A DNA stretch of 64,000 bases, from NCBI RefSeq assembly GCF_018555685.1, contig NZ_JAFLWW010000005.1, positions 124,001 through 188,000 of the forward strand. The letters are read 5' to 3'. Both the position numbers and the translations under genes were made by a program. Positions 1 through 64,000 of this stretch are shown here, in pieces. Position 1 is the first letter of the stretch. Each line of letters starts with the position of its first letter. The notes under the pieces were generated by a model. It saw nothing but the letters and a program-made list of their open reading frames with translations. It was not told the DNA's origin and did no database searches. This DNA comes from Aminobacter anthyllidis. Lineage in GTDB: Bacteria > Pseudomonadota > Alphaproteobacteria > Rhizobiales > Rhizobiaceae.

Positions 1-587
1 GCCCAGCCGACCGCCTGGATATACTGCGTCGTCAGATTGCCGGAGATCGAAAAGAAGCCGTGCTCCTTGGAGGCATACATGACCGGCAGCTGCCGGCCCT
101 TCAGCGGGTCGCGCTCGTTGGAATAGATCTGGTTCATCATCTCGACCATCGGATAGCCGCCGGCGATCAGCAGGCCGGCCTGGCGATAGGTCGGGAAATT
201 CATGTCGCCCTGGATGAGCGCCTTGCGGAAGGCGCAGCTCACCGCCTCCTCGCCCATATGCTGCATGTAAAACGAGGTCTTGCCCTGGCGCTGCGCCATC
301 TGCATGCGCGCATCGAAGGTGCGCAGCGTCATCATGTGACGCAGGCCCTCGAGCTGCTCCTCGTCGCTCAGCGTGCCGGCCCAGGGGCCGACGGCGTCAC
401 CCTCGCGGTTGAGCACGCGGATGATCGAATAGGCCAGATCGCGAATGTTGCGCGGGTCGACATCGACCTCGGGTCGCGCCACCGATCCGGCCTTGGGAAT
501 AGGCACATTGGAGAAGTCGGGCGTGCCGCCCGGCCGAACCTCGGGTTCGGGCACGTGAAACTTGAGTGGCGAGGGATTGTCCGTCAC
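1..587 (-). CDS. bkdA1: 2-oxoisovalerate dehydrogenase E1 alpha subunit (partial)
   Basis: This is the N-terminal part of the thiamine-diphosphate-dependent E1 alpha subunit of the branched-chain 2-oxoacid dehydrogenase complex, which decarboxylates 2-oxo acids from valine, leucine and isoleucine. About 195 residues are visible and the rest lies left of the window. The translation shows the family N-terminal extension rich in Pro and Glu, then RTFDARMQMAQRQGKTSFY and MGEEAVSCAFRKAL, which are typical of BkdA1 rather than of pyruvate dehydrogenase. A GTG start at 587 fits an AGGAGG ribosome site at 594-600. It is transcribed divergently from the thiamine operon. Known from the family: bkdA2, bkdB and lpd usually follow. 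They would lie outside the window. Confidence 0.9.
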   Translation of the reverse strand, partial: MTDNPSPLKFHVPEPEVRPGGTPDFSNVPIPKAGSVARPEVDVDPRNIRDLAYSIIRVLNREGDAVGPWAGTLSDEEQLEGLRHMMTLRTFDARMQMAQRQGKTSFYMQHMGEEAVSCAFRKALIQGDMNFPTYRQAGLLIAGGYPMVEMMNQIYSNERDPLKGRQLPVMYASKEHGFFSISGNLTTQYIQAVGW

Positions 588-714
588 GGATGTTCCTCCT
601 GTCTCGCGCGCAGGCCAACCGATCCTCCCTGCGCGGCAGACAATTTATGTCAGCAACGCTGACCTATTATCCCAACGCTTTCGAAACCGCAATGGCTGCT
701 GATGCGAGTTTGGC

Positions 715-728
715 ATTGTCGCGACAAT
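715..728. promoter_or_regulatory. 14-bp perfect palindrome, possible operator
   Basis: ATTGTCGCGACAAT is a perfect palindrome between the divergent bkdA1 and thiC transcription units. It lies 128 bp upstream of the bkdA1 start and just ahead of the proposed thi promoter. Its size suits a dimeric regulator, and an Lrp-type BkdR would be a natural candidate, but no regulator gene is visible here. Confidence 0.3.
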
Positions 729-741
729 ATCGAAAGCCCGG

Positions 742-771
742 TTGACAGCACCGGCCTTCCTCCCTCATGTT
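742..771 (+). promoter_or_regulatory. candidate promoter of the thi operon
   Basis: TTGACA at 742-747 matches the -35 consensus exactly. CATGTT at 766-771 is a weak -10 after an 18-bp spacer. Transcription would begin near 778, directly ahead of the THI-box riboswitch, which supports the placement. The -10 is poor, so the call is moderate. Confidence 0.45.
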
Positions 772-780
772 GCCGGCCTC

Positions 781-875
781 ACCAGGGGGGTCCCGACAAG
801 GGGCTGAGATACTGCTCGCTAACGCAGCGCAGTGACCCGTTGAACCTGATCCAGTTCACACTGGCGTAGGGACGG
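781..875 (+). promoter_or_regulatory. TPP riboswitch (THI box)
   Basis: The leader of thiC carries the conserved thiamine-pyrophosphate aptamer blocks in order: GGGG near 796-803 followed by CTGAGA at 804-809, ACCCGTTGAACCTGATC at 836-851, and TGGCGTAGGGA at 862-872. These are the signature P2/P4 elements of THI-box RNAs. The aptamer is followed by about 230 nt before the thiC start, so the expression platform must lie in that stretch. Binding of thiamine pyrophosphate should lower expression of the downstream operon. The identification is secure. The switching mechanism is not. Confidence 0.95.
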
Positions 876-985
876 TGCGAGGCGTTGCGGGTCGGGCATT
901 CCGGCTTTGGCATTCGGGCTCATGCCCGAAGTCCCTCAGGCAAACCTCACCTCCTCCTCATCGCACGAACTGGGTCTCCATTGCA

Positions 986-1034
986 GCGCATCGCGTCCGA
1001 AAACCGGTTCTCGGTTTCGGCAAGCACGATGCGC
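986..1034. repeat. short palindromic intergenic repeat
   Basis: Outer arms GCGCATCG (986-993) and CGATGCGC (1027-1034) enclose inner arms CCGAAAACCG and CGGTTTCGG (997-1020). From memory, this nested palindrome resembles the short repeats scattered between genes in Mesorhizobium-like genomes. Here it sits inside the riboswitch leader of thiC, so it is transcribed as part of that mRNA and may affect the expression platform. Confidence 0.55.
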
Positions 1035-1039
1035 AAACC

Positions 1040-3899
<2,860 letters not shown>

Positions 3900-3916
<17 letters not shown>

Positions 3917-4097
3917 CGGCGAACAGCACGAGGTGACCGCGGCCACGCTCGCCGCCCTGCTTGCCGATCTCGACTACGAAGGCGGCTGGCTCGCCACAGC
4001 ACTCAATGGCGAGGTCGTGCCGGCCAGGGAGCGCGACGGCTGCGCGCTCGCCGATGGCGACCGCATCGAAATCCTCGCACCGATGAAGGGAGGGTAA
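3900..4097 (+). CDS. thiS: sulfur carrier protein ThiS
   Basis: ThiS is a small ubiquitin-like carrier whose C-terminal thiocarboxylate gives sulfur to ThiG. The 65-residue protein starts MKLTINGEQ and ends in the diagnostic Gly-Gly (MKGG). It begins inside the last codons of thiO in another frame, and the overlap suggests coupled translation. No thiF adenylyltransferase gene is present in the operon, so activation must come from a ThiF/MoeB-type enzyme elsewhere. Confidence 0.95.
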
Positions 4098-4111
4098 GGC
4101 TTTGGCGAACC

Positions 4112-4270
4112 TACCCCCACCCCTAACCCCTTCCCACAAGGGGGAGGGGAACGCTGATCGCCAGCGCCCCGCCCTTCGATCAGCGACGTTGGAACCCGCG
4201 TGGCTTCTAGCAGGGTGGACGCGACTGAAGTCCCCCTCCCCCTTGTGGGGAGGGGTTAGGGGTGGTGGTA
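4112..4270. repeat. long palindromic repeat inside the thi operon
   Basis: A 159-bp element with inverted arms of about 35 bp: TACCCCCACCCCTAACCCC at the left end pairs with GGGGTTAGGGGTGGTGGTA at the right end, and the arms continue through CACAAGGGGGAGGGG and CCCCTCCCCCTTGTG. A second copy lies at 48452-48604. It fills the only large gap of the operon, between thiS and thiG, and would form a very stable hairpin in the mRNA. The form is that of a non-coding MITE-like or REP-like rhizobial repeat. Confidence 0.8.
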
Positions 4271-4305
4271 CCTCAGCCTCCCAATCGAAATCGGGGAGCT
4301 GACCC

Positions 4306-5079
4306 ATGCTCGAACTCTACGGACAACACATCTCATCCCGCCTGCTGCTCGGCACCGCCCTTTACCCCTCGCCCGCCATCATGGCCGAGGCGATCACGGC
4401 ATCCGGAGCCAACATCGTCACGGTGTCGCTGCGCCGCGAGACCTCGGGCGGCAAGTCCGGCGGCCAGTTCTGGTCGCTGATCCAGTCGCTCGGTGTGCGT
4501 GTCTTGCCCAACACCGCCGGCTGCCACTCGGTCAAGGAAGCGGTGACGACGGCCAAGATGGCGCGCGAGGTCTTTGCCACCAGCTGGATCAAGCTCGAGG
4601 TCATCGGCAATCACGACACGCTGCAGCCCGACGTCTTCGGCCTCGTCGAAGCAGCCCGGATTCTCGCATCCGAAGGCTTCGAGGTCTTTCCCTACACGAC
4701 AGACGACCTGGTCGTCGCTGGGCGGCTGCTCGATGCCGGCTGCAAGGTGCTGATGCCCTGGTGCGCGCCGATCGGCTCCGCCCGTGGCCCGCAGAACCTC
4801 GATGCCTTGCGCAGCCTGCGCGGCCATTTCTCCGACGTGCCGCTGATCGTCGATGCCGGCATCGGCCGGCCATCGCATGCGACCACCGTCATGGAGCTCG
4901 GCTACGACGCCGTGCTGCTCAACACGGCGGTCGCCAAGGCAGGCGACCCCGTCGCCATGGCCGCTGCCTTCGGCAAGGCGGTTGAATCAGGACGCCAGGC
5001 TTTCCGCGCCGGCCCGCTCGAACCGCGCGACATGGCCGTCCCCTCCACCCCCGTCATCGGCATGGCAGCATTTTCATGA
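4306..5079 (+). CDS. thiG: thiazole synthase ThiG
   Basis: ThiG builds the thiazole phosphate from deoxyxylulose-5-phosphate, dehydroglycine and the ThiS thiocarboxylate. The 257-residue TIM barrel has the Schiff-base lysine at K96 in WIKLEVIG and the phosphate-binding [10 protein letters not shown] block. Length and start ([21 protein letters not shown]) are normal for the family. It follows the palindromic repeat and overlaps thiE by 4 nt. Because the repeat separates it from thiS, its expression may be lower or rely on processing. Confidence 0.97.
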
Positions 5080-5681
5080 AGCTCGACCCGTTCTATCTCA
5101 TCGTCGATTCCGCCGCCTGGATCGAGCGTCTCGTGCCTTTGGGCGTCAAGCTGGTGCAGCTGCGCATCAAGGACATGGACGAGGCTGGCCTGCGCCGCGA
5201 AATCCGTGCCGCGAAAACCATCTGCGTGCACCATGGCTGCCAGCTCATCGTCAACGATTACTGGCAGCTCGCCATCGACGAAGGCTGCGACTTCGTCCAT
5301 CTCGGCCAGGAGGATCTGGCCGAGGCTGACCTGGCAGCGATCCGCCATGCCGGCATGAAGCTTGGCCTCAGCACCCATGACGATGCCGAACTCGACACCG
5401 CCCTTGCCGCCGAACCAGACTATGTCGCGCTCGGGCCCGTCTACCCGACCATCCTCAAGGCGATGAAATGGGCGCCGCAAGGGCTCGACCGCATCGCCGA
5501 ATGGAAACGGCGCGTCGGCACAGTGCCGCTCGTTGCCATTGGCGGGCTCAACATCGAGCGCATCGCGGGCGTCTTCGCCCAGGGCGCCGACAGCGCTGCC
5601 GTCGTCACCGACATCACGCGCAACCCCGATCCCGAGGCGCGCGCGCGTCAATGGCTGGCAGCGACGGCTCAGTGGCGATGA
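5076..5681 (+). CDS. thiE: thiamine-phosphate synthase ThiE
   Basis: ThiE joins hydroxymethylpyrimidine diphosphate to thiazole phosphate to give thiamine phosphate. The 201-residue TIM-barrel protein shows the family blocks VQLRIKD near residue 27, [22 protein letters not shown] and VAIGGLN. It overlaps thiG (ATGA at 5076) and thiD (ATGA at 5678), so the three are probably translated together. It is slightly divergent from the E. coli type, as is usual in the rhizobial thi operon. Confidence 0.93.
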
Positions 5682-6445
5682 GCCCGCATGTGCTCCCGCA
5701 TGTGCTCATTGTCGCCGGCTCGGATTCGAGCGGCGGCGCCGGCATCGTCCGTGATGTCGAGACGGTGTCGGCCTTCGGCCTACGCGCCTGTGTCGCCATA
5801 ACGGCGGTGACGGTGCAGACGCATCAGCACGTCGCGCGCATCGAGCAGATGCCGCCCGACCTCGTCGCCGAGCAGATGCGCGCCGCCTTTGCCGCCAACC
5901 CGGTCGCTGCGGTCAAGATCGGCATGCTGGGATCGCTGGCAATGATCGATGCCGTGTCATCGGTGCTGGCAAGCAGCCTGCCGATACCCGTGGTGCTCGA
6001 CCCGGTGATCGCCTCGACCTCGGGCCGGCAACTGCTCGCAACCGACGCTGTCGATGCCTTAAAGCGCAAGCTGTTTGCGCTCTGCGCGCTGGTTACGCCC
6101 AACCTGCCCGAGCTCGCGCTGCTCAGCGGCCTGCCGCTCGCCACCGGCGAAGGTGACATTCCCAGGCAGGCCGGCAAGCTGTTCGACGCCGGCGCGCAGG
6201 CGGTGCTGGTCAAGGGCGGCCATGCAACCGGAACGACAGCGACGGACCTGCTGGTGCTGCCGGGCCACACACCCATCCGCTTCGACGCGCCGCGCCTGAC
6301 CGGCACGATGCGCGGCACCGGCTGCATGCTCGCCAGCGCCATATCGGCCCACCTCGCCCTCGGCGAAAGCCTCGAGACAAGCATCGGCCTGGCAAAGCGT
6401 CATGTCTTCGCCAGGCTGCTTGCTTCAAGCGAGCAAGGGCGCTGA
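5678..6445 (+). CDS. thiD: hydroxymethylpyrimidine (phosphate) kinase ThiD
   Basis: ThiD phosphorylates hydroxymethylpyrimidine and its monophosphate to the diphosphate used by ThiE. The 255-residue ribokinase-fold protein starts [20 protein letters not shown], and the GSDSSGGAG substrate loop and the C-terminal GTMRGTGCMLASAI anion-hole/cysteine motif are clear. A longer in-frame start at 5468 lies within thiE and was rejected. It is the last gene of the operon and ends 9 bp from the convergent fghA stop. Confidence 0.96.
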   Translation: MSPHVLPHVLIVAGSDSSGGAGIVRDVETVSAFGLRACVAITAVTVQTHQHVARIEQMPPDLVAEQMRAAFAANPVAAVKIGMLGSLAMIDAVSSVLASSLPIPVVLDPVIASTSGRQLLATDAVDALKRKLFALCALVTPNLPELALLSGLPLATGEGDIPRQAGKLFDAGAQAVLVKGGHATGTTATDLLVLPGHTPIRFDAPRLTGTMRGTGCMLASAISAHLALGESLETSIGLAKRHVFARLLASSEQGR

Positions 6446-6454
6446 TCCCCTGGT

Positions 6455-7288
6455 TCAACCCAGCCGCTGGGCGTGCCACCTCAGATGATCGTCCATGACG
6501 GTCGAGATGAAATTATAGGAGTGGTCGTAGCCGTCCTGCATGCGCAAGATGAGGCGGATGCCCGCCTTCTTGCAGGCGTCGTCGAGCAGCCAGGGGCGCA
6601 GGCCTTCCTGCAGGAAGCCGTCGGCCGAACCCTGGTCGACGAGGAATTCAGGGAACCGCTTGCCGTCCTCGATCAAAAGCGTCGTGTCATAGGCGCGCCA
6701 GGCCGCCTCGTCGGTGCCGAGATATTTCTCCAGTGCCGGCTTCGACCAGCCGGCGGTTGAGGGCTGGGCGATCGGCGCAAAGGCCGAGCAGCTCTTGAAG
6801 CGCTCGGGGTGCTTCAGGGCGATGGTCAGCGCACCGTGGCCGCCCATCGAATGGCCTGTGATCGCCTGGCGCGACATGTCGGCCGGGAAGTTTTGAGCGA
6901 TCAGCGCCGGCAATTCTTCGGTGACATAGGAATACATCCGGTAGTTTTTCGCGAATGGCGCCTCGGTCGCGTCGACATAAAAGCCGGCACCCGAGCCGAA
7001 CTGCCAATTGTCCTTCTCGTCGGCTATGCCTTCGCCGCGCGGGCTGGTGTCGGGGCAGACGATCATCAGGCCAAGCTCGGCGGCCAGGCGGCGGTATTCA
7101 CCCTTGTCCATGACATTGGCATGCGTGCAGGTCAGGCCCGAGAGATACCACAGCACCGGCACCGGGCCGTCCTTGGCCTGCGGCGGCACGAAGACGGCAA
7201 AGGTCATGTCGCAGGCGCAGGCCTCGGAGGCGTGCGCATAGACGCCCTGGATGCCGCCATGCGACTTCGACGTGGAAATGGTCTTCAT
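6455..7288 (-). CDS. fghA: S-formylglutathione hydrolase
   Basis: This cytoplasmic esterase-D-family enzyme hydrolyses S-formylglutathione to formate and glutathione, the second step of glutathione-dependent formaldehyde oxidation. The 277-residue alpha/beta hydrolase has the nucleophile motif GHSMGGHGA, the oxyanion-side LSGLTCTHAN block and a C-terminal catalytic His in YDHSYNF. The start at MKTISTSKSHGG (7288) fits family length, and the upstream in-frame Met at 7339 was rejected. It is the last gene of the minus-strand demethylation operon, 235 bp downstream of frmA. No gene was recognised in that gap. Confidence 0.95.
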   Translation of the reverse strand: MKTISTSKSHGGIQGVYAHASEACACDMTFAVFVPPQAKDGPVPVLWYLSGLTCTHANVMDKGEYRRLAAELGLMIVCPDTSPRGEGIADEKDNWQFGSGAGFYVDATEAPFAKNYRMYSYVTEELPALIAQNFPADMSRQAITGHSMGGHGALTIALKHPERFKSCSAFAPIAQPSTAGWSKPALEKYLGTDEAAWRAYDTTLLIEDGKRFPEFLVDQGSADGFLQEGLRPWLLDDACKKAGIRLILRMQDGYDHSYNFISTVMDDHLRWHAQRLG

Positions 7289-7523
7289 CTGCTCTGCCTT
7301 CTCGTCAAACAGTCCTGCCCCGGCATAACCTCGGGGCACAAGACCTGCAACCGCTCAAAAGAGATGCCGGCGGCGCGGCCGAGGGTTTGCAGAAACCTCG
7401 GGCGCACCGCCGGTCGACGCCACGACTTTGGGAACACGCGGGCCAAGCTGGGAGGCTTGAAGGCCGGCGAAAAGCCGTGGCGTTTGGGGGACCGGCCATG
7501 GGGGCCTGGCCGGCCGTGGCAGC

Positions 7524-8651
7524 TCAGTAGACGACGACGCTTCTGATGCTTTCGCCCGCATGCATCAGGTCGAAGCCCTTGTTGATGTCTTCGAGCTTGA
7601 GCGTATGGGTGATCATCGGGTCGATCAGGATCTTGCCGTCCATGTACCACTCGACGATCTTCGGCACGTCGGTGCGGCCGCGCGCGCCGCCAAAGGCGGT
7701 GCCTTTCCAGGTCCGGCCGGTGACCAGCTGGAACGGACGGGTCGCGATCTCCTGGCCGGCGCCGGCAACGCCGATGACGATGCTCTCGCCCCAGCCGCGA
7801 TGCGATGCTTCGAGTGCCTGGCGCATCACCTTGACGTTGCCGGTGCAGTCGAAGGTGTAGTCGGCGCCGCCGATCTGGTCGGCGCCACGCTTGGTCATGT
7901 TGACGAGGTAAGGCACGATGTCGCCCTCGACCTCCTTCGGATTGACGAAATGCGTCATGCCGAACTTTTCGCCCCAGGCCTTGCGGTCATTGTTGATGTC
8001 GACGCCGATGATCATGTCGGCACCGGCAAGCCTGAGGCCCTGCAGCACGTTGAGGCCGATGCCGCCGAGACCAAAGACGATCGCCGTCGAACCAATCTCG
8101 ACTTTTGCCGTGTTGATGACCGCACCGATGCCTGTCGTCACGCCGCAGCCGATGTAGCAGATCTTGTCGAAGGGCGCGTCCGGGTTGACCTTGGCGAGCG
8201 CAATCTCGGGCAGCACGGTGAAGTTCGAAAACGTCGAGCAGCCCATGTAGTGGAAGATCTTGTCCTTGCCGATCGAGAATCGGCTGGAGCCGTCCGGCAT
8301 CAACCCTTGTCCTTGCGTCGAGCGGATCGCGGTGCAGAGGTTGGTCTTGCGGCTGAGGCAGGACGGGCACGAGCGGCATTCCGGCGTGTAGAGCGGGATG
8401 ACGTGGTCGCCCTTCTTGAGCGAGGTCACGCCCTTGCCGACATCGACGACGACACCGGCACCCTCATGGCCCAAGATGGCCGGGAAGATGCCTTCGGGAT
8501 CGGCACCCGACAGCGTGAACTCGTCGGTGTGGCAGATGCCGGTCGCCTTGATCTCGACAAGCACCTCGCCCTCGCGCGGCCCCTCGAGGTCGACCTCCAT
8601 GATCTCGAGCGGCTTTCCAGCTCCTACGGCGACGGCGGCGCGGGTTTTCAT
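7524..8651 (-). CDS. frmA: S-(hydroxymethyl)glutathione dehydrogenase (class III ADH)
   Basis: This enzyme oxidises the formaldehyde-glutathione adduct to S-formylglutathione with NAD. The 375-residue zinc alcohol dehydrogenase carries catalytic-zinc motifs ICHTDE and GHEGAG, the four-cysteine structural-zinc loop (CRSCPSCLSRKTNLC) and the NAD motif VFGLGGIGLNVLQG. Sequence and length are those of class III ADH. Placed after demethylase and reductase genes, its job here is most likely to remove formaldehyde released by demethylation. The usual frmR repressor gene is absent. Confidence 0.96.
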   Translation of the reverse strand: MKTRAAVAVGAGKPLEIMEVDLEGPREGEVLVEIKATGICHTDEFTLSGADPEGIFPAILGHEGAGVVVDVGKGVTSLKKGDHVIPLYTPECRSCPSCLSRKTNLCTAIRSTQGQGLMPDGSSRFSIGKDKIFHYMGCSTFSNFTVLPEIALAKVNPDAPFDKICYIGCGVTTGIGAVINTAKVEIGSTAIVFGLGGIGLNVLQGLRLAGADMIIGVDINNDRKAWGEKFGMTHFVNPKEVEGDIVPYLVNMTKRGADQIGGADYTFDCTGNVKVMRQALEASHRGWGESIVIGVAGAGQEIATRPFQLVTGRTWKGTAFGGARGRTDVPKIVEWYMDGKILIDPMITHTLKLEDINKGFDLMHAGESIRSVVVY

Positions 8652-8719
8652 CTTTTCTCACTCCCAAAACTGGATTCATGGCCGCGCGCATCGCCCGGCC
8701 TGGATGTTGCTTGTTGTGC

Positions 8720-9367
8720 TCAGGCAGCCTTGGCCGGACCTGCCGGGAACACGCCCGACATCACGGAAAAGCCCTTGATGCGCTTGACACGGTCGCACCA
8801 GCGGCGGATTGCCGGATAGTCCTGTCTGGGGATGCCGCCCTCTTCCGACAGCATGATGTAGGGGAAGCAGGCGATGTCGGCGATCGTCGGCTGGGCGGCC
8901 GAGCAGATCCAGCTGCGCCCTTCCTGTTCGCCGAACCACAGATGCTCGTCGAGGATGCGGAACAGCCGGTGCGCCCCGGCGCGGGCCGCCTCGACGTCGA
9001 AATCGTAAAACAGCGCATCGTGCAGGCGCGCCGCCGAGGCGGTACCGGTGATGCCGTCGGCAAAGGCCAGCCACTGGCTGATTTCGCCGAGCAGCGCCGG
9101 ATTGTCGCGTGGGTACCAGCTGCCCGACGCATCGTATTTCGAGGCGAGATAGACAAGGATTGCCTGGGCATCGCGCAGGATCAGCCCGTCGTCGTCGATG
9201 ACGGGAAGCTGGCCGAGCGGATTGATCTTGAGGAACCAGTCCGACTTGTGCTCGCGGCCGGGATAGAAGTCGACGGGCACCGTCTTCCACTCGATCCCGA
9301 GCATGCCCATCAGAAGCCTGAGCTTGTAGCAGTTGCCCGACAGTTCGTAGTCGTAAAGCGTAATCAT
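8720..9367 (-). CDS. glutathione S-transferase family protein (NdmE-like)
   Basis: A 215-residue GST with an N-terminal thioredoxin-like domain (MITLYDYELSGNCYKLRLL, NPLGQLPVIDDDGLILRDAQAILVYLA) and an all-helical C-terminal domain. The ATG at 9367 follows TAGGAG; the earlier in-frame Met at 9412 overlaps the upstream gene. It lies 10 bp after the NdmD-like reductase. In Pseudomonas putida CBB5 a GST homologue, NdmE, sits with ndmC and ndmD and is needed for a stable NdmC-D-E complex. The context here suggests the same structural role, or a glutathione-linked step in formaldehyde capture. Function is inferred from context. Confidence 0.82.
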   Translation of the reverse strand: MITLYDYELSGNCYKLRLLMGMLGIEWKTVPVDFYPGREHKSDWFLKINPLGQLPVIDDDGLILRDAQAILVYLASKYDASGSWYPRDNPALLGEISQWLAFADGITGTASAARLHDALFYDFDVEAARAGAHRLFRILDEHLWFGEQEGRSWICSAAQPTIADIACFPYIMLSEEGGIPRQDYPAIRRWCDRVKRIKGFSVMSGVFPAGPAKAA

Positions 9368-9377
9368 CGGGAAACTC

Positions 9378-11144
9378 CTAGAGGTCGAGCACAAGCCGCG
9401 CCGACTTGGCACGCGACACGCAGGTCATGATCTTGGTGCCGGACTTGCGCTCGGCATCGTTGAGATAGACGTCCTGATGGTCCGGCTCGCCTTCGATGAC
9501 GGTGGCCAGGCAAGTGCCGCAGGCGCCCTGCTCGCACGACGACGGCATGTCGATGCCGGCGTCGCGCATCACCTCGAGGATCGTCTTGCCGGCCGGTACG
9601 GTCAGCGTCATGCAGGAGCGCGCCAGCGCCACCTCGAAGCTTGTGCTGTCGTCGATGACATTGGTGTTCTTGAAGTATTCGAAATGCACTGCCGTCTCCG
9701 GCCAGCCCATCTCGGCGGCGATGCTGCGCGCCGCTTCCAGCATCGGGCCGGGTCCGCAGAGATAGACATGCTTGTCGGGGCCGTAACCGCTCAGGATCTC
9801 GCGCAGCTGGGCGCCGGTCTGCTCTGGCGTCAGGCCAAGATGCGGCTTGAGTGAAGCGCCGAGCGTGCTGGTCTTCTCGGGGAAAGCGAGCTGGGCCTCG
9901 TTCTGGGCGAAGTAGTGCAGTTCGTGGTTGAGGCTCTGGTTGTTGAGCGCCTGGGCCATGGCGAGCAGCGGCGTGATGCCGATGCCGCCGGCGATGAACA
10001 ATGTCTGGAGCGCATCGCGGCGCAGCGGGAAATTGTTGCGCGGCTCGGAGATCGCCAGCACGTCGCCTTCGCGCACCGTCTCGTGCAGGCAGGTCGAACC
10101 GCCCTTGGAGTCGCGCTCGAGCTTGACGCCGATGACATAGCTGTCGCTTTCGCCCGGACCGTTGGTGATCGAATATTGCCGGATCAGCCCGTTGGGCAGA
10201 TGCACGTCGATATGGGCGCCGGGCTGGAAGGTCGGCAGCAGGCCCTTGATCGGCCTGAGTTCGAAGCCGGCGATGCCGTCAGCGGCCGGCCACTTCCTCG
10301 CCACCTGGACACGGATCGTCGCCTTGCGGCCATGTGTCGTCTCTTCCGGCATTTCGGCCAGTTCTGGCGAGACGCGTTCGATGATCGGCTCCAGCGGCGC
10401 CGGTGCAGGTTCCCGCGCGGCCTCGGCTTCGACGGCGACCCGCAGGCGCGAGAGAAGCTCGTTGTGGTGGCGCAGCACGGCGAGACGGGCGGCGCCTTCG
10501 ACCTCGCCGTCGAGCACGCCGCGGATCACCGAGCGGTTGGAATCGACCGGCTGGACGAAGAACACGGCGAGTGTGCTGGCATCAGCCTCGCTCGAACGCA
10601 GCGCCACCGAAAAGGCGTTGGAGGCTTCGACCGCGACCTTGGCTGCGGAGCCGTCGATGTAGCCGCTTGGCTGGAAGCGGTAGCCCGTAAGCCTGGCCGC
10701 CACCACGTCGGCGGGCGCGTTGACCGGAATGGCGCGCAGCGCCAGAAGCTCGCCCTCGGCAAACCCAGCAACCTCGGGCACCTCGCCTTGCGGCTCTTCT
10801 GCCGACCACACCAGGCCGTAGCGTTCGACGGCGGCAAAGGTGCGGTTGGTGATGGTGCGGGCCGGCGCATCGGCCGGGTGCGCCGGGATATAGGTGCAGC
10901 CGGCGGTGCGGTTGGAATAGCGCCAGCCATGGTACTGGCACTTCAGCTCGCGGCCGTCATTGATGCCGATCGACAGGCGCACGCCGCGATGCAGGCAGCG
11001 GTTTTCCCAGATGTTGACGTAGCCGTCGTCGGCGCGCCAGACGGCGAATTCGCGGCCGAGCAGCTGGCCATGAAAGACATGACGCAATGGAAGGTCGTGC
11101 GCCGCGGCGATGGGATGCCATCTGGATTTGGCTAGGTCGAGCAT
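9378..11144 (-). CDS. NdmD-like reductase with an extra N-terminal Rieske domain
   Basis: A 588-residue electron-transfer protein. Residues 1-110 form a Rieske domain with C50-L-H52 and C69-x2-H72. Residues of about 275-480 form a flavin/NADH reductase with RQYSITNG (flavin), GGIGITP (nicotinamide) and HVYLCGPGPML. The C-terminus is a plant-type [2Fe-2S] ferredoxin with C537, C542, C545 and C575. The N-terminal Rieske plus phthalate-dioxygenase-reductase order, and the length, match NdmD of the methylxanthine N-demethylases. Its neighbours are two oxygenases without Rieske clusters, so this Rieske domain probably supplies the electrons they need. The true substrate is unknown. Confidence 0.88.
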   Translation of the reverse strand: MLDLAKSRWHPIAAAHDLPLRHVFHGQLLGREFAVWRADDGYVNIWENRCLHRGVRLSIGINDGRELKCQYHGWRYSNRTAGCTYIPAHPADAPARTITNRTFAAVERYGLVWSAEEPQGEVPEVAGFAEGELLALRAIPVNAPADVVAARLTGYRFQPSGYIDGSAAKVAVEASNAFSVALRSSEADASTLAVFFVQPVDSNRSVIRGVLDGEVEGAARLAVLRHHNELLSRLRVAVEAEAAREPAPAPLEPIIERVSPELAEMPEETTHGRKATIRVQVARKWPAADGIAGFELRPIKGLLPTFQPGAHIDVHLPNGLIRQYSITNGPGESDSYVIGVKLERDSKGGSTCLHETVREGDVLAISEPRNNFPLRRDALQTLFIAGGIGITPLLAMAQALNNQSLNHELHYFAQNEAQLAFPEKTSTLGASLKPHLGLTPEQTGAQLREILSGYGPDKHVYLCGPGPMLEAARSIAAEMGWPETAVHFEYFKNTNVIDDSTSFEVALARSCMTLTVPAGKTILEVMRDAGIDMPSSCEQGACGTCLATVIEGEPDHQDVYLNDAERKSGTKIMTCVSRAKSARLVLDL

Positions 11145-11185
11145 AGGTTCCTCGCTGATATCTTGTCGTTGGCGCCTTCAGGCGC

Positions 11186-12091
11186 TCAGGTGGCGGCCGG
11201 GATGACCCCGTAGGTCACGCCCTTCTGGCTCAGCCACCGGCGGTAGGCGATCGCCGACTTGTCGGCTCTGATGGGGGTCTCGGCGCGCGGATCGAGCGGC
11301 AGGCGCTTGGGGAACTGGTTTTCCAGGATCGGCTTGTCCTGGCCGAAGATCGTCTGCTGGAAACGCTTGATCACCTTGTCTTCATTGTCCTCGTCGAGCA
11401 CGCACAGCAACATGTGCGCCCGGACATGTTCCTGATCGACCGGCTGCAGGAACACGGCAATGACATCGAGCCGCGTCTCGTCCATCGGGCTCGATTTGTA
11501 GAGCACCGAGCAATAGGGATGCGGCACCCGGTAGATGTAGTCGACATCGGCGCCGCCATCCGAAGTGGTCGATGCCATCGGCTGGAAAAAGCGGCAGCGT
11601 GTGGCCAGGATCTCGTCGCGGTCGACCGAGATCTCGACGTCGTATTCCTTCACTTCGGTATGCGGCTCGGCACCGAGAATGTCGGTGTGGACATAAGGGA
11701 AGTGGCCCATGTCGAGGAAGTTCTCGATCGCCCGCGGCGCCGAGACATTGACCCCGAACGTGGCGGCGTTGAGCTTGCGTCGGTCAGCCTCGGCATATTC
11801 GGGGATCGGGAAGATGTCGGCCGGCGGATTGCCGAGCGACGTCCAGACATAGCCATAGGCAAGCTTGACCGGCAGCGTGCCTTCGACCGCTGTAATGTCG
11901 ACCGGCCCGTCGACAGGCAGATCGCGTCGCGAACGCCAGACGGCAACCTTGCCGGTGCCGTCGGAGGCCAGGCTCAGGCGCTCTTCGAGCAGGATGGTGC
12001 CGACCACCACGCCGGCCGGCACTTCGGAAAGTGCGGCAAGCGGGTGCCAAAGGTCGAGGATCACCTGATCCTTGCATCTCGTCTCGGTCAT
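11186..12091 (-). CDS. Rieske-less aromatic-ring-hydroxylase-type oxygenase (NdmC-like), 1
   Basis: A 301-residue protein of the Rieske non-heme-iron oxygenase alpha-subunit family. The catalytic-domain iron motif is intact: N124, D127, H130 and H135 in ENFLDMGHFPYVH, with a C-terminal GQDKPILENQ block. The first 110 residues keep some of the Rieske fold (WHPLAALSEVP, YGYVWTSLG) but contain no C-x-H or C-x2-H pair, so no Rieske cluster can form. NdmC of P. putida CBB5 has the same loss and borrows the Rieske domain of NdmD. Probably an oxidative demethylase. It is paralogous to the next gene and 41 bp upstream of the reductase gene. Confidence 0.85.
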   Translation of the reverse strand: MTETRCKDQVILDLWHPLAALSEVPAGVVVGTILLEERLSLASDGTGKVAVWRSRRDLPVDGPVDITAVEGTLPVKLAYGYVWTSLGNPPADIFPIPEYAEADRRKLNAATFGVNVSAPRAIENFLDMGHFPYVHTDILGAEPHTEVKEYDVEISVDRDEILATRCRFFQPMASTTSDGGADVDYIYRVPHPYCSVLYKSSPMDETRLDVIAVFLQPVDQEHVRAHMLLCVLDEDNEDKVIKRFQQTIFGQDKPILENQFPKRLPLDPRAETPIRADKSAIAYRRWLSQKGVTYGVIPAAT

Positions 12092-12117
12092 CTAAGGTTC
12101 CTCCTGAGGGCGCGGGT

Positions 12118-12984
12118 TCACATCCGCGCCGGTATCGCGCCGTAAGTGACTGATTTGTCGCGCAGCCAGCGCCGGTACAAGACAGCAACCGCATCGGCGC
12201 GGATCGGCGTTTCAGCACGCGGGTCGAGCGGCAGGCGTCGCGGCAGCTGGTTTTCCAGGATCGGCTTGTCCTGGGCGAAAATCAGCTGCATGAAGTTGCG
12301 GATTCCGGCCTCGTCGCTGCCGTCCTTGAGATAGCAAAGGAAGGGATGGGCGACGCAATTCTCCTCGTCGACGGGCTGGACGAACAAGGTGATGACGTCG
12401 AGCCGCTCCTTCTGCACCGGATTGCTCTTGTAGAGCGCCACCGTGTAGGGGCGGATCACTTTGTAGATATAGTCGACGACAAAGCCTTCCTTGGCCGTCG
12501 GCGACGCCACCGGCTGGTAGAATTTGCATTCGGTCGCGACCAGTTCGTCGGCAGCCGTCAGCTCGACCTTGTAAGGCGCGACTTCCGTATGCGGCTCCTC
12601 GCCAAGCCAGCCGGTATGGACGAACGGGAAATGGCCCATGTCGAGGAAATTCTCGACCGTGCGCAGGCCTGAAACCTTGACAGCGATCGACCCGCCGGTG
12701 AGCAGGTAGCGGTCTTCCTCCTCGGCCTCCGGCACGAACACGATGTCGCGCTCCGGCTTGCCGAGGCAGGCCCACAGGAAGCCATAACGCTTGGTCGCAT
12801 TGACCAGCGCCCCGGTGTCGTTTCGCACCACTTCCTTGTTGTAGCGGCCACGGCAATAGACGGTCAGGTCAACGCCAAGCAGGCGGGTCTGGAACGGCTC
12901 GTGCGCCGACAGGTTGGTCAGGTCGGCGATCACATGCCAATCGTTAAGAAGGACTCTGTCGCTACAAAGGGCAGCTATGCTCAT
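12118..12984 (-). CDS. Rieske-less aromatic-ring-hydroxylase-type oxygenase (NdmC-like), 2
   Basis: A 288-residue paralogue of the neighbouring oxygenase. The mononuclear iron motif is present (N112, D115, H118, H123 in ENFLDMGHFPFVH), and the C-terminal DKPILENQLPRRLPLDPRAE block is nearly identical to its neighbour. The Rieske ligands are missing: the residual region has only lone cysteines (C7, C44, C73). The start at 12984 (MSIAALCSDR) follows GGGAGGG and was preferred to the in-frame codon at 13005. It is the promoter-proximal gene of the operon. The pair may form a hetero-oligomer or act on different positions of one substrate. Confidence 0.85.
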   Translation of the reverse strand: MSIAALCSDRVLLNDWHVIADLTNLSAHEPFQTRLLGVDLTVYCRGRYNKEVVRNDTGALVNATKRYGFLWACLGKPERDIVFVPEAEEEDRYLLTGGSIAVKVSGLRTVENFLDMGHFPFVHTGWLGEEPHTEVAPYKVELTAADELVATECKFYQPVASPTAKEGFVVDYIYKVIRPYTVALYKSNPVQKERLDVITLFVQPVDEENCVAHPFLCYLKDGSDEAGIRNFMQLIFAQDKPILENQLPRRLPLDPRAETPIRADAVAVLYRRWLRDKSVTYGAIPARM

Positions 12985-13057
12985 CGCACCCTCCCTGGCT
13001 AGCACTTCCCCGTGAACCTAGCTCTGTTATGCCCATATTGGAACCACAGGATTGGAT

Positions 13058-13120
13058 ATCAATCAATGACAATTTGCATGCCAAAGAAAGAATTTTGATT
13101 GACAGCTTGATTTGATTGAC
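13058..13120. promoter_or_regulatory. TTGATTGAC repeat cluster, candidate GntR operator
   Basis: The AT-rich divergent region between the oxygenase operon and the GntR gene holds TTGATTGAC twice in direct orientation (13095-13103 and 13112-13120, 17 bp apart) and once inverted as ATCAATCAA (13058-13066). Helical phasing of the repeats and their place between divergent units suggest binding sites for the adjacent GntR-family regulator. Confidence 0.5.
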
Positions 13121-13224
13121 TACCGATATGAGAAACGCAACTCGGGATATGCGGCGTCGCCGGCGCAGCGATAACCGGGCTGGCCGCCAAGCAAGCCAAA
13201 GGCGCTGGCGGGGAGGAGAATGCC

Positions 13225-13995
13225 ATGAGCAACCGCTCGCAGGCCATTGCCGATATGTTGACGCGGGCGATCCTCGATCACCGCCTCGTCCCCGGCTGCA
13301 AGCTCGGTGAGCGCGAACTGTCAGAGGTATTCGACGTCAGCCGCATCGTCATCCGCCAGGCACTGATCCGCCTCGCCGATGATGGTCTTGCCCAGATCGA
13401 GCGCAACCGCGGTGCCTTTGTCGCCCGTCCCAGCATGCAGGACGCAATGGAAATCTATGACGCGCTCACGCTCGTCGAACAGGGCGTCGCCGCTCAATTG
13501 AGCGACCGCCTAGGCCCAGCCGGCTGGGCCGAATTGCGCCAGCATGTCGAGCGCCAGCGCCAAGCCGTGGCTTCGGGCAACGACGCGCTCGCCGACGTGC
13601 TCGGGCAGGAGTTCCACACAGTGTTCGTGCGGCTCAGCCGCAACAAGGTGATGCAGGAGATTCACGCCCAGTTGGTCCGTCGTACGACCTTGCTGCGCTC
13701 GCTGATCACCGCCGATTTCGACTACTGCAACCTGCTCGACGACCATGCCCGTGTGGTCGAACTGCTCGAAAAAGGCCGGCTCAAGCCGGCGATGGAGCTG
13801 ATCGACGCGCATCACCGCTCCGTCGTGCGCGGCTACATCATGGACCGGCAGGTGTTTCCCGAACTGACACCACGCGAAGCGCTCGAACCTTATCTCGACG
13901 GCAAATCAGGCGAGCCGCCGAAACCGGCACCACGAAAGAAGGCCGGAGAAAATGGCGCGGCACGGGCGCATGCCCATGTCCACGCCGCAAAATAG
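13225..13995 (+). CDS. GntR-family (FCD domain) transcriptional regulator
   Basis: A 256-residue regulator with an N-terminal winged helix (residues about 1-70; LGERELSEVFDVSRIVIRQAL) and a C-terminal all-helical FCD ligand domain. Candidate metal-binding histidines lie in QEFHTVF, DDHARVV and DAHHRSVV. The tail after residue 230 is Pro/Lys/His-rich and probably disordered. ATG at 13225 follows GGGGAGGAG. It is divergent from the demethylase operon and 46 bp upstream of the importer genes, so it most likely controls both in response to the imported compound. Confidence 0.88.
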   Translation: MSNRSQAIADMLTRAILDHRLVPGCKLGERELSEVFDVSRIVIRQALIRLADDGLAQIERNRGAFVARPSMQDAMEIYDALTLVEQGVAAQLSDRLGPAGWAELRQHVERQRQAVASGNDALADVLGQEFHTVFVRLSRNKVMQEIHAQLVRRTTLLRSLITADFDYCNLLDDHARVVELLEKGRLKPAMELIDAHHRSVVRGYIMDRQVFPELTPREALEPYLDGKSGEPPKPAPRKKAGENGAARAHAHVHAAK

Positions 13996-13996
13996 A

Positions 13997-14013
13997 CCCG
14001 GCAAAAAGCCGGG
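13997..14013 (+). other. short stem-loop after the GntR gene
   Basis: CCCGGC-AAAAA-GCCGGG begins two bases after the GntR stop codon and ends 28 bp before the binding-protein start. It has no U-tract and may mark an mRNA processing or stability boundary. Confidence 0.35.
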
Positions 14014-14041
14014 CGCATCCAACCAACAGAGGGTTACCACC

Positions 14042-15136
14042 ATGTTCAATCTGACCAGACGGCAATTTCTGCAATATTCCGGCGCCGCGGGGGCCGCTCT
14101 CGGCACCACGGGCCTTGCCGGCATCGCCAGCGCCCAGGAGCCGCTCAAGATCGGTGTCGTCTATGTCTCGCCGATCGCCGACATCGGCTGGACCAAGCAG
14201 CACAGCCTCGGTGTCGACGCCATCAAGGCGGAGTTCGGCGACAAGGTCGCGCTGACCGTCATCGACAACATCTTCATGCCGCAGGATGCCGAACGCGTGT
14301 TCCGCGAACTCGCCGCTTCCGGCAACCAGCTGGTCTTCGGCACCTCGTTCTCGCATGGCACGCCGATGCAGAAGGTGGCGCCGCGCTTCCCCAAGGTCGC
14401 CTTCGAGCATTGCTCCGGCATCGTCCATCTCGCCAATCTCGGCACCTTCGAAGCCAAGTATTACGAGGGCACTTTCGTCGCCGGTGCTGCCGGCGCGCAT
14501 ATGAGCAAAGCCGGCAAGATCGGCTTCATCGGCGGTTTCCCGATCCCCGACATCGTCGGCCCTGCCAACGCGCTTCTGCTCGGCGCCCAGAGTGTCAATC
14601 CCGAGGCTACCTGCAATGCCATCTTCCTCAATTCCTGGTTCGATCCGGGCAAGGAAAAGGAAGCGGCCAACACGCTGCTGTCGCAGGGCTGCGATGTCAT
14701 CTGCTCGATGACCGACACCGCGACCGGTGTGCAGGTCGCGGGCGAAGGCGGCGCGTGGTCAATCGGCTACGCCAGCGACATGGCCAAGTTCGGCTCGGGC
14801 AAGCAGCTGACCGCCTTCACCCTCGACTGGTCGAGCGACTATGTCGGCGCCGCCAAGGGCGTGGCAGCAGGCACCTGGAAGCCCGAAGCGCGCTGGGACG
14901 GCCTGGCCGGCGGCGTCGTCAAAATGGCGCCCTACAATGAGGCGATCCCGGCCGACGTCATCACCAAGCTCAAGCAGCTCGAGGCCGACATCGGCTCCGG
15001 CAAGGTCCATCCCTATGCCGGCGAACTCAAGGACCAGGACGGCAACGTCAAGGTTGCGGCAGGCAGCGTGCTGGCCGATGCCGACATCCGCGGCATGAAC
15101 TGGTTCGTCAAGGGAATGATCGGCAAGCTCGGCTGA
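14042..15136 (+). CDS. BMP-family ABC transporter substrate-binding protein
   Basis: A 364-residue periplasmic binding protein of the basic-membrane-protein (PnrA-like) family. The N-terminus is a Tat-type signal (LTRRQFLQYSG, cleavage near IASAQ), so it is probably exported folded. The mature part starts PLKIGVVYVSPIADIGWTKQH, the usual BMP opening, and has FIGGFPIPDIVGPANA. The BMP family is known for nucleosides and related purines, though several members bind other ligands. It precedes an RbsA-type ATPase and two permeases, and the setting beside the demethylase operon points to a methylated heterocycle as ligand. Confidence 0.9.
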   Translation: MFNLTRRQFLQYSGAAGAALGTTGLAGIASAQEPLKIGVVYVSPIADIGWTKQHSLGVDAIKAEFGDKVALTVIDNIFMPQDAERVFRELAASGNQLVFGTSFSHGTPMQKVAPRFPKVAFEHCSGIVHLANLGTFEAKYYEGTFVAGAAGAHMSKAGKIGFIGGFPIPDIVGPANALLLGAQSVNPEATCNAIFLNSWFDPGKEKEAANTLLSQGCDVICSMTDTATGVQVAGEGGAWSIGYASDMAKFGSGKQLTAFTLDWSSDYVGAAKGVAAGTWKPEARWDGLAGGVVKMAPYNEAIPADVITKLKQLEADIGSGKVHPYAGELKDQDGNVKVAAGSVLADADIRGMNWFVKGMIGKLG

Positions 15137-15159
15137 TCTTCGCTTATCCGCTAGCAAGG

Positions 15160-15220
15160 CCACCGGGGCTCTACAGCGCCGCATGATTCCGATCTCGGGA
15201 TCAGGTGCTGGCTCCGGTGG
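15160..15220 (+). promoter_or_regulatory. long imperfect hairpin between binding protein and ATPase genes
   Basis: CCACCGG (15160-15166) pairs with CCGGTGG (15214-15220). Inside, AGCGCC (15175-15180) pairs with GGTGCT (15204-15209) and TGATTCC (15184-15190) with GGGATCA (15197-15203). It starts 23 nt after the binding-protein stop. Its likely role is 3'-end protection and reduced read-through, so that more binding protein than ATPase or permease is made. Confidence 0.5.
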
Positions 15221-15263
15221 ACTATGGCTGCGCACCGTCCAACCCTCACGGCAGGACCCGGCT

Positions 15264-16805
15264 ATGCCCCCACGCCTCGAATTGCGCAACATCACCAAAA
15301 GTTACCCAGGCATCATCGCCAATGACGACATCTCGATGTCGATCATGCCAGGCGAAATCCACGCCGTGCTCGGCGAAAACGGCGCCGGCAAATCGACATT
15401 GATGAAGATCATCTATGGCGCGGCGCAGGCCGATGCCGGTGAGATCTTCTGCGACGGCAAACCCATCGCCGCCCACACGCCAGCGACATCGCGGGCGCTC
15501 GGCATCGAAATGGTCTACCAGCATTTCGCGCTGTTTGAATCCGTCACCGTGGTCGAAAACATCGCGCTCGCCGTCTCGAGCACCTTCGACCTCGATGCGC
15601 TGGCGCGCCAGATCACCGAGCTGTCCAACCGCTACGGCATGCCGATCGACCCGCACCGCCGCGTCCACGACCTGTCGGTCGGCGAACGCCAGCGCGTCGA
15701 GATCGTGCGCTGCCTGCTGCAGGCGCCGAAGCTTTTGATCCTCGACGAGCCGACCTCGGTGCTGACGCCGCAGGCCGTCGTCAAGCTGTTCGAGACCTTG
15801 CGTCAGCTCGCCGCCGAAGGCTGCTCCATCGTCTACATCAGCCACAAGCTCGACGAGGTGCAGGAGCTTTGCGACAGCGCCACCGTGCTGCGCAACGGCA
15901 AGGTGACAGGCACCGCAAGGCCAAAGGAAAGCACCTCGGCCCAGCTCGCCCGGCTGATGGTCGGCGCCGAGCTGCCCGAAATGCATGTCAGCCCTTCGGT
16001 GCCGAGCGACAAGCCGGTGCTCGAGGTGCGCGGGCTAACCGCCCCTGCCCGCGACAAATACGGCGTCGAACTCAAGAACATCTCGTTTGAGGTGCGTGGC
16101 GGCGAGATCGTCGGGCTTGCCGGCGTCTCCGGCAACGGTCAGGCCGAGCTGATCTCGCTGCTCAGCGGCGAGCGCACCCATGGCAATGCGCTGTCGATCC
16201 AGATCGACGGCAAGGCGGCCGCCCATCTCAACGCCAGCGAAAGGCGCAAGCTCGGCATGGCCTTCGTGCCGGAGGAGCGGCTCGGTCGCGGAGCCGTGCC
16301 GCCGCATGCGCTGTGGCAGAATGCCGTTTTGACCGCCCATCGCTCCGGGCTGGTGCGCAATGGCCTCGTCGACCGCAAGCAGGCGAGCAATTTCGCCGCC
16401 AAGATCATCGAGCGCTTCAAGGTCAAGGCCAACGGCCCGCAGTCGAGCGCGCAGAGTCTTTCCGGCGGCAATCTGCAGAAGTTCATCGTCGGCCGCGAGA
16501 TCGCACTCGAGCCCAAGCTGTTCCTCGTCGCCCAACCCACCTGGGGCGTCGACGTCGGTGCTGCCGCCTTCATCCGCCAGACGCTTGTCGACCTGAGCCG
16601 CTCGGGTGCCGCCGTGCTGGTGATTTCGGAGGAACTCGACGAGCTGTTCGAGATCTGCGACCGCCTGCTCGTCATCTGCCAGGGCCAGGTCTCGCCGCCA
16701 CTGATCAGGACAAAAACCAACCGCGAGGAAATCGGCCTGCTGATGACAAGGGTCGACCGCGGCAACGGCACCAATGGGAGAGGCGAAGTTGCGATTCAGG
16801 ATTGA
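15264..16805 (+). CDS. ABC transporter ATP-binding protein, BMP/RbsA type (two NBDs)
   Basis: A 513-residue protein with two fused nucleotide-binding domains. The first has Walker A GENGAGKST, signature LSVGERQRVE and Walker B LLILDEPTS. The second has the degenerate Walker A GVSGNGQAE and signature LSGGNLQKFIVGRE, as in RbsA/YufO-type ATPases. The start at 15264 (MPPRLELRNITKSYPG) matches the family. The in-frame ATG at 15183 is inside the hairpin and was rejected. It energises import through the two downstream permeases. Confidence 0.92.
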   Translation: MPPRLELRNITKSYPGIIANDDISMSIMPGEIHAVLGENGAGKSTLMKIIYGAAQADAGEIFCDGKPIAAHTPATSRALGIEMVYQHFALFESVTVVENIALAVSSTFDLDALARQITELSNRYGMPIDPHRRVHDLSVGERQRVEIVRCLLQAPKLLILDEPTSVLTPQAVVKLFETLRQLAAEGCSIVYISHKLDEVQELCDSATVLRNGKVTGTARPKESTSAQLARLMVGAELPEMHVSPSVPSDKPVLEVRGLTAPARDKYGVELKNISFEVRGGEIVGLAGVSGNGQAELISLLSGERTHGNALSIQIDGKAAAHLNASERRKLGMAFVPEERLGRGAVPPHALWQNAVLTAHRSGLVRNGLVDRKQASNFAAKIIERFKVKANGPQSSAQSLSGGNLQKFIVGREIALEPKLFLVAQPTWGVDVGAAAFIRQTLVDLSRSGAAVLVISEELDELFEICDRLLVICQGQVSPPLIRTKTNREEIGLLMTRVDRGNGTNGRGEVAIQD

Positions 16806-17856
16806 ACAAAGACCGGAACCATCCGCCAGGATGCGGGTGGCGGCACCGGTCATCGCGACCGGGCTTACGCTTCTCGTCGGCTCGCTGTTGTTTGCCGTGC
16901 TCGGCTATGACCCGCTGGCGACGCTGCAAGCCTTCTTCATCGCCCCGCTCAACTCGTTGAACGGGATTTCAGAGTGGCTGCTCAAGGCCTCGCCGCTGAT
17001 CCTCATCGCCTGCGGCCTGGCCGTCGGCTTCCGCGCCAATGTCTGGAACATCGGCGCCGAGGGCCAGCTTATCATCGGCGCCATTGCCGCCTGCGGCGTC
17101 GGCCTGTTTTACCCCGACCCCGACAGCATGCTGCTTTTGCCGCTGATGTTTTTCGCCGGCGCCATCGCCGGCATGGCGTGGGCCGCGATCCCCGCCTTCC
17201 TCCGGGCGCGGATGAACACCAACGAGATCCTCGTCACGCTGATGCTGACCTATATCGCCACCCTGCTGTTGTCGTGGCTGGTCCACGGCCCCTGGCGTGA
17301 CCCGGCCGGCTTCAACTATCCGCAGACGGCACTGCTCTCGGCGGCGGCGATGTTCGAGCCCTTCGACTATGCCTACCGGCTCAACGCCTCGGTGTTCATC
17401 ACCGTGGTCGCCGTATTCCTGATGTGGCTGTTCACCGATCGCAGCTTCCTTGGCTACAAGATGTCGGTCAGTGGTGCTGCACCTCTGGCGGCACGTTACG
17501 CCGGCTTCCGCGAATCCGCCGCCGTCTGGACCGGCCTGCTTGCCGGTGGCGCTGCCGCCGGCATCGCCGGCATGGCCGAGGTCTCGGGCCCGCTCGGACA
17601 ATTGTCGCCGCAGATCTCGCCCGGCTACGGTTTCGCCGCCATCATCGTCGCCTTCATCGGTCGCCTCAATGCCTTCGGCATCGTCCTCGGGGGATTGTTG
17701 ATGTCGCTACTTTTCCTCGGCGGCGAAGCAGTGCAAATGAATCTTGGCCTGTCGGCTGCGCTGACCCGCATCTTCCAGGGCATATTGTTGTTCTTTTTGC
17801 TTGCCGCAGACTTCTTCATCTTCTACCGGCTTCGCCGCATTCCGGAGCATGCCTGA
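16774..17856 (+). CDS. ABC transporter permease, BMP-type, subunit 1
   Basis: A 360-residue inner-membrane permease of the branched-chain/BPD_transp_2 type, with about eight to ten hydrophobic segments and the family block ASPLILIACGLAVGFRANVWNIGAEGQL. The chosen ATG at 16774 overlaps the ATPase gene by 32 nt. A TTG start at 16789 is possible. It ends TGATG with the next permease. Together they form the membrane channel of the BMP importer. Confidence 0.9.
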   Translation: MGEAKLRFRIEQRPEPSARMRVAAPVIATGLTLLVGSLLFAVLGYDPLATLQAFFIAPLNSLNGISEWLLKASPLILIACGLAVGFRANVWNIGAEGQLIIGAIAACGVGLFYPDPDSMLLLPLMFFAGAIAGMAWAAIPAFLRARMNTNEILVTLMLTYIATLLLSWLVHGPWRDPAGFNYPQTALLSAAAMFEPFDYAYRLNASVFITVVAVFLMWLFTDRSFLGYKMSVSGAAPLAARYAGFRESAAVWTGLLAGGAAAGIAGMAEVSGPLGQLSPQISPGYGFAAIIVAFIGRLNAFGIVLGGLLMSLLFLGGEAVQMNLGLSAALTRIFQGILLFFLLAADFFIFYRLRRIPEHA

Positions 17857-18776
17857 TGGACTTGTTCATAGCCATTTTCACCGGCACCATCATAGCCGCG
17901 ACACCCTTGATCTTCGCTGCCCTTGGCGAACTCGTCGTCGAAAAATCAGGCGTTCTCAACCTTGGCATCGAAGGCATGATGCTGATGGGCGCTGCCTTTG
18001 CCTTCTGGGCAGTGATCGCCGGGCTGCCGATGCCTGTCGCCATCCTTGCCGGCGCGCTTGGCGGGGCCGCCGCCTCGCTGCTGTTCGGCGTCCTGGCGCT
18101 GACCTTCCTGACCAACCAGTACGCCGCGGGCCTGGCGCTCGCCATCTTCGGCTCCGGCGTCTCGGCCTTCCTGGGCCGCAACTTCGGCTCGGCACCGATC
18201 GACGCGCTGAAGAAGATCTACATTCCCTATCTCTCAGACATTCCGGTCATCGGGCCGATGCTGTTCCGCTTCGATCCGATGGTCTATTTCGCCATCGTCA
18301 TGTTCTTTGTCATCAGCTGGTTCCTCTACCGCACCAAGGGCGGGCTGGTGCTGCGCACCATCGGCGAGTCGCCGGAGACGGCGCACGCCATCGGCTATCC
18401 GGTGATCCGCATACGTTATCTCGCCGTGCTGTTCGGCGGGCTGATGGCTGGTCTCGCCGGCGCCTATCTGTCGGTCGCCTACACCCCGCTATGGGTCGAA
18501 AACATGACCGCCGGCAAGGGCTGGATCTCGCTGGCGCTGGTGGTGTTCGCGACATGGCGGCCGCTGCGCGTGCTGCTTGGCGCCTGGCTGTTCGGCGGCA
18601 TGACCATCCTGCAGCTGCAGGGCCAGGCGCTCGGCATCGCGGTTCCCTCGGAACTGCTTTCCGCCCTGCCTTATCTCGCAACGATCATCGTGCTGGTCAT
18701 CATCTCGCAGAACCGCCAGATGCTGGCGCTGCATTTCCCGGCGTCGCTGGCCAAGCCGTTCCGGCCCGCGACCTGA
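17856..18776 (+). CDS. ABC transporter permease, BMP-type, subunit 2
   Basis: A 306-residue BPD_transp_2 permease starting MDLFIAIFTGTIIAATPLIF and holding the typical EKSGVLNLGIEGMMLMGA block near residue 30. It has about eight to ten hydrophobic segments. Its ATG shares one base with the stop of the upstream permease. It ends the operon and is convergent with the M81 metallopeptidase gene, 33 bp away. No clear terminator was seen in the gap. Confidence 0.92.
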   Translation: MDLFIAIFTGTIIAATPLIFAALGELVVEKSGVLNLGIEGMMLMGAAFAFWAVIAGLPMPVAILAGALGGAAASLLFGVLALTFLTNQYAAGLALAIFGSGVSAFLGRNFGSAPIDALKKIYIPYLSDIPVIGPMLFRFDPMVYFAIVMFFVISWFLYRTKGGLVLRTIGESPETAHAIGYPVIRIRYLAVLFGGLMAGLAGAYLSVAYTPLWVENMTAGKGWISLALVVFATWRPLRVLLGAWLFGGMTILQLQGQALGIAVPSELLSALPYLATIIVLVIISQNRQMLALHFPASLAKPFRPAT

Positions 18777-18809
18777 CGGACAAATGGCGAGGCCTGGCGG
18801 CCTCGCCTG

Positions 18810-20282
18810 TCATGCCCAGGGATCATTGACCCTGGGCCATACCGGACGGACAAGCTTGGTGTAGTTGGTCACGCGCGGATTGCTCGGATACGAACTCGGC
18901 GCGTCGACATAGATGATCTCGGCCGCCACCGGCGCGAAGCCGGCGTAGAAATGGTTGGTCGACTTGACCAGCAAAATGTCCTTGCTGGCTAGGTCGATGC
19001 CGAGATTGGAGAAGATGTCGGGCTCGAAGGTCTGGGTGCGGTTGGTGTTGAGGATGACGTCGACCTCGGTCCCCAGGATGCGCACCAGCGCCGTTTGCCC
19101 GAGCGTCACGCGGCTCGGCCCGAAACTCTGCCAGCCTTCCTCGACCGCCTTCAGCACCTGAACCCTGGCGTCGATCGGCTCGCCGGCCTGCGGTCCCGCC
19201 TTGCCGCCGAAACGCAGGTCGATGACGGCACCTTCGCCCGCCGCGTGGCAGAAGGTCACCGCGATCGGGTCCCAGATCGTCGCCACGCCGACCTTGTCGA
19301 GGCCGCGCTCCAGCATCCGCCGCAGCATGAAGGTGCCGTCGCCGGCGACCCCGCCGCCGGGATTGTCCCAGACGTCGGCGATAACAGCGGGCTTTGCCGG
19401 ATTGGCCCGGCGCGCGCTCAGCGCCTGGTCGATGCCGGCGTCGGTGTCGACCATCGTCATCGCGGTCTTTTCGCGCATGGCATAAAGCTCGCGGCCGAGC
19501 TTTTCGGCGAGCGCGTCGCCCTTGGCCTTGTCGTTGTCGGTGACGACGACGATGCGCGAGCCCATTTCCGGCACGTCGGAGGCCATGAAGCCGTGAATCA
19601 CCGACACCGACAGGATGCCGTCCTTGCCGTGCAGCGCCTTGATGCGGTCGACGAAGCTCCGCATCGGCTCGCGGCTGGTCGGCAGCACGGTGATCATGCG
19701 GCAGTCGAAGGTCGAGATGACGGGCTTGATCTCGCCACGCGCTGCGGCCAGGCCAAGCGCGACGACATGCTCGCCGCGCTCGTAGAAATCGGTGTGCGGA
19801 AATTCGAGGAAGGCCGCGAGCACATTGCAGGCGGCGACGCGCTTCGGCGTCAGGTGGCTGTGCGGATCGAACTCCGCAGCAACCACGACGTCGGGGCCGA
19901 CAATGTCGCGGACCCGCGCCAGGAGGTCGCCCTCGCAGTCGTCATAGCCCTGCGCCACCATCGCGCCGTGGAGGCCAAGCATGACGGCGTCGACCGGCAG
20001 CGCCGCCCGGAGCTGGTCGAGGATTTCGTCGCGCAGCGCCTCGAAGGTCTGGCGTTGCACCAGCCCGCCCGGCTCGGCCCAGGTGGCGGTGCCTTCGATG
20101 ACGGTCAGTGCGTCGGCAGCGGCGCGGCGGCGCAGCGCCACGATCGGCGACGAGCACAAGGTCGGTGTCTCCGGATGCTGGCCCGGCCCGGCGTAGAACG
20201 CCATCTCGAACGAGGCGCGATCGGTCGGCACCGGCGAGAAGGTGTTGGTCTCGGTCGCCAGCGAGGCGGTGAAGATGCGCAT
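18810..20282 (-). CDS. M81 family metallopeptidase (MlrC-like)
   Basis: A 490-residue protein of the M81/microcystinase C family. Diagnostic blocks are TASLATETNTFSP at residues 4-16, GLHGAMVAQGYDDCEGD, EFDPHSHLT with probable metal-binding Asp and His residues, and ADVWDNPGGGVAGDGT. MlrC cleaves linearised microcystin breakdown products, but most homologues have no known substrate and many sit beside ABC transporters. Here it is last in a minus-strand unit after a sugar-type binding protein and two permeases, so it may hydrolyse an amide in the imported compound. Confidence 0.88.
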   Translation of the reverse strand: MRIFTASLATETNTFSPVPTDRASFEMAFYAGPGQHPETPTLCSSPIVALRRRAAADALTVIEGTATWAEPGGLVQRQTFEALRDEILDQLRAALPVDAVMLGLHGAMVAQGYDDCEGDLLARVRDIVGPDVVVAAEFDPHSHLTPKRVAACNVLAAFLEFPHTDFYERGEHVVALGLAAARGEIKPVISTFDCRMITVLPTSREPMRSFVDRIKALHGKDGILSVSVIHGFMASDVPEMGSRIVVVTDNDKAKGDALAEKLGRELYAMREKTAMTMVDTDAGIDQALSARRANPAKPAVIADVWDNPGGGVAGDGTFMLRRMLERGLDKVGVATIWDPIAVTFCHAAGEGAVIDLRFGGKAGPQAGEPIDARVQVLKAVEEGWQSFGPSRVTLGQTALVRILGTEVDVILNTNRTQTFEPDIFSNLGIDLASKDILLVKSTNHFYAGFAPVAAEIIYVDAPSSYPSNPRVTNYTKLVRPVWPRVNDPWA

Positions 20283-20323
20283 GTCAGGTTCGTTTCTTTA
20301 TCGTTGAAGTCAGGAGGTTGCGG

Positions 20324-21151
20324 TCACTTGACGGCGCCGAGCGCCAGGCCGCGGACGAGATAGCGCTGGAGCCAGACGAACAGGATGGCGACCGGCACGG
20401 TGGCGACGAGCGTGGCCGCCATGACGTAGTGCCATTCGACAGTGTAGCGCCCGGCGACAAGCGAAAACACCTGGATCGGCAGCGTATAGCTTTCCTGGCT
20501 GCGCAGCATGGTCAGCGCGACGACGAACTCGTTCCAGGCATTGATGAAGGTGAAGATGGCGGTGACGGCGATGGCCGGCACGCACAGCGGCAAAAACACC
20601 TTGCGCAAGGTCAGCCAGCGGCTGCCGCCTTCCATCCACGAGGCTTCCTCGAGGTCGCGCGGGATGGTGTCGAAATAGCTCTGCAGCATCCACACGGTGA
20701 AGGCGATGTTGAAGGCCATGTAGACGCCGCCGACGGCATTCAGGCTTTCAACCAGCCCGAAGGAGGCGAGCAGCCGGAACAGGCCAAGCACCAGCACGAT
20801 CGGCGAGATCATCTGCGAGACCAGCAGGAACTGCCGGAAGGCGCCATGACCGGCAAAACGGAAGCGCGACATCGCATAAGCGGCCGGGATCGAGATGACG
20901 ATCGCGCCGACTGTGGCGATCACCGACACGTAAAGCGAATTGAACAGCGCCCGGCCGAAGCCGGCCTGCACCCACATGTCGTAGAAATTGCGCCAGCGAA
21001 ACTCGCTCGGCCACCAGCTCGGCGTCAGCACTTCCTGCGCCGGTTTGACCGCGGTCAAAAACATCACCGCGAAGGGAAACAGCGTGACGACGACAAGCGG
21101 CGCCAGCAGCCCCCAGGCGATGATGGTGCGCTTGAGTTTGGGCGCGATCAT
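20324..21151 (-). CDS. carbohydrate ABC transporter permease (MalG-type)
   Basis: A 275-residue inner-membrane permease with six hydrophobic segments and the cytoplasmic EAA loop [22 protein letters not shown] near residue 190, the coupling motif of MalG-type subunits. It overlaps the upstream permease by 4 nt (ATGA at 21148-21151). With its partner, the binding protein at 22094 and the ATPase at 24297, it makes a complete CUT1-type importer. Confidence 0.93.
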
Positions 21152-22017
21152 GCGCGTTCTCCCCGCATGGCGAGCCTGATGTAGATGGCGGTGAAGACCA
21201 AAAGGATCGCCAGCATGACCAGCGACACCGCCGACGCCTCGCCGAGTTTGCCGATGCGGAAGGCCAGCTTGTAGAGATGGGTGACGAGGATGTCGGTCGA
21301 GTTGGCCGGACCGCCCTGCGTCATCACCCAGATGATCGGGAACGAGTTGAAGACATAGATCGTGTTGAGCACGATGGCGATGTTGACGAAGGGCTTGAGC
21401 AGCGGAAAGGTGATGCGCCGGAACTGCTGCACCGGTCCCGCCCCTTCCAGTGCCGCCGCCTCATAGAGATCGTCGGGGATCGACGACAGCCCGCCCAAAA
21501 AAATGGTGGTGGTGAACGGCACCGTCACCAGGATGCCGATCATGATCTGCATCGGGAATGCGGTCGCCGCGCTCGCCAGCCACTGGATGTTGTGGTCGGC
21601 GAGGCCGAGCCCGCGCAGGGCGGAATTCAGCATGCCGCTTTCGCCGTTCAGCGCCCAGCGCCAGACGATGGCCGTCATGGTCAGCGACACCGCCCAGGGC
21701 AGCATGACGATGACACGCGCAAGCGAACGGCCGTAAAAATCGGTATTGAGGATGACCGCCACCGGGATCGACACCAACAGCGCGCCACCGACGACGGCGG
21801 CGGTCCAGACGCCGGTGCGCAGCAGCGCCTTGATGAAATCAGGATCGGCAACCAGTGCAGCGAAATTGTCGAGGCCGCTGAAATCGCGCAGCTGGCCGAA
21901 GCGGCTGACGTCATGCGTCGCGATCTGGATCAGGTCGACGACCGGCCAGAAGATCACCACCGCCGCCAGGATCAGGCTCGGCAGCGTCAGCAGATATGGC
22001 AGGGCGCGATTGTGCAT
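21148..22017 (-). CDS. carbohydrate ABC transporter permease (MalF-type)
   Basis: A 289-residue permease with six hydrophobic segments and the EAA loop [21 protein letters not shown] near residue 190. N-terminal [26 protein letters not shown] is typical of short MalF-like subunits. It follows the binding protein with a 76-bp gap that holds a strong hairpin, and overlaps the next permease by 4 nt. Confidence 0.93.
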
Positions 22018-22048
22018 GGGAGCCTTGGCCGGAGCACGGGACAGGGAA

Positions 22049-22078
22049 CCGGCGGCGCACCCTGAGGCGCGCCACCGG
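22049..22078 (-). promoter_or_regulatory. 13-bp hairpin between binding protein and permease genes
   Basis: In the mRNA, CCGGTGGCGCGCC pairs with GGTGCGCCGCCGG around a TCAG loop (13 pairs, two of them G-U). It begins 15 nt after the binding-protein stop. No U-tract follows. It probably blocks 3' decay and limits downstream expression, a common device in binding-protein-dependent transporter operons. Confidence 0.65.
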
Positions 22079-22093
22079 CGGGAGGAAGAAGAA

Positions 22094-23329
22094 CTACTTC
22101 TTCAGGATGCCGTCGGCCTTGGCTGCCGCTTCCTTGAGCAGGGCCTCGGGATCGCCTTCGCCGAGATAGACCTTCTGGATGGCGTCCGAAGTGATCTGCG
22201 CGACTTCTTCCCAGCCGGGAATGATCGGCGCGAAGCGGGCGTCGGGCAGAAGCGCGGTGAAGGCAGCGAGGTCGGCATTGTTGACGTAATAGTCCATCTT
22301 GGCCTCTTCCTTGTTCACCGGCAGGAAGCCTTCGCCCTGGGTGAACTTGGCGCGCCAGTCGGTCTGGAACAGGAAGTCGAGCAGCTTCCAGGCCTCGTCT
22401 TTGTTCTTCGAATTGGAGAACATGACGATCGAGTCGGTGACGCCATAGGTGCCGCGCGCGCCGGTCGGGCCGGCGGGGATGGCGGCGACGCCATATTTCA
22501 GCTTCGGCGCTTCTTCCTTGATCTGGTTGGACAGGAAGGGCGCGGTGATCATCATGCCGACCTTGCCCTGCTTGAACAGGTTCTGCACGTCCTCACGCGC
22601 ATAGGAGGTGACGCCAGGCTGGGTCAGGCCCTCGTCGATCAGCGACTTGTAGAGCTTGGCCGCCTCGATGGCCCCGGGGCTGTCGAGACCCGAGGTGCCG
22701 TCCTTGTCGAGGATCTCGGAGCCTTGCGACCACATCGCGTAATAATAATAGACGTCGGTCTCGATCTCCTTGCCCTGCAGGCCGAAACCGTAGTTCTCGC
22801 CGCCCAGCGCCTTGATCTTGGCAGCCGCATCCTTGAGCTCGGCCCAGGTCGCCGGCGGGTTGGCGACGCCAGCCTTTTCGAGCAGTTCCTTGTTGTAATA
22901 CATGGCACGCGCCGAAGCGGCGATCGGCAGGCCGTAGGTCTTGCCGTCCATGATCGAAGGCGACAGGAAGGTGTCGATGAAGCGCCCCTTGAAGTCGGGC
23001 GTGATGTAGCCGTCGAGCGGCTCGGCGACGCCCTGCTGGACGAAGTCGATCAGCCAGCGCGTGCCGATGATCGACAAATCGGCATTGGTGCCGGCGGTGA
23101 TGTCGGTGGTCAGCTTCTGCAGCAGCACGTCCCACGGCACGACCTCGAACTTGACGTCGACGCCTGGGTTGGCTGCCTCGAATGCCTTTTCCACTTCCTG
23201 GAAATAGGGCCCGGTCTTTGCGCTGTATTCCGCGACCGTGACCCTGACTTCGCCGGCATTTGCCTGGGCGGCCAGCGCCAGCACGCTCAACCCGGCCAGC
23301 AGGCCAGTCTTCCACTTCGAAATCGCCAT
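22094..23329 (-). CDS. sugar-type ABC transporter substrate-binding protein
   Basis: A 411-residue family 1 extracellular solute-binding protein. Residues 1-25 are a Sec signal ([19 protein letters not shown]). The mature protein has [23 protein letters not shown], the usual first lobe of CUT1 binding proteins. It is the first gene of the minus-strand unit, and its promoter lies in the divergent gap with the SDR gene. The ligand cannot be read from sequence; the SDR and SIS-domain regulator nearby suggest a sugar or sugar derivative. Confidence 0.92.
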
Positions 23330-23520
23330 GTCGGTGTTCCCTTGCTCCCACGGGCCAAGGCCCGTTCCTCCGGCGCTTTGCCGCGCCTCTTTGATTAAGT
23401 GACTTTCTTACATTATCCGGCATTTTCGCCATATCAAGCGATTTTCTTTGTTGCTTAATTACATTTTCAGCCATAGTCCTGAGCAAAGAAAGCGGCCAAG
23501 ATCGCTATGGGAGCACATCA
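23330..23520. promoter_or_regulatory. divergent promoter region with TTACATTwTC repeats
   Basis: The gap between the sugar binding-protein gene (minus) and the SDR gene (plus) is markedly AT-rich from 23390 on. TTACATTATC (23408-23417) and TTACATTTTC (23459-23468) form a direct repeat about 51 bp apart. They are candidate sites for the RpiR regulator encoded at 25364. No gene was seen. Confidence 0.4.
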
Positions 23521-24291
23521 TTGAGCAGTGAGAGCGAATTCCGGGGAAAGTCCGTCCTGATCACCGGCGCCGGCGGCGGCCTCGGGCGGGCACTGGTTGC
23601 GATCTTCAATGATCGCGGCGCCCGCGTCATCGGCTGCGACCAGTACATTGAGGCGATGGACGGGCTCGATCTCGCCGGGCGCCACAGCTTCGACCTGACC
23701 GACCGCCCCGGCCTCGAAGCCGCGGCGCGCAAGCTGGTCGAAGCCGACGGCGTGCCCGACATCGTCATCAACAATGCCGGCTGGACCCGCGCCGAAACCA
23801 TGCCGGCGCTGACCCAGGAGCGAGTCGAGACCGAGATCGACCTCAACCTGACCGGCGTCGCCAGCCTGACCAATACGCTGCTCAAGCCAATGGTGGCGCG
23901 CGGCGCGGGCTGCTTCGTCTTCATCTCCTCGGTCAATGCGCTGTCGCATTTCGGCAACCCGGCCTATGCCGCGGCCAAGGCCGGCATCAACGCCTTGTCG
24001 CGCGCCATTGCTGTCGAGCATGGCCGCCAGGGCATCCGCGCCAACGTCGTCTGCCCGGGCTCGATCCGCACCCCGGCCTGGGACCATCGCCTGGCCAAGG
24101 ATCCCGCCATTCTGGGCAAGCTGCAGCGGCTCTATCCGCTTGGCCGCATCGTCAACGCGCAGGAAGTGGCCGAGGCCGTCGCCTTCCTTGCCTCGCCACG
24201 CGCCTCGGGCATCACCGGTACGGTGCTGCCCGTCGACGCCGGCCTGACCGCCGGCTGCCTGCCTTTCATCGACGACATATTGGGAGCGTGA
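23521..24291 (+). CDS. SDR family NAD(P)-dependent oxidoreductase
   Basis: A 256-residue classical short-chain dehydrogenase: cofactor motif [10 protein letters not shown] near residue 16, NNAG, and catalytic Ser with Y-x3-K in YAAAKAG. The start is TTG at 23521, preceded by GGGAG; no better ATG lies upstream. It heads a plus-strand unit with the ATPase and regulator, divergent from the binding protein and permeases. It probably oxidises the imported sugar or polyol. The substrate is unknown. Confidence 0.9.
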
Positions 24292-24296
24292 AGACC

Positions 24297-25367
24297 ATGA
24301 CCGGCGTAACCTTCCGCGACCTCTCCAAGTCGTTTGGCCAGCACAAAGTGCTCGACGACATCAACCTCGACATTCCAAGCGGCGAGTTCGTCGTGCTCGT
24401 CGGCCCCTCCGGCTGCGGCAAGTCGACCTTGCTGCGCATGCTCGCCGGGCTTGAGCCGATCAGCCACGGCGACCTCTTGATCGGCGGCACGCGCGCCAAC
24501 GACCTGCCGCCGCAGAAGCGCAACATCGCCATGGTGTTCCAGTCCTACGCGCTGTTTCCGCATCTCACCGCAGCCGAGAACATCGGGTTCGGGCCGAAGA
24601 TCCGCGGCGAGGCACAGGCCGCCATCGACCAGAAGATCAACAAGGCCGCAGCGATCCTCAACCTGCATGCCTATCTCGACCGCTATCCGCGCCAGCTCTC
24701 CGGCGGACAGCGCCAGCGTGTCGCCATGGGCCGCGCCATCGTGCGCGAACCCTCGGTGTTCCTGTTCGACGAACCGCTGTCCAATCTCGACGCGCAATTG
24801 CGCGTGCAGATGCGTACCGAGATCAAGGCGCTGCATCAGCGCTTGAAATCGACGGTGGTTTACGTGACACACGACCAGATCGAGGCCATGACCATGGCCG
24901 ACCGCATCGTCGTCATGAACCAGGGAAAGATCCTGCAGGTGGGTGCACCGCTCGAACTCTACGACAGCCCGGCCAACAAGTTCGTCGCAAGCTTCATCGG
25001 CTCGCCGTCGATGAGCTTTGTCTCGGGCAGCATCGGCGCATCGGCGACAGGCGCACATTTCGAGACGGCGACCGGAGAGAAGCTGTCGCTCAATGGCGGC
25101 CGCGCCTCGGCCTTCGCAGGAGCGGTCGAGGCCGGCATCAGGCCCGAGCATTTCGTCATCAGCGGCAGCGAAAGCGCGTTGCCGTTCAAGGTCGACGTCA
25201 TCGAGCCGACAGGCTCGGAGACCCATATCTACGGCGCCATCGGCGACGAGCAGGTACGCGCCGTGTTCCGCGACCGCGTTTCGGTGCGGCCGGGCGAGAC
25301 ACTGCCGGTCACTGCCGACCCCAAGAACATCCATCTGTTCGACAAGGCGACCGGCCTGCCCGTATGA
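24297..25367 (+). CDS. ABC transporter ATP-binding protein (UgpC/MalK-type)
   Basis: A 356-residue ATPase with Walker [11 protein letters not shown]-loop [12 protein letters not shown], signature LSGGQRQRV, Walker [13 protein letters not shown] and a C-terminal TOBE region (residues about 280-350). ATG at 24297 has GGGAG 10 nt upstream. A GTG at 24288 overlapping the SDR stop is the alternative. It should energise the permeases at 20324-22017. It overlaps the following regulator by 4 nt. Confidence 0.93.
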
Positions 25368-26245
25368 GCAACATCGCCGACATCATCACCCGGCTTCAGG
25401 TCACGGCGCAGGACGGATCGAAGTCCGACAAGCGCCTGGCGAGCCTGGTGCTGTCGGATCTCGACTTTGCCTCCAAGGCCGCGATCTCGGAGATCGCCGC
25501 GCGCGTCGGCGTCAGCGAACCCACTGTCACCCGCTTCTGCCGCAACCTCGGCTGCGACGGCGTGCGCGACTTCAAGTTCTTCCTCGCGCAGGCGATCGCC
25601 ATCGGCGGGCAGTATCTCAAGCCCGAACCGCTCAGCCGCGACGCGCGTGAGCAGCGCATCGCCTCCGCCGTCACCGAGGCGGCTATCGTCGCGATCCAGC
25701 GCGCCTCGGACAATCTCGACATGGCGACGCTGGTCTCGGTGGCCGAGCGGCTGTCGGCCTCGCAGAACATCCTGTGCTTCGGCTCCGGCGGCATCTCCTC
25801 GATGATGGCGACGGAACTGCAGAACCGGCTGTTCCGGCTTGGCCTGCCTGTCGTCGCCCAGGTCGACGGCCAGCTGCAGCGCATGTATGCGGCGGTCGCC
25901 AAGCCCGAGACGACGGTCATTGCCTTCTCCGTTTCGGGCCACGCCAAGTCGGTTGTCGATGCGGTCCAGGTCGCCCGGCAATATGGCGCCCGCACCGTGG
26001 CGATCACGGCGCCCGGATCGGCGCTGGCCAAGGTCGCCGACATCGTCATCCCGTTCCAGCCGATCGAAGACGGCAACATCTACAAGCCGACCTCGTCGCG
26101 TTTCGCGCTGCTGGCCATCCTCGACATGATCGCCACCGCGACCGCCGAGACCCGCGGTACCAACGTGCTCGAAGGCCTGCGGCGCATCAAGCAGAGCCTG
26201 AGTATGCTCAAGATCGACGACCCGCGACTGCCTCTGGGGGACTGA
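25364..26245 (+). CDS. MurR/RpiR family transcriptional regulator
   Basis: A 293-residue regulator with an N-terminal RpiR helix-turn-helix (residues about 10-85; AAISEIAARVGVSEPTVTRFCRNLGC) and a C-terminal SIS sugar-isomerase domain (residues about 125-265; FGSGGISSMMATELQNRLFRLGL, VIAFSVSGHAKSVVDA). SIS domains bind phosphosugars. It overlaps the ATPase by 4 nt (ATGA), so it is most likely the local regulator of the sugar transporter. Confidence 0.92.
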   Translation: MSNIADIITRLQVTAQDGSKSDKRLASLVLSDLDFASKAAISEIAARVGVSEPTVTRFCRNLGCDGVRDFKFFLAQAIAIGGQYLKPEPLSRDAREQRIASAVTEAAIVAIQRASDNLDMATLVSVAERLSASQNILCFGSGGISSMMATELQNRLFRLGLPVVAQVDGQLQRMYAAVAKPETTVIAFSVSGHAKSVVDAVQVARQYGARTVAITAPGSALAKVADIVIPFQPIEDGNIYKPTSSRFALLAILDMIATATAETRGTNVLEGLRRIKQSLSMLKIDDPRLPLGD

Positions 26246-26246
26246 C

Positions 26247-26720
26247 ATGACGATTGCCGAAAACCCGTTCGCTGGAGATGCCGACCGCGCGGCCATCTGG
26301 GAGATGCTGGTCGAGCGCGACATCGCCGCCTTCGTCGGCCAGGACTGGGCCATGGTGGCAGGCGATTTCGACGAGCAGCGTTTCCTCGGCATCCATGCCC
26401 ATAACGCAACCAATCCCGACGCGTGGAACGCCGCCTTCCCGACGCTCGCGGTCTATCGCGACGAGTGGCTGCGCCAGGCGGCGGAGACAGCTGCCACCCA
26501 ATATGCCGAGCCGCTCGCCGACGGCATCCACCGTGCGACACGGCTGACCGAGATCGACATCACGGGCGATGTCGCGGTGGCGCGCAAGAAATTCGACGGC
26601 ACCATCCGCCGCGCCGACGGCAGCGACGACGTCCTCAACTGGCAGACGCTGTATTTCTGCCGCAAGGCGGACGGGCGCTGGAGGATCACCGGTTTCGTCG
26701 GCTACATGAAGTACATCTGA
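26247..26720 (+). CDS. uncharacterised NTF2-like/SnoaL-like protein
   Basis: A 157-residue protein with no signal peptide or membrane segment. The C-terminal half (AVARKKFDGTIRRADG, NWQTLYFCRKADGRWRITGFVGYM) has the alternating strands and final RWRITGF pattern of NTF2-like folds. The N-terminal IWEMLVERDIAAFVGQDWAMVAGDF resembles the opening helix of that fold. ATG lies one base after the RpiR stop, so it is the last gene of the sugar unit. Enzymatic or binding function is not known. Confidence 0.75.
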   Translation: MTIAENPFAGDADRAAIWEMLVERDIAAFVGQDWAMVAGDFDEQRFLGIHAHNATNPDAWNAAFPTLAVYRDEWLRQAAETAATQYAEPLADGIHRATRLTEIDITGDVAVARKKFDGTIRRADGSDDVLNWQTLYFCRKADGRWRITGFVGYMKYI

Positions 26721-26760
26721 GTTTTCGGGCACCGTCGTTCACCGGCCCTGACCGAAATCA

Positions 26761-26784
26761 AGGCGCTCTTCGGAGCGCCTTTTT
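26761..26784 (+). terminator. Rho-independent terminator
   Basis: AGGCGCTC-TTCG-GAGCGCCT with a perfect 8-bp stem and UUCG tetraloop, followed by TTTT (26781-26784). It lies 41 bp after the NTF2-like gene and ends the sugar-transport unit. Confidence 0.93.
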
Positions 26785-26821
26785 CATGTCGCCGCACCCG
26801 CCTTGCAAGACAGAAAAGCCA

Positions 26822-26894
26822 ATCTTGCACACGTTTGCACTTGACTGCAAGATATCTTGCATCATAAGAGTCGAGTGCAAAATGGATGCAAGAT
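26822..26894. promoter_or_regulatory. ATCTTGCA operator array at an RpiR gene
   Basis: TGCAAGATATCTTGCA (26846-26861) is a perfect 16-bp palindrome. The half-sites ATCTTGCA (26822-26829) and TGCAAGAT (26887-26894) flank it, the latter covering the start codon of the RpiR gene. This is a strong candidate for autoregulation by that protein. The upstream TTG in-frame codon at 26857 lies in the palindrome and was rejected as a start. Confidence 0.65.
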
Positions 26895-27732
26895 GATGAC
26901 GCTGCTGGATCGCATCAAGAGCCATTCGACCCGCCTCACCGAGGCCGACCAGCGACTCGTCTCAGCCCTGCTCGAAAACGCCGCCGAAGCCGCCTTCCTG
27001 TCGAGCGCCAGGCTTGCCGAACGCGCCAGCGTGCATGAGGCGGCAACCACCCGGCTGGCGCAGAAGCTTGGCTTCAAGGGCTATCCCGAACTGCGCTCGC
27101 AGCTGCAGCGCGAACTGGTCGAGAGCCAGGACGCCGCCGAACGCATGCGCCGCTCCGTCGCCAAGGTCGAGCATGGCGACTTCCTGCTCGACCTGATCGG
27201 CAGCGAGATCGCCGCCCTCGAACATCTGCGCCTCGCCGTCTCGCAAGAAAGCATCAACCGCGCCGCCGACATGATCGTCGACGCCAGGCGCATCTTCCTG
27301 TTCGGCCAGGGCCATGCCCAGTCGATCACCCAGTTCCTGCGCCGCCGGCTCGACCGCTTCGGCATGACCACCATCGTGCTCGAGGGCCGTGGCCGCGACA
27401 TTGCCGAGCGCGTGGTCGGCATGGAAAAGGGCGACCTCGTGCTGGCGCTGGCCTTCCGCAAGCAGCCGACCAGCTATGCCCCGCTTGTCGAGCACTGTCA
27501 TGCGCAAGGCGCCAAGGCGATGCTGGTCACCGACCTTGCCGGCACCATGATGCAGCCCCAAGCCGACCTTGTGCTGGCCGCACCGCGTGGTCGTTCGGGC
27601 AGCGAGTTCCAGACGCCGACGGTGCCGTTCGCCATCGTCAACGCCATTCTCTTGACCATTGCCGGCCGGCACCAGACGCGCGTCATGGGCGCGCTCGAAC
27701 GCCTGTCGGGCCTGTTCGACGAATTCGATTGA
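26893..27732 (+). CDS. MurR/RpiR family transcriptional regulator
   Basis: A 279-residue regulator: N-terminal RpiR helix-turn-helix (residues about 5-80; ARLAERASVHEAATTRLAQKLG) and C-terminal SIS domain (residues about 115-250; LFGQGHAQSITQFLRRRLDRFG). It is only distantly similar to the RpiR protein at 25364. It starts the second transport unit, 21 bp ahead of the binding-protein gene. A phosphosugar effector is expected from the SIS domain, which agrees with the importer-plus-phosphatase content downstream. Confidence 0.9.
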   Translation: MMTLLDRIKSHSTRLTEADQRLVSALLENAAEAAFLSSARLAERASVHEAATTRLAQKLGFKGYPELRSQLQRELVESQDAAERMRRSVAKVEHGDFLLDLIGSEIAALEHLRLAVSQESINRAADMIVDARRIFLFGQGHAQSITQFLRRRLDRFGMTTIVLEGRGRDIAERVVGMEKGDLVLALAFRKQPTSYAPLVEHCHAQGAKAMLVTDLAGTMMQPQADLVLAAPRGRSGSEFQTPTVPFAIVNAILLTIAGRHQTRVMGALERLSGLFDEFD

Positions 27733-27753
27733 GAAAAACCTGGGAGGGAAAAT

Positions 27754-28875
27754 ATGCTCAAGTCGATGAAATGGACGCTTTTCGCAGCAGCCGCCTTGCT
27801 GCCCCTGGCAGCCAGTGCTGCCGAACTCGACGCCATGAGCGTCAAGGAACTGCTGCCGCTGGCGCAGAAGGAAGGCAAGGTCACCGTCTTCTCGCTGTCG
27901 AGCCGCATCGCCAAGGTCGAGAAGGCCTTCGAGGAAACCTATCCCGGCATCGACCTCGTCGGCATCGACATGAGCTCGGTCAAGCAGATCGCCCGCGTCG
28001 TTGCCGAGCAGACTGCCGGCGTCAACGCCGTCGACGTGCTCTACATCGCCGACACGCCGGTGGTCTATGAAGACCTGGTCAAGACCAACCGCGTCGTGCC
28101 TTACGTCCCGCCGCGTGTATCAGGCGAACTCGCCGACGAGCACAAGACCCCGCTCCTGACCCAGCGCCTGTCGACCAAGGTGCTGATGTACAACGAAGCC
28201 TCAAACCCCAATGGCGCGCCGATCAAGAACCTGTGGCAGCTGACAACGCCGGAATGGAAAGGCCGTGTCCTGATGGTCGATCCGCTGCAGCGCGGCGAGT
28301 TGCTCGACCTGCTGGTTGAATTCTCGCTGCGCCCCGACGAGATGGCCAAGGCCTACGAGGCGCAGTTCGGCAAGCCGATCACCGTCGACAGCGACCTGCA
28401 GGGCGCCGGCGAACAGTTCGTCCGCGACCTGTTTGCCAACGACCTCGTCATGGTTCCCAATTCCGACGTCATCAACAAGGCCATCGGCGACAAGACCTCG
28501 GCCAATCCGCCTGTCGGCTTCGCCACCTATTCCGACCGCCGCGACAACGACAAGGAAGGCTGGGCGCTGCAGGTCGCCAACGACGTCGAGCCCTCCAATG
28601 GCATTTTGTTTCCGGCAGTCCTTGCGCTGGTCGACAAGGCGCCTAGCCCGGCTGCGGCACGGTTGCTGATCGACTTCATGATGGGCGACGATTCTGCCAC
28701 CGGCGGACCGGCCTTCGAGCCCTTCAACGTGCCAGGCGACTACGCCGTGCGACCGACTGTGAAAGACAGCCCGGATTCCGTGCCGCTCAAGGAGCTCAAG
28801 GCCTGGCGCATCGATCCGGTCAAGACCGCCGCTGCCCGCAAGCGTATCGCCGACCTGGTGCTGACGCTGCAATGA
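27754..28875 (+). CDS. AfuA/FbpA-type ABC transporter substrate-binding protein
   Basis: A 373-residue periplasmic binding protein with a Sec signal (residues 1-22, LFAAAALLPLAASAAE). The core has VTVFSLSSRIAKVEKAFEETYPG and NLWQLTTPEWKGRVLMVDPL, typical of the family often labelled iron(III)-binding. Tyrosine pairs that bind iron in FbpA are not evident. AfuA of Actinobacillus, in the same family, binds hexose phosphates. With a SIS-domain regulator upstream and a phosphatase downstream, a phosphorylated ligand is more likely than iron. Confidence 0.85.
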   Translation: MLKSMKWTLFAAAALLPLAASAAELDAMSVKELLPLAQKEGKVTVFSLSSRIAKVEKAFEETYPGIDLVGIDMSSVKQIARVVAEQTAGVNAVDVLYIADTPVVYEDLVKTNRVVPYVPPRVSGELADEHKTPLLTQRLSTKVLMYNEASNPNGAPIKNLWQLTTPEWKGRVLMVDPLQRGELLDLLVEFSLRPDEMAKAYEAQFGKPITVDSDLQGAGEQFVRDLFANDLVMVPNSDVINKAIGDKTSANPPVGFATYSDRRDNDKEGWALQVANDVEPSNGILFPAVLALVDKAPSPAAARLLIDFMMGDDSATGGPAFEPFNVPGDYAVRPTVKDSPDSVPLKELKAWRIDPVKTAAARKRIADLVLTLQ

Positions 28876-28883
28876 CCGCGGCC

Positions 28884-28913
28884 GGACCGGCGCCTCGGGG
28901 GAGGCGCCGGTCC
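28884..28913 (+). promoter_or_regulatory. 13-bp perfect hairpin between binding protein and permease genes
   Basis: GGACCGGCGCCTC (28884-28896) pairs perfectly with GAGGCGCCGGTCC (28901-28913) around GGGG. It starts 8 nt after the binding-protein stop and has no U-tract. It probably stabilises the binding-protein mRNA and attenuates read-through into the permease. Confidence 0.75.
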
Positions 28914-28984
28914 ACACCCTTAGCCCGCCCAGCCGCTTCGCCGCGGCCTTGTTGCCCCCGGTCTCTCCTGTGAGAAAGCTTGTC

Positions 28985-30726
28985 ATGTCCGTCGTCGCAA
29001 CATCCGTGTTGTCGAGGAGAGGCTTTTTGCGCTCCGAAACACTCGTTCCCATCATCCTGATCCTGATCGTCGGCATCCTCGTCATCGCGCCGCTGGTCAA
29101 GATCGTGCTGTCCACCCTGACCGTCGAAGGCCGTGATGCCTGGCAGGCGGTGCTTGCCTCCAAGATGTCCGAAAACCTGTGGTGGCGCCCGCTGTGGAAC
29201 ACCGTGCTGCTCGGTGTCGGCGTTGCCGCCGGCTGCATCCTGATCGGCGGCTTCCTTGCCTGGCTGGTGATGCTCACCGACGTGCCGGCGCCCCGGACCA
29301 TTGGCCTGCTTGCCACCATGCCGTTCATGATCCCGAGTTTTGCCGCGGCCCTTGCATGGGGCGCCTTGTTCCGCAACAGCCGGCTTGGCGGTTCCGTCGG
29401 CTTCTTCGAGGCCAATGGCTATATCGTTCCCGACTGGCTCGCCTGGGGCCTGGTGCCGACGCTGATCGTGCTGATTGCGCATTACTACTCGCTCGCCTTC
29501 ACCGTCATCTCGGCCGCCTTGAGTTCGATCGGCGCCGATCTTGTCGAGGCCGCCCAGGTCGCCGGCGCCAGGCGCTCGCGCATCTTCTTCGGCATCATCC
29601 TGCCGGTCGTCACCCCGGCACTGATCGCTGCGGCATCGCTGACCTTTGCCGGGGCCGTCTCCAACTTCGCCGCCCCTGCCCTGCTCGGCCTGCCGGTGCG
29701 CATGCAGACGCTGTCGACACGCCTGTTCGGTATGATCGAGACCGGCCAGACCGAGCGCGGTTTCGTCATCGCGCTTCTCTTGATCGTCGTCTCCGCCTCC
29801 TTCCTGTGGCTCGGCGAACGCCTTGTCGCCGGCCGCAAGAACTTCGTCACCGTCACCGGCAAGGGCGGCCGCACCAAGCGCTTCCCGCTCGGCAAGTGGC
29901 GCTGGCCGCTGTTCGCCGTTGCCGTGCTGCTCTGCCTGCTCACCACCTTCCTGCCGGCGCTGATCCTCACCGCATCCAGCTTCGCGCTGCAGAACGGCTC
30001 GCTGTTTTCCAACTGGACGACGCATTTCTGGATCGGTGAAGGCGGCACCGACATGGCGCAGGGCCAGGCCGGCATCTTCCGCAATCCGGTGTTGATCGAA
30101 GCTCTGTGGATGACGCTGAAGCTCGCCGTGACAGTGGCTGTCACCACCATGGCGCTCGGCCTGGCGCTGGCCCACACCATCGCCCGCAACAAGGGCACGG
30201 TTTTGGCAACGGTGCTCGGCCAGGTCTCGTTCACGCCGATCCTGATCCCCTCCATCGCCTTCGCCGCCGCCTACATCGCCCTGTTCGGCGCGCCCATCGG
30301 GCCGCTGCCATCGCTCTACGGCACCTTCCTGCTTCTGGTGCTCGCTGCCTCCGCCCACCTTTTGCCCTATGCGGTCCAGTCCGGCCGCTCGGTGCTCGGC
30401 CAGATCTCGGCCGACATCGAGGAAAGCGCCCGGCTGACCGGCGCCGGCTTCTTCCGCCGCATGGGCGCGATCATCATGCCGCTGGCCATCCGTGGCCTGC
30501 TGGCCGGCGCGCTGCTGGTCTTCGTCAAGATCGTGCGAGACCTGTCGCTGGTGGTGCTGCTGTTCACCTCGACCTCGCCGGTGCTCAGCATGCTTGCCTA
30601 TCGCTATGCCGCCGAAGGCTTCATGCAGTTCGCCAACGCCATCACCATGGTCATCCTCGTCCTCTGCGTCGTCGCCACGCTCCTGGCGCACCGCCTGCAG
30701 AACCGCGTCCAGAAGTGGAAATCCGC

Positions 30727-30730
<4 letters not shown>
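28985..30730 (+). CDS. AfuB/FbpB-type ABC transporter permease
   Basis: A 581-residue inner-membrane permease made of two tandem permease domains, each with about six hydrophobic segments and a cytoplasmic EAA-type loop (LVEAAQVAGARRSRIFFGIILP near residue 185; IEESARLTGAGFFRRMGAIIMP near residue 480). ATG at 28985 is preferred. GTG at 28970 and TTG at 28949 are in-frame alternatives. The fused architecture is usual for FbpB/AfuB. It overlaps the ATPase by 4 nt. Confidence 0.9.
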
Positions 30731-31820
<1,090 letters not shown>

Positions 31821-31821
<1 letters not shown>

Positions 31822-32426
31822 TGAGACTGGTAATGGTGCGCCATGGCGAGACCACCTGGAATGCCGAGCACAGGCTGCAGGGCCACGACAATGCGCCGCT
31901 GTCGCCGCGTGGCATCAAGCAGGTCCAGAGTTTCGCATCCTTCGCCAAGGCGATGGCGCCTGACCATGTCGTGGTCTCCGACCTTGGCCGGACGCGCCAG
32001 ACCGCCGGCCTGCTCGGCTATGGCGACGCACCGCTCGACCCGCGTCTGCGCGAGATCGACATGGGCAACTGGACCGGCCGCATCAAGCAGGAGCTCGAGG
32101 CCGAGCGACCGCACGAATATCTCGCTTGGCGCGCCGGCACCTTCACCCCCGACAGAGGCGAGCCATGGGCGGATTTCTGCGCCCGGATCGTCGAAGGCTT
32201 GCGCGACTGTTTGAGGAAGTGCAACGGCGACACGCTCGCCATCGTCCATGGCGGTGTCATCCGCGCTGCCTGCCACGCCTTCCTGGGACTGCCGCCGTCA
32301 CGCGTCGTGCCGGTGACGCCTGGTACCGCAACGATCCTGAGCTTCGATACGGCCGACGCCCCGACGGCACGGCTCGAAGCCTACAATATCGCGGCTGTGG
32401 CGCCCGATTTCGACGCACCGGACTGA
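31821..32426 (+). CDS. histidine phosphatase family protein
   Basis: A 201-residue phosphoglycerate-mutase-like phosphatase. The RHG motif with the phospho-accepting His is at R7-H8-G9, followed by TTWNAEHRLQGHDNAPLSPRG. The second catalytic His lies in AIVHGGVIRA. No signal peptide is visible, so it acts in the cytoplasm. Its start shares one base with the ATPase stop (TGATG), so it belongs to the transport operon and probably dephosphorylates the imported compound or its metabolite. The substrate is unknown. Confidence 0.9.
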
Positions 32427-32787
32427 GATCGCGCAAAGGAAATGATGCGGCTGCCTAGCCCCCCAGAGCAAGCCGCAATTTCCCCTCCAAGGGAAGGCGT
32501 AATAGCTAAGTGACTTAAAACCAATGCATACAGTATTGCAAAGAGATACCGGCTTCATACAATGTCAGCAAGGTGTAATTTCACGGCAAGTATCGAACCT
32601 CGCGCTTTTCCAAGGCAAAGAGGCGCGCTCAGGCCGGTTTGATCAAAGCCTCGTCCAAAAGCGTACAGGAAGCATCCCTGACGCTGCCTGCAAGCCGGAA
32701 TACCAAAAGCCCCTCCGTTCGCGCATGCGACCGGGCAGGTGACCATCGTCTAGTCCGATGAAAGACAGTGGCGGCTTGCGCCTACTG
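32427..32787. other. 361-bp intergenic region without a recognised gene
   Basis: Convergent gap between the histidine phosphatase and the cytochrome c gene. It is more AT-rich than its surroundings. A weak stem (GCGGCT at 32447-32452 with AGCCGC at 32471-32476, then AATTTC) may end the upstream unit. A 72-codon open frame inside (32524-32742) has no recognisable features or ribosome site. No RNA gene was recognised. Confidence 0.6.
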
Positions 32788-33183
32788 CTACTTCGACATC
32801 TCTTCGATGTAGGCGATCACATTGGCGATGTCGGCATCTTCCTTGAGACCAGCGAAAGCCATTTTGTTGCCCGGCACCTTCTCTTTCGGCGTCTTCATAT
32901 AGGCGGCGATGTTGGCCTCGTCCCACACGAGGCCACCGGCACCGGCCTGTTTCATGGCGTCGGAGTACTTGGCTTCGAAGCTCGGCAGCGTGCCCGCCGT
33001 GCGGCCGATGACACCATGCAGCGATGGGCCGACCTTGTTCTTGTCGACTGCCATGTCGTGGCAGGCCATGCATTTGGTGAAGACCTTCTTGCCGGCCGCC
33101 GCATCGCCCGCCGCATGAACCGGATTGGTGGCTAGAACCGAAGCTGCAAGAAGGGCTTGTACGCCCCATGCTGTCAGTCTCAT
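32788..33183 (-). CDS. periplasmic c-type cytochrome (class I)
   Basis: A 131-residue soluble cytochrome c with a cleavable signal (residues 1-24, QALLAASVLATNPVHA) and one heme site C38-M-A-C41-H42. The axial Met is in GNKMAF and the C-terminal helix is ANVIAYIEEMSK. ATG at 33183 follows AGGGAGA; an in-frame Met at 33306 was rejected because the signal peptide would be lost. It is a mobile electron carrier and may feed the heme-copper oxidase encoded about 2 kb away, although the two are not co-transcribed. Confidence 0.93.
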   Translation of the reverse strand: MRLTAWGVQALLAASVLATNPVHAAGDAAAGKKVFTKCMACHDMAVDKNKVGPSLHGVIGRTAGTLPSFEAKYSDAMKQAGAGGLVWDEANIAAYMKTPKEKVPGNKMAFAGLKEDADIANVIAYIEEMSK

Positions 33184-33427
33184 GGCTGTCTCCCTGGTCA
33201 GGCCGGCGCCTGGCGCCGACGCTGCCGATACTAGCGTTGCCTTTGCCAACGCACCATGCGCCATTCCGTTGCAGCCTTTGGAGCCAACACGCTGGAGGGG
33301 CGACAAGCGCCGCGATGGTTGCTATCATCCTTGCCGGTGCAGGTCGCGGTTTTGCGTGACCAGACACGCTGGACGGCAGCACCGCAAGCCGCGACCCGAA
33401 CCGGACCCGATCCCGGAGGAATGGTTC

Positions 33428-34270
33428 ATGGCAAATTTCCACGTCTACGCAGCAGGCACTGGCAGCAACGTCGAACAACCCGCCATACGTCGGATAGGGG
33501 TTGCGGATGTCTTCGACGCGCTTCGTCTGGGATTTGAAGATTTTTGGGACAAACCCTCACACTATGTCTTCTTATGCCTGATCTATCCGGTTGTCGGCGT
33601 GTTCCTGATCACATGGACCTCCGGCGGCAACGCGCTCCAGCTGATCTATCCGCTGGTCACCGGCTTCGCCCTGCTCGGACCGTTCGCTGCACTCGGCCTC
33701 TACGAGATCAGCCGCAGGCGGGAGCAACATCTCGACACGTCGTGGAAGCATGCCTTCGAGGTGAGGCAGTCGCCCGCCATGCCGGCCATCGCGGTCCTCG
33801 GCATCATGCTGATGGCGTTGTTCGTGGCCTGGCTGTTCACCGCGCAGGCGCTGTTCGCATGGCTCTATGGCGACACCGCACCGGCGAGCTACACCGCCTT
33901 CATCAACGACGTGCTGACCACCCAGCGCGGCTGGACGCTGGTCATCGTCGGCAACCTCGTCGGCTTGCTGTTCGCCCTTGTCGCGCTGAGCACCACTGTC
34001 GTCGCCTTCCCGCTGCTGCTTGATCGCGACATCGGCGCCTACGCCGCGGTCGAAACCTCGGCACGGGCGATCATGGCAAACCCGGTGCCGATGCTGCTCT
34101 GGGGCCTGATCGTTGCCGCCGGTCTGGTCCTGGGATCGATACCGCTGCTCGTCGGCCTGGCCATCGTGCTGCCGGTGCTCGGCCATTCGACCTGGCACCT
34201 CTACCGCAAGCTGATCGAACCGGCGCCCGCACCTGTGCCCGTCAAGAAGTCGCGCAAACGCGCAGCCTGA
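33428..34270 (+). CDS. DUF2189 domain-containing membrane protein
   Basis: A 280-residue inner-membrane protein with about six hydrophobic segments between residues 45 and 260 and a basic tail (KKSRKRAA). IRRIGVADVFDALRLGFEDFW at residues 21-41 and GPFAALGLYEISRRRE are DUF2189 hallmarks. ATG at 33428 follows GGAGGA. Family members often sit near cytochrome and oxidase genes in alphaproteobacteria, as here, but no function is established. It is divergent from the cytochrome c gene. Confidence 0.9.
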   Translation: MANFHVYAAGTGSNVEQPAIRRIGVADVFDALRLGFEDFWDKPSHYVFLCLIYPVVGVFLITWTSGGNALQLIYPLVTGFALLGPFAALGLYEISRRREQHLDTSWKHAFEVRQSPAMPAIAVLGIMLMALFVAWLFTAQALFAWLYGDTAPASYTAFINDVLTTQRGWTLVIVGNLVGLLFALVALSTTVVAFPLLLDRDIGAYAAVETSARAIMANPVPMLLWGLIVAAGLVLGSIPLLVGLAIVLPVLGHSTWHLYRKLIEPAPAPVPVKKSRKRAA

Positions 34271-34315
34271 ACTATCCCCGCCGCCGGCGTCCGGCCGTCG
34301 GCTCACCCCTCGATC

Positions 34316-34350
34316 GAAAAACTTCGCCCGCCCTGTTCAAGGGGCGGGCG
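34316..34350 (-). terminator. terminator of the YbaK gene
   Basis: On the minus strand CGCCCGCCC pairs with GGGCGGGCG (9 bp, 8-nt loop, 34325-34350), then AAG and a run of five T (34317-34321). It lies just after the deacylase stop in the convergent gap with the DUF2189 gene and may slow transcription from both sides. Confidence 0.75.
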
Positions 34351-34362
34351 CTTCAGTTGGCC

Positions 34363-34833
34363 TCACGCCGGGTGGCTGAAGCGGGCGACCCGTGCACCTT
34401 GCAACAGGTTGCGGAAGTCAGCGCCCGTGACATGCACCAGCGTCCTGTGGTCGCCGCCTTCGAAATAGACGTCGCCATCCGCGCCGAAGCTTTCGTCGAG
34501 GATGACAGGCACGTCATAGGCGGCACCCACCGGCGGCACGGCACCGATGTCGCAGTCGTTGAACAGCTGGCTGACCTCGTCTTCCGAGGCGAGCCCGAGA
34601 CGCTTGTCGATCACGTCCTGCAACGTGCTGAGCTCGACCCGGTGGCTGCTGGGAACCACCGCCAGCGCATAGCCCGTTTCATGGTGCAGCAGCACCGATT
34701 TGGCCAGCCTGCGGCCGGGGACGTGCGCCGCCTGCGCCGTCTGGCTGCTGGTCGAGGTCCGGTGATGGGCAACGGTATCGTAGTTGATACCCTTGCCGGT
34801 CAGGTAGTCTTCAAGTTTCCTTGCGATCGTCAT
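34363..34833 (-). CDS. YbaK/EbsC family aminoacyl-tRNA deacylase
   Basis: A 156-residue single-domain editing protein that hydrolyses mischarged tRNA. Blocks KSVLLHHETGYALAVVPSSHRVEL and GAVPPVGAAYDVPVILDES are typical of the YbaK/ProX superfamily, including the substrate-cavity Lys and the GxxPP motif. The start at 34833 (MTIARKLEDYL) follows AGAAGGACG. It stands alone between convergent and co-oriented genes. Which amino acid it clears cannot be told from sequence. Confidence 0.87.
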   Translation of the reverse strand: MTIARKLEDYLTGKGINYDTVAHHRTSTSSQTAQAAHVPGRRLAKSVLLHHETGYALAVVPSSHRVELSTLQDVIDKRLGLASEDEVSQLFNDCDIGAVPPVGAAYDVPVILDESFGADGDVYFEGGDHRTLVHVTGADFRNLLQGARVARFSHPA

Positions 34834-34927
34834 CGTGGGCGTCCTTCTGTTGGCATGGTGACGCATCGGAGAACGAGAAAGCTCATTCTCCTCCCATCAT
34901 TTTTCCTGTCAACGAAGAACGCATGCC

Positions 34928-34949
34928 GCCGGCCGAGCCGTCGGCCGGC
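34928..34949 (-). terminator. stem-loop at the end of the cox operon
   Basis: GCCGGCCGA and TCGGCCGGC form a 9-bp stem with a 4-nt loop, 14 bp downstream of the subunit IV stop on the minus strand. No T-run follows, so it may serve as a 3' boundary rather than a full intrinsic terminator. Confidence 0.45.
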
Positions 34950-34963
34950 CAAATTGCCCGTGC

Positions 34964-35347
34964 CTATTGCCCGGTGCCGAACGACAGTACCCGGGTGATT
35001 TCCGTATAGCGGGACTCGACCACCATGATCGCGACGAACACCAGGATCACCAGCGGCGGCACGATGATGGCGTAGCTCAGCGCCAGCCGCTCCCAGGCCA
35101 TGTGCATGAACACGGCGACGATCAGCCCGGCCTTGAGCATCATGAAGATCAGGATCAGGCTCCATCTGAGCATGCCCTGAAGAGCGAAATAATCGACCGC
35201 GTAAGAGCAGGCGCTGAGGATGAACAGCCAGCCCCAGACGACGAGATAGAGCTTGATCGGGTGCTGCTGCCCTTCGGCATGCGCCATTGCCGGAGCGGGA
35301 GCGGCATGTCCGTGCAGCCCGTGATCCTGCGCTTCTACCTGTGCCAT
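34964..35347 (-). CDS. cytochrome c oxidase subunit IV family protein
   Basis: A 127-residue membrane protein with a His-rich N-terminus (residues 1-30) and three hydrophobic segments (about 33-50, 60-80, 90-110). The block MLKAGLIVAVFMHMAWERLAL is typical of the prokaryotic COX4/CyoD-like subunit. It lies 9 bp after subunit III, as the last gene of the oxidase operon. It probably helps assemble the copper-B site. Confidence 0.87.
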   Translation of the reverse strand: MAQVEAQDHGLHGHAAPAPAMAHAEGQQHPIKLYLVVWGWLFILSACSYAVDYFALQGMLRWSLILIFMMLKAGLIVAVFMHMAWERLALSYAIIVPPLVILVFVAIMVVESRYTEITRVLSFGTGQ

Positions 35348-35356
35348 CGCTTCACC

Positions 35357-36079
35357 TCACCAAAGATAGAAGAACGCGAAAATGAACACCCACACCAGAT
35401 CGACGAAGTGCCAGTAGAGCCCCATGATCTCGACGCTCTCATACTGGCCCCGCCGGCTGGTGAAGAACCCCCGTTCGCCGGTCTCGTAGTCCCCGCGCCA
35501 GACCTTGCGCGCGACGATCAGAAGGAAGATCACGCCGATGGTCACGTGGGTGCCGTGGAAGCCGGTGATCATGAAGAAGGTCGAGCCGAACTGTGCTGCA
35601 CCCCACGGGTTCTCCCATGGCCGCACGCCCTCGCTGATCAGCTTGGTCCACTCGAAGGCCTGCATGCCGACGAAGGTGGCGCCAAGGGCTGCGGTCAACA
35701 ACATCAGGATCGCCGTCTTCCTGCGGTCGCGGCGGTAGCCGAAATTGACCGCCATCGCCATCGTGCCGGACGACGAGATCAGCACGAAGGTCATGATCGC
35801 GATCAGGATCAGCGGGATGTTCTGGCCGAACAGATGCAGGGCGAAGACCTCGCTCGGGTTCGGCCACGGCACGACAGTCGACATGCGCGCGGTCATGTAA
35901 GACAGCAGGAAGCAGCCGAAGATGAATGTGTCGCTGAGCAGGAAGATCCACATCATGGCCTTCCCCCAGGAGACACCCTTGAACGCCCGCTGGTCCGACG
36001 ACCAGTCTGCGATGAAGCCGCGCAGGCCCGGCGGCCGCGGCGCGGTGTGGTCGACATGTCCCAGCGTGGTTTCGGCCAT
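35357..36079 (-). CDS. ctaE: cytochrome c oxidase subunit III
   Basis: A 240-residue subunit III with five to six membrane segments. SYMTARMSTVVPWPNPSEVF, FEWTKLISEG and FFMITGFHGTHVTIGVIFL are family hallmarks, and the C-terminal ESVEIMGLYWHFVDLVWVFIF is the typical end. ATG at 36079 follows GAGGAGA; an in-frame Met at 36244 lies in the neighbour and was rejected. It is one of two subunit III genes in the operon, a feature also of Bradyrhizobium coxMNOP. Confidence 0.93.
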   Translation of the reverse strand: MAETTLGHVDHTAPRPPGLRGFIADWSSDQRAFKGVSWGKAMMWIFLLSDTFIFGCFLLSYMTARMSTVVPWPNPSEVFALHLFGQNIPLILIAIMTFVLISSSGTMAMAVNFGYRRDRRKTAILMLLTAALGATFVGMQAFEWTKLISEGVRPWENPWGAAQFGSTFFMITGFHGTHVTIGVIFLLIVARKVWRGDYETGERGFFTSRRGQYESVEIMGLYWHFVDLVWVFIFAFFYLW

Positions 36080-36090
36080 CCGCGTTCTCC

Positions 36091-36795
36091 TCAGCTCAGC
36101 AATTGGCGGCAGATGTCGACGAAGTCGGCGGCCCAGCCGGCCAGCACGGCAAACAGCACCAGCCACACGACGAGCAGCACGTGCCAGTACATGGCGCACA
36201 GTTCTGTCGTCAGTGTGAGCTTTGCCGGCCTTTCGCCGCGCCACGCCCTGACATTGGTTCGGCCAAGCACCAACAGCCCGCCTATGATGTGCAGGCCGTG
36301 CATCGCAGTGATCAGGTAGAAGAAGCTGACGGCCGGGTTCTCGGCGGCGAAGTAGCCGCCGGCGGCAAGGTCGCGCCAGGCCAGCAACTGCCCACCGAGG
36401 AACGCCACCGACGTCAGCGCGCCCACAAGCAAGGCAAGGCGCAGATTGTCGACCTGCCCCTTATGCGCGGCGACCACTGCACATTGCAGCGCCACGCTCG
36501 CCAGCAGCAGCATGCCGGTGTTGAGCCACAGCAGCCGCGGCATCGGCGCCGCCTGCCAGTCGGCGTAGACCATGCGCATGAAATAGGCGCTGATGAACAG
36601 CGCAAACAGCGCGCCGACGACAGCGAGAAACACTCCGAGGCCGAGCTTTGCCGGATGCAGCAGTGACGCTTCCGTCTCGGGAAAGGCATTGACCGGCCCT
36701 GCTTCCAGCCACGGCTTGGACATCAGCCGCTGGCGCGCCAGCCACCAGCCGGCGACCGCGGTGACCAAAGCGAGGAAGATCAGGATGGCGCTCAT
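36091..36795 (-). CDS. cytochrome c oxidase subunit III-like protein
   Basis: A 234-residue membrane protein of the heme-copper oxidase subunit III family, more divergent than its neighbour. It has about six segments, FFYLITAMHGLHIIGGLLVL in the middle and LCAMYWHVLLVVWLVLFAVL at the end, where the typical YWHFVDxVW block is modified to YWHVLLVVW. It starts inside the last codons of subunit I (ATGA at 36792-36795). It corresponds in position to the second subunit III of coxMNOP-type operons. Confidence 0.88.
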   Translation of the reverse strand: MSAILIFLALVTAVAGWWLARQRLMSKPWLEAGPVNAFPETEASLLHPAKLGLGVFLAVVGALFALFISAYFMRMVYADWQAAPMPRLLWLNTGMLLLASVALQCAVVAAHKGQVDNLRLALLVGALTSVAFLGGQLLAWRDLAAGGYFAAENPAVSFFYLITAMHGLHIIGGLLVLGRTNVRAWRGERPAKLTLTTELCAMYWHVLLVVWLVLFAVLAGWAADFVDICRQLLS

Positions 36796-38564
36796 GCCGG
36801 CCCGCCTTGCGTTGCCGGACCCGGATCGTTCTGGGCGATGAAATCCTCAGCTGCGCCTGGTACCGAGTAGTCATAGGCCCAGCGGTAGACGACGGGCAGT
36901 TCCTTGCCGAAATTGCCATGCGGCGGTGGTGTTCCCGCCGTCTGCCATTCCAGCGTCGTTGCCCGCCATGGATTGTCGCCCGCTTCCTTGCCGTGGCGGA
37001 TGCTCCAGAACAGGTTGAACAGGAACACCAGCTGGGCGAAGCCGACGGTCAGTGCTGCGACGGTGATGAACTCGTTCAGCGTATGCACCGACGGCGGGAT
37101 GAAGGCCGTGTCGCCGAGCTCGGGATAACGCCGGGGAACGCCGACCAGCCCGACATAATGCATCGGGAAGAAGATCAGATAGGCGCCGATGAAGGTGACC
37201 CAGAAGTGGAACCGGCCCATCCACTCGTTGAGCATCCGGCCGGTCATCTTGGGATACCAGTGATAGACCGCGCCGAAGACGACCATGATCGGCGCCACGC
37301 CCATCACCATGTGGAAATGGGCAACGACGAACATGGTGTCCGACAATGGCACGTCGACGACGACGTTGCCCAGGAACAGCCCGGTAAGCCCGCCATTGAC
37401 GAAGGTGACGATGAAGGCGAGCGCAAACAGCATCGGGATGGTCAAATGGATATCGCCGCGCCACAGGGTCAGCACCCAGTTATAGACCTTGATCGCCGTC
37501 GGTACGGCGATGATCAGGGTGGTGGTGGCAAAGAAGAAGCCGAAATAGGGATGCATGCCCGAGACATACATGTGGTGCGCCCAGACCACGAAGGACAGCG
37601 CGCCGATGCCGACGATCGCCCACACCATCATGCGGTAGCCGAAGATGTTCTTGCGCGCATGGGTGCTGATCAGGTCAGAGACGATGCCGAAGGCCGGCAG
37701 CGCCACGATGTAGACCTCTGGATGGCCGAAGAACCAGAACAGGTGCTGGAACATGATCGGGCTGCCGCCATTATGCGGCGACTGCTCGCCCATCTCGACG
37801 ATCGCCGGCATGAAGAAGCTCGAGCCGATGGCGCGGTCGAACAGCATCATCACGCAGGCGACGAACAGGGCAGGGAAGGCCAGCAGCGCCATGACGGTGG
37901 CGGTAAAGATGCCCCACACCGTCAGCGGCAGCCGCATCAGCGTCATGCCGCGCGTGCGCCCCTGCAGCACGGTCACGACATAGTTGAGACCGCCCATGGT
38001 GAAGCCGATGATGAACAGGATCAGCGACACCAGCATCAGGATGATGCCCGGTCCCGTGCCGCCTGGCGTGCCCGAAAGGATCGCCTGCGGCGGATAGAGC
38101 GTCCAGCCGGCACCCGTCGGCCCGCCGGGCGCGAAGAAGCTTGCCACCAGCACCAGCACGGCGAGCAGGTAGATCCAGTAGCTCAGCATGTTGACATAGG
38201 GAAACACCATGTCGCGCGCGCCGACCATCAGCGGGATCAGGTAGTTGCCGAAACCGCCGAGGAACAGGGCCGTCAACAGGTAGATGACCATGATCATGCC
38301 GTGCATGGTCATGAACTGGTAATAGGCCTCGGGCGTGATGAAATCGAAGGTGCCGGGAAAGCCGAGCTGCAGCCGCATCAGCCACGACAGCACCAGCGCG
38401 ACGAGCCCGATGGCAAGTGCGGTGCCCGAATACTGGATGGCGATGACCTTGGCGTCCTGCGAGAAGACATATTTCGTCCACCAGCTGTGCGGATGGTAGA
38501 GCTCCATCTCGCCCACTTCCGCTGGCGGGATGAGGTCTGCTCCGTGAGGCGTGACATCGACCAT
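36792..38564 (-). CDS. ctaD: cytochrome c oxidase subunit I
   Basis: The 590-residue catalytic subunit of an aa3-type oxidase, which reduces oxygen to water and pumps protons. Twelve membrane helices are expected. The low-spin heme His is in MTMHGMIMVIYL, the copper-B ligands in WFFGHPEVY and WAHHMYVSGM, and the heme a3/a ligands in VVAHFHMVMG. It starts MVDVTPHGADLIPP at 38564, 69 bp after subunit II. The operon order II-I-III-III-IV resembles the alternative coxMNOP oxidase of rhizobia. Confidence 0.96.
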   Translation of the reverse strand: MVDVTPHGADLIPPAEVGEMELYHPHSWWTKYVFSQDAKVIAIQYSGTALAIGLVALVLSWLMRLQLGFPGTFDFITPEAYYQFMTMHGMIMVIYLLTALFLGGFGNYLIPLMVGARDMVFPYVNMLSYWIYLLAVLVLVASFFAPGGPTGAGWTLYPPQAILSGTPGGTGPGIILMLVSLILFIIGFTMGGLNYVVTVLQGRTRGMTLMRLPLTVWGIFTATVMALLAFPALFVACVMMLFDRAIGSSFFMPAIVEMGEQSPHNGGSPIMFQHLFWFFGHPEVYIVALPAFGIVSDLISTHARKNIFGYRMMVWAIVGIGALSFVVWAHHMYVSGMHPYFGFFFATTTLIIAVPTAIKVYNWVLTLWRGDIHLTIPMLFALAFIVTFVNGGLTGLFLGNVVVDVPLSDTMFVVAHFHMVMGVAPIMVVFGAVYHWYPKMTGRMLNEWMGRFHFWVTFIGAYLIFFPMHYVGLVGVPRRYPELGDTAFIPPSVHTLNEFITVAALTVGFAQLVFLFNLFWSIRHGKEAGDNPWRATTLEWQTAGTPPPHGNFGKELPVVYRWAYDYSVPGAAEDFIAQNDPGPATQGGPA

Positions 38565-38633
38565 GCGTTCACCTGTTGCTCTTGCCTCTGGCTTTCGCGG
38601 TGAGGCCGCTTTCGAGCGGTCGCGCCGTGTCTC

Positions 38634-39479
38634 CTATTCCATCGCCGCCACGGCTTTCGCCTGGTCGGCAAGCGCACCCACCTTGGCCGGGCCGGTCAGC
38701 TGGGCGAATGTCGACTGCTGCTGCAGCCAGCTCGTGTAGTCCTGTTCGGTGTCGACCATGACGATGCCGCGCATGAAACCGTGTCCGGTGCCGCAGAGTT
38801 CCGCGCACAGCACTTCGAAGGTGCCCGTCCGTGTCGGGGTGAACCAGAAATAGGTGACCATGCCCGGCACCATGTCCATCTTGGCGCGGAACTCGGGCAC
38901 GTAGAAATCATGCAGCACGTCGATTGAGCGCAGCAGCATCTTGACCGGCTTGTCGATCGGCAGATGCAGGTCGGCCGCCTCGACCACGACATCGTCCTGG
39001 CCGTTGGGATCTTCGGGATTGATGCCGAGCGGATTGTCGGCATTGATCAGCCGGGCATTCGACGTGCCGAGCTTGCCGTCAGCACCTGGCAGCCTGTAGC
39101 TCCATTGCCATTGCTGGGCGACGACCTCGACCTCGGTTGCATCCTTGGGCACGGTGACGAACTGCTTCCAGACATAGAGGCCCGGCGCCAGCATCGCCGC
39201 CACGCCGACCGCCGTCACCAGTGTCAGCCAGGATTCGAGCTTCCTGCTTTCGGGTTCATAGGCGGCCTTCTGCCCTTCCTTGTGGCGGAAGCGGTAGACG
39301 CAGTAGGCCATGAACAGGACAACTGCCGAGAACACGGCGCCGGTAATCCAGAAAGTCGCAACAAGAGTGCTGTCGATGTAGCCCCAGTTGGAGGCTATCG
39401 GCGTCCACCACCACGGGCTCAGCGCATGAAACAGCACCGAGCCTACGACAACAAGAACGAGTACGAGCGCTATGGCCAT
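38634..39479 (-). CDS. ctaC: cytochrome c oxidase subunit II
   Basis: A 281-residue subunit carrying the CuA electron-entry site. Hydrophobic segments lie at residues about 3-20, 40-63 and 88-105, then a periplasmic cupredoxin domain with CuA ligands in C-AEL-C-GTG-H-GFM and an upstream His in DVLHDFYVPEF. There is no fused cytochrome c domain, so a separate cytochrome c is needed. ATG at 39479 follows GGGAGGAC; an upstream in-frame Met at 39539 was rejected. It is the first gene of the operon. Confidence 0.94.
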   Translation of the reverse strand: MAIALVLVLVVVGSVLFHALSPWWWTPIASNWGYIDSTLVATFWITGAVFSAVVLFMAYCVYRFRHKEGQKAAYEPESRKLESWLTLVTAVGVAAMLAPGLYVWKQFVTVPKDATEVEVVAQQWQWSYRLPGADGKLGTSNARLINADNPLGINPEDPNGQDDVVVEAADLHLPIDKPVKMLLRSIDVLHDFYVPEFRAKMDMVPGMVTYFWFTPTRTGTFEVLCAELCGTGHGFMRGIVMVDTEQDYTSWLQQQSTFAQLTGPAKVGALADQAKAVAAME

Positions 39480-39671
39480 CCTCTGTCCTCCCCGGCATTC
39501 CGGGGGACGCTGTCCCAGCAGGAAGGCCAGCCGCATCATAGCTTGATTTGGCGCGGAAATACTAGGGGATCAGGACGGTTGCAGGTTGCGTCATGTTCGC
39601 GCGGCCACTTGTGGCTGCGGAAACTCTTGCGCAAACGGCTTTATGCTGTTGAGTGCGAAGTCAAACGAAGT

Positions 39672-39702
39672 GGGCGGCGCACCGCCCCCGGTCGCGCCGC
39701 CC
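39672..39702 (-). terminator. stem-loop downstream of copZ
   Basis: GGGCGGCGC and GCGCCGCCC (9 bp, 13-nt loop) lie 18 bp after the copZ stop on the minus strand. No clear T-run follows. It separates copZ from the cox promoter region. Confidence 0.45.
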
Positions 39703-39719
39703 TTTCCGGAAGGCAGGCT

Positions 39720-39917
39720 TCAGACGGCCTGGGCCGGATAGCCGGCCGCGTCGAGCGCCTGGGCAACCTTGGAGGCGTCAGCGCTGGTTTCGACTGATAC
39801 CGTCTGCGCCTTGAGGTCGATATCGATCCGCGCGCCCGCATCGACGCTCTGCACCGCCTTGGTGACCATGCCCGCGCAATGGCCGCAGGTCATGTCGGGA
39901 ACATTCATCTTCAGCAT
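39720..39917 (-). CDS. copZ: copper chaperone CopZ (HMA domain)
   Basis: A 65-residue cytoplasmic metallochaperone made of a single HMA domain, with the Cu(I) site C11-G-H-C14 in DMTCGHCAGMV and the GYPA end motif. ATG at 39917 follows AAGGAT; the longer in-frame start at 40004 would run through the CueR box and was rejected. It is divergent from copA, and a CueR box lies 51 bp upstream. It should pass Cu(I) to the CopA ATPase. Confidence 0.92.
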   Translation of the reverse strand: MLKMNVPDMTCGHCAGMVTKAVQSVDAGARIDIDLKAQTVSVETSADASKVAQALDAAGYPAQAV

Positions 39918-39967
39918 TTCAAGATCCTTGTCTGGGTCGGCATCGCGCCGTGACTGCAATCTGGTGT

Positions 39968-39982
39968 TTCCAGCAACTGGAA
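39968..39982 (-). promoter_or_regulatory. CueR box upstream of copZ
   Basis: TTCCAG-CAA-CTGGAA forms a 6-3-6 inverted repeat. Read on the minus strand the context is GACCTTCCAGTTGCTGGAAAC, close to the classic CueR/HmrR operator. The -35 element (TTGACC, minus strand 39983-39988) sits directly before it, as in MerR-family promoters. Confidence 0.8.
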
Positions 39983-40120
39983 GGTCAAACATTTTTTCGA
40001 TCACGGATTTGTTACCATGACCTTATCCTGTTCGGCACAGCCTCACGGGCTGCGGTGGAGTGACAAAAATCAATATTTTCAGCCGGTTACATTATTTCTG
40101 AAAAACGTCCACGAAAGCTG

Positions 40121-40150
40121 TTGACCTTCCCAACACTGGAAGCCTTAGAC
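40121..40150 (+). promoter_or_regulatory. CueR-type promoter of copA
   Basis: TTGACC (-35, 40121-40126) is followed by TTCCCA-ACA-CTGGAA (40127-40141) and TTAGAC (-10, 40145-40150). The spacer is 18 bp, in the long range used by MerR-family activators, with the dyad inside it. It matches the boxes at copZ and cueR. Confidence 0.75.
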
Positions 40151-40181
40151 CTCGTTTTCGAAATTGATGACATAGAGGTCC

Positions 40182-42719
40182 ATGACCATGAACGCTCCAT
40201 TCAACCCGCCCAATGCGCCAGCCGGCACCATCAGGCAAAGCTTCCCGATCGAGGGCATGACCTGCGCCTCCTGCGTGCGCCGCGTCGAGCTGGCCATCGC
40301 CAAGGTGCCTGGTGTGGCCACTGTTGCGGTCAACCTCGCCACTGAAAGCGCCGACGTGACCTTCGGTGGCAGCATCGACTCCGACGGAGTCATCGCTGCC
40401 ATCCGCAACGCCGGCTACGACGTGGCGGTCGAAAAGATCGAAGTCGAAATCGAGGGCATGACCTGCGCGTCCTGCGTGGGCCGGGTCGAAAAGGCCATTG
40501 CTGCCGTCCCCGGCGTGAAGACCGCCTCGGTCAATCTCGCCACCGAACGCGCCACCATCGAGACGCTTGCCGGCACCACCCGCGCGGCGATCGACGCCGC
40601 CATCCGCAAGGCCGGCTACGAGCCGCGCCGCAGCGACACAGCGGGCGCCGAAGGCGACAGCCGCGAGGACGCCCGTAACCGTGAGTTCTCCAACCTCAAG
40701 CGCGACTTTGGCATCGCCGCCACCCTCACCCTGCCGATCTTCGTGCTGGAGATGGGTTCGCACGCCATCCCCGCGCTGCACCACTGGCTGATGATGAATG
40801 TCAGCCAGCAGAAGCTCTACATCGCCTTCTTCGTGCTCGCGACCATCGTCCAGTTCGGCCCTGGCCTGCGCTTCTACAAGAAGGGCGTGCCGGCCTTGCT
40901 GCGGCTCGCGCCCGACATGAACTCGCTGGTCGTGCTTGGCTCGACTGCCGCCTGGGCTTATTCGGTCGTCGCCACCTTTGCCCCCGGCGTGCTGCCGGCA
41001 GGCACCGCCAATGTCTATTTCGAGGCGTCGGCGGTCATCGTCACGCTGATCCTGCTCGGCCGCGTGCTCGAGGCCAAGGCCAAGGGCCGCACCAGCGAAG
41101 CGATCAAGCGGCTGATGGGCTTGCGGGCCAAGTCGGCGCGCGTCGAGCGCAACGGGGAATTCGTCGACGTTCCGCTCGAGGCAGTCGTTGCCGGCGATGT
41201 CGTACAGGTGCGCCCCGGCGACAAGGTGCCGGTCGACGGCATCGTGCTCACCGGCTCGTCCTTCGTCGACGAATCCATGATCTCGGGCGAACCCATCCCC
41301 GTCAGCAAGGGCGAAGGTGCTGAAGTCGTCGGCGGCACGATCAACAAGACCGGCTCCTTCACCTACCGCGCCACCAAGGTCGGTGCTGACACGCTGCTGG
41401 CCCAGATCATCCGCATGGTCGAGACAGCGCAGGGTTCGAAGCTGCCCATCCAGGCGATGGTCGACAAGGTCACGGCCTGGTTCGTGCCGGCAGTGATGGC
41501 CGCGGCCGCCCTGACCTTCCTGGTTTGGCTGGTCTTCGGTCCAGAGCCTGCAATGAGCTTTGCGCTGGTCAACGCCGTTGCGGTACTCATCATCGCCTGC
41601 CCATGTGCCATGGGTCTGGCCACCCCGACCTCGATCATGGTCGGCACCGGCCGCGCCGCCGAACTCGGCGTGCTGTTCCGCAACGGCGAGGCTTTGCAGT
41701 CGCTGAAGTCGACAGAGGTGGTGGCGCTCGACAAGACCGGCACGCTGACCGCCGGCAAGCCCGTGATGACCGACCTCGAAGTCGCCAACGGGTTTGAGCG
41801 TACGAAGGTGCTCGCCCTTGTGGCCGCAGTCGAGGCCCAATCCGAACACCCGGTCGCGGCGGCCATCGTCGTTGCTGCCAAGGAAGAAGGTCTCGCTTTG
41901 GCCGAGATCGACTCCTTCGAGGCGGTGCCCGGCTTTGGCGTCAGCGCCAGCGTTGGCAAGCGTCGCGTTAATGTCGGCGCCGACCGCTACATGGCCAAGC
42001 TCGGCATCTCGGTGCAGGAGTTCGCCGAGACTGCGGTTCGCATGGGCTACAAGGCCAAGACCCCGCTCTATGCGGCCGTCGATGGCAAGCTCGCCGCCGT
42101 GATCGCCGTCTCCGACCCGATCAAGCCGACGACACCGCAGGCCATCCGCGCCCTGCACGATCTGGGTCTGAAGGTGGCGATGATCACCGGCGACAACCGC
42201 CGCACGGCCGAAGCCATCGCCGCCCAGCTCGGCATCGACGAGGTCGTCGCCGAAGTGCTGCCCGACGGCAAGGTCGACGCCATCAAGCGCCTGCGTGCTG
42301 GTGGCCGGGCGGTGACTTTCGTCGGCGATGGCATCAACGATGCCCCTGCCCTGGCCGAGGCCGATGTCGGCATTGCCATCGGCACCGGCACTGACGTCGC
42401 CATCGAAAGTGCCGACGTCGTGCTGATGTCCGGCGACCTGCTTGGGGTCACCAACGCGATTGCGCTGTCCAAGGCGACGATTGCCAACATCAGGCAGAAC
42501 CTGTTCTGGGCCTTCGCCTACAACGCCGCCCTGATCCCGGTCGCCGCCGGCGTGCTCTACCCGGTCAGCGGCACGCTGTTGTCGCCGATGCTGGCGGCAG
42601 GTGCGATGGCGATGTCGAGCGTCTTCGTGCTCGGCAATGCGATGCGGCTGAAGCGCTTCAAGGCTCCGGCCCGCGCAACCGCCGTATCGGGCGCCCCGTC
42701 GCTGGTCCCTGCCGAGTAA
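40182..42719 (+). CDS. copA: Cu(I)-exporting P1B-type ATPase CopA
   Basis: An 845-residue copper-exporting ATPase of the inner membrane. Two N-terminal HMA domains carry GMTCASC (C28/C31 and C95/C98). Eight membrane helices are expected, with the transport motif C473-P-C475. Phosphorylation occurs at D517 in DKTGTLT, and the hinge motif GDGINDAP starts at G715. The length is normal for CopA with two HMA domains. It sits under its own CueR promoter and is followed by a large hairpin. Confidence 0.97.
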
Positions 42720-42728
42720 CCAACCCAG

Positions 42729-42786
42729 CGGCCTGCCTCGCAAAGCGCGATCCCGAAAGATCGTGCTTAAACGAGGAGGCAGGCCG
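42729..42786 (+). terminator. palindromic repeat hairpin after copA
   Basis: CGGCCTGCCTC (42729-42739) pairs with GAGGCAGGCCG (42776-42786). Inside, AGCGCGATC (42744-42752) pairs with GATCGTGCT (42759-42767). The core is a common rhizobial intergenic palindrome type. It starts 10 bp after the copA stop and may act as a terminator or 3' stabiliser, though it has no U-tract. Confidence 0.55.
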
Positions 42787-42824
42787 CTCCTCCCCTCTCC
42801 GTTCCCTCATCATGCGAGGCCGCC

Positions 42825-43088
42825 ATGCCCAACGCTCCCTGGATCGAGATCTTTACCACGCCCACCTGCCCCGACTGCCTGGCGCTGAAGCGCTGGCTCA
42901 ATGCCGAGAGCCTGCCCTTCGTCGAGCGCGACCTGCGCGACCCTGAAATCGCCGACGAAGCCAAGCGCCGCACCGGTGTTCGCGTCGCCCCCATCACCAT
43001 CATCGACGGCAAGCATGTCTTTTACGGCACCTTCACCACCCAGCGCGCCGAGATCGCAGCGCTGCTGGATCTCACCCGAGCAGCATGA
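42825..43088 (+). CDS. glutaredoxin-like protein
   Basis: An 87-residue thioredoxin-fold protein with the redox motif C15-P-D-C18 in TTPTCPDCLALK and a cis-proline in VAPITIIDG. The sequence resembles NrdH/GrxC-type small glutaredoxins. Its stop overlaps the next gene by 4 nt (ATGA), so it forms a unit with the iron-sulfur flavoprotein reductase. Its place in a copper cluster suggests repair of copper-damaged thiols, which is an inference. Confidence 0.88.
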   Translation: MPNAPWIEIFTTPTCPDCLALKRWLNAESLPFVERDLRDPEIADEAKRRTGVRVAPITIIDGKHVFYGTFTTQRAEIAALLDLTRAA

Positions 43089-44104
43089 CCATGAGCTACC
43101 TGACCCTACCCCAGCCCGGCCGACGCATCCCGGTCGGCGATAGCAGGACGATCCTGCAGGCGGCACTCGACGCCGGCATCGCCTACCCGCACAGCTGCCG
43201 TTCCGGCCGTTGCGGCGCCTGCAAGTCGCGGCTGGTCTCCGGCCATGTCGAACTCGGCAAGCACTCGCCCTTTGCGCTCAGCGAACAAGATCAGGCCGAC
43301 GGCCTCATCCTCGCCTGCCGCGCCGTGCCCACGGAAGATGTCGTCGTCGAATGGCTGGACGAGAGCTTCGGCGTCGAACCGACTGTCGTGCAGGACGCGC
43401 AAGTGGTCGCCATCGATCGGATGACGCACGACATCCTTGCGCTCCGTCTTGCACTTGCCGACCGCGCAAGCTTTCGTTTCGCCGCAGGCCAGTATCTGTC
43501 GCTGGCGATGCCGGGCGCCCCTCCTCGCAACTACTCTATGGCGAGCCGACCCGACGAGGAGTTTGTCGAGCTTCATGTCAGGGCTGTACCGGGCGGCCGC
43601 ACCAGCAGCCTGATCCACACGACGCTGGCCGTCGGCGACAAGATTGAGATCAAGGGTCCGGCCGGCTCGGCCTATCTGCGCGAGGCCCATGCCGGCCCGA
43701 TTATTGCTCTTGCCGGTGGCAGCGGCCTCGCGCCGATCAAGTCGATCGTCGAGGCGGCGCTACATGCAGGCATGGACCAGCCGATCCATGTCTATTTCGG
43801 TGGTCGCGCCGAGCGCGACCTCTATCTGGTCGAGCACTTCCGCGCGTTGGAACGGAGATTTCCGAACCTGAGCTTCGTGCCGGTGTTGTCGCAGATCGCC
43901 TCGGATGGCTGGCGCAGCGGCTTCGTTTCAGACGCGCTTGCCGAGGACCATCGCGACCTCACTGGCGCCAAGGCCTATGTCGCCGGCCCGCCCGCGATGG
44001 TCGACGCGGCCATGGCCATTCTCGGCACGCGCGGGGTGCTGGCAACCAACATCCACGCCGACGTCTTCTTCACGGCGGAAGCCAGCGACAACAACGCCGC
44101 TTGA
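43085..44104 (+). CDS. 2Fe-2S ferredoxin / FAD-NAD(P)H reductase fusion
   Basis: A 339-residue electron-transfer flavoprotein. Residues 1-90 are a plant-type ferredoxin with C38, C43, C46 and C78. Residues of about 100-330 form a ferredoxin-NADP reductase module with PRNYSMAS (flavin), LAGGSGLAPIKS and AYVAGPPAMVD (nucleotide). The order resembles CDP-6-deoxyglucoseen reductase and oxygenase reductases such as BenC. No oxygenase partner lies nearby. It is coupled to the glutaredoxin and lies between copA and the multicopper oxidase. The electron acceptor is unknown. Confidence 0.88.
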   Translation: MTMSYLTLPQPGRRIPVGDSRTILQAALDAGIAYPHSCRSGRCGACKSRLVSGHVELGKHSPFALSEQDQADGLILACRAVPTEDVVVEWLDESFGVEPTVVQDAQVVAIDRMTHDILALRLALADRASFRFAAGQYLSLAMPGAPPRNYSMASRPDEEFVELHVRAVPGGRTSSLIHTTLAVGDKIEIKGPAGSAYLREAHAGPIIALAGGSGLAPIKSIVEAALHAGMDQPIHVYFGGRAERDLYLVEHFRALERRFPNLSFVPVLSQIASDGWRSGFVSDALAEDHRDLTGAKAYVAGPPAMVDAAMAILGTRGVLATNIHADVFFTAEASDNNAA

Positions 44105-44136
44105 CCTTGGCGGGTCTCAATACCCATTAATAGGAC

Positions 44137-44571
44137 ATGCAATCAATGCGGCACGTCACGGCCACGACCCATCCGCTCCGCGCCACCAGGCGCGGGCAGG
44201 CTCGTGCGCGAGCTGTTGTGATGCCCAGGTCGGGGGCGCAGAAAGCCCTCAGCCTGCTGTTGCCGCTGCTGCTTGTGTTGTTCCTGGCGCTCGGCCAGGC
44301 CGCATCCGCCCACCCGACCGGCAGCCAGCACCAGCCGCACGCCACCCAGACGCTGTCGCATCACGCCAAGGCCGACGCCGGCTGCTGCGACCTTTCGCAG
44401 GACGCCAAGGCTTGTCTCGCCCAATGTCTCGCCTCGTGCAGCTATTGCGCGCCGGTTCCGTTGCCGACTGTCTTCCCGGAACTCGTAGGCGTCTCGCCGC
44501 TTCCCGCCAGGACCGAACCGCTGCACGGGGCGATTTCCTCGCCGCACCTGCGACCGCCATCCCTCTCCTGA
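44137..44571 (+). CDS. small Cys/His-rich exported protein, copper-associated
   Basis: A 144-residue protein of unknown family. A hydrophobic segment (ALSLLLPLLLVLFLALGQAASA, about residues 35-58) looks like a signal peptide, and the ATG at 44221 would give a standard short signal start, so the annotated start may be too long. The mature part is His-rich (HPTGSQHQPHATQTLSHHAK) and then Cys-rich (CCDLSQDAKACLAQCLASCSYC). It lies 72 bp before the multicopper oxidase. Periplasmic copper binding is a reasonable guess. Confidence 0.65.
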   Translation: MQSMRHVTATTHPLRATRRGQARARAVVMPRSGAQKALSLLLPLLLVLFLALGQAASAHPTGSQHQPHATQTLSHHAKADAGCCDLSQDAKACLAQCLASCSYCAPVPLPTVFPELVGVSPLPARTEPLHGAISSPHLRPPSLS

Positions 44572-44643
44572 ACTGACGCGTTTCGACGTGCACGCCCCGG
44601 CCCTGTCAGCGCCGGGAGACATCGAGTTTTGGAGACAATGAAC

Positions 44644-46185
44644 ATGAATACCCTTTCGCGCCGCGGCTTCCTCGCGGCATCGGCGGCAACGCTTTCGGCT
44701 GCCACAGTCCCGTCCCTCCTCCTGCCGGTGCGCCCGGCCCACGCCGACGGCCACAAGGTCATCACCGCAGGCAAGCGCATCATCGAGGTCAAGGGCAAGG
44801 CCGCCAACGTCTTTGGCCTCACCCAGGCCGACGGCTCTTCCGGCCTCGTCATGAATGCCGGCGAGAACTTTCGCGTCAGGCTGAACAACCTCATCGGCGA
44901 GCCGACCGCCATCCACTGGCACGGCCTCACCCCGCCATGGCAGCAGGACGGCGTCGCCGGCATCTCGCAAGAGCCGATCCCCGACGGCGGCAGCCACGAC
45001 TACGACTTCCCCGTCGCCCGTCCTGGCACCTTCTGGATGCACTCGCATTTCGGCCTGCAGGAGCAACTGATGCTCGCTGCCCCGCTGATCGTGCACGACC
45101 CGGCTGAATCAGGCCAGGACGTGCAGGAGGTGGTGGTGCTGTTCCACGACTTCACCTTCCGCGATCCGCAGGAGATTCTCGCCGAGCTCAAGGCCGGCGG
45201 CCACGACATGAGCGCCATGGCGCCTGCCCCTGCGCCGGCCGCAGGCGGCCATGAGGGCCACGACATGTCAGGCATGTCAGGCACCGCGATGGGCACCGGC
45301 CAGTCGAGCCACGACAACATGGACCATGGCGCGATGGGCGGCATGCAGATGGGCGGCGGCCAGATGGCAGGGATGTCTCATCTGCAGGACGTGCAGTACG
45401 ACGCCCTGCTGGCCAATGACCGCACGCTCGACGACCCCGAGGTCTTCGCCGTCGAGCCGGGCGGCCGCGTTCGCCTGCGCCTCATCAACGGTGCCGCCTC
45501 AACCAACATGTGGCTCGACCTCGGCAAGCTCGAGGGCAAGCTGATCGCCGTCGACGGCATGCCGATCGAGCCTATCAAGGGCACACGCTTCGAGTTCGCC
45601 GTGGCCCAGCGCCTCGACATCCTGCTCGAACTGCCCAAGGAGGCCGCGGCCTGGCCGGTCTTCGCCGTCCAGGAAGGCGGCCGCATGCGCACCGGCGTGG
45701 TGCTTGCCGCCAAGGGCGCGTCGGTCGGCAAACTCACTGAGATGGCTGATGAGGACTTCCCCGCCGTCGGGGCCGACCTCGAACAGAAGCTGCGGGCGGC
45801 AAAGCCATTGGATGAGAAGGTGGTAACCCGCAAGCACACCATGATGCTCGGCGAAGGTCCGAACTATGCCTGGACGCTTGATGGCGCCATGCACGGCCAG
45901 GACAAGCCGCTGGCGGTGGCGAGCGGCGACCGCTTCGAGCTCACCTTCATGAACCACACCACCATGTCGCATCCGATGCACCTGCACGGCCACCATTTCC
46001 AGGTCGTCGCGGTCAACGGCAAGCGTTTTGCCGGCGCGCTTCGCGACACGGTGCTGGTGCCGGCCAACATGGGCATGGTGACCATCGCCTTCGACGCCGA
46101 CAATGCCGGCAAATGGGCGCTGCACTGCCACCACCTCTACCACATGGCCGGCGGCATGATGACATCGATGGCCTACAACGATTGA
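44644..46185 (+). CDS. multicopper oxidase (CueO/CopA-type)
   Basis: A 513-residue periplasmic multicopper oxidase that oxidises Cu(I). A Tat signal is visible (LSRRGFLAASAATLSAATVPS). Trinuclear and T1 copper ligands lie in HWHG, MHSHFG, HPMHLHGHHF and LHCHHLYHMAGGM. A Met/His-rich loop spans about residues 185-245 (MSAMAPAP, GHDMSGMSG, MQMGGGQMAGM), typical of copper-tolerance oxidases. ATG at 44644 is 9 nt after GGAG; 44638 is an alternative. Confidence 0.93.
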   Translation: MNTLSRRGFLAASAATLSAATVPSLLLPVRPAHADGHKVITAGKRIIEVKGKAANVFGLTQADGSSGLVMNAGENFRVRLNNLIGEPTAIHWHGLTPPWQQDGVAGISQEPIPDGGSHDYDFPVARPGTFWMHSHFGLQEQLMLAAPLIVHDPAESGQDVQEVVVLFHDFTFRDPQEILAELKAGGHDMSAMAPAPAPAAGGHEGHDMSGMSGTAMGTGQSSHDNMDHGAMGGMQMGGGQMAGMSHLQDVQYDALLANDRTLDDPEVFAVEPGGRVRLRLINGAASTNMWLDLGKLEGKLIAVDGMPIEPIKGTRFEFAVAQRLDILLELPKEAAAWPVFAVQEGGRMRTGVVLAAKGASVGKLTEMADEDFPAVGADLEQKLRAAKPLDEKVVTRKHTMMLGEGPNYAWTLDGAMHGQDKPLAVASGDRFELTFMNHTTMSHPMHLHGHHFQVVAVNGKRFAGALRDTVLVPANMGMVTIAFDADNAGKWALHCHHLYHMAGGMMTSMAYND

Positions 46186-46244
46186 TTCGAAAGCAGCAGG
46201 CCGGTGCGTTTCGTGCCGACCTGCATCACGATTTCACCAGCCCC

Positions 46245-46274
46245 TTGCACTTCCAGTTACTGGAAGCTTTATAT
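46245..46274 (+). promoter_or_regulatory. CueR-type promoter of cueR
   Basis: TTGCAC (-35, 46245-46250), the dyad TTCCAG-TTA-CTGGAA (46251-46265) and TTATAT (-10, 46269-46274) with an 18-bp spacer. It is the same box as at copZ and copA, placed 76 bp before the regulator gene, so cueR is probably autoregulated. Confidence 0.8.
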
Positions 46275-46350
46275 GACAACAACTCGCACTCGAGCGCCGT
46301 GCATCCTGATGGACGCACAAGGCCGCTCCGAGATGCGCAAGGAGTGACAG

Positions 46351-46749
46351 ATGAACATTGGTACCGCTTCGGAAAAGTCTGGCCTGCCGGCCAAGACGAT
46401 CCGCTATTACGAAGACATCGGCCTGTTGCGTCCCGACCGGGCGGACAACGGCTATCGCGACTATTCCATGTCCGATGTGCACCGCCTTCGCTTCCTGCAG
46501 CGTTCGCGCAGCCTAGGCTTCTCGGTCGAGGAATGCCGCCAGCTTCTGTCGCTCTACGGCGACAAGGAGCGCGAGAGCGCCGACGTCAAGGCCCTCGCCG
46601 AGACCAAGCTTACCGAGATCGACCGCAAGCTTGCGGAGCTGACGGAACTGCGCAACACGCTGCGCCATCTCGTCCACAATTGCCACGGCGACAGCCGTCC
46701 CGACTGCCCGATCATCGATGGCCTCTCCGGCCGGGCACAGACCCAGTAG
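46351..46749 (+). CDS. cueR: MerR-family copper-responsive regulator CueR/HmrR
   Basis: A 132-residue MerR-type activator. The N-terminal helix-turn-helix (MNIGTASEKSGLPAKTIRYYEDIGLL) is followed by a long dimerisation helix and a metal-binding loop C111-x7-C119 (CHGDSRPDC), the Cu(I)-specific spacing of CueR. The AAGGAG ribosome site lies 8 nt before ATG. It should sense cytoplasmic Cu(I) and activate the three boxed promoters in this cluster. Confidence 0.95.
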   Translation: MNIGTASEKSGLPAKTIRYYEDIGLLRPDRADNGYRDYSMSDVHRLRFLQRSRSLGFSVEECRQLLSLYGDKERESADVKALAETKLTEIDRKLAELTELRNTLRHLVHNCHGDSRPDCPIIDGLSGRAQTQ

Positions 46750-46763
46750 CCGGCGCGTTTCCC

Positions 46764-47201
46764 ATGACGAGCCTTGCCGCCTATGGCGGTCTCTTCGTCG
46801 CGGCCTTCACGGCCGCGACGCTGCTACCCGCGCAGTCCGAAGCCCTGCTCGCCGGGCTGGTCATTAATGACGGCTATTCGCTTGCGCTGCTGATCGCCGT
46901 CGCCACGCTTGGCAACGTCCTTGGCTCATGGGTCAACTGGCTGCTCGGCCGCCAGGTCGAGCGCTTCAAGCATCGGCGCTGGTTCCCGGTCGGTCCGGCA
47001 GCGCTGGCACGAGCCGAAAGCTGGTACCGGCGCTATGGCCGCTGGTCGCTGCTGCTTTCCTGGGTGCCGATCATCGGGGACCCGTTGACACTGATCGCCG
47101 GCACGCTGAAGGAGCCGCTGTGGAGCTTTCTCGGGTTGGTCAGCATCGCCAAGCTGACGCGGTACTTGGCGGTGGCCGCGGCAGCGCAGAGTTTCATCTG
47201 A
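46764..47201 (+). CDS. yqaA: YqaA family (DedA-like) small membrane protein
   Basis: A 145-residue inner-membrane protein with four hydrophobic segments. LPAQSEALLAGLVINDGY, ATLGNVLGSWVNWLLGR and SWVPIIGDPLTLIAGTLK are YqaA/SNARE-associated DedA-like hallmarks. ATG at 46764 is 14 bp after the cueR stop, so it is probably co-transcribed. DedA relatives flip lipids; the function of YqaA is not established. Its link to copper may be incidental. Confidence 0.87.
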   Translation: MTSLAAYGGLFVAAFTAATLLPAQSEALLAGLVINDGYSLALLIAVATLGNVLGSWVNWLLGRQVERFKHRRWFPVGPAALARAESWYRRYGRWSLLLSWVPIIGDPLTLIAGTLKEPLWSFLGLVSIAKLTRYLAVAAAAQSFI

Positions 47202-47215
47202 AACTGCAGTTCAAA

Positions 47216-47333
47216 CTGCCCCTCACCCTTACCCTCTCCCCGTGAAGAACGGGGCGAGGGGGCGTCAGCGTTGCGGTCAGCCTCCTTCTCCCCGTCCTTA
47301 CGGGGAGAAGGTCCGGCAGGGGTTGAGGGGCAG
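47216..47333. repeat. 118-bp palindromic repeat with two internal hairpins
   Basis: Terminal inverted repeats CTGCCCCTCA (47216-47225) and TGAGGGGCAG (47324-47333) enclose a near-perfect hairpin CCCTCTCCCCGT/ACGGGGCGAGGG and a perfect 12-bp hairpin CCTTCTCCCCGT/ACGGGGAGAAGG (47284-47311). It fills the convergent gap between yqaA and an ABC ATPase and may end transcription from both sides. The form is that of a non-coding rhizobial repeat. Confidence 0.75.
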
Positions 47334-47340
47334 CACTACC

Positions 47341-48417
47341 CTACGCCCTGATCAGCACCGGTCCGCGCGCCGCAAACCCCAGCCCGACATCCTGCCCCGG
47401 CACAAACGGCGCATCGACATCTGATGACACGGCAAACACCTCGCCGAACTCGGTGCCAACCATGAACTCCAGGTCGGATCCGACATAAGTCACCTTGTCG
47501 AGCCGGCCCGGGATGGTGCGTGGACTGCCGGCCGGCTTGATCTCGATACGGCTCGGGCGCACCGCGAGCTTGGCAGGCCCCGGCTTCATGCCACGCGCGT
47601 CGAGCTCGGTCTCAAGGCCACCCAGCCGCACCTTGGCAAGACCCTCGTCGACCGAGGCGATCTCGCAGTCGAAGATGTTGGCCTCGCCGATGAAGTCGGC
47701 AACGAAGGCATCCGCCGGCGCGTCATAGAGTTCGCGCGGCGTGCCATCCTGGGCGATGACGGCATTGTTCATGACGATGATGCGGTCGGAGACGGCCAGC
47801 GCCTCCTCCTGGTCGTGGGTGACATAGACCACCGTCAGCCCGAGCTTGGTCTGGATGTCGCGGATTTCCTCGCGCACCCGCCGCCTCAGCTTGGCGTCGA
47901 GATTGGACAGCGGCTCGTCGAACAACAGCACCTGCGGCTCCAGCACCAGCGCGCGCGCCACGGCGACGCGCTGTTGCTGGCCGCCCGACAGCTCGCTCGG
48001 CAAGCGGCTGCCATAGCCGGAGAGACCGACCAGTTCGAGCCCGGCGCGGGCGCGCTCGCCGATCTCCTTCTTGGCGAACCCGGAGAACTTCAGCCCGTAT
48101 TCGACGTTCTCGTTGACTGTCATATGCGGGAACAGCGCATAGGACTGGAACACCATCGACACGTCGCGATCGGTCGCCGGCAGCTGCGTGACATCGGCCC
48201 CGCCGATCAGGATCTGTCCGCGCGTCGCCATCTCCAACCCGGCGATCATGCGCAAAGTCGTCGTCTTGCCGCAGCCCGATGGGCCAAGCAGTGTCACCAG
48301 CTTGCCCGCCTCGACAAACAGCGACACGTTGTTGACCGCCGGCACCGGGCTCTTGCCGTAGACCTTGGTGACGTCGCGGAACTCCACCGAAGCGGCGTTG
48401 CTCTTGATCTCGGCCAT
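47341..48417 (-). CDS. AfuC/FbpC-type ABC transporter ATP-binding protein
   Basis: A 358-residue ATPase with Walker A GPSGCGKTT, Q-loop [12 protein letters not shown], signature LSGGQQQRV, Walker [13 protein letters not shown] and a C-terminal TOBE domain (residues about 285-355). It is the last gene of the minus-strand unit binding protein-permease-ATPase. A palindromic repeat separates it from the permease by 226 bp, so its level may be uncoupled from the rest. Confidence 0.92.
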   Translation of the reverse strand: MAEIKSNAASVEFRDVTKVYGKSPVPAVNNVSLFVEAGKLVTLLGPSGCGKTTTLRMIAGLEMATRGQILIGGADVTQLPATDRDVSMVFQSYALFPHMTVNENVEYGLKFSGFAKKEIGERARAGLELVGLSGYGSRLPSELSGGQQQRVAVARALVLEPQVLLFDEPLSNLDAKLRRRVREEIRDIQTKLGLTVVYVTHDQEEALAVSDRIIVMNNAVIAQDGTPRELYDAPADAFVADFIGEANIFDCEIASVDEGLAKVRLGGLETELDARGMKPGPAKLAVRPSRIEIKPAGSPRTIPGRLDKVTYVGSDLEFMVGTEFGEVFAVSSDVDAPFVPGQDVGLGFAARGPVLIRA

Positions 48418-48451
48418 CAGAGTTTCCTCGATTTCGGTTTACGCCCGGCAG

Positions 48452-48604
48452 TATCCCCAACCCTAACCCCTCCCCACAAGGGGGAGGGGGATTCTTGCGC
48501 CTTGCCTCCAGCGGCCGGCCTTCTCCGCCCCCTGGTTGACTGAAGCAAGACTGCGCTCCGGCAGTCCCCCTCCCCCTTGTGGGGAGGGGTTAGGGGTGGG
48601 GGTA
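48452..48604. repeat. long palindromic repeat, second copy
   Basis: A 153-bp element with the same arms as the copy at 4112-4270: AACCCTAACCCCTCCCCACA at left and GTGGGGAGGGGTTAGGGGTG at right, with the inner CAAGGGGGAGGGG/CCCCTCCCCCTTG. The central loop differs between copies. It lies inside an ABC operon, between permease and ATPase genes. Confidence 0.8.
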
Positions 48605-48643
48605 TCAACCTCCGCGCCCCGAACGGCAACAGGAGCGCGCCCA

Positions 48644-50893
48644 TCAGCTACCTCCCGAAAATGCCGGCTGGCTCACATTGGTGCGCGACTGCGACAGCTC
48701 ATGCCCGCGCCGGCCGATGTTGCGCCGGCCGACCACGAGCTGCATCAACCCGACCACCGCCAGCATGACGCCGATCAGCACCGCCGAATAGGCGATGGCG
48801 ATGCCGTATTCGTTGTTCTCGACGCGGCCGACGATGTAGCTGGTCGACATGTCGTAGCGGGCGCTGACCAGGAAGATGATGGCGCTGATCGCTGTCATGG
48901 CGCGCACGAAGGAATAGACCAGTGCGGCGACGATTGCCGGCCTCAGCAACGGCAGCACCACCCTGTGGAAGGTCTGCCAGGAATTGGCGCCGAGCGTCAG
49001 CGACGACTCGTCCAGGCTCTTGTCGATCTGCGACATCGACGCCACGCCCGCCCGCACGCCGACCGGCATATTGCGGAAGATGAAGGACAAAACGAGGATG
49101 ATGCCGGTGCCGGTCAGCTCGATCGGCGGCACGTTGAAGGCGATCACATAACTCACGCCGATCACTGTCCCCGGAATGGCAAAGGACAGCATGGTGCCGA
49201 ATTCGAAGGCATTCTTGCCGGCAAAGTTCTGCCGCACCAGCAGATAGGCGGTGAGCAGGCCGATCGCTGCCGTCAGCGGCGACGAGATCAGCGCAATCTG
49301 CAGCGTCGTCCAGAACGAACTCCAGGCCGAACCCTTCCAGTGGATGCCGAATTCGTTCCAGCCGACGGCAAAGGCCTTCACGTAATGCGCGAAAGTCAGG
49401 CTGTGATCAACGCCCCAGAGCTTGACGAAGCTGCCGTAGAAGATGGTCGCATAGATGAAGATGGTGAACGCCACCCAGAAACCGGCGACGCCATAGACGG
49501 CGCGCTTGAGGCCCGTGGGCAACTGCGGATGCATGCCGGCGTCGCCCTTGCCCGACATCGTTGTGTACGACTTCTTGCCAAGCCAGAAACGCTGCGCATA
49601 GAAGGCGAGCAGCGTAAAGGCGAGCAGCACCAGCGCCAGGATCGCGGCCTGCGCCTCGTCGTTCTGGGCACCGACGATGGCAAAGAAGATCTCAGTCGAC
49701 AGCACATCGAAGTTGCCGCCCAGCACTAGCGGGTTGCCGAAGTCGGCCATGCTTTCGATGAAGCCGAGCAGGAACGCATTGGCGAGGCCGGGCCGCATCA
49801 GCGGCAGCGACACCGTCCAGAAGGTTTGCCAGCGATTGGCGCGCAGCGTCTGCGCGGCCTCCTCCATCGACGGGCTGACACCCTCGACCACGCCGATCAG
49901 CACCAGGAAGGCGATCGGCGTGAAGGCAAGCAGTTGGGCGATGAGCAGGCCCGGCAGGCCATAGATCCAGCGCGTCGGCTGGATGCCGAACAGCTCCGAG
50001 AATGTCTGCGTCACCGCGCCCGACAAGCCGAACAGCAGGATGATGGCGAGGCCGATGACAAAGGGCGGCGTGATGATCGGCAGCACCGTCAGCGCCCTGA
50101 GCAGCTTGCCATAGCGGAAGCCGGTGCGCGTCACCATCAGCGCGAAAACGAGGCCGAGCACCGTCGTCAGGACGCCGACAAGAACCGCGAGGAACAGCGA
50201 GTTCCAGGCGACGCCGCAGCGGCTGCCACCGGCGAGGCAATCGAGGCTCCACAGCCGGGCGCTGAACAGCTTGCCGAGGAAGGTGGTGACCGAATAGCTG
50301 CCGTCCTCGGTGACCAGCGCATTGGCCAGCATCTGCAGGATGGGCATGAAGATGAACAGGCCGACCGCCGCCACCACAAACGCGATCGTCGAGACCACGA
50401 AGACGTCGCCGCCAACCGCGCCACGCGCCGCAAGGCCGACGGAGAACAGGAACAGGAACGCCAACCCGACCAGAAGCGCGCCGTAGCCCATGCCGAACTG
50501 GCGGTCGCCAAGTTCGCCGAACAGGCCTTGCAGCCAGCCGAACTGCCAGCCGCGCAGGCCGATGGCGAAGCCCTGGAACAGCATCCAGGCGAAACCCGCC
50601 GCGCCGATGGCGACGAGCAGCTTGCCGAACAGCGGATCGGATTTTTGTCGCCCCCACAGGAGCAGCGGCGCGGCCATGAGCAGGCCGAGCGGCGCCAGCC
50701 ATAGCTTTTCGCCCTTGAGGCTGAGCACCAGCGCCGGTGCAAACTCGAGAGGATAGCCCTCGAAAAGCCAGGACAAGCCGAAGAACCCATCTTCGACGCC
50801 ATACCAGGGGAGCACGGCAAAGCCGAGCATTCCAACCGCCATCCACAGGATGACGGTCGGATGCAGGCCGCCGCTCTGTTCGCGGGAGCGCAT
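48644..50893 (-). CDS. AfuB/FbpB-type ABC transporter permease
   Basis: A 749-residue fused permease with two transport domains and an unusually long N-terminal region (residues about 1-215) that holds extra hydrophobic segments. EAA-type loops are MEEAAQTLRANRWQTFWTVSLP and LDESSLTLGANSWQTFHRVVLP. It starts 3 bp after the binding-protein stop. The length exceeds the usual 500-600 residues of FbpB, as in AfuB/CysT-like variants with added N-terminal helices. Confidence 0.9.
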   Translation of the reverse strand: MRSREQSGGLHPTVILWMAVGMLGFAVLPWYGVEDGFFGLSWLFEGYPLEFAPALVLSLKGEKLWLAPLGLLMAAPLLLWGRQKSDPLFGKLLVAIGAAGFAWMLFQGFAIGLRGWQFGWLQGLFGELGDRQFGMGYGALLVGLAFLFLFSVGLAARGAVGGDVFVVSTIAFVVAAVGLFIFMPILQMLANALVTEDGSYSVTTFLGKLFSARLWSLDCLAGGSRCGVAWNSLFLAVLVGVLTTVLGLVFALMVTRTGFRYGKLLRALTVLPIITPPFVIGLAIILLFGLSGAVTQTFSELFGIQPTRWIYGLPGLLIAQLLAFTPIAFLVLIGVVEGVSPSMEEAAQTLRANRWQTFWTVSLPLMRPGLANAFLLGFIESMADFGNPLVLGGNFDVLSTEIFFAIVGAQNDEAQAAILALVLLAFTLLAFYAQRFWLGKKSYTTMSGKGDAGMHPQLPTGLKRAVYGVAGFWVAFTIFIYATIFYGSFVKLWGVDHSLTFAHYVKAFAVGWNEFGIHWKGSAWSSFWTTLQIALISSPLTAAIGLLTAYLLVRQNFAGKNAFEFGTMLSFAIPGTVIGVSYVIAFNVPPIELTGTGIILVLSFIFRNMPVGVRAGVASMSQIDKSLDESSLTLGANSWQTFHRVVLPLLRPAIVAALVYSFVRAMTAISAIIFLVSARYDMSTSYIVGRVENNEYGIAIAYSAVLIGVMLAVVGLMQLVVGRRNIGRRGHELSQSRTNVSQPAFSGGS

Positions 50894-50896
50894 GGA

Positions 50897-51922
50897 TTAT
50901 TGCGGCAGCGAGGAGACCTCCGTGTCCCATTTGCCAAGCAGCCGCTTGCGCTCCTCGCTCGAGCCATACTTCTTGAAGTCATAGTCGATCAGCTTGATCG
51001 TCGACAGGTCAGGCGTCAGCTCGGACACCGTCGCCGCCTTGTTTGACGGCAGCTGGAACGACTTCACGTCCTTGGCCTTGCCCTGCATCTCGGCCGTCAG
51101 CGCCCAGTCGTAGAACTTCTTCGCCGCCTCGGCATTGCGGGCGCCCTTGATCAGCGACATCGAGCCGATCTCGTAGCCGGTACCTTCGCACGGCGCGACA
51201 GTCACGATCGGGAAGCCGGCCGCAGTCTGCGCCACTGCATCATGCATGAACACGATGCCGACGGTGGTCTCGCCGAGACCCGCGGCCTTGATCGGCGCAG
51301 AGCCCGACTTGGTGTACTGGTTGACGTTCTTGTGCAGGGCCTTCATGTAGTCGAAGCCCTTGTCCTCGCCCATCAGTTGCACCATCGTCGCCAGCGTCGT
51401 GTAAGCGGTGCCCGACGAATTCGGGTTGGCGATCTGGATCTGGCCCTTGAATTCGGGCTTGGTCAGGTCGGCCCAGCATTTCGGCTCGGGCAGGCCGTTC
51501 TTGGCCAGAAGATCCTTGTTGTAGCCGAAGCCGAGCGCGCCCGAATAGACGCCGATGGTCTTGTTGCCGGCGGCTTCCGCCTGCTTGATCGCCCAGTCGT
51601 GCAGCTCGCCGCGCATCGGCGAGACATATTCTTCGGTCAGGTTTTCCTCGGCCGCCTGCAGGTGCGGATCGCCGGTGCCGCCCCACCAGACGTCGCCCTT
51701 GGGGTTGCTCGCTTCGGCGCGCACCTGGGCATAGGTCTCGCCCGAGCTCTTGCGGGTCATGTCGACGGTGATGCCGGTCTTTTCCTCAAAACCGGTCTTG
51801 ATCTGCTGGCACCAGGCCTCATCGGCGCTGCAATAGAGCGTCAGGCTCTCAGCCTGCGCCGACGCGCCGCCGGCCATCATCAATGCGGCCAGCGCGGCCG
51901 AACGCAAAAGGGCAGTTTTCAT
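50897..51922 (-). CDS. AfuA/FbpA-type ABC transporter substrate-binding protein
   Basis: A 341-residue periplasmic binding protein with a Sec signal (residues 1-24, LLRSAALAALMMAGGASAQA). The mature part LTLYCSADEAWCQQIKTGFEEKTGITVDMTRKSSGE and KGDVWWGGTGDPH resembles iron(III)/AfuA-type proteins. The FbpA tyrosine pair is not obvious, and an organic anion or phosphorylated ligand is possible. It is the first gene of the unit, divergent from the Nudix gene. The ligand is not assigned. Confidence 0.87.
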   Translation of the reverse strand: MKTALLRSAALAALMMAGGASAQAESLTLYCSADEAWCQQIKTGFEEKTGITVDMTRKSSGETYAQVRAEASNPKGDVWWGGTGDPHLQAAEENLTEEYVSPMRGELHDWAIKQAEAAGNKTIGVYSGALGFGYNKDLLAKNGLPEPKCWADLTKPEFKGQIQIANPNSSGTAYTTLATMVQLMGEDKGFDYMKALHKNVNQYTKSGSAPIKAAGLGETTVGIVFMHDAVAQTAAGFPIVTVAPCEGTGYEIGSMSLIKGARNAEAAKKFYDWALTAEMQGKAKDVKSFQLPSNKAATVSELTPDLSTIKLIDYDFKKYGSSEERKRLLGKWDTEVSSLPQ

Positions 51923-52119
51923 ATTTCGGTTCCCTCCACATAATTATTCGCCGTCTAACGATCTGATGTCGTTTTGGTCACTTGCAGAGTGAGTGGTTTT
52001 TACGCATTTTGCAATCGTGTTCATTGTACTATCTTAAGCGTCATGAACCCAAACGGGCCGAGGTGATACTATCGAAGCCGACAGCGCTTCGGCACAGGCA
52101 AAGGAACGACCGGGCGAAA

Positions 52120-52611
52120 ATGCCAAAGGACAAGAAGACCATCCGCAAGGCGAGCAACGGCGAGATCATCGCCCAGGTTGCCGCCATTCCGTTCCGGCTG
52201 GATGACCGGGGCGAACTCGAGGTCATGCTTGTCACCTCGCGCGGCACCCGTCGTTTCATCGTGCCCAAAGGCTGGCCTATTAAGGGCAAGAGCGAGCGCC
52301 AGGCGGCGCTGATCGAGGCTCGTGAAGAGGCCGGCGTGCGCGGCAAGGCGCTGAAAAAGCCGGCCGGCAGCTACTGCTACTGGAAGCGGCTGTCGACAAG
52401 CTTCGTCCATGTCGTGGTCACAGCCTATCTCGTCGAGGTCAGCGAGGAACTCGAGGCTTGGCAGGAGGCCGGGGCACGCCAGCGCGCCTGGCTCAAGCCT
52501 GCCGATGCGGCCGTCCTGATCGACGAACCCGAGCTTGCCACCCTCATCCGCAGCCTGTCGGTTGCCGATATCACGCCACCCGTCGAGGCGATGGCCGAAG
52601 CAGTATCCTAG
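52120..52611 (+). CDS. Nudix hydrolase
   Basis: A 163-residue Nudix-fold pyrophosphatase. The Nudix helix spans about residues 48-72 (KGWPIKGKSERQAALIEARE and EAGV), with the metal-binding Glu cluster in EAREEAG. TRRFIVPKGWP before it is typical of the DIPP-like/NUDT branch, which acts on diphosphoinositol phosphates and dinucleoside polyphosphates. An in-frame start at 51982 was rejected because its extension has no family similarity. The next gene starts a phosphatase-rich cluster, so an inositol pyrophosphate link is possible but speculative. Confidence 0.88.
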   Translation: MPKDKKTIRKASNGEIIAQVAAIPFRLDDRGELEVMLVTSRGTRRFIVPKGWPIKGKSERQAALIEAREEAGVRGKALKKPAGSYCYWKRLSTSFVHVVVTAYLVEVSEELEAWQEAGARQRAWLKPADAAVLIDEPELATLIRSLSVADITPPVEAMAEAVS

Positions 52612-52685
52612 GCCACGGCCTGGCACTGCAAGATTGCAGCTGCAGGATTGCAGGCGAGGCGATCCGATTGTATCAGGGACAGTGG

Positions 52686-52703
52686 GTTGCACATTTGTGC
52701 AAC
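52686..52703. promoter_or_regulatory. candidate LacI operator upstream of the regulator gene
   Basis: GTTGCACA-TT-TGTGCAAC, a perfect 8-2-8 inverted repeat, lies 43 bp before the LacI-family gene. A matching TTGCACA-GG-TGTGCAA stands at 57023-57038. The shared half-site TTGCACA and equal spacing make both likely sites of the same regulator. Confidence 0.75.
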
Positions 52704-52746
52704 GCTTGCGAAGCGGTTCGCCGCGTGGCCAAACTGGAGCTGTGCA

Positions 52747-53784
52747 ATGTCCGAAATGAAGCCGGGCAGGTCATTCGTCAGCGCACAGCAGGTCGCTGAA
52801 CTGGCCGGCGTGTCGCGCTCGGCGGTATCGCGCACCTTCACCGACGGCGCCAGCGTTTCTGAAACGACCCGCAAGAAGGTGCTCGAGGCCGCCGAACAGC
52901 TCGGCTACCACGTCAACCATCTCGCCCGCAGCCTGATCCATGAAGACAGCGGCATCGTCTGCCTGATCGGCGCCGACATCAACACGCCCTACCATTCGCG
53001 CCTGCTTGACGCGATCACCCGGCGCCTGCAGGCGATCAACCGCGTCGCCATGGTCATCAACACCTCGGGCGACAGCGACAGCGTCGAGGCCGCCCTTCGC
53101 CAGACGCTGAATTACCGCGCCAACGCCACCATCGTCTTGTCAGGCACGCCGCCGGCATCGCTGATCAACACCTGCATCAACAGCGGCCAGCACGTCATCC
53201 TGATCAACCGCGACGATCATCTCGATGGCCCAGAGAGCATCACCGTCGACAACGGCGTCGCTGCCCGCGAAGCCTTCCATATGCTGCATCGCGCCGGCTG
53301 CCGCCGCATTGCTGTCGTTTCCTCGCAGGCCGGCACGCCCAGCCTGGTTGCGCGCGAACGCGGCTTCGAAGAGGCGGCGCGTGAGGCGGGCCTGGCCGTC
53401 ACCATCACCCGTGCCGGCCCGACAGGCTACGGCGCCGGCTTCGAGGCGGGGCGCCTGCTGCTCAGCGGTTCGGAACGGCCCGACGCGGCGTTCTGCGTCA
53501 CCGACCTGCTCGCCTGCGGCTTCATGGATGCGGCGCGCGTCGAATTCGGCATGAACGTGCCGACCGACCTCTGCGTCGTCGGCTTCGACGACATCGAGCA
53601 GGCCGGCTGGGCATCCTATCAGCTGACCACCTTCCGCCAGCCGATCGCCCAGATCGCCGAGCACATCACGACATTGCTCGACAGTGACAATCCGGACGTT
53701 GTCAACGGCCCGGGCGCCGCCAGTGGCAGCCGCGTCTGCTTTCACGCGGCTCCGGTCTGGCGCCGCACGGTGCGGCCCAAGTGA
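52747..53784 (+). CDS. LacI family transcriptional regulator
   Basis: A 345-residue repressor: N-terminal helix-turn-helix and hinge (VSAQQVAELAGVSRSAVSRTF, residues about 11-31; hinge through NHLARSL) and a periplasmic-binding-like effector domain (residues about 70-340). ATG at 52747 follows GGAG by 7 nt; longer in-frame starts would include the operator. It probably represses itself and the phosphatase genes on the opposite strand. Its last 43 bp overlap the metallophosphoesterase gene tail to tail. The effector is unknown. Confidence 0.92.
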   Translation: MSEMKPGRSFVSAQQVAELAGVSRSAVSRTFTDGASVSETTRKKVLEAAEQLGYHVNHLARSLIHEDSGIVCLIGADINTPYHSRLLDAITRRLQAINRVAMVINTSGDSDSVEAALRQTLNYRANATIVLSGTPPASLINTCINSGQHVILINRDDHLDGPESITVDNGVAAREAFHMLHRAGCRRIAVVSSQAGTPSLVARERGFEEAAREAGLAVTITRAGPTGYGAGFEAGRLLLSGSERPDAAFCVTDLLACGFMDAARVEFGMNVPTDLCVVGFDDIEQAGWASYQLTTFRQPIAQIAEHITTLLDSDNPDVVNGPGAASGSRVCFHAAPVWRRTVRPK

Positions 53785-55466
53785 GCGCTTGACGTCACCT
53801 CGCCGGTGGCGAGGTCTACGGAGAAATCGCGCGACGGCTGGCTGTCGAGCCAGTCCATCATCATGCGCATGAACGAGCCGAGGCGATCCTGCAGGCTGCC
53901 CTGCGGCCATGAACCGGCGGCATAGCGCTGCGCTGTCAGGCGGTAGGCTGCGATACGCGCCGGATCGATGAAGTCGAGCGCGATCTCCCTGCCCTTGCGC
54001 AGCCGGTACCAGTCGACGATCACCTCGAAGAGCGGGAGTGCATCCATCGCCCCTGCGCCATCTTGCTCGCGTCCGACGATGGCGGTCGCATCCTCGACGG
54101 TGAGCGGCAGCAGGCTGCCGGCGAAGGCATCCAGGTCGCCAAGCGTAAGCTGCGGCACGAGACGCGCCAGATCCTGTGGCCATTCCTTGGGCAGGTAGCG
54201 GTGGCGCACCATCTCGGCGAGGTGCCGGCTGAGGAAGTCGGCATGGTTTTCCGCTTCCGCCACTCTAGCCGACAGCCCTTCTCTCGCAGCCTCGATGCGA
54301 TAGTATGGAAACGCAGCGTCGTATCCCGGCACGTCGGCGATGGTGACCGTCTCGATGCCGAGTCGATCGCTACCGACATCCACGATCTTGTAGGCCGGCG
54401 GAAAGCCGACCATCGACGGCACCGCGATGTTGACGAGGAAGTCATCGCCATCGCGGAAGACGGCGGTGTCATTGATGTGCAAATGCCCGCTGAAATGGAT
54501 CTTGATGCCTGTCGCTGCCGCTACCTTGGAAACCTCGGGATTGGGCGTGCGGCGCAGGAAGCTTGTGTCGTTGAGCAGCCTGGCTTCATCAGTCGAGGTG
54601 CCGTTGAGCGGATCGACGATCGGGTAGTGCGAGAATGCGATCAACCGCTTGCCCGACGCCCTCGCTCGGGCCGCCACATCCCTCATCCAGTCGAGCACGA
54701 AACCCTTGTTGCGCGGCATCGAATTCCAGCCGGCATCGGTGCTGTCGTGGTAGCTTTTTTCCAACCTCGGATCGAGGTCGCCATCCTTCGGTTCAAACAC
54801 GTTGGCATCGATCGACAGCAACCATAGGCCTTCGACCGGCTCGACAAGGAAGGAGGCATCGATCATGCGCCGCCTGGTGAAACCGTCTGCCGAGACGATC
54901 TCGAAGCTCCGCGCCTCCAGCCTGTCATCGCTCCCGAACGGGCACTCCCAGTGCAGGTCGCCTTCGCGCCTGAAAAAGCCGTAGGCACCCAGCGCCGGGA
55001 TCGCCGTGCCATAACCGCCGCAATACATCTGATCCGAAACGATGCGCTCGACGGAGTCGCCCTGCTGCATCGCCGGATCGCTTGAAACCAGCGTGTGCGA
55101 ACCATCAGTGTTGAGGAAGCGCTTGCTCTGGTGGCGTCCATGGATGGCGTAGAGATCGTGATTGCCTGCAGTCGCGACAAAGCGCAGTCCGAAGCGCCTG
55201 GCATAGTCGTCGAGCAAGGCCGTTGCCGCCGCCATCGTCGATTGCTGGCCGTCGTCGGTCAGGTCGCCCGCGACGACGACCAGCGAAATGCCGCGCCGCA
55301 CGATGTCGTCGAGCAGCGCGCGGGTCGCGTGATAGCTCTCGTTGAAGACGCGGGTCGACGCCGCCGTATCGGCGAGCGTCCGGATCGCCGCCCCTTCGCC
55401 GACACCCACACCTTGCCGGTGGTTGATGTCATGGAAATGCGGGTCGGCGATGACGGCAATCTTCAT
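53742..55466 (-). CDS. calcineurin-like metallophosphoesterase
   Basis: A 574-residue phosphoesterase with all dimetal motifs in the first two thirds: D8-P-H10, GDLTDDG, GNHD and SGHLH. No signal peptide is visible, so it is cytoplasmic. The last 190 residues have no motif I recognise. ATG at 55466 (MKIAVIADPHFHD) is chosen because the upstream open frame is a GC artefact. It ends the LacI-linked phosphatase unit. The substrate could be a phosphodiester or monoester. Confidence 0.9.
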   Translation of the reverse strand: MKIAVIADPHFHDINHRQGVGVGEGAAIRTLADTAASTRVFNESYHATRALLDDIVRRGISLVVVAGDLTDDGQQSTMAAATALLDDYARRFGLRFVATAGNHDLYAIHGRHQSKRFLNTDGSHTLVSSDPAMQQGDSVERIVSDQMYCGGYGTAIPALGAYGFFRREGDLHWECPFGSDDRLEARSFEIVSADGFTRRRMIDASFLVEPVEGLWLLSIDANVFEPKDGDLDPRLEKSYHDSTDAGWNSMPRNKGFVLDWMRDVAARARASGKRLIAFSHYPIVDPLNGTSTDEARLLNDTSFLRRTPNPEVSKVAAATGIKIHFSGHLHINDTAVFRDGDDFLVNIAVPSMVGFPPAYKIVDVGSDRLGIETVTIADVPGYDAAFPYYRIEAAREGLSARVAEAENHADFLSRHLAEMVRHRYLPKEWPQDLARLVPQLTLGDLDAFAGSLLPLTVEDATAIVGREQDGAGAMDALPLFEVIVDWYRLRKGREIALDFIDPARIAAYRLTAQRYAAGSWPQGSLQDRLGSFMRMMMDWLDSQPSRDFSVDLATGEVTSSAHLGRTVRRQTGAA

Positions 55467-55495
55467 ATCAGTCTCGTAGCTGGACGGCCTCGCCG

Positions 55496-56167
55496 TCAGT
55501 CCTGGGCGGCCAAGGCCATGACAGGCAATCCCTTGTCGATCATCGCGATCCAACGCGCCGCCTTGCGCGCGGCCTCGACAAGCATCGGCTTCGGCGCCTC
55601 GTGCCATTCGTCGCGGCGCAACTCGCGCTTCGTGCGCACATGATCGAGCGCGGCGTCGAGCGTGGGGAATTTCTCGGGCATCTCGACATGCAGGAACAGC
55701 GCGACCAGCGACACCGAGCGGCTGCGGCCGCCACGGCAATTGACGAGCACATTGCCCTTCTCGCGCCGCCTGTAGGTGGCCTTGTCAGGAAGCACCTGGC
55801 TCAGCGCGCCACGTAGCAGATAGAAGCCCGAAAGCATCATGGTCTCGGGGTTGCCGTGCCCATCGATCAGGCCGAGCTTGTAGTAGCGCACGGCACCGAC
55901 GCCGTAGATGGCATCAGCCGCCTCGCCCTCGCCGAACGGCTCGGTGGCGTAGTTGAAGTCGAGATTGACGGCACAGTTCACCACCGTGGTGATGTTGTTT
56001 TCCTTGAGCAGCTGGAGGTCGCCCGCACCGTCCATGCCACCGACATAGAGGTCGATGCCGTAGCCGGCGATGTCGCGCTCGATCAGGCTGAGCGCCGGGC
56101 GCTCATATCGCGGGCTGGTGAGGTCCATTTGGCGGCCTTGATGCTTGATTGTGTCCGAAAAACTCAC
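55496..56167 (-). CDS. dual-specificity (DSP-type) phosphatase
   Basis: A 223-residue cysteine phosphatase. The P-loop C144-RGGRS-R150 (NCRGGRSRS) is intact, and D102 in LGLIDGHGN is a good candidate general acid. The fold is that of DSPc proteins, whose members act on phosphoproteins, phosphoinositides or other small phosphates. GTG at 56167 overlaps the stop of the inositol monophosphatase gene; ATG at 56128 with AAGG upstream is an alternative start. The setting favours a small-molecule substrate. Confidence 0.87.
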   Translation of the reverse strand: MSFSDTIKHQGRQMDLTSPRYERPALSLIERDIAGYGIDLYVGGMDGAGDLQLLKENNITTVVNCAVNLDFNYATEPFGEGEAADAIYGVGAVRYYKLGLIDGHGNPETMMLSGFYLLRGALSQVLPDKATYRRREKGNVLVNCRGGRSRSVSLVALFLHVEMPEKFPTLDAALDHVRTKRELRRDEWHEAPKPMLVEAARKAARWIAMIDKGLPVMALAAQD

Positions 56168-56988
56168 TTGCCGGCTTCGAGCGCGATGCCGGTCGCCTCG
56201 CTCATGCCGAACGCCACGCCGGGCGCCGCAGCGAGCACCGCGCCGCCCTTGGTCAGCCCCCCGAGCGAAAGGAAGGGAGCGACAGCGCCGCCGGCCTCCT
56301 TGACCATCAGCAGCCCGGCCAGGCAGTCCCAGGCGTGCATGTGCAACTCGGCATAAGCGTCCGAGCGGCCATCGGCGACATAGGCGAGACCGAGCGCGCC
56401 CGACGCGCCGCGGCGCACATTGGCGCCGCGCTCGAGGATGTTCGACAGCACTTCGAGATAGCGTTTGTTGGTCTTGCGGTTCGACCAGCCGAACTCGACG
56501 CAGGCGGCATCGAAATCACTTGTCTGGGCGACCGCCAATGCCTTGCCGTTGCGTGTTCCACCGTGCCCACGACGGGCGAAATACAGCTCGTCCAGCACCG
56601 GGTTGTAGATCGCGCCGATCTCGGTTTCGCCATTGCTGACGAAGGCGATCGAAATGCAGAAATGTGGAATGTCGCGGGCGAAATTCGCCGTGCCGTCGAT
56701 CGGGTCGACCACCCAGATATCCGACTTGATCGCCCCGCCGCCTTCTTCGCCGAGGAACCCGTCCTCGGGGAATTCTTCGGCGATGCGCGCCTTGAGATGC
56801 CGCTCCACGGCGGCGTCGGTTTCCGTCAGGAAGTCCTGCGGCCCCTTCATGCCGAAACCGGCCACGCGGTTGGTGAACCCGTCGAGCGCCACGGCACCGG
56901 CCGAACGCGCAATGTCGCGGCAGAATGCTGCGCGCCGGTCCATGCCGGTTTCAAGTCTGGCTTCGCTGGCTGTTGCGTGAACCGTCAT
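56164..56988 (-). CDS. inositol monophosphatase family protein, 1
   Basis: A 274-residue Mg-dependent phosphatase of the IMPase/FBPase superfamily, with ETDAAVERHL, the GEEGG metal site, WVVDPIDGTANF and a C-terminal AWDCLAGLLMVKEAGG. ATG at 56988 (MTVHATASEARLE) is preferred to 57021. It is the first gene of the unit that holds the DSP-type phosphatase and metallophosphoesterase, with a LacI operator 35 bp upstream. Possible substrates are inositol phosphates or other sugar phosphates. Confidence 0.92.
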   Translation of the reverse strand: MTVHATASEARLETGMDRRAAFCRDIARSAGAVALDGFTNRVAGFGMKGPQDFLTETDAAVERHLKARIAEEFPEDGFLGEEGGGAIKSDIWVVDPIDGTANFARDIPHFCISIAFVSNGETEIGAIYNPVLDELYFARRGHGGTRNGKALAVAQTSDFDAACVEFGWSNRKTNKRYLEVLSNILERGANVRRGASGALGLAYVADGRSDAYAELHMHAWDCLAGLLMVKEAGGAVAPFLSLGGLTKGGAVLAAAPGVAFGMSEATGIALEAGK

Positions 56989-57022
56989 TTTTATGCCGCC
57001 TGTGATAACAGTTGACCTCAAA

Positions 57023-57038
57023 TTGCACAGGTGTGCAA
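57023..57038. promoter_or_regulatory. candidate LacI operator upstream of the phosphatase unit
   Basis: TTGCACA-GG-TGTGCAA, a perfect 7-2-7 inverted repeat, 35 bp upstream of the first inositol monophosphatase gene. It shares half-site and spacing with the operator at 52686-52703 in front of the LacI gene. Confidence 0.75.
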
Positions 57039-57131
57039 AATCGTCAACGTCTTAAGTTGAATAATGTTTCCGAACATCCGCGAACACTCAGCATCCGACG
57101 ATTTCATATGGATGCACACGCGTTCTGTCGG

Positions 57132-57986
57132 TCATGCCGCGTCTCGGGCACGGGCCGCGACACGACCGTCGGAGATACGCCTCGCCACCCGCATCAGCGT
57201 TGGATAGTCAGCCCCCTCGCCCAACGCGACGTAGCCCGGACACATGAAGTCGCTTGTGTCGGCGCTGACCTTGCCAAGGGTCAAGGGGTGATAACTGCCT
57301 CTGGCCTGCTTGAGAATGAGGACCGCCGCCGCCACATCCCACGGGTTGCTGCCAAACCCGGCGGAGGCATCGACCCAGCCGGCGGCAACATGGCAGAGGC
57401 TGAGTGCGCCGCTGCCTGGCCGCCGCAGGGTCGAAAAGGTCTCGGCCAATTCGCCAAAATTTTCGAGCGCCTGTTCGCGTCCGTCAAGGCGCAGGTCGCG
57501 CGCAACCGGATAGCCTGATATCAGCGTCGCTTGTCGCTCGTCTGAAATGGCGCGCGAGCGCAGTGGCTCGCCATTCAGCCAGGCGCCGGTCAGGTCGGCC
57601 GAAAACAACATGCCGGCGACAGGGTCATAGACGGCACCGGCGACGATCTCGCCGTCGATCACCGCCCCTACCGAAACGCACCAGAAGGCAAAGCCGCGGG
57701 CGAAGTTCGAGGTGCCGTCGATCGGATCGACATACCATTTCACCCGGCCCTCGCCGCTGGCTCCGCCTTCCTCGCCGAGCACGGTTGAATCAGGCACCTC
57801 GCGCAGGATGAAGTCGCGGATCGCCACTTCCGATTCCTTGTCATGCTTGGTCACCACGTCATGCAGGTCGACCTTGTAGTTTACATCCATGTTCGACCGG
57901 AACGCCGCCAGCAGCGGCTCGCGCATCAGCTGCGACGCTTCCTCGGCGACGGCGCGAAGGCGCCTTGATTCTTCGATGTTCGTCAT
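57132..57986 (-). CDS. inositol monophosphatase family protein, 2
   Basis: A 284-residue IMPase-superfamily phosphatase with VVTKHDKESEVAI, GEEGGASGEG, WYVDPIDGTSNFARG and NPWDVAAAVLILKQARG. It is clearly related to the copy at 56164 but divergent, so the two probably differ in substrate. It overlaps the HAD hydrolase gene by 4 nt (ATGA at 57983-57986) and lies in the transporter unit, upstream of the LacI operator. Confidence 0.92.
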   Translation of the reverse strand: MTNIEESRRLRAVAEEASQLMREPLLAAFRSNMDVNYKVDLHDVVTKHDKESEVAIRDFILREVPDSTVLGEEGGASGEGRVKWYVDPIDGTSNFARGFAFWCVSVGAVIDGEIVAGAVYDPVAGMLFSADLTGAWLNGEPLRSRAISDERQATLISGYPVARDLRLDGREQALENFGELAETFSTLRRPGSGALSLCHVAAGWVDASAGFGSNPWDVAAAVLILKQARGSYHPLTLGKVSADTSDFMCPGYVALGEGADYPTLMRVARRISDGRVAARARDAA

Positions 57987-58789
57987 GCTGCGATCCCACG
58001 CGTCGCCTGGGTGAAAAGGGCGAGAAGGCCGACCGGGTCGGCCACGATGGCGTCGGGCTTTAGCTTCAGCTCATAGGGCAGATTGTAGGTACCCTTGGCT
58101 TCCATCAAAATGTTGCCGCCGATGCCGGCACGCTTACCGCACAGCACGTCGCGGTCGAAATTGTCGCCGACATACCAGGCCGCGCCTGCTTCGACGCCGA
58201 GCGCCCGCGTCGCCAGCCAGATCATCTCCGGGTTGGGCTTGCGCAGCTTGACCTCGTCGCTGTGGATGATGGTGGCAAATCGGTCGGTTAACCCGTGCGC
58301 GTCGAGGAAGTCGAGATGGACCCGGCCGCATAGCGCATTGCTGACGATGCCGACCGGCACGCCTGCCGCATCCGCGGCATCGAGCAACTCGAGCATGCCG
58401 TTGCGCAGGACGCGTTCGCTCTTCCAGTTGCCCATCTTGCGGCAGAGATCATAGGCTTCAGTCACGACGATATCTTGCGCCTGTTGTGGCCAGTCACCGG
58501 CGACGAAATCGCCCCAGAACTCCTCGTGCCGCAATTCGCGCGGCGCCAAGGGCCGCGACATCGCATCCTTCCAATGCGAATCGGCGATGCCTGCAGCCTT
58601 GATGTCGTCGGTGATCTGCTCGACCGAAAGCTCAGGCGCCGCGACACCGGCCCCGTCGAGCAGGACACGCACATGGCCGGCCAGCCGCGCCTGCCAACCC
58701 GGCAGATGCGTCGTCGACACGATGACGCCGCCGAAATCGAGCAGCAGTGCCTTGGCAGCCGCGAGTTTCCTCGCCGAGGTTCCGGTCAT
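57983..58789 (-). CDS. HAD family hydrolase
   Basis: A 268-residue haloacid-dehalogenase-like protein. Motif I is LLLDFGGVI with the nucleophile D18; the usual second Asp of DxD is Gly20, as in some HAD-IA members. Motif II is IVSNA, motif III the Lys in EVKLRKPNPEM, motif IV GDNFDRD. The helical cap spans about residues 30-130. A phosphatase role is likely, though the D-x-G change leaves catalysis open. It follows the terminator-like element after the binding-protein gene. Confidence 0.87.
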   Translation of the reverse strand: MTGTSARKLAAAKALLLDFGGVIVSTTHLPGWQARLAGHVRVLLDGAGVAAPELSVEQITDDIKAAGIADSHWKDAMSRPLAPRELRHEEFWGDFVAGDWPQQAQDIVVTEAYDLCRKMGNWKSERVLRNGMLELLDAADAAGVPVGIVSNALCGRVHLDFLDAHGLTDRFATIIHSDEVKLRKPNPEMIWLATRALGVEAGAAWYVGDNFDRDVLCGKRAGIGGNILMEAKGTYNLPYELKLKPDAIVADPVGLLALFTQATRGIAA

Positions 58790-58814
58790 TCAATAATCTC
58801 CATGTCGCCGGTGG

Positions 58815-58852
58815 AAAAAAGTGGACGGAGCCGAAGGAGAAAGGCTCCGTCC
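58815..58852 (-). terminator. terminator-like hairpin after the binding-protein gene
   Basis: On the minus strand GGACGGAGCC pairs perfectly with GGCTCCGTCC (10 bp, 10-nt loop, 58823-58852), then CAC and TTTTTT (58815-58820). It lies 15 bp after the stop of the binding protein at 58868 and before the HAD gene, so transport and phosphatase genes may be expressed at different levels. Confidence 0.8.
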
Positions 58853-58867
58853 CAGTCCACCGGAAAG

Positions 58868-60010
58868 CTATTTCTTGTAGGCGACGCGCCAGAGGTCCTG
58901 CCAATCCTGGCGCGCATCCCAGTCTTCGAGCGCCGTCGAGGCGTCGTATTGCTGCAGCCTGTCCAGCACCTTGCCGATGCCCGAGGGCTCGTCGGCGGGC
59001 AAGCCGATGTCGGGATTGGTCGGCAGCTTGCCGTCCTTGACCTGCGGTGCGATGCCTTCCTCGGTCAGGATGTAGTGGATGAACAGCTTGGCCGCGTTTG
59101 GGCTCTTGGTGCCGGTCGCGATCAGGCCAAGCTTGACATAGGTCCAGCCCGGCCAGGGATCGAGCCCTTCGCAGAGCCCGAGCTTGTAGCCCTTGTCGGC
59201 ATTGTCGCGGAACTTGGCCGAGCTCATCAGGCCGAAGAACGGCTCCTTCTGGCCCGGCGCGCCGACCGCCTCCGAGATCGCGTCGTCGGCATCGGCAAGC
59301 AGCGGCGCGTTGCCGGCAAAACCCTTGACCCAGGCTGCCGTGGCGCTGTCTTCGCCGACCTCGATGTCCTTGCCGAAATGCGCCTTGTAGGCAGCCTTCA
59401 TCTTGTCGTCGTCATGCGTCGCCGTCTGGTTGAACCAGTCCGGGTAGGTGCCCTTCGACAGCGGATCGTAGAAGGCCACCTTGCCCTTCCACTTGGGGTC
59501 CGTGAGTTCCCAGATGTTCTTGACCGGACAGGCGTCGTAGGCCTCGGTGTTGTAGGCCCAGACCGCCGCATTGGTGGTGATCGCCAGCGGGTTCTGGAAC
59601 TTGACCGGGATCTTGTCGACCATGTCTGGCGGCAGGTAGCTCTCGACGAACTTCTGCGGCAGAAGTTGCGCCAGCCCTGCCGGCGCGTCGGTGATCAGCA
59701 CGACGTCGCCCTTGACGTTCTTGGCCTGCCCCTCGCGGATGATCATCTCGAGCTGCGCGCTCGCCGACACCTTTACGCCGGTCGCCTTCACCCCGTATTT
59801 GGCGCTGAAGTTCTCGGCCATTTCGACGATCTTGCCGGTGCTGTCATAGATGTTGATCGGCGCTTCCTTCTTCGCCGCCTCCACCAGTGCGTTGAGGTCG
59901 AAGGCCTCCGCGCGTGCCGGAGCCGCCGCCATCACGCTCGCTGCCATCATCCCGGCCAGCGCCGTCGTCGCCAGTGCAAATGTCCTGCTCGTTCCAAATG
60001 CCGGTTTCAT
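58868..60010 (-). CDS. AfuA/FbpA-type substrate-binding protein, tandem copy 1
   Basis: A 380-residue periplasmic binding protein with a Sec signal (residues 1-35, TTALAGMMAASVMAAAPARAE). It shares long blocks with the adjacent gene: DLNALVEAAKKEAPINIYDSTGK, PVKNIWELTDPKWKGK and DWDARQDWQDLWR. The family is often labelled iron(III)-binding, but AfuA-like members take phosphorylated sugars. Placed between an importer and several phosphatases, it most likely binds a phosphorylated organic compound. Confidence 0.88.
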   Translation of the reverse strand: MKPAFGTSRTFALATTALAGMMAASVMAAAPARAEAFDLNALVEAAKKEAPINIYDSTGKIVEMAENFSAKYGVKATGVKVSASAQLEMIIREGQAKNVKGDVVLITDAPAGLAQLLPQKFVESYLPPDMVDKIPVKFQNPLAITTNAAVWAYNTEAYDACPVKNIWELTDPKWKGKVAFYDPLSKGTYPDWFNQTATHDDDKMKAAYKAHFGKDIEVGEDSATAAWVKGFAGNAPLLADADDAISEAVGAPGQKEPFFGLMSSAKFRDNADKGYKLGLCEGLDPWPGWTYVKLGLIATGTKSPNAAKLFIHYILTEEGIAPQVKDGKLPTNPDIGLPADEPSGIGKVLDRLQQYDASTALEDWDARQDWQDLWRVAYKK

Positions 60011-60038
60011 CGTCTTCTCCCCAAAAATCCGGCTGAAA

Positions 60039-60064
60039 CGCGCCCGGCGTCAGTGCCGGGCGCG
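60039..60064 (-). promoter_or_regulatory. hairpin between the tandem binding-protein genes
   Basis: CGCGCCCGGC and GCCGGGCGCG (10-bp perfect stem, 6-nt loop) start 14 nt after the stop of the upstream binding-protein gene. No U-tract follows. Probable mRNA stabiliser or attenuator. Confidence 0.6.
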
Positions 60065-60077
60065 GCAATCGCAAGCG

Positions 60078-61205
60078 TCATTTCTTGTAGTTGATGCGCC
60101 AGAGATCCTGCCAATCCTGGCGCGCGTCCCAGTCACTCTGGGCCGACGCCGAGTCGTAGGGGAAAATCTGGTCCAGCACCTTGCCGATGCCGGAGGGCTC
60201 GTCGTCAGGCAGCTTGGCCTCGCTGTTGGTCGACATCTTGCCGTCGGCCGCCTGCGGGGCGATGCCTTCGTCGGTCATCAGATAATGGATGAAAAGCTTC
60301 GAGGCGTTCGGGCTGTCGGTGCCCTTGGCGATGAAGCCGAGGCTCGGATACATCCAGCCGGCGAAGGGCTTGAGACCGGTGCACAGGCCAAGCTTTGAGC
60401 CGACATCCTGGTTGTTGCGGAACTTGGCCGAGCTGATCAGGCCGATGAACTGCTCCTTCTGGTCAGGCGCGCCGACAGCCTGCGCAGCTCCTTCGTCAGC
60501 GTCGGTGAGCAGCGGGCCGTTGGCGGCAAGCGCCTTGACCCAGGCACCGGTGGCGCCGTCCTCACCCGCTTCAAGATCCTTGCCATAATACTCCTTGTAG
60601 GCCGCAGCCACCTTGTCGTCGGCGTTGGTGGCCATCTGGTTGAACCAGTCGACATAGGACGCCTTGTTCAGCGGGTCCTGCATGGCGAGCTTGCCCTTCC
60701 ACTTGGCTTCCGTCAGCTCCCAGATGTTCTTGACCGGGCAGCTTTCGTTGAGCTGGGTGTTGTAGGCAAAGACGTTGGCCTCGTTGGAGACGGTCAGCGG
60801 GTTCTGGTACTGCGCCGGAATCTTGGCGGCGAGATCCGGCGGCAGCCAGCTCTCCACGAAGCCCTGTGGCACCAGCTGCGCCACGCCCGCCGGCACGTCG
60901 CTGATCTGGATGACGTCGCCCTGCACGTTCTTGGCCTGGCCTTCGCGGATCACCATTTCCAGCTGCGCTGCGGCATTGGCCTTTGTGCCGGTCGCCTGCA
61001 CGCCGTACTTCTTGGTGAAGTTCTCGGCCTGCTTCACGATCTTGCCGGTGCTCGAATAGACGTTGATGGGCGGCTCCTTCTTTGCCGCCTCGATCAGCGC
61101 GTTCAGGTCGAACTCCTCCGCCTGCGCGGCGCCTGTAAACAGGCCGGCTGCGACACCAAGTGCGGTCGCCGCAAGGAGCCGTTTCACATCGAAATGTCTG
61201 CTCAT
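60078..61205 (-). CDS. AfuA/FbpA-type substrate-binding protein, tandem copy 2
   Basis: A 375-residue periplasmic binding protein with a Sec signal (residues 1-26, LLAATALGVAAGLFTGAAQA). It is a close paralogue of the protein at 58868 over its whole length, including the same C-terminal WDARQDWQDLWR ending and Tyr-Lys-Lys tail. ATG at 61205 follows GAGGGAGGA; the in-frame Met at 61292 was rejected. Two binding proteins sharing one permease would widen the ligand range of the importer. Confidence 0.9.
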   Translation of the reverse strand: MSRHFDVKRLLAATALGVAAGLFTGAAQAEEFDLNALIEAAKKEPPINVYSSTGKIVKQAENFTKKYGVQATGTKANAAAQLEMVIREGQAKNVQGDVIQISDVPAGVAQLVPQGFVESWLPPDLAAKIPAQYQNPLTVSNEANVFAYNTQLNESCPVKNIWELTEAKWKGKLAMQDPLNKASYVDWFNQMATNADDKVAAAYKEYYGKDLEAGEDGATGAWVKALAANGPLLTDADEGAAQAVGAPDQKEQFIGLISSAKFRNNQDVGSKLGLCTGLKPFAGWMYPSLGFIAKGTDSPNASKLFIHYLMTDEGIAPQAADGKMSTNSEAKLPDDEPSGIGKVLDQIFPYDSASAQSDWDARQDWQDLWRINYKK

Positions 61206-61307
61206 CTTTTCCTCCCTCTGTCGGGCCGGCGCCATGCCGGCCGTCTCGTTCCCGATAGTCCTGCTTGCCTCCTTCCGCGGACGGTCCTCCACCGCCCCCG
61301 GAACCTC

Positions 61308-62438
61308 TCAGTGCAGCTTCGTCGGCCGCATCAGCCTGTCGGCCGCCTCCAGGCGCTGGCCGGCCTTGTCGAAGACATGCAGCGCCTTGGGTTTGGCCCA
61401 CCAGGTCACGGCTTCGCCGACCTCGATTTCCGGCGACTGATGCGTGGTCATGAACAGCTTCTCGCCTGAGGCCGTCAGCTCGATGATCCAGCTGCCACCG
61501 GTGGGCAGGATGCCGGTCACCTCGGCCTGTCCCGACAGCGCCCCTTCCGCCACGCCGCGCTCGGCGTCCGCGAGGCGGAGCGCTTCCGGCCGGATGCCGA
61601 TCGAGCCTGCGTCGCGCAGCTCGGCAAAGCGCGAGCCGAGATAGGCATTGGCGAGCCGCGACAGCTCTGACCTGGCCTCGCCGAGTTCGATGATGTTGAT
61701 CGGCGGGTTGCCGACGAACTGCGCCACAAAGCGGTTGGCCGGACGGTCGTAGATGTCGTTCGGCGTGCCGACCTGCTGCAGCTGGCCTTCGCTCATCACG
61801 GCGATCGTGGTGGCAAGCGTCATTGCTTCCCACTGGTCGTGGGTCACGAACACGATCGTGGTCTTGAACTCGGCATGCAGCCGCTTGAGTTCGGCGCGCA
61901 TCTCGAGCCGGAGTGCAGCGTCGAGGTTCGACAGCGGCTCGTCGAGCAGCAGCACCTCCGGATTGACCGCCAGCATCCGGGCCAGCGCCACGCGCTGCTG
62001 CTGGCCGCCCGAAAGCTGCGACGGGTAGCGGTCGCGGTACTTCTCGATGCCGAGCGTCTTCATCACCTTGTCGACGCGCTGCTCGCGCTCGGCCTTGGGC
62101 ATCTTGCGCAGGCGCAGGCCAAAATCGGTGTTGCGCTCGATGGTCAGATGCGGCCACAGCGCGTAACTCTGGAACACCAGCCCCATCTCGCGCCGTTCCG
62201 GCGGCACGAACACACCCTCGACGACCGAGTCGACGACGCGCGGGCCGACGCGGATCTCGCCCGCCGTCAGGTGCTCCAGCCCGGCGATCATGCGCAAAGT
62301 CGTGGTCTTGCCGCAGCCGGAGGGCCCCAGCAGGCACATGAATTCGCCGTCGCCTATTTCGAGGTCGAGGTCGGCCACGGCATTTGCGGAGTTGCCGCCG
62401 TAGTTCTTCTCGACGCCGTTCAGGTTGATCTTCGGCAT
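61308..62438 (-). CDS. AfuC/FbpC-type ABC transporter ATP-binding protein
   Basis: A 376-residue ATPase with Walker A GPSGCGKTT, Q-loop VFQSYALWPHLT, signature LSGGQQQRV, Walker [13 protein letters not shown] and a C-terminal TOBE domain (residues about 290-360). It starts one base after the permease stop and precedes the two binding-protein genes, the reverse of the usual binding-protein-first order. Confidence 0.93.
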   Translation of the reverse strand: MPKINLNGVEKNYGGNSANAVADLDLEIGDGEFMCLLGPSGCGKTTTLRMIAGLEHLTAGEIRVGPRVVDSVVEGVFVPPERREMGLVFQSYALWPHLTIERNTDFGLRLRKMPKAEREQRVDKVMKTLGIEKYRDRYPSQLSGGQQQRVALARMLAVNPEVLLLDEPLSNLDAALRLEMRAELKRLHAEFKTTIVFVTHDQWEAMTLATTIAVMSEGQLQQVGTPNDIYDRPANRFVAQFVGNPPINIIELGEARSELSRLANAYLGSRFAELRDAGSIGIRPEALRLADAERGVAEGALSGQAEVTGILPTGGSWIIELTASGEKLFMTTHQSPEIEVGEAVTWWAKPKALHVFDKAGQRLEAADRLMRPTKLH

Positions 62439-62439
62439 G

Positions 62440-64000
62440 TCAGTTCCCCAGTCCTTGCGCGAGATTGGTCTTGGTCAGCTTCTGGCCGAGCAGCGCGCCG
62501 AAATAGGCGAGACCGGCGATGATGAGCACGACGGCGTTGGCGGCCTGCGTGTAGTGGTAGTCGACGAGCCGCAGCGAATAGGTCGTCAGCACGTCGGTCG
62601 ACGGCACCGCCAGCACCACGAACAGGCTGAGCCCCTTGATGCCGGAGATGAAAGGCAACAGGATGCCTGTGGTCAGCGACCCCTTCTGGATCGGGATGAC
62701 GATCGAGATCATGCGACGGAACCAGCCGGCGCCGGCGATCTGCGCCGCTTCCTCCGGCTCCTTGCCGAGCTGCGTCATCGCGGCGATGCCAGCGCGCGAG
62801 GCATAGGGCATCTGGTCGGCGATCAGCGCCAGCATCAGGATCAGCGTCGTGCCGTAGAGGGCGGGGATCGGGCCGCGCGGCACGGCAAACAGCGAAAGAT
62901 AGGCTGCGGCAAAGGCGATGCCCGGCACCAGATAAGGCAGGAACGTCACCTGGCGCAGGAAGGTGCCGAGCGGCCTGACCGGCGTGCGGGCCACGACATA
63001 GCCGACCAGCAGTCCGAGGATGCCTGACGTGATCGAGGCGACACCAACGATGCGCAGGCTGTTCCAGGCCGCGTTCCACAGATCCGGGCTGAGCAGGATG
63101 CCGGTCTGCAGCGCCACCGTATTGAGGTTGGTGCCGATCCAGTAGTCGAGCGTGAAATTGCCTAAATTGAACTGGCCCGGCACCCGCATGATCGTCGACA
63201 GGAACAGCGTTCCGATCGGCAGGCCGACACTGAGCACGAACATCAGCGCGGCAAAGCCGGTTGCCGGCATCCTGAGGATGCCGAGTGGGCTCAGCCTGTT
63301 CATCGAGCCCTTGGAGCCGATGGTCACGAAGCGGCGCGCTTCCCGCATCAGCCGGGCATCGATGGTGATTGTGACGATGCCGATCAGCATGATCGCGCCG
63401 GCAAGCACCGCACCGACGCCGACCTGGCGCGACGAGATGTTCTGGTACAGCGAAGTCGCCAGCACGTCGAAATTGACCGGCAGGCCGAGCACGTAAGGCA
63501 CGCCGAACTCGCCGAGGCACTTGGCGAAGATCAGCACCATCGCCGACATCAGCGACGGGCGCATCAGCGGCATGATGATCTTGCTTGCCACAGTCAGCCT
63601 GCTGGCACCGAGAATGCGGGCCGAATCCTCGAGCTGCGAGTCGAAGCGGCGCAGCGCATTGCCGAACAAAAGGATGACGAAGGGCGAGTAGTGCAGCGCC
63701 AGGATGATGGTCACCGGCAGCTGGCCGTAGGACAGCCAGTCGGGCGGCGAAAAGCCGAGCGATTCCAGCCAGCCGGGCTGGCCGCCGACGGTGCGGTTCT
63801 TGAACAACGTCGTCCAGGCGAGCGCGAAGGTCCAGGCCGGCAGCATGTAGGGCACGATGAGAGCCGTGGCGAACCAGCGCCGTCCGAACATGTCGGTGCG
63901 GCTGAGCAGCCAGGCGAGCGTGCCGCCGACAAGCATCGACAGCGTGATCGCGCCCGCCGCCACGCTCAGCGTGTTGATCAGCGGCTCCCAGAACAGGTCG
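62440..64000 (-). CDS. AfuB/FbpB-type ABC transporter permease (partial)
   Basis: The C-terminal 520 residues or so of a two-domain permease; the start lies beyond the right edge. The first visible codons read DLFWEPLINTLSV, the typical start of the first transport domain, so the open frame continues past an internal GTG at 63963. EAA-type loops are LEDSARILGASRLTVASKIIMP and PEEAAQIAGAGWFRRMISIVIP. It is the first visible gene of the phosphatase-linked transport operon. Confidence 0.9.
   Translation of the reverse strand, partial: DLFWEPLINTLSVAAGAITLSMLVGGTLAWLLSRTDMFGRRWFATALIVPYMLPAWTFALAWTTLFKNRTVGGQPGWLESLGFSPPDWLSYGQLPVTIILALHYSPFVILLFGNALRRFDSQLEDSARILGASRLTVASKIIMPLMRPSLMSAMVLIFAKCLGEFGVPYVLGLPVNFDVLATSLYQNISSRQVGVGAVLAGAIMLIGIVTITIDARLMREARRFVTIGSKGSMNRLSPLGILRMPATGFAALMFVLSVGLPIGTLFLSTIMRVPGQFNLGNFTLDYWIGTNLNTVALQTGILLSPDLWNAAWNSLRIVGVASITSGILGLLVGYVVARTPVRPLGTFLRQVTFLPYLVPGIAFAAAYLSLFAVPRGPIPALYGTTLILMLALIADQMPYASRAGIAAMTQLGKEPEEAAQIAGAGWFRRMISIVIPIQKGSLTTGILLPFISGIKGLSLFVVLAVPSTDVLTTYSLRLVDYHYTQAANAVVLIIAGLAYFGALLGQKLTKTNLAQGLGN

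Follow-up and report, generated by a model that had tools for sequence, protein, structure and literature searches.

An operon in Aminobacter anthyllidis (positions 6455 to 18776 of the window, i.e. the whole 64,000-nucleotide stretch analysed) probably serves, as judged from its sequence, to take up a methylated purine and N-demethylate it by means of a Rieske oxygenase divided between two proteins, C and D. The substrate is perhaps a methylguanine, which suits the neighbouring genes better than a methylxanthine does.

Organization of the operon

Open reading frames and profile matches confirmed the gene order and families proposed in the initial annotation, namely a minus-strand run of C1, C2, D, E, frmA and frmB, with a GntR gene and the genes of a BMP-type importer running divergently. 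The features are as follows.

6455..7288 (ORF to 7339), minus strand: frmB, S-formylglutathione hydrolase (TIGR02821 above cut-off)
7524..8651, minus strand: frmA, glutathione-dependent formaldehyde dehydrogenase (TIGR02818 above cut-off)
8720..9367 (ORF to 9412), minus strand: E, GST-like NdmE homologue (GST_N/GST_C)
9378..11144, minus strand: D, NdmD-architecture reductase (Rieske, NAD_binding_1, Fer2)
11186..12091, minus strand: C2, second NdmC-type oxygenase without Rieske cluster (VanA_C only; 48% to NdmC)
12118..12984 (ORF to 13005), minus strand: C1, NdmC-type oxygenase without Rieske cluster (VanA_C only)
12998..13022, minus strand: leader element, GCTAG/CTAGC inverted repeat in the C1 5' UTR (sequence conservation)
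13050..13064, no strand: putative GntR operator GATTG-ATATC-CAATC (recurrence in GntR/C intergenic regions)
13225..13995, plus strand: GntR/FCD regulator (PF00392, PF07729)
14042..15136 (ORF from 13952), plus strand: BMP-type substrate-binding protein with TAT signal (PF02608, TAT_signal)
15183..16805, plus strand: ABC transporter ATPase, two cassettes (ABC_tran in two stretches)
16774..17856, plus strand: ABC transporter permease 1 (PF02653, BPD_transp_2)
17856..18776, plus strand: ABC transporter permease 2 (PF02653, BPD_transp_2; translation)

The true starts of C1, E, frmB and the BMP gene likely lie inside their ORFs, making these genes shorter. The C1 start is an ATG at 12984 preceded by AGGGAGG, the starts of E (9367), frmB (7288) and BMP (14042) were taken from the ORF translations, and permease 2 likely starts with an ATG at 17856.

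Proposed division of a Rieske oxygenase between C and D

The ndmABCDE plasmid cluster of P. putida MT178 was used as reference. The suggested homology to NdmC, NdmD and NdmE was borne out, with identities to the MT178 proteins of 44% for C1, 48% for C2, 37% for D over its full length and 65% for E, the most conserved part; C1 and C2 are 49% identical to each other. In MT178 NdmD, the last 87 amino acids match NdmD chain 6icm_D. Profile search found VanA_C in both C1 and C2 and a Rieske domain in neither; both carry the 2-His motif, C1 retaining the Fe-ligand motif ENFLDMGHFPFVH, and both are devoid of the Rieske motif CxH..CxxH. D carries the extra Rieske domain typical of the NdmCDE reductase: residues 1-266 (10347-11144) comprise a Rieske and a degenerate oxygenase domain, followed from about residue 280 by a reductase and a plant-type ferredoxin.

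The loss of motifs is reciprocal across the family. The Rieske motif was present in 0/133 C proteins, while D..H....H was retained in 132 of them. The 102 D or Rieske-partner proteins (103 rows less NdmA itself) all possessed the Rieske motif and none had the catalytic motif in the N-half; loose matches to the catalytic pattern fell upstream of the Rieske motif in two rows (L022, L091) and, in three Devosia rows, within the reductase half (residue 407). In Foldseek comparison, the predicted fold of the D N-half covers entire Rieske oxygenases, and hhalign of this half against C gave 97.1% with an E of 5e-11. The C1 model (pLDDT 86.8) had SxtT/GxtA as top PDB matches. C1 and the D N-half appear from predicted structures to share the fold of SxtT/GxtA and NdmA, which are complete, whereas C and the D N-half each lack one metal-site motif. 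Going by these motifs, C has preserved the iron site but not the Rieske loops, and the D N-half the Rieske cluster but not the iron ligands, so that the two look like remnants of a single Rieske oxygenase that complement each other; because of this complementarity, a ring built of both C and D would re-establish the usual route from cluster to iron across adjacent subunits. The pair would offer a clean natural example of one enzyme's two metal centres divided between two proteins. Some relatives carry a split D, and these split NdmD forms are ready-made material for structural work.

Oxygenase paralogues

A tree restricted to Ndm-type rows and HpxD (130 of the 133 C rows plus 3 outgroups, excluding C rows shorter than 240 aa and L033_9364) placed C2 with NdmC, whose motif FQQTIFGQD it shares, and C1 in a clade of its own with the motif FMQLIFAQD. 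A third NdmC-type paralogue is encoded elsewhere in this genome, within another operon, and all three differ at the NdmA/NdmB specificity positions. Reading 20 kb around the third gene revealed neither D nor E, and its product may use D and E of the C1-C2 operon. The description of the operon as self-contained therefore has to be qualified.

The reported absence of an NdmA/NdmB-type oxygenase could be extended to the whole genome: searching it with NdmB, which is 54% identical to NdmA, yielded no orthologue of either, the best full-length match to NdmB being 29% identical. A full NdmABCDE caffeine pathway was rejected on this ground. Ring-dihydroxylase relatives were not found as nearest neighbours; the nearest solved sequences and folds were SxtT/GxtA, NdmA and NdmB.

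Formaldehyde genes, importer and neighbourhoods of relatives

The expected formaldehyde-disposal genes were present, with FrmA (class III alcohol dehydrogenase, TIGR02818) scoring 589.4 against a cut-off of 543.95 and FrmB (TIGR02821) 453.5 bits against 281.7, which together would provide for glutathione-dependent formaldehyde oxidation. Two more genomic copies of frmA occur at 99% amino acid identity, one within a VanA-type (Rieske demethylase-type) operon. Among relatives, frmA immediately follows E in Aminobacter and in several Mesorhizobium and Ensifer loci; within 6 kb, a limit that misses more distant copies (L141, L149), frmA occurred at 15/112 loci and frmB at 9/112.

The divergent arrangement of regulator and importer agreed with strands and profiles (PF00392/PF07729, PF02608, BPD_transp_2). 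The best PDB matches of the BMP protein were AtzT (6pi5, 324 bits) and 3s99, which belong to the same family; guanine binding is shown for AtzT, the nearest solved relative, at 110 nM. Only 3 of the 7 guanine contacts of AtzT are identical in the BMP protein (S97, F98, W194), the pocket differing by Y45W, E165D (conservative), N218M and N220D.

The same gene order is found in Aminobacter, Mesorhizobium and on pSymA of S. meliloti, the latter with 83-91% identity and no adjoining frmAB, and this recurrence excludes chance. C1 is decayed or missing in some Sinorhizobium. In the literature searched by S. meliloti locus tags, SMa1507 occurs in tables or lists, not tied to the C-D-E cluster.

One set of relatives comprised the best 80 of 561 loci, and TIGR02967 was run against the genomes to which 50 of them belong. 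Among the matches listed, guanine deaminase above the TIGR02967 cut-off stood beside five relatives (L020, L041, L088, L089, L131), and by similarity beside three more (L113, L133, L143). The neighbourhood count of deaminases took similarity above a bit threshold, so that L053 (374.4 against the TIGR02967 cut-off of 375.4) was not counted. L020 is the only locus of the window's close type with a deaminase, which occupies the slot of frmA; the other deaminase-bearing relatives are more distant or have a split D. Beside relatives, an 8-oxoguanine deaminase-type gene scored 620.5 bits (cut-off 532) and adenine deaminase-like genes stayed below cut-off, and L090 has a purine permease together with OHCU decarboxylase. 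The 27 Devosia-type loci (a hand-made list; three end before E) showed no importer, frm gene or deaminase inside the 6-kb limit, and 37 of the 69 non-Devosia loci having 1.5 kb past E had neither frmA/frmB nor a deaminase within 6 kb. These counts include near-duplicates (the window and L012; L088 and L145; Sinorhizobium loci). Relatives with a deaminase and without frmA may carry out another oxidation. Since the importer's relative binds guanine and relatives carry deaminase-type genes, the context points to purines, which strengthens the earlier guess of a methylated purine.

Proposed function and alternatives

From the gene content, homology, motifs and context observed, we infer the following scheme for substrate, reaction, complex geometry and regulation. 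The BMP-type ABC importer would take up an N-methylated purine that stems from the turnover of nucleic acids or plants, most likely methylated guanine or methylxanthine. The N-methyl group would be hydroxylated by D and E in complex with either C1 or C2, electrons passing from NADH through the flavin and ferredoxin domains of D to its Rieske cluster and on to the mononuclear iron of C, while E would keep C and D together. Formaldehyde would be released and converted to formate by FrmA and FrmB, and the free purine would enter ordinary catabolism. C1 and C2 may act on different methyl positions or substrates. GntR would repress at GATTG-N5-CAATC until the purine arrives. Weighing against the scheme are the loci that have neither frm genes nor a deaminase nearby, the occurrence of a deaminase in a single locus of the close type, the relatives with a deaminase and without frmA, and the four altered contacts in the BMP pocket.

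Salvage of caffeine or methylxanthine left over by other microbes, with C2DE as N7-demethylase of 7-methylxanthine and C1DE acting at N1 or N3, would fit the grouping and motif that C2 shares with NdmC and the frm genes present as in the ndm cluster. However, no NdmA/NdmB orthologue was found in the genome, the importer is of the BMP type whereas the ndm cluster has a nucleobase symporter, and xanthines would not need the guanine and adenine deaminase-type genes of relatives; we consider this reading unlikely. Still less probable is removal of a larger N-alkyl group (e.g. from N6-modified adenine such as cytokinin) or hydroxylation of the purine ring, with frmAB as a passenger. The relative HpxD bears the annotation of a xanthine hydroxylase subunit, and clusters lacking frmA contain adenine deaminase-like genes and genes of the 8-oxoguanine deaminase type; both would agree with this alternative, but the position of frmA directly after E in Aminobacter and several Mesorhizobium and Ensifer loci and its 99% sister in the VanA-type operon speak against it. 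Legume symbionts encounter trigonelline (N-methylnicotinate), and S. meliloti ml47 has a molybdenum hydroxylase set about 3.4 kb past E; yet no such set was found past E in the stretches read for S. meliloti 4H41 and S. medicae, and the importer family and deaminases indicate purines. Trigonelline was set aside as substrate, any non-purine N-methyl heterocycle being very improbable.

The preferred reading, demethylation of a methylated purine by the divided C/D oxygenase, allows a wider, tentative and rather doubtful extension: that bacteria widely demethylate modified nucleobases (methylguanine and its kin, from RNA and cap turnover) in this way, two complementary degenerate paralogues, one for iron and one for Rieske, having to co-assemble, and one Rieske partner serving a number of catalytic paralogues that differ in regiospecificity, one of them encoded in trans. 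Methylated bases are, as far as is known, produced in every cell. A literature search found no paper on bacterial demethylation of free methylguanine, for which the operon supplies candidate genes.

Comparison with known systems

The operon shares with NdmCDE of P. putida CBB5/MT178 the Rieske-less oxygenase, the Rieske-fused reductase, the GST and the order C-D-E (PMC4408171), and in both cases frm genes and a gene for a GntR regulator lie close by. It differs in having two oxygenases for one D/E and a third elsewhere in the genome, in a D of just 37% identity, in the importer and in the lack of detectable NdmA/NdmB. An ndmCDE-type operon in rhizobia is not itself new: this 2015 review lists homologues in Sinorhizobium and Mesorhizobium with function unknown, to which the operon belongs by homology and order, and for which it suggests a possible function. 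In contrast to those homologues, frmAB are joined in the operon, and C1, which some Sinorhizobium have lost or carry in decayed form, is retained. The complementary loss of motifs in C and D, the purine context, the specificity differences among paralogues, and the putative operator and leader appear to be new here.

Putative operator and leader

The regulator is 39% identical to GntR of the MT178 ndm cluster. A putative operator motif, TATCCAAT, was present in 31 of 40 GntR/C intergenic regions. In the C1/GntR intergenic region the putative GntR target is GATTGATATCCAATC, palindromic and with one exact copy in the genome.

The leader element occurs at one place in its own genome and, with up to 2 mismatches, in 14 of 297 family genomes, each time directly 5' of a C-type gene. 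An NMT1 xanthine riboswitch was rejected as C1 leader for want of an Rfam NMT1 match; over 12900-13300, at E up to 5, the sole Rfam match was a weak PreQ1-III on the opposite strand. Folding stability of three leaders was ordinary (z -0.26 to -1.02), so the case for a putative leader hairpin is made by sequence conservation and by a single double change, A-U to G-C, in the leader of L020.

Architecture of the operon and its relation to NdmCDE

The ORF list and family profile searches revealed two divergent transcription units in 6455-18776 of the window, as the initial annotation had correctly described them: an oxygenase-to-formaldehyde gene run and a divergent GntR regulator with a BMP-type importer. 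In transcription order, the units comprise:

12984-12118, minus strand: C1, first NdmC-type oxygenase
12091-11186, minus strand: C2, second NdmC-type oxygenase
11144-9378, minus strand: D, NdmD-type Rieske-reductase
9367-8720, minus strand: E, GST-like NdmE homologue
8651-7524, minus strand: frmA, glutathione-dependent formaldehyde dehydrogenase
7288-6455, minus strand: frmB, S-formylglutathione hydrolase
Plus-strand unit: GntR, BMP binding protein with TAT signal, two-cassette ATPase, two permeases

The successive gaps from C1 to frmB are 26, 41, 10, 68 and 235 bases. C2 was 99% identical to its counterpart in Aminobacter carboxidus (among the matches listed, best 80 of 561), a species to which the host genome is near. 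The ndm cluster on the plasmid of P. putida MT178 is, judged by sequence, authentic, because its NdmB matches 6icl over the full length and the C-terminal end of its NdmD matches 6icm_D. Identity to this cluster was 44% for C1, 48% for C2, 37% for D and 65% for E, and 39%, 59% and 47% for GntR, frmA and frmB, respectively. The operon is thus a genuine and conserved variant of NdmCDE with two oxygenases. As a reading of its role, N-demethylation of a methylated purine brought in by the importer is the best and, on balance, probable. C-type genes were present in 73 of the 297 genomes of the family at E <= 1e-60 and in 8 of 385 genomes of the class, own genome counted, at E <= 1e-40. An earlier review already names Sinorhizobium and Mesorhizobium homologues of ndmCDE, with function unknown (PMC4408171), and the class is therefore not new.

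A proposed division of one oxygenase between C and D

A motif scan detected the Rieske motif in none of 133 C-family proteins, and the iron-site letters D..H....H were kept in 132 of them, the exception (L049) being a cut row. The search with N-halves of D returned 103 rows, including one complete oxygenase (NdmA), which was set aside. All the remaining 102 carried the Rieske motif, and none had a D..H4-5H pattern between this motif and the reductase; two rows held a loose match to the pattern upstream of the motif, and three held one at residue 407, inside the reductase half. The model of D residues 1-266 (pLDDT 84.8) covered the whole oxygenase of SxtT/GxtA with TM 0.69-0.73 (query length) at 19-22% identity, and the C1 model (pLDDT 86.8) gave TM 0.77-0.83 with the same chains. 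Profile comparison aligned the N-half of D with C end to end (97.1% probability, E 5.4e-11, 177 columns), with a gap in C opposite the cluster loops of D and with the iron ligands of C facing non-ligand residues or gaps in D. We infer that C and the N-half of D descend, as complementary remnants, from a single oxygenase. Split genes in relatives agree with such a division into Rieske and catalytic halves: the Rieske half is a separate gene of about 200-256 aa in L131, L135, L140 and others, and the reductase is separate in L140-142 and L149 (L140 by Pfam, the others by similarity).

The catalytic paralogues

One branch of the tree (SH-aLRT 92) set apart 34 C1-type rows, while C2, NdmC and C3, a third paralogue located at C25:28601-29440 of the own genome, away from the operon, grouped together (SH-aLRT 98); the placement of NdmC is unsure because its branch is long. 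At the aligned specificity site, NdmA reads FNDLVFAED, NdmB FQKRVLEED, C2 and NdmC FQQTIFGQD, C1 FMQLIFAQD and C3 FHQTILGQD. A PDB entry exists for an NdmA 'QL mutant', whose Q and L we take to be N282Q and F286L, presumably shifting the N1/N3 choice. The C3 run comprises:

Within C25:18601-38600 (L112): 2-hydroxyacid dehydrogenase, serine hydroxymethyltransferase (SHMT), porin, AraC-type regulator, C3 (Rieske-less oxygenase), second BMP importer

Neither D nor E was found near C3 within the 20 kb read; in L037-L040, C3 and its importer immediately precede C1-C2-D-E-frmA. C1 is a short remnant upstream of retained C2-D-E in Sinorhizobium K101 (L009) and S. meliloti 4H41 (L018), matching about residues 1-76 and 1-109, respectively; in S. 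medicae no C1 could be found. C2-D-E can therefore stand alone.

Formaldehyde disposal, purine deaminases and the importer

Two further copies of frmA in the own genome (L151 9284-10411, L152 9329-10456) are 99% identical to the operon frmA in protein and 96% in DNA, the DNA match stopping at the gene borders; we ascribe them to gene conversion or a recent copying event. One copy is flanked by genes for a ferredoxin-type reductase and for GFA (glutathione-dependent formaldehyde-activating enzyme) and follows a complete VanA-type Rieske oxygenase; no oxygenase was recognised in the ORF list around the other. The near-identical frmA in a Rieske demethylase-type operon argues that the operon frmA is present for a methyl group.

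Guanine deaminases above the TIGR02967 cut-off were encoded after E in L020, L041 and L088, within the same gene run in L089, and also in L131; that of Nocardioides (L053) scored 374.4 against the cut-off of 375.4, and those of L113, L133 and L143 were assigned by similarity. Several of these genomes have higher-scoring guanine deaminases elsewhere (among the matches listed), and the cluster copy there is therefore an extra one. In the Rhizobiaceae loci L131-L134 and L143, split-D oxygenase genes are clustered with guanine, 8-oxoguanine and adenine deaminase-type genes, the latter two types by similarity; the 8-oxoguanine deaminase of L132 exceeded its cut-off, and the adenine deaminase-like gene of L131 scored 350, below 472.5. 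An 8-oxoguanine deaminase relative below cut-off occurs in L135-139, L148 and L150 (L136: 363 vs 532), and L090 carries a purine permease together with an OHCU decarboxylase domain. Of the non-Devosia loci, 69 extend 1.5 kb or more beyond E; among these, frmA was found within 6 kb in 12 and a purine deaminase in 18, the two together in none; frmA/frmB and deaminase were all missing within this distance in 37. Neither frmA/frmB, deaminase nor importer was found within 6 kb in 27 Devosia-type loci. L131 also carries sulfopyruvate/phosphonopyruvate decarboxylase-like genes and a GMC oxidoreductase, and in L113 (3534-9760) two 2OG-Fe(II) oxygenases and a TonB receptor adjoin the oxygenase/guanine-deaminase cluster.

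The best solved relative of the window BMP protein is AtzT, which retained guanine through purification; its binding values are 110 nM for guanine, 2.5 uM for adenine and 620 uM or weaker for pyrimidine bases (PMC6834077). By alignment mapping, 3 of 7 guanine contacts (S97, F98, W194) are kept in the window protein, whereas Y45, E165, N218 and N220 are replaced by W, D, M and D. The pattern W-S-F-x-D-P-W-M-D was present in 40 of the 56 BMP proteins examined, off-cluster proteins among them. The AtzT position aligned with M is the place of the guanine amino group and of the hydroxyatrazine isopropyl group (PMC6834077), and M in this pocket would suit an N-methyl group.

Putative control elements and flanking genes

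The putative GntR operator GATTGATATCCAATC (13050-13064) occurs in the genome as a single exact copy. Of the 40 intergenic regions inspected, 31 contain TATCCAAT; such a palindrome was not seen in the MT178 region inspected (L010). A 25-base leader at 12998-13022 (minus strand), whose GCTAG/CTAGC arms accompany a strongly conserved loop, recurred with <= 2 mismatches in 14 of the 297 family genomes, at a single place in each, directly 5' of a C-type gene and nowhere else. It also precedes the C1 remnant of K101 and is present in S. medicae despite C1 not being found there. It matched no Rfam family and its folding stability was not unusual; it is possibly a small regulatory RNA.

Elsewhere in the window, a TPP riboswitch (774-890, plus strand; 67 bits against a gathering threshold of 54.3) is followed by a plus-strand ORF run resembling thiamine-synthesis genes. 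An M81 metallopeptidase gene (MlrC-like; 18810-20282, minus strand; 385.5 bits, below the cut-off of 999) is neighboured by ORFs resembling a sugar-type ABC transporter, and this stretch is apparently a unit separate from the operon.
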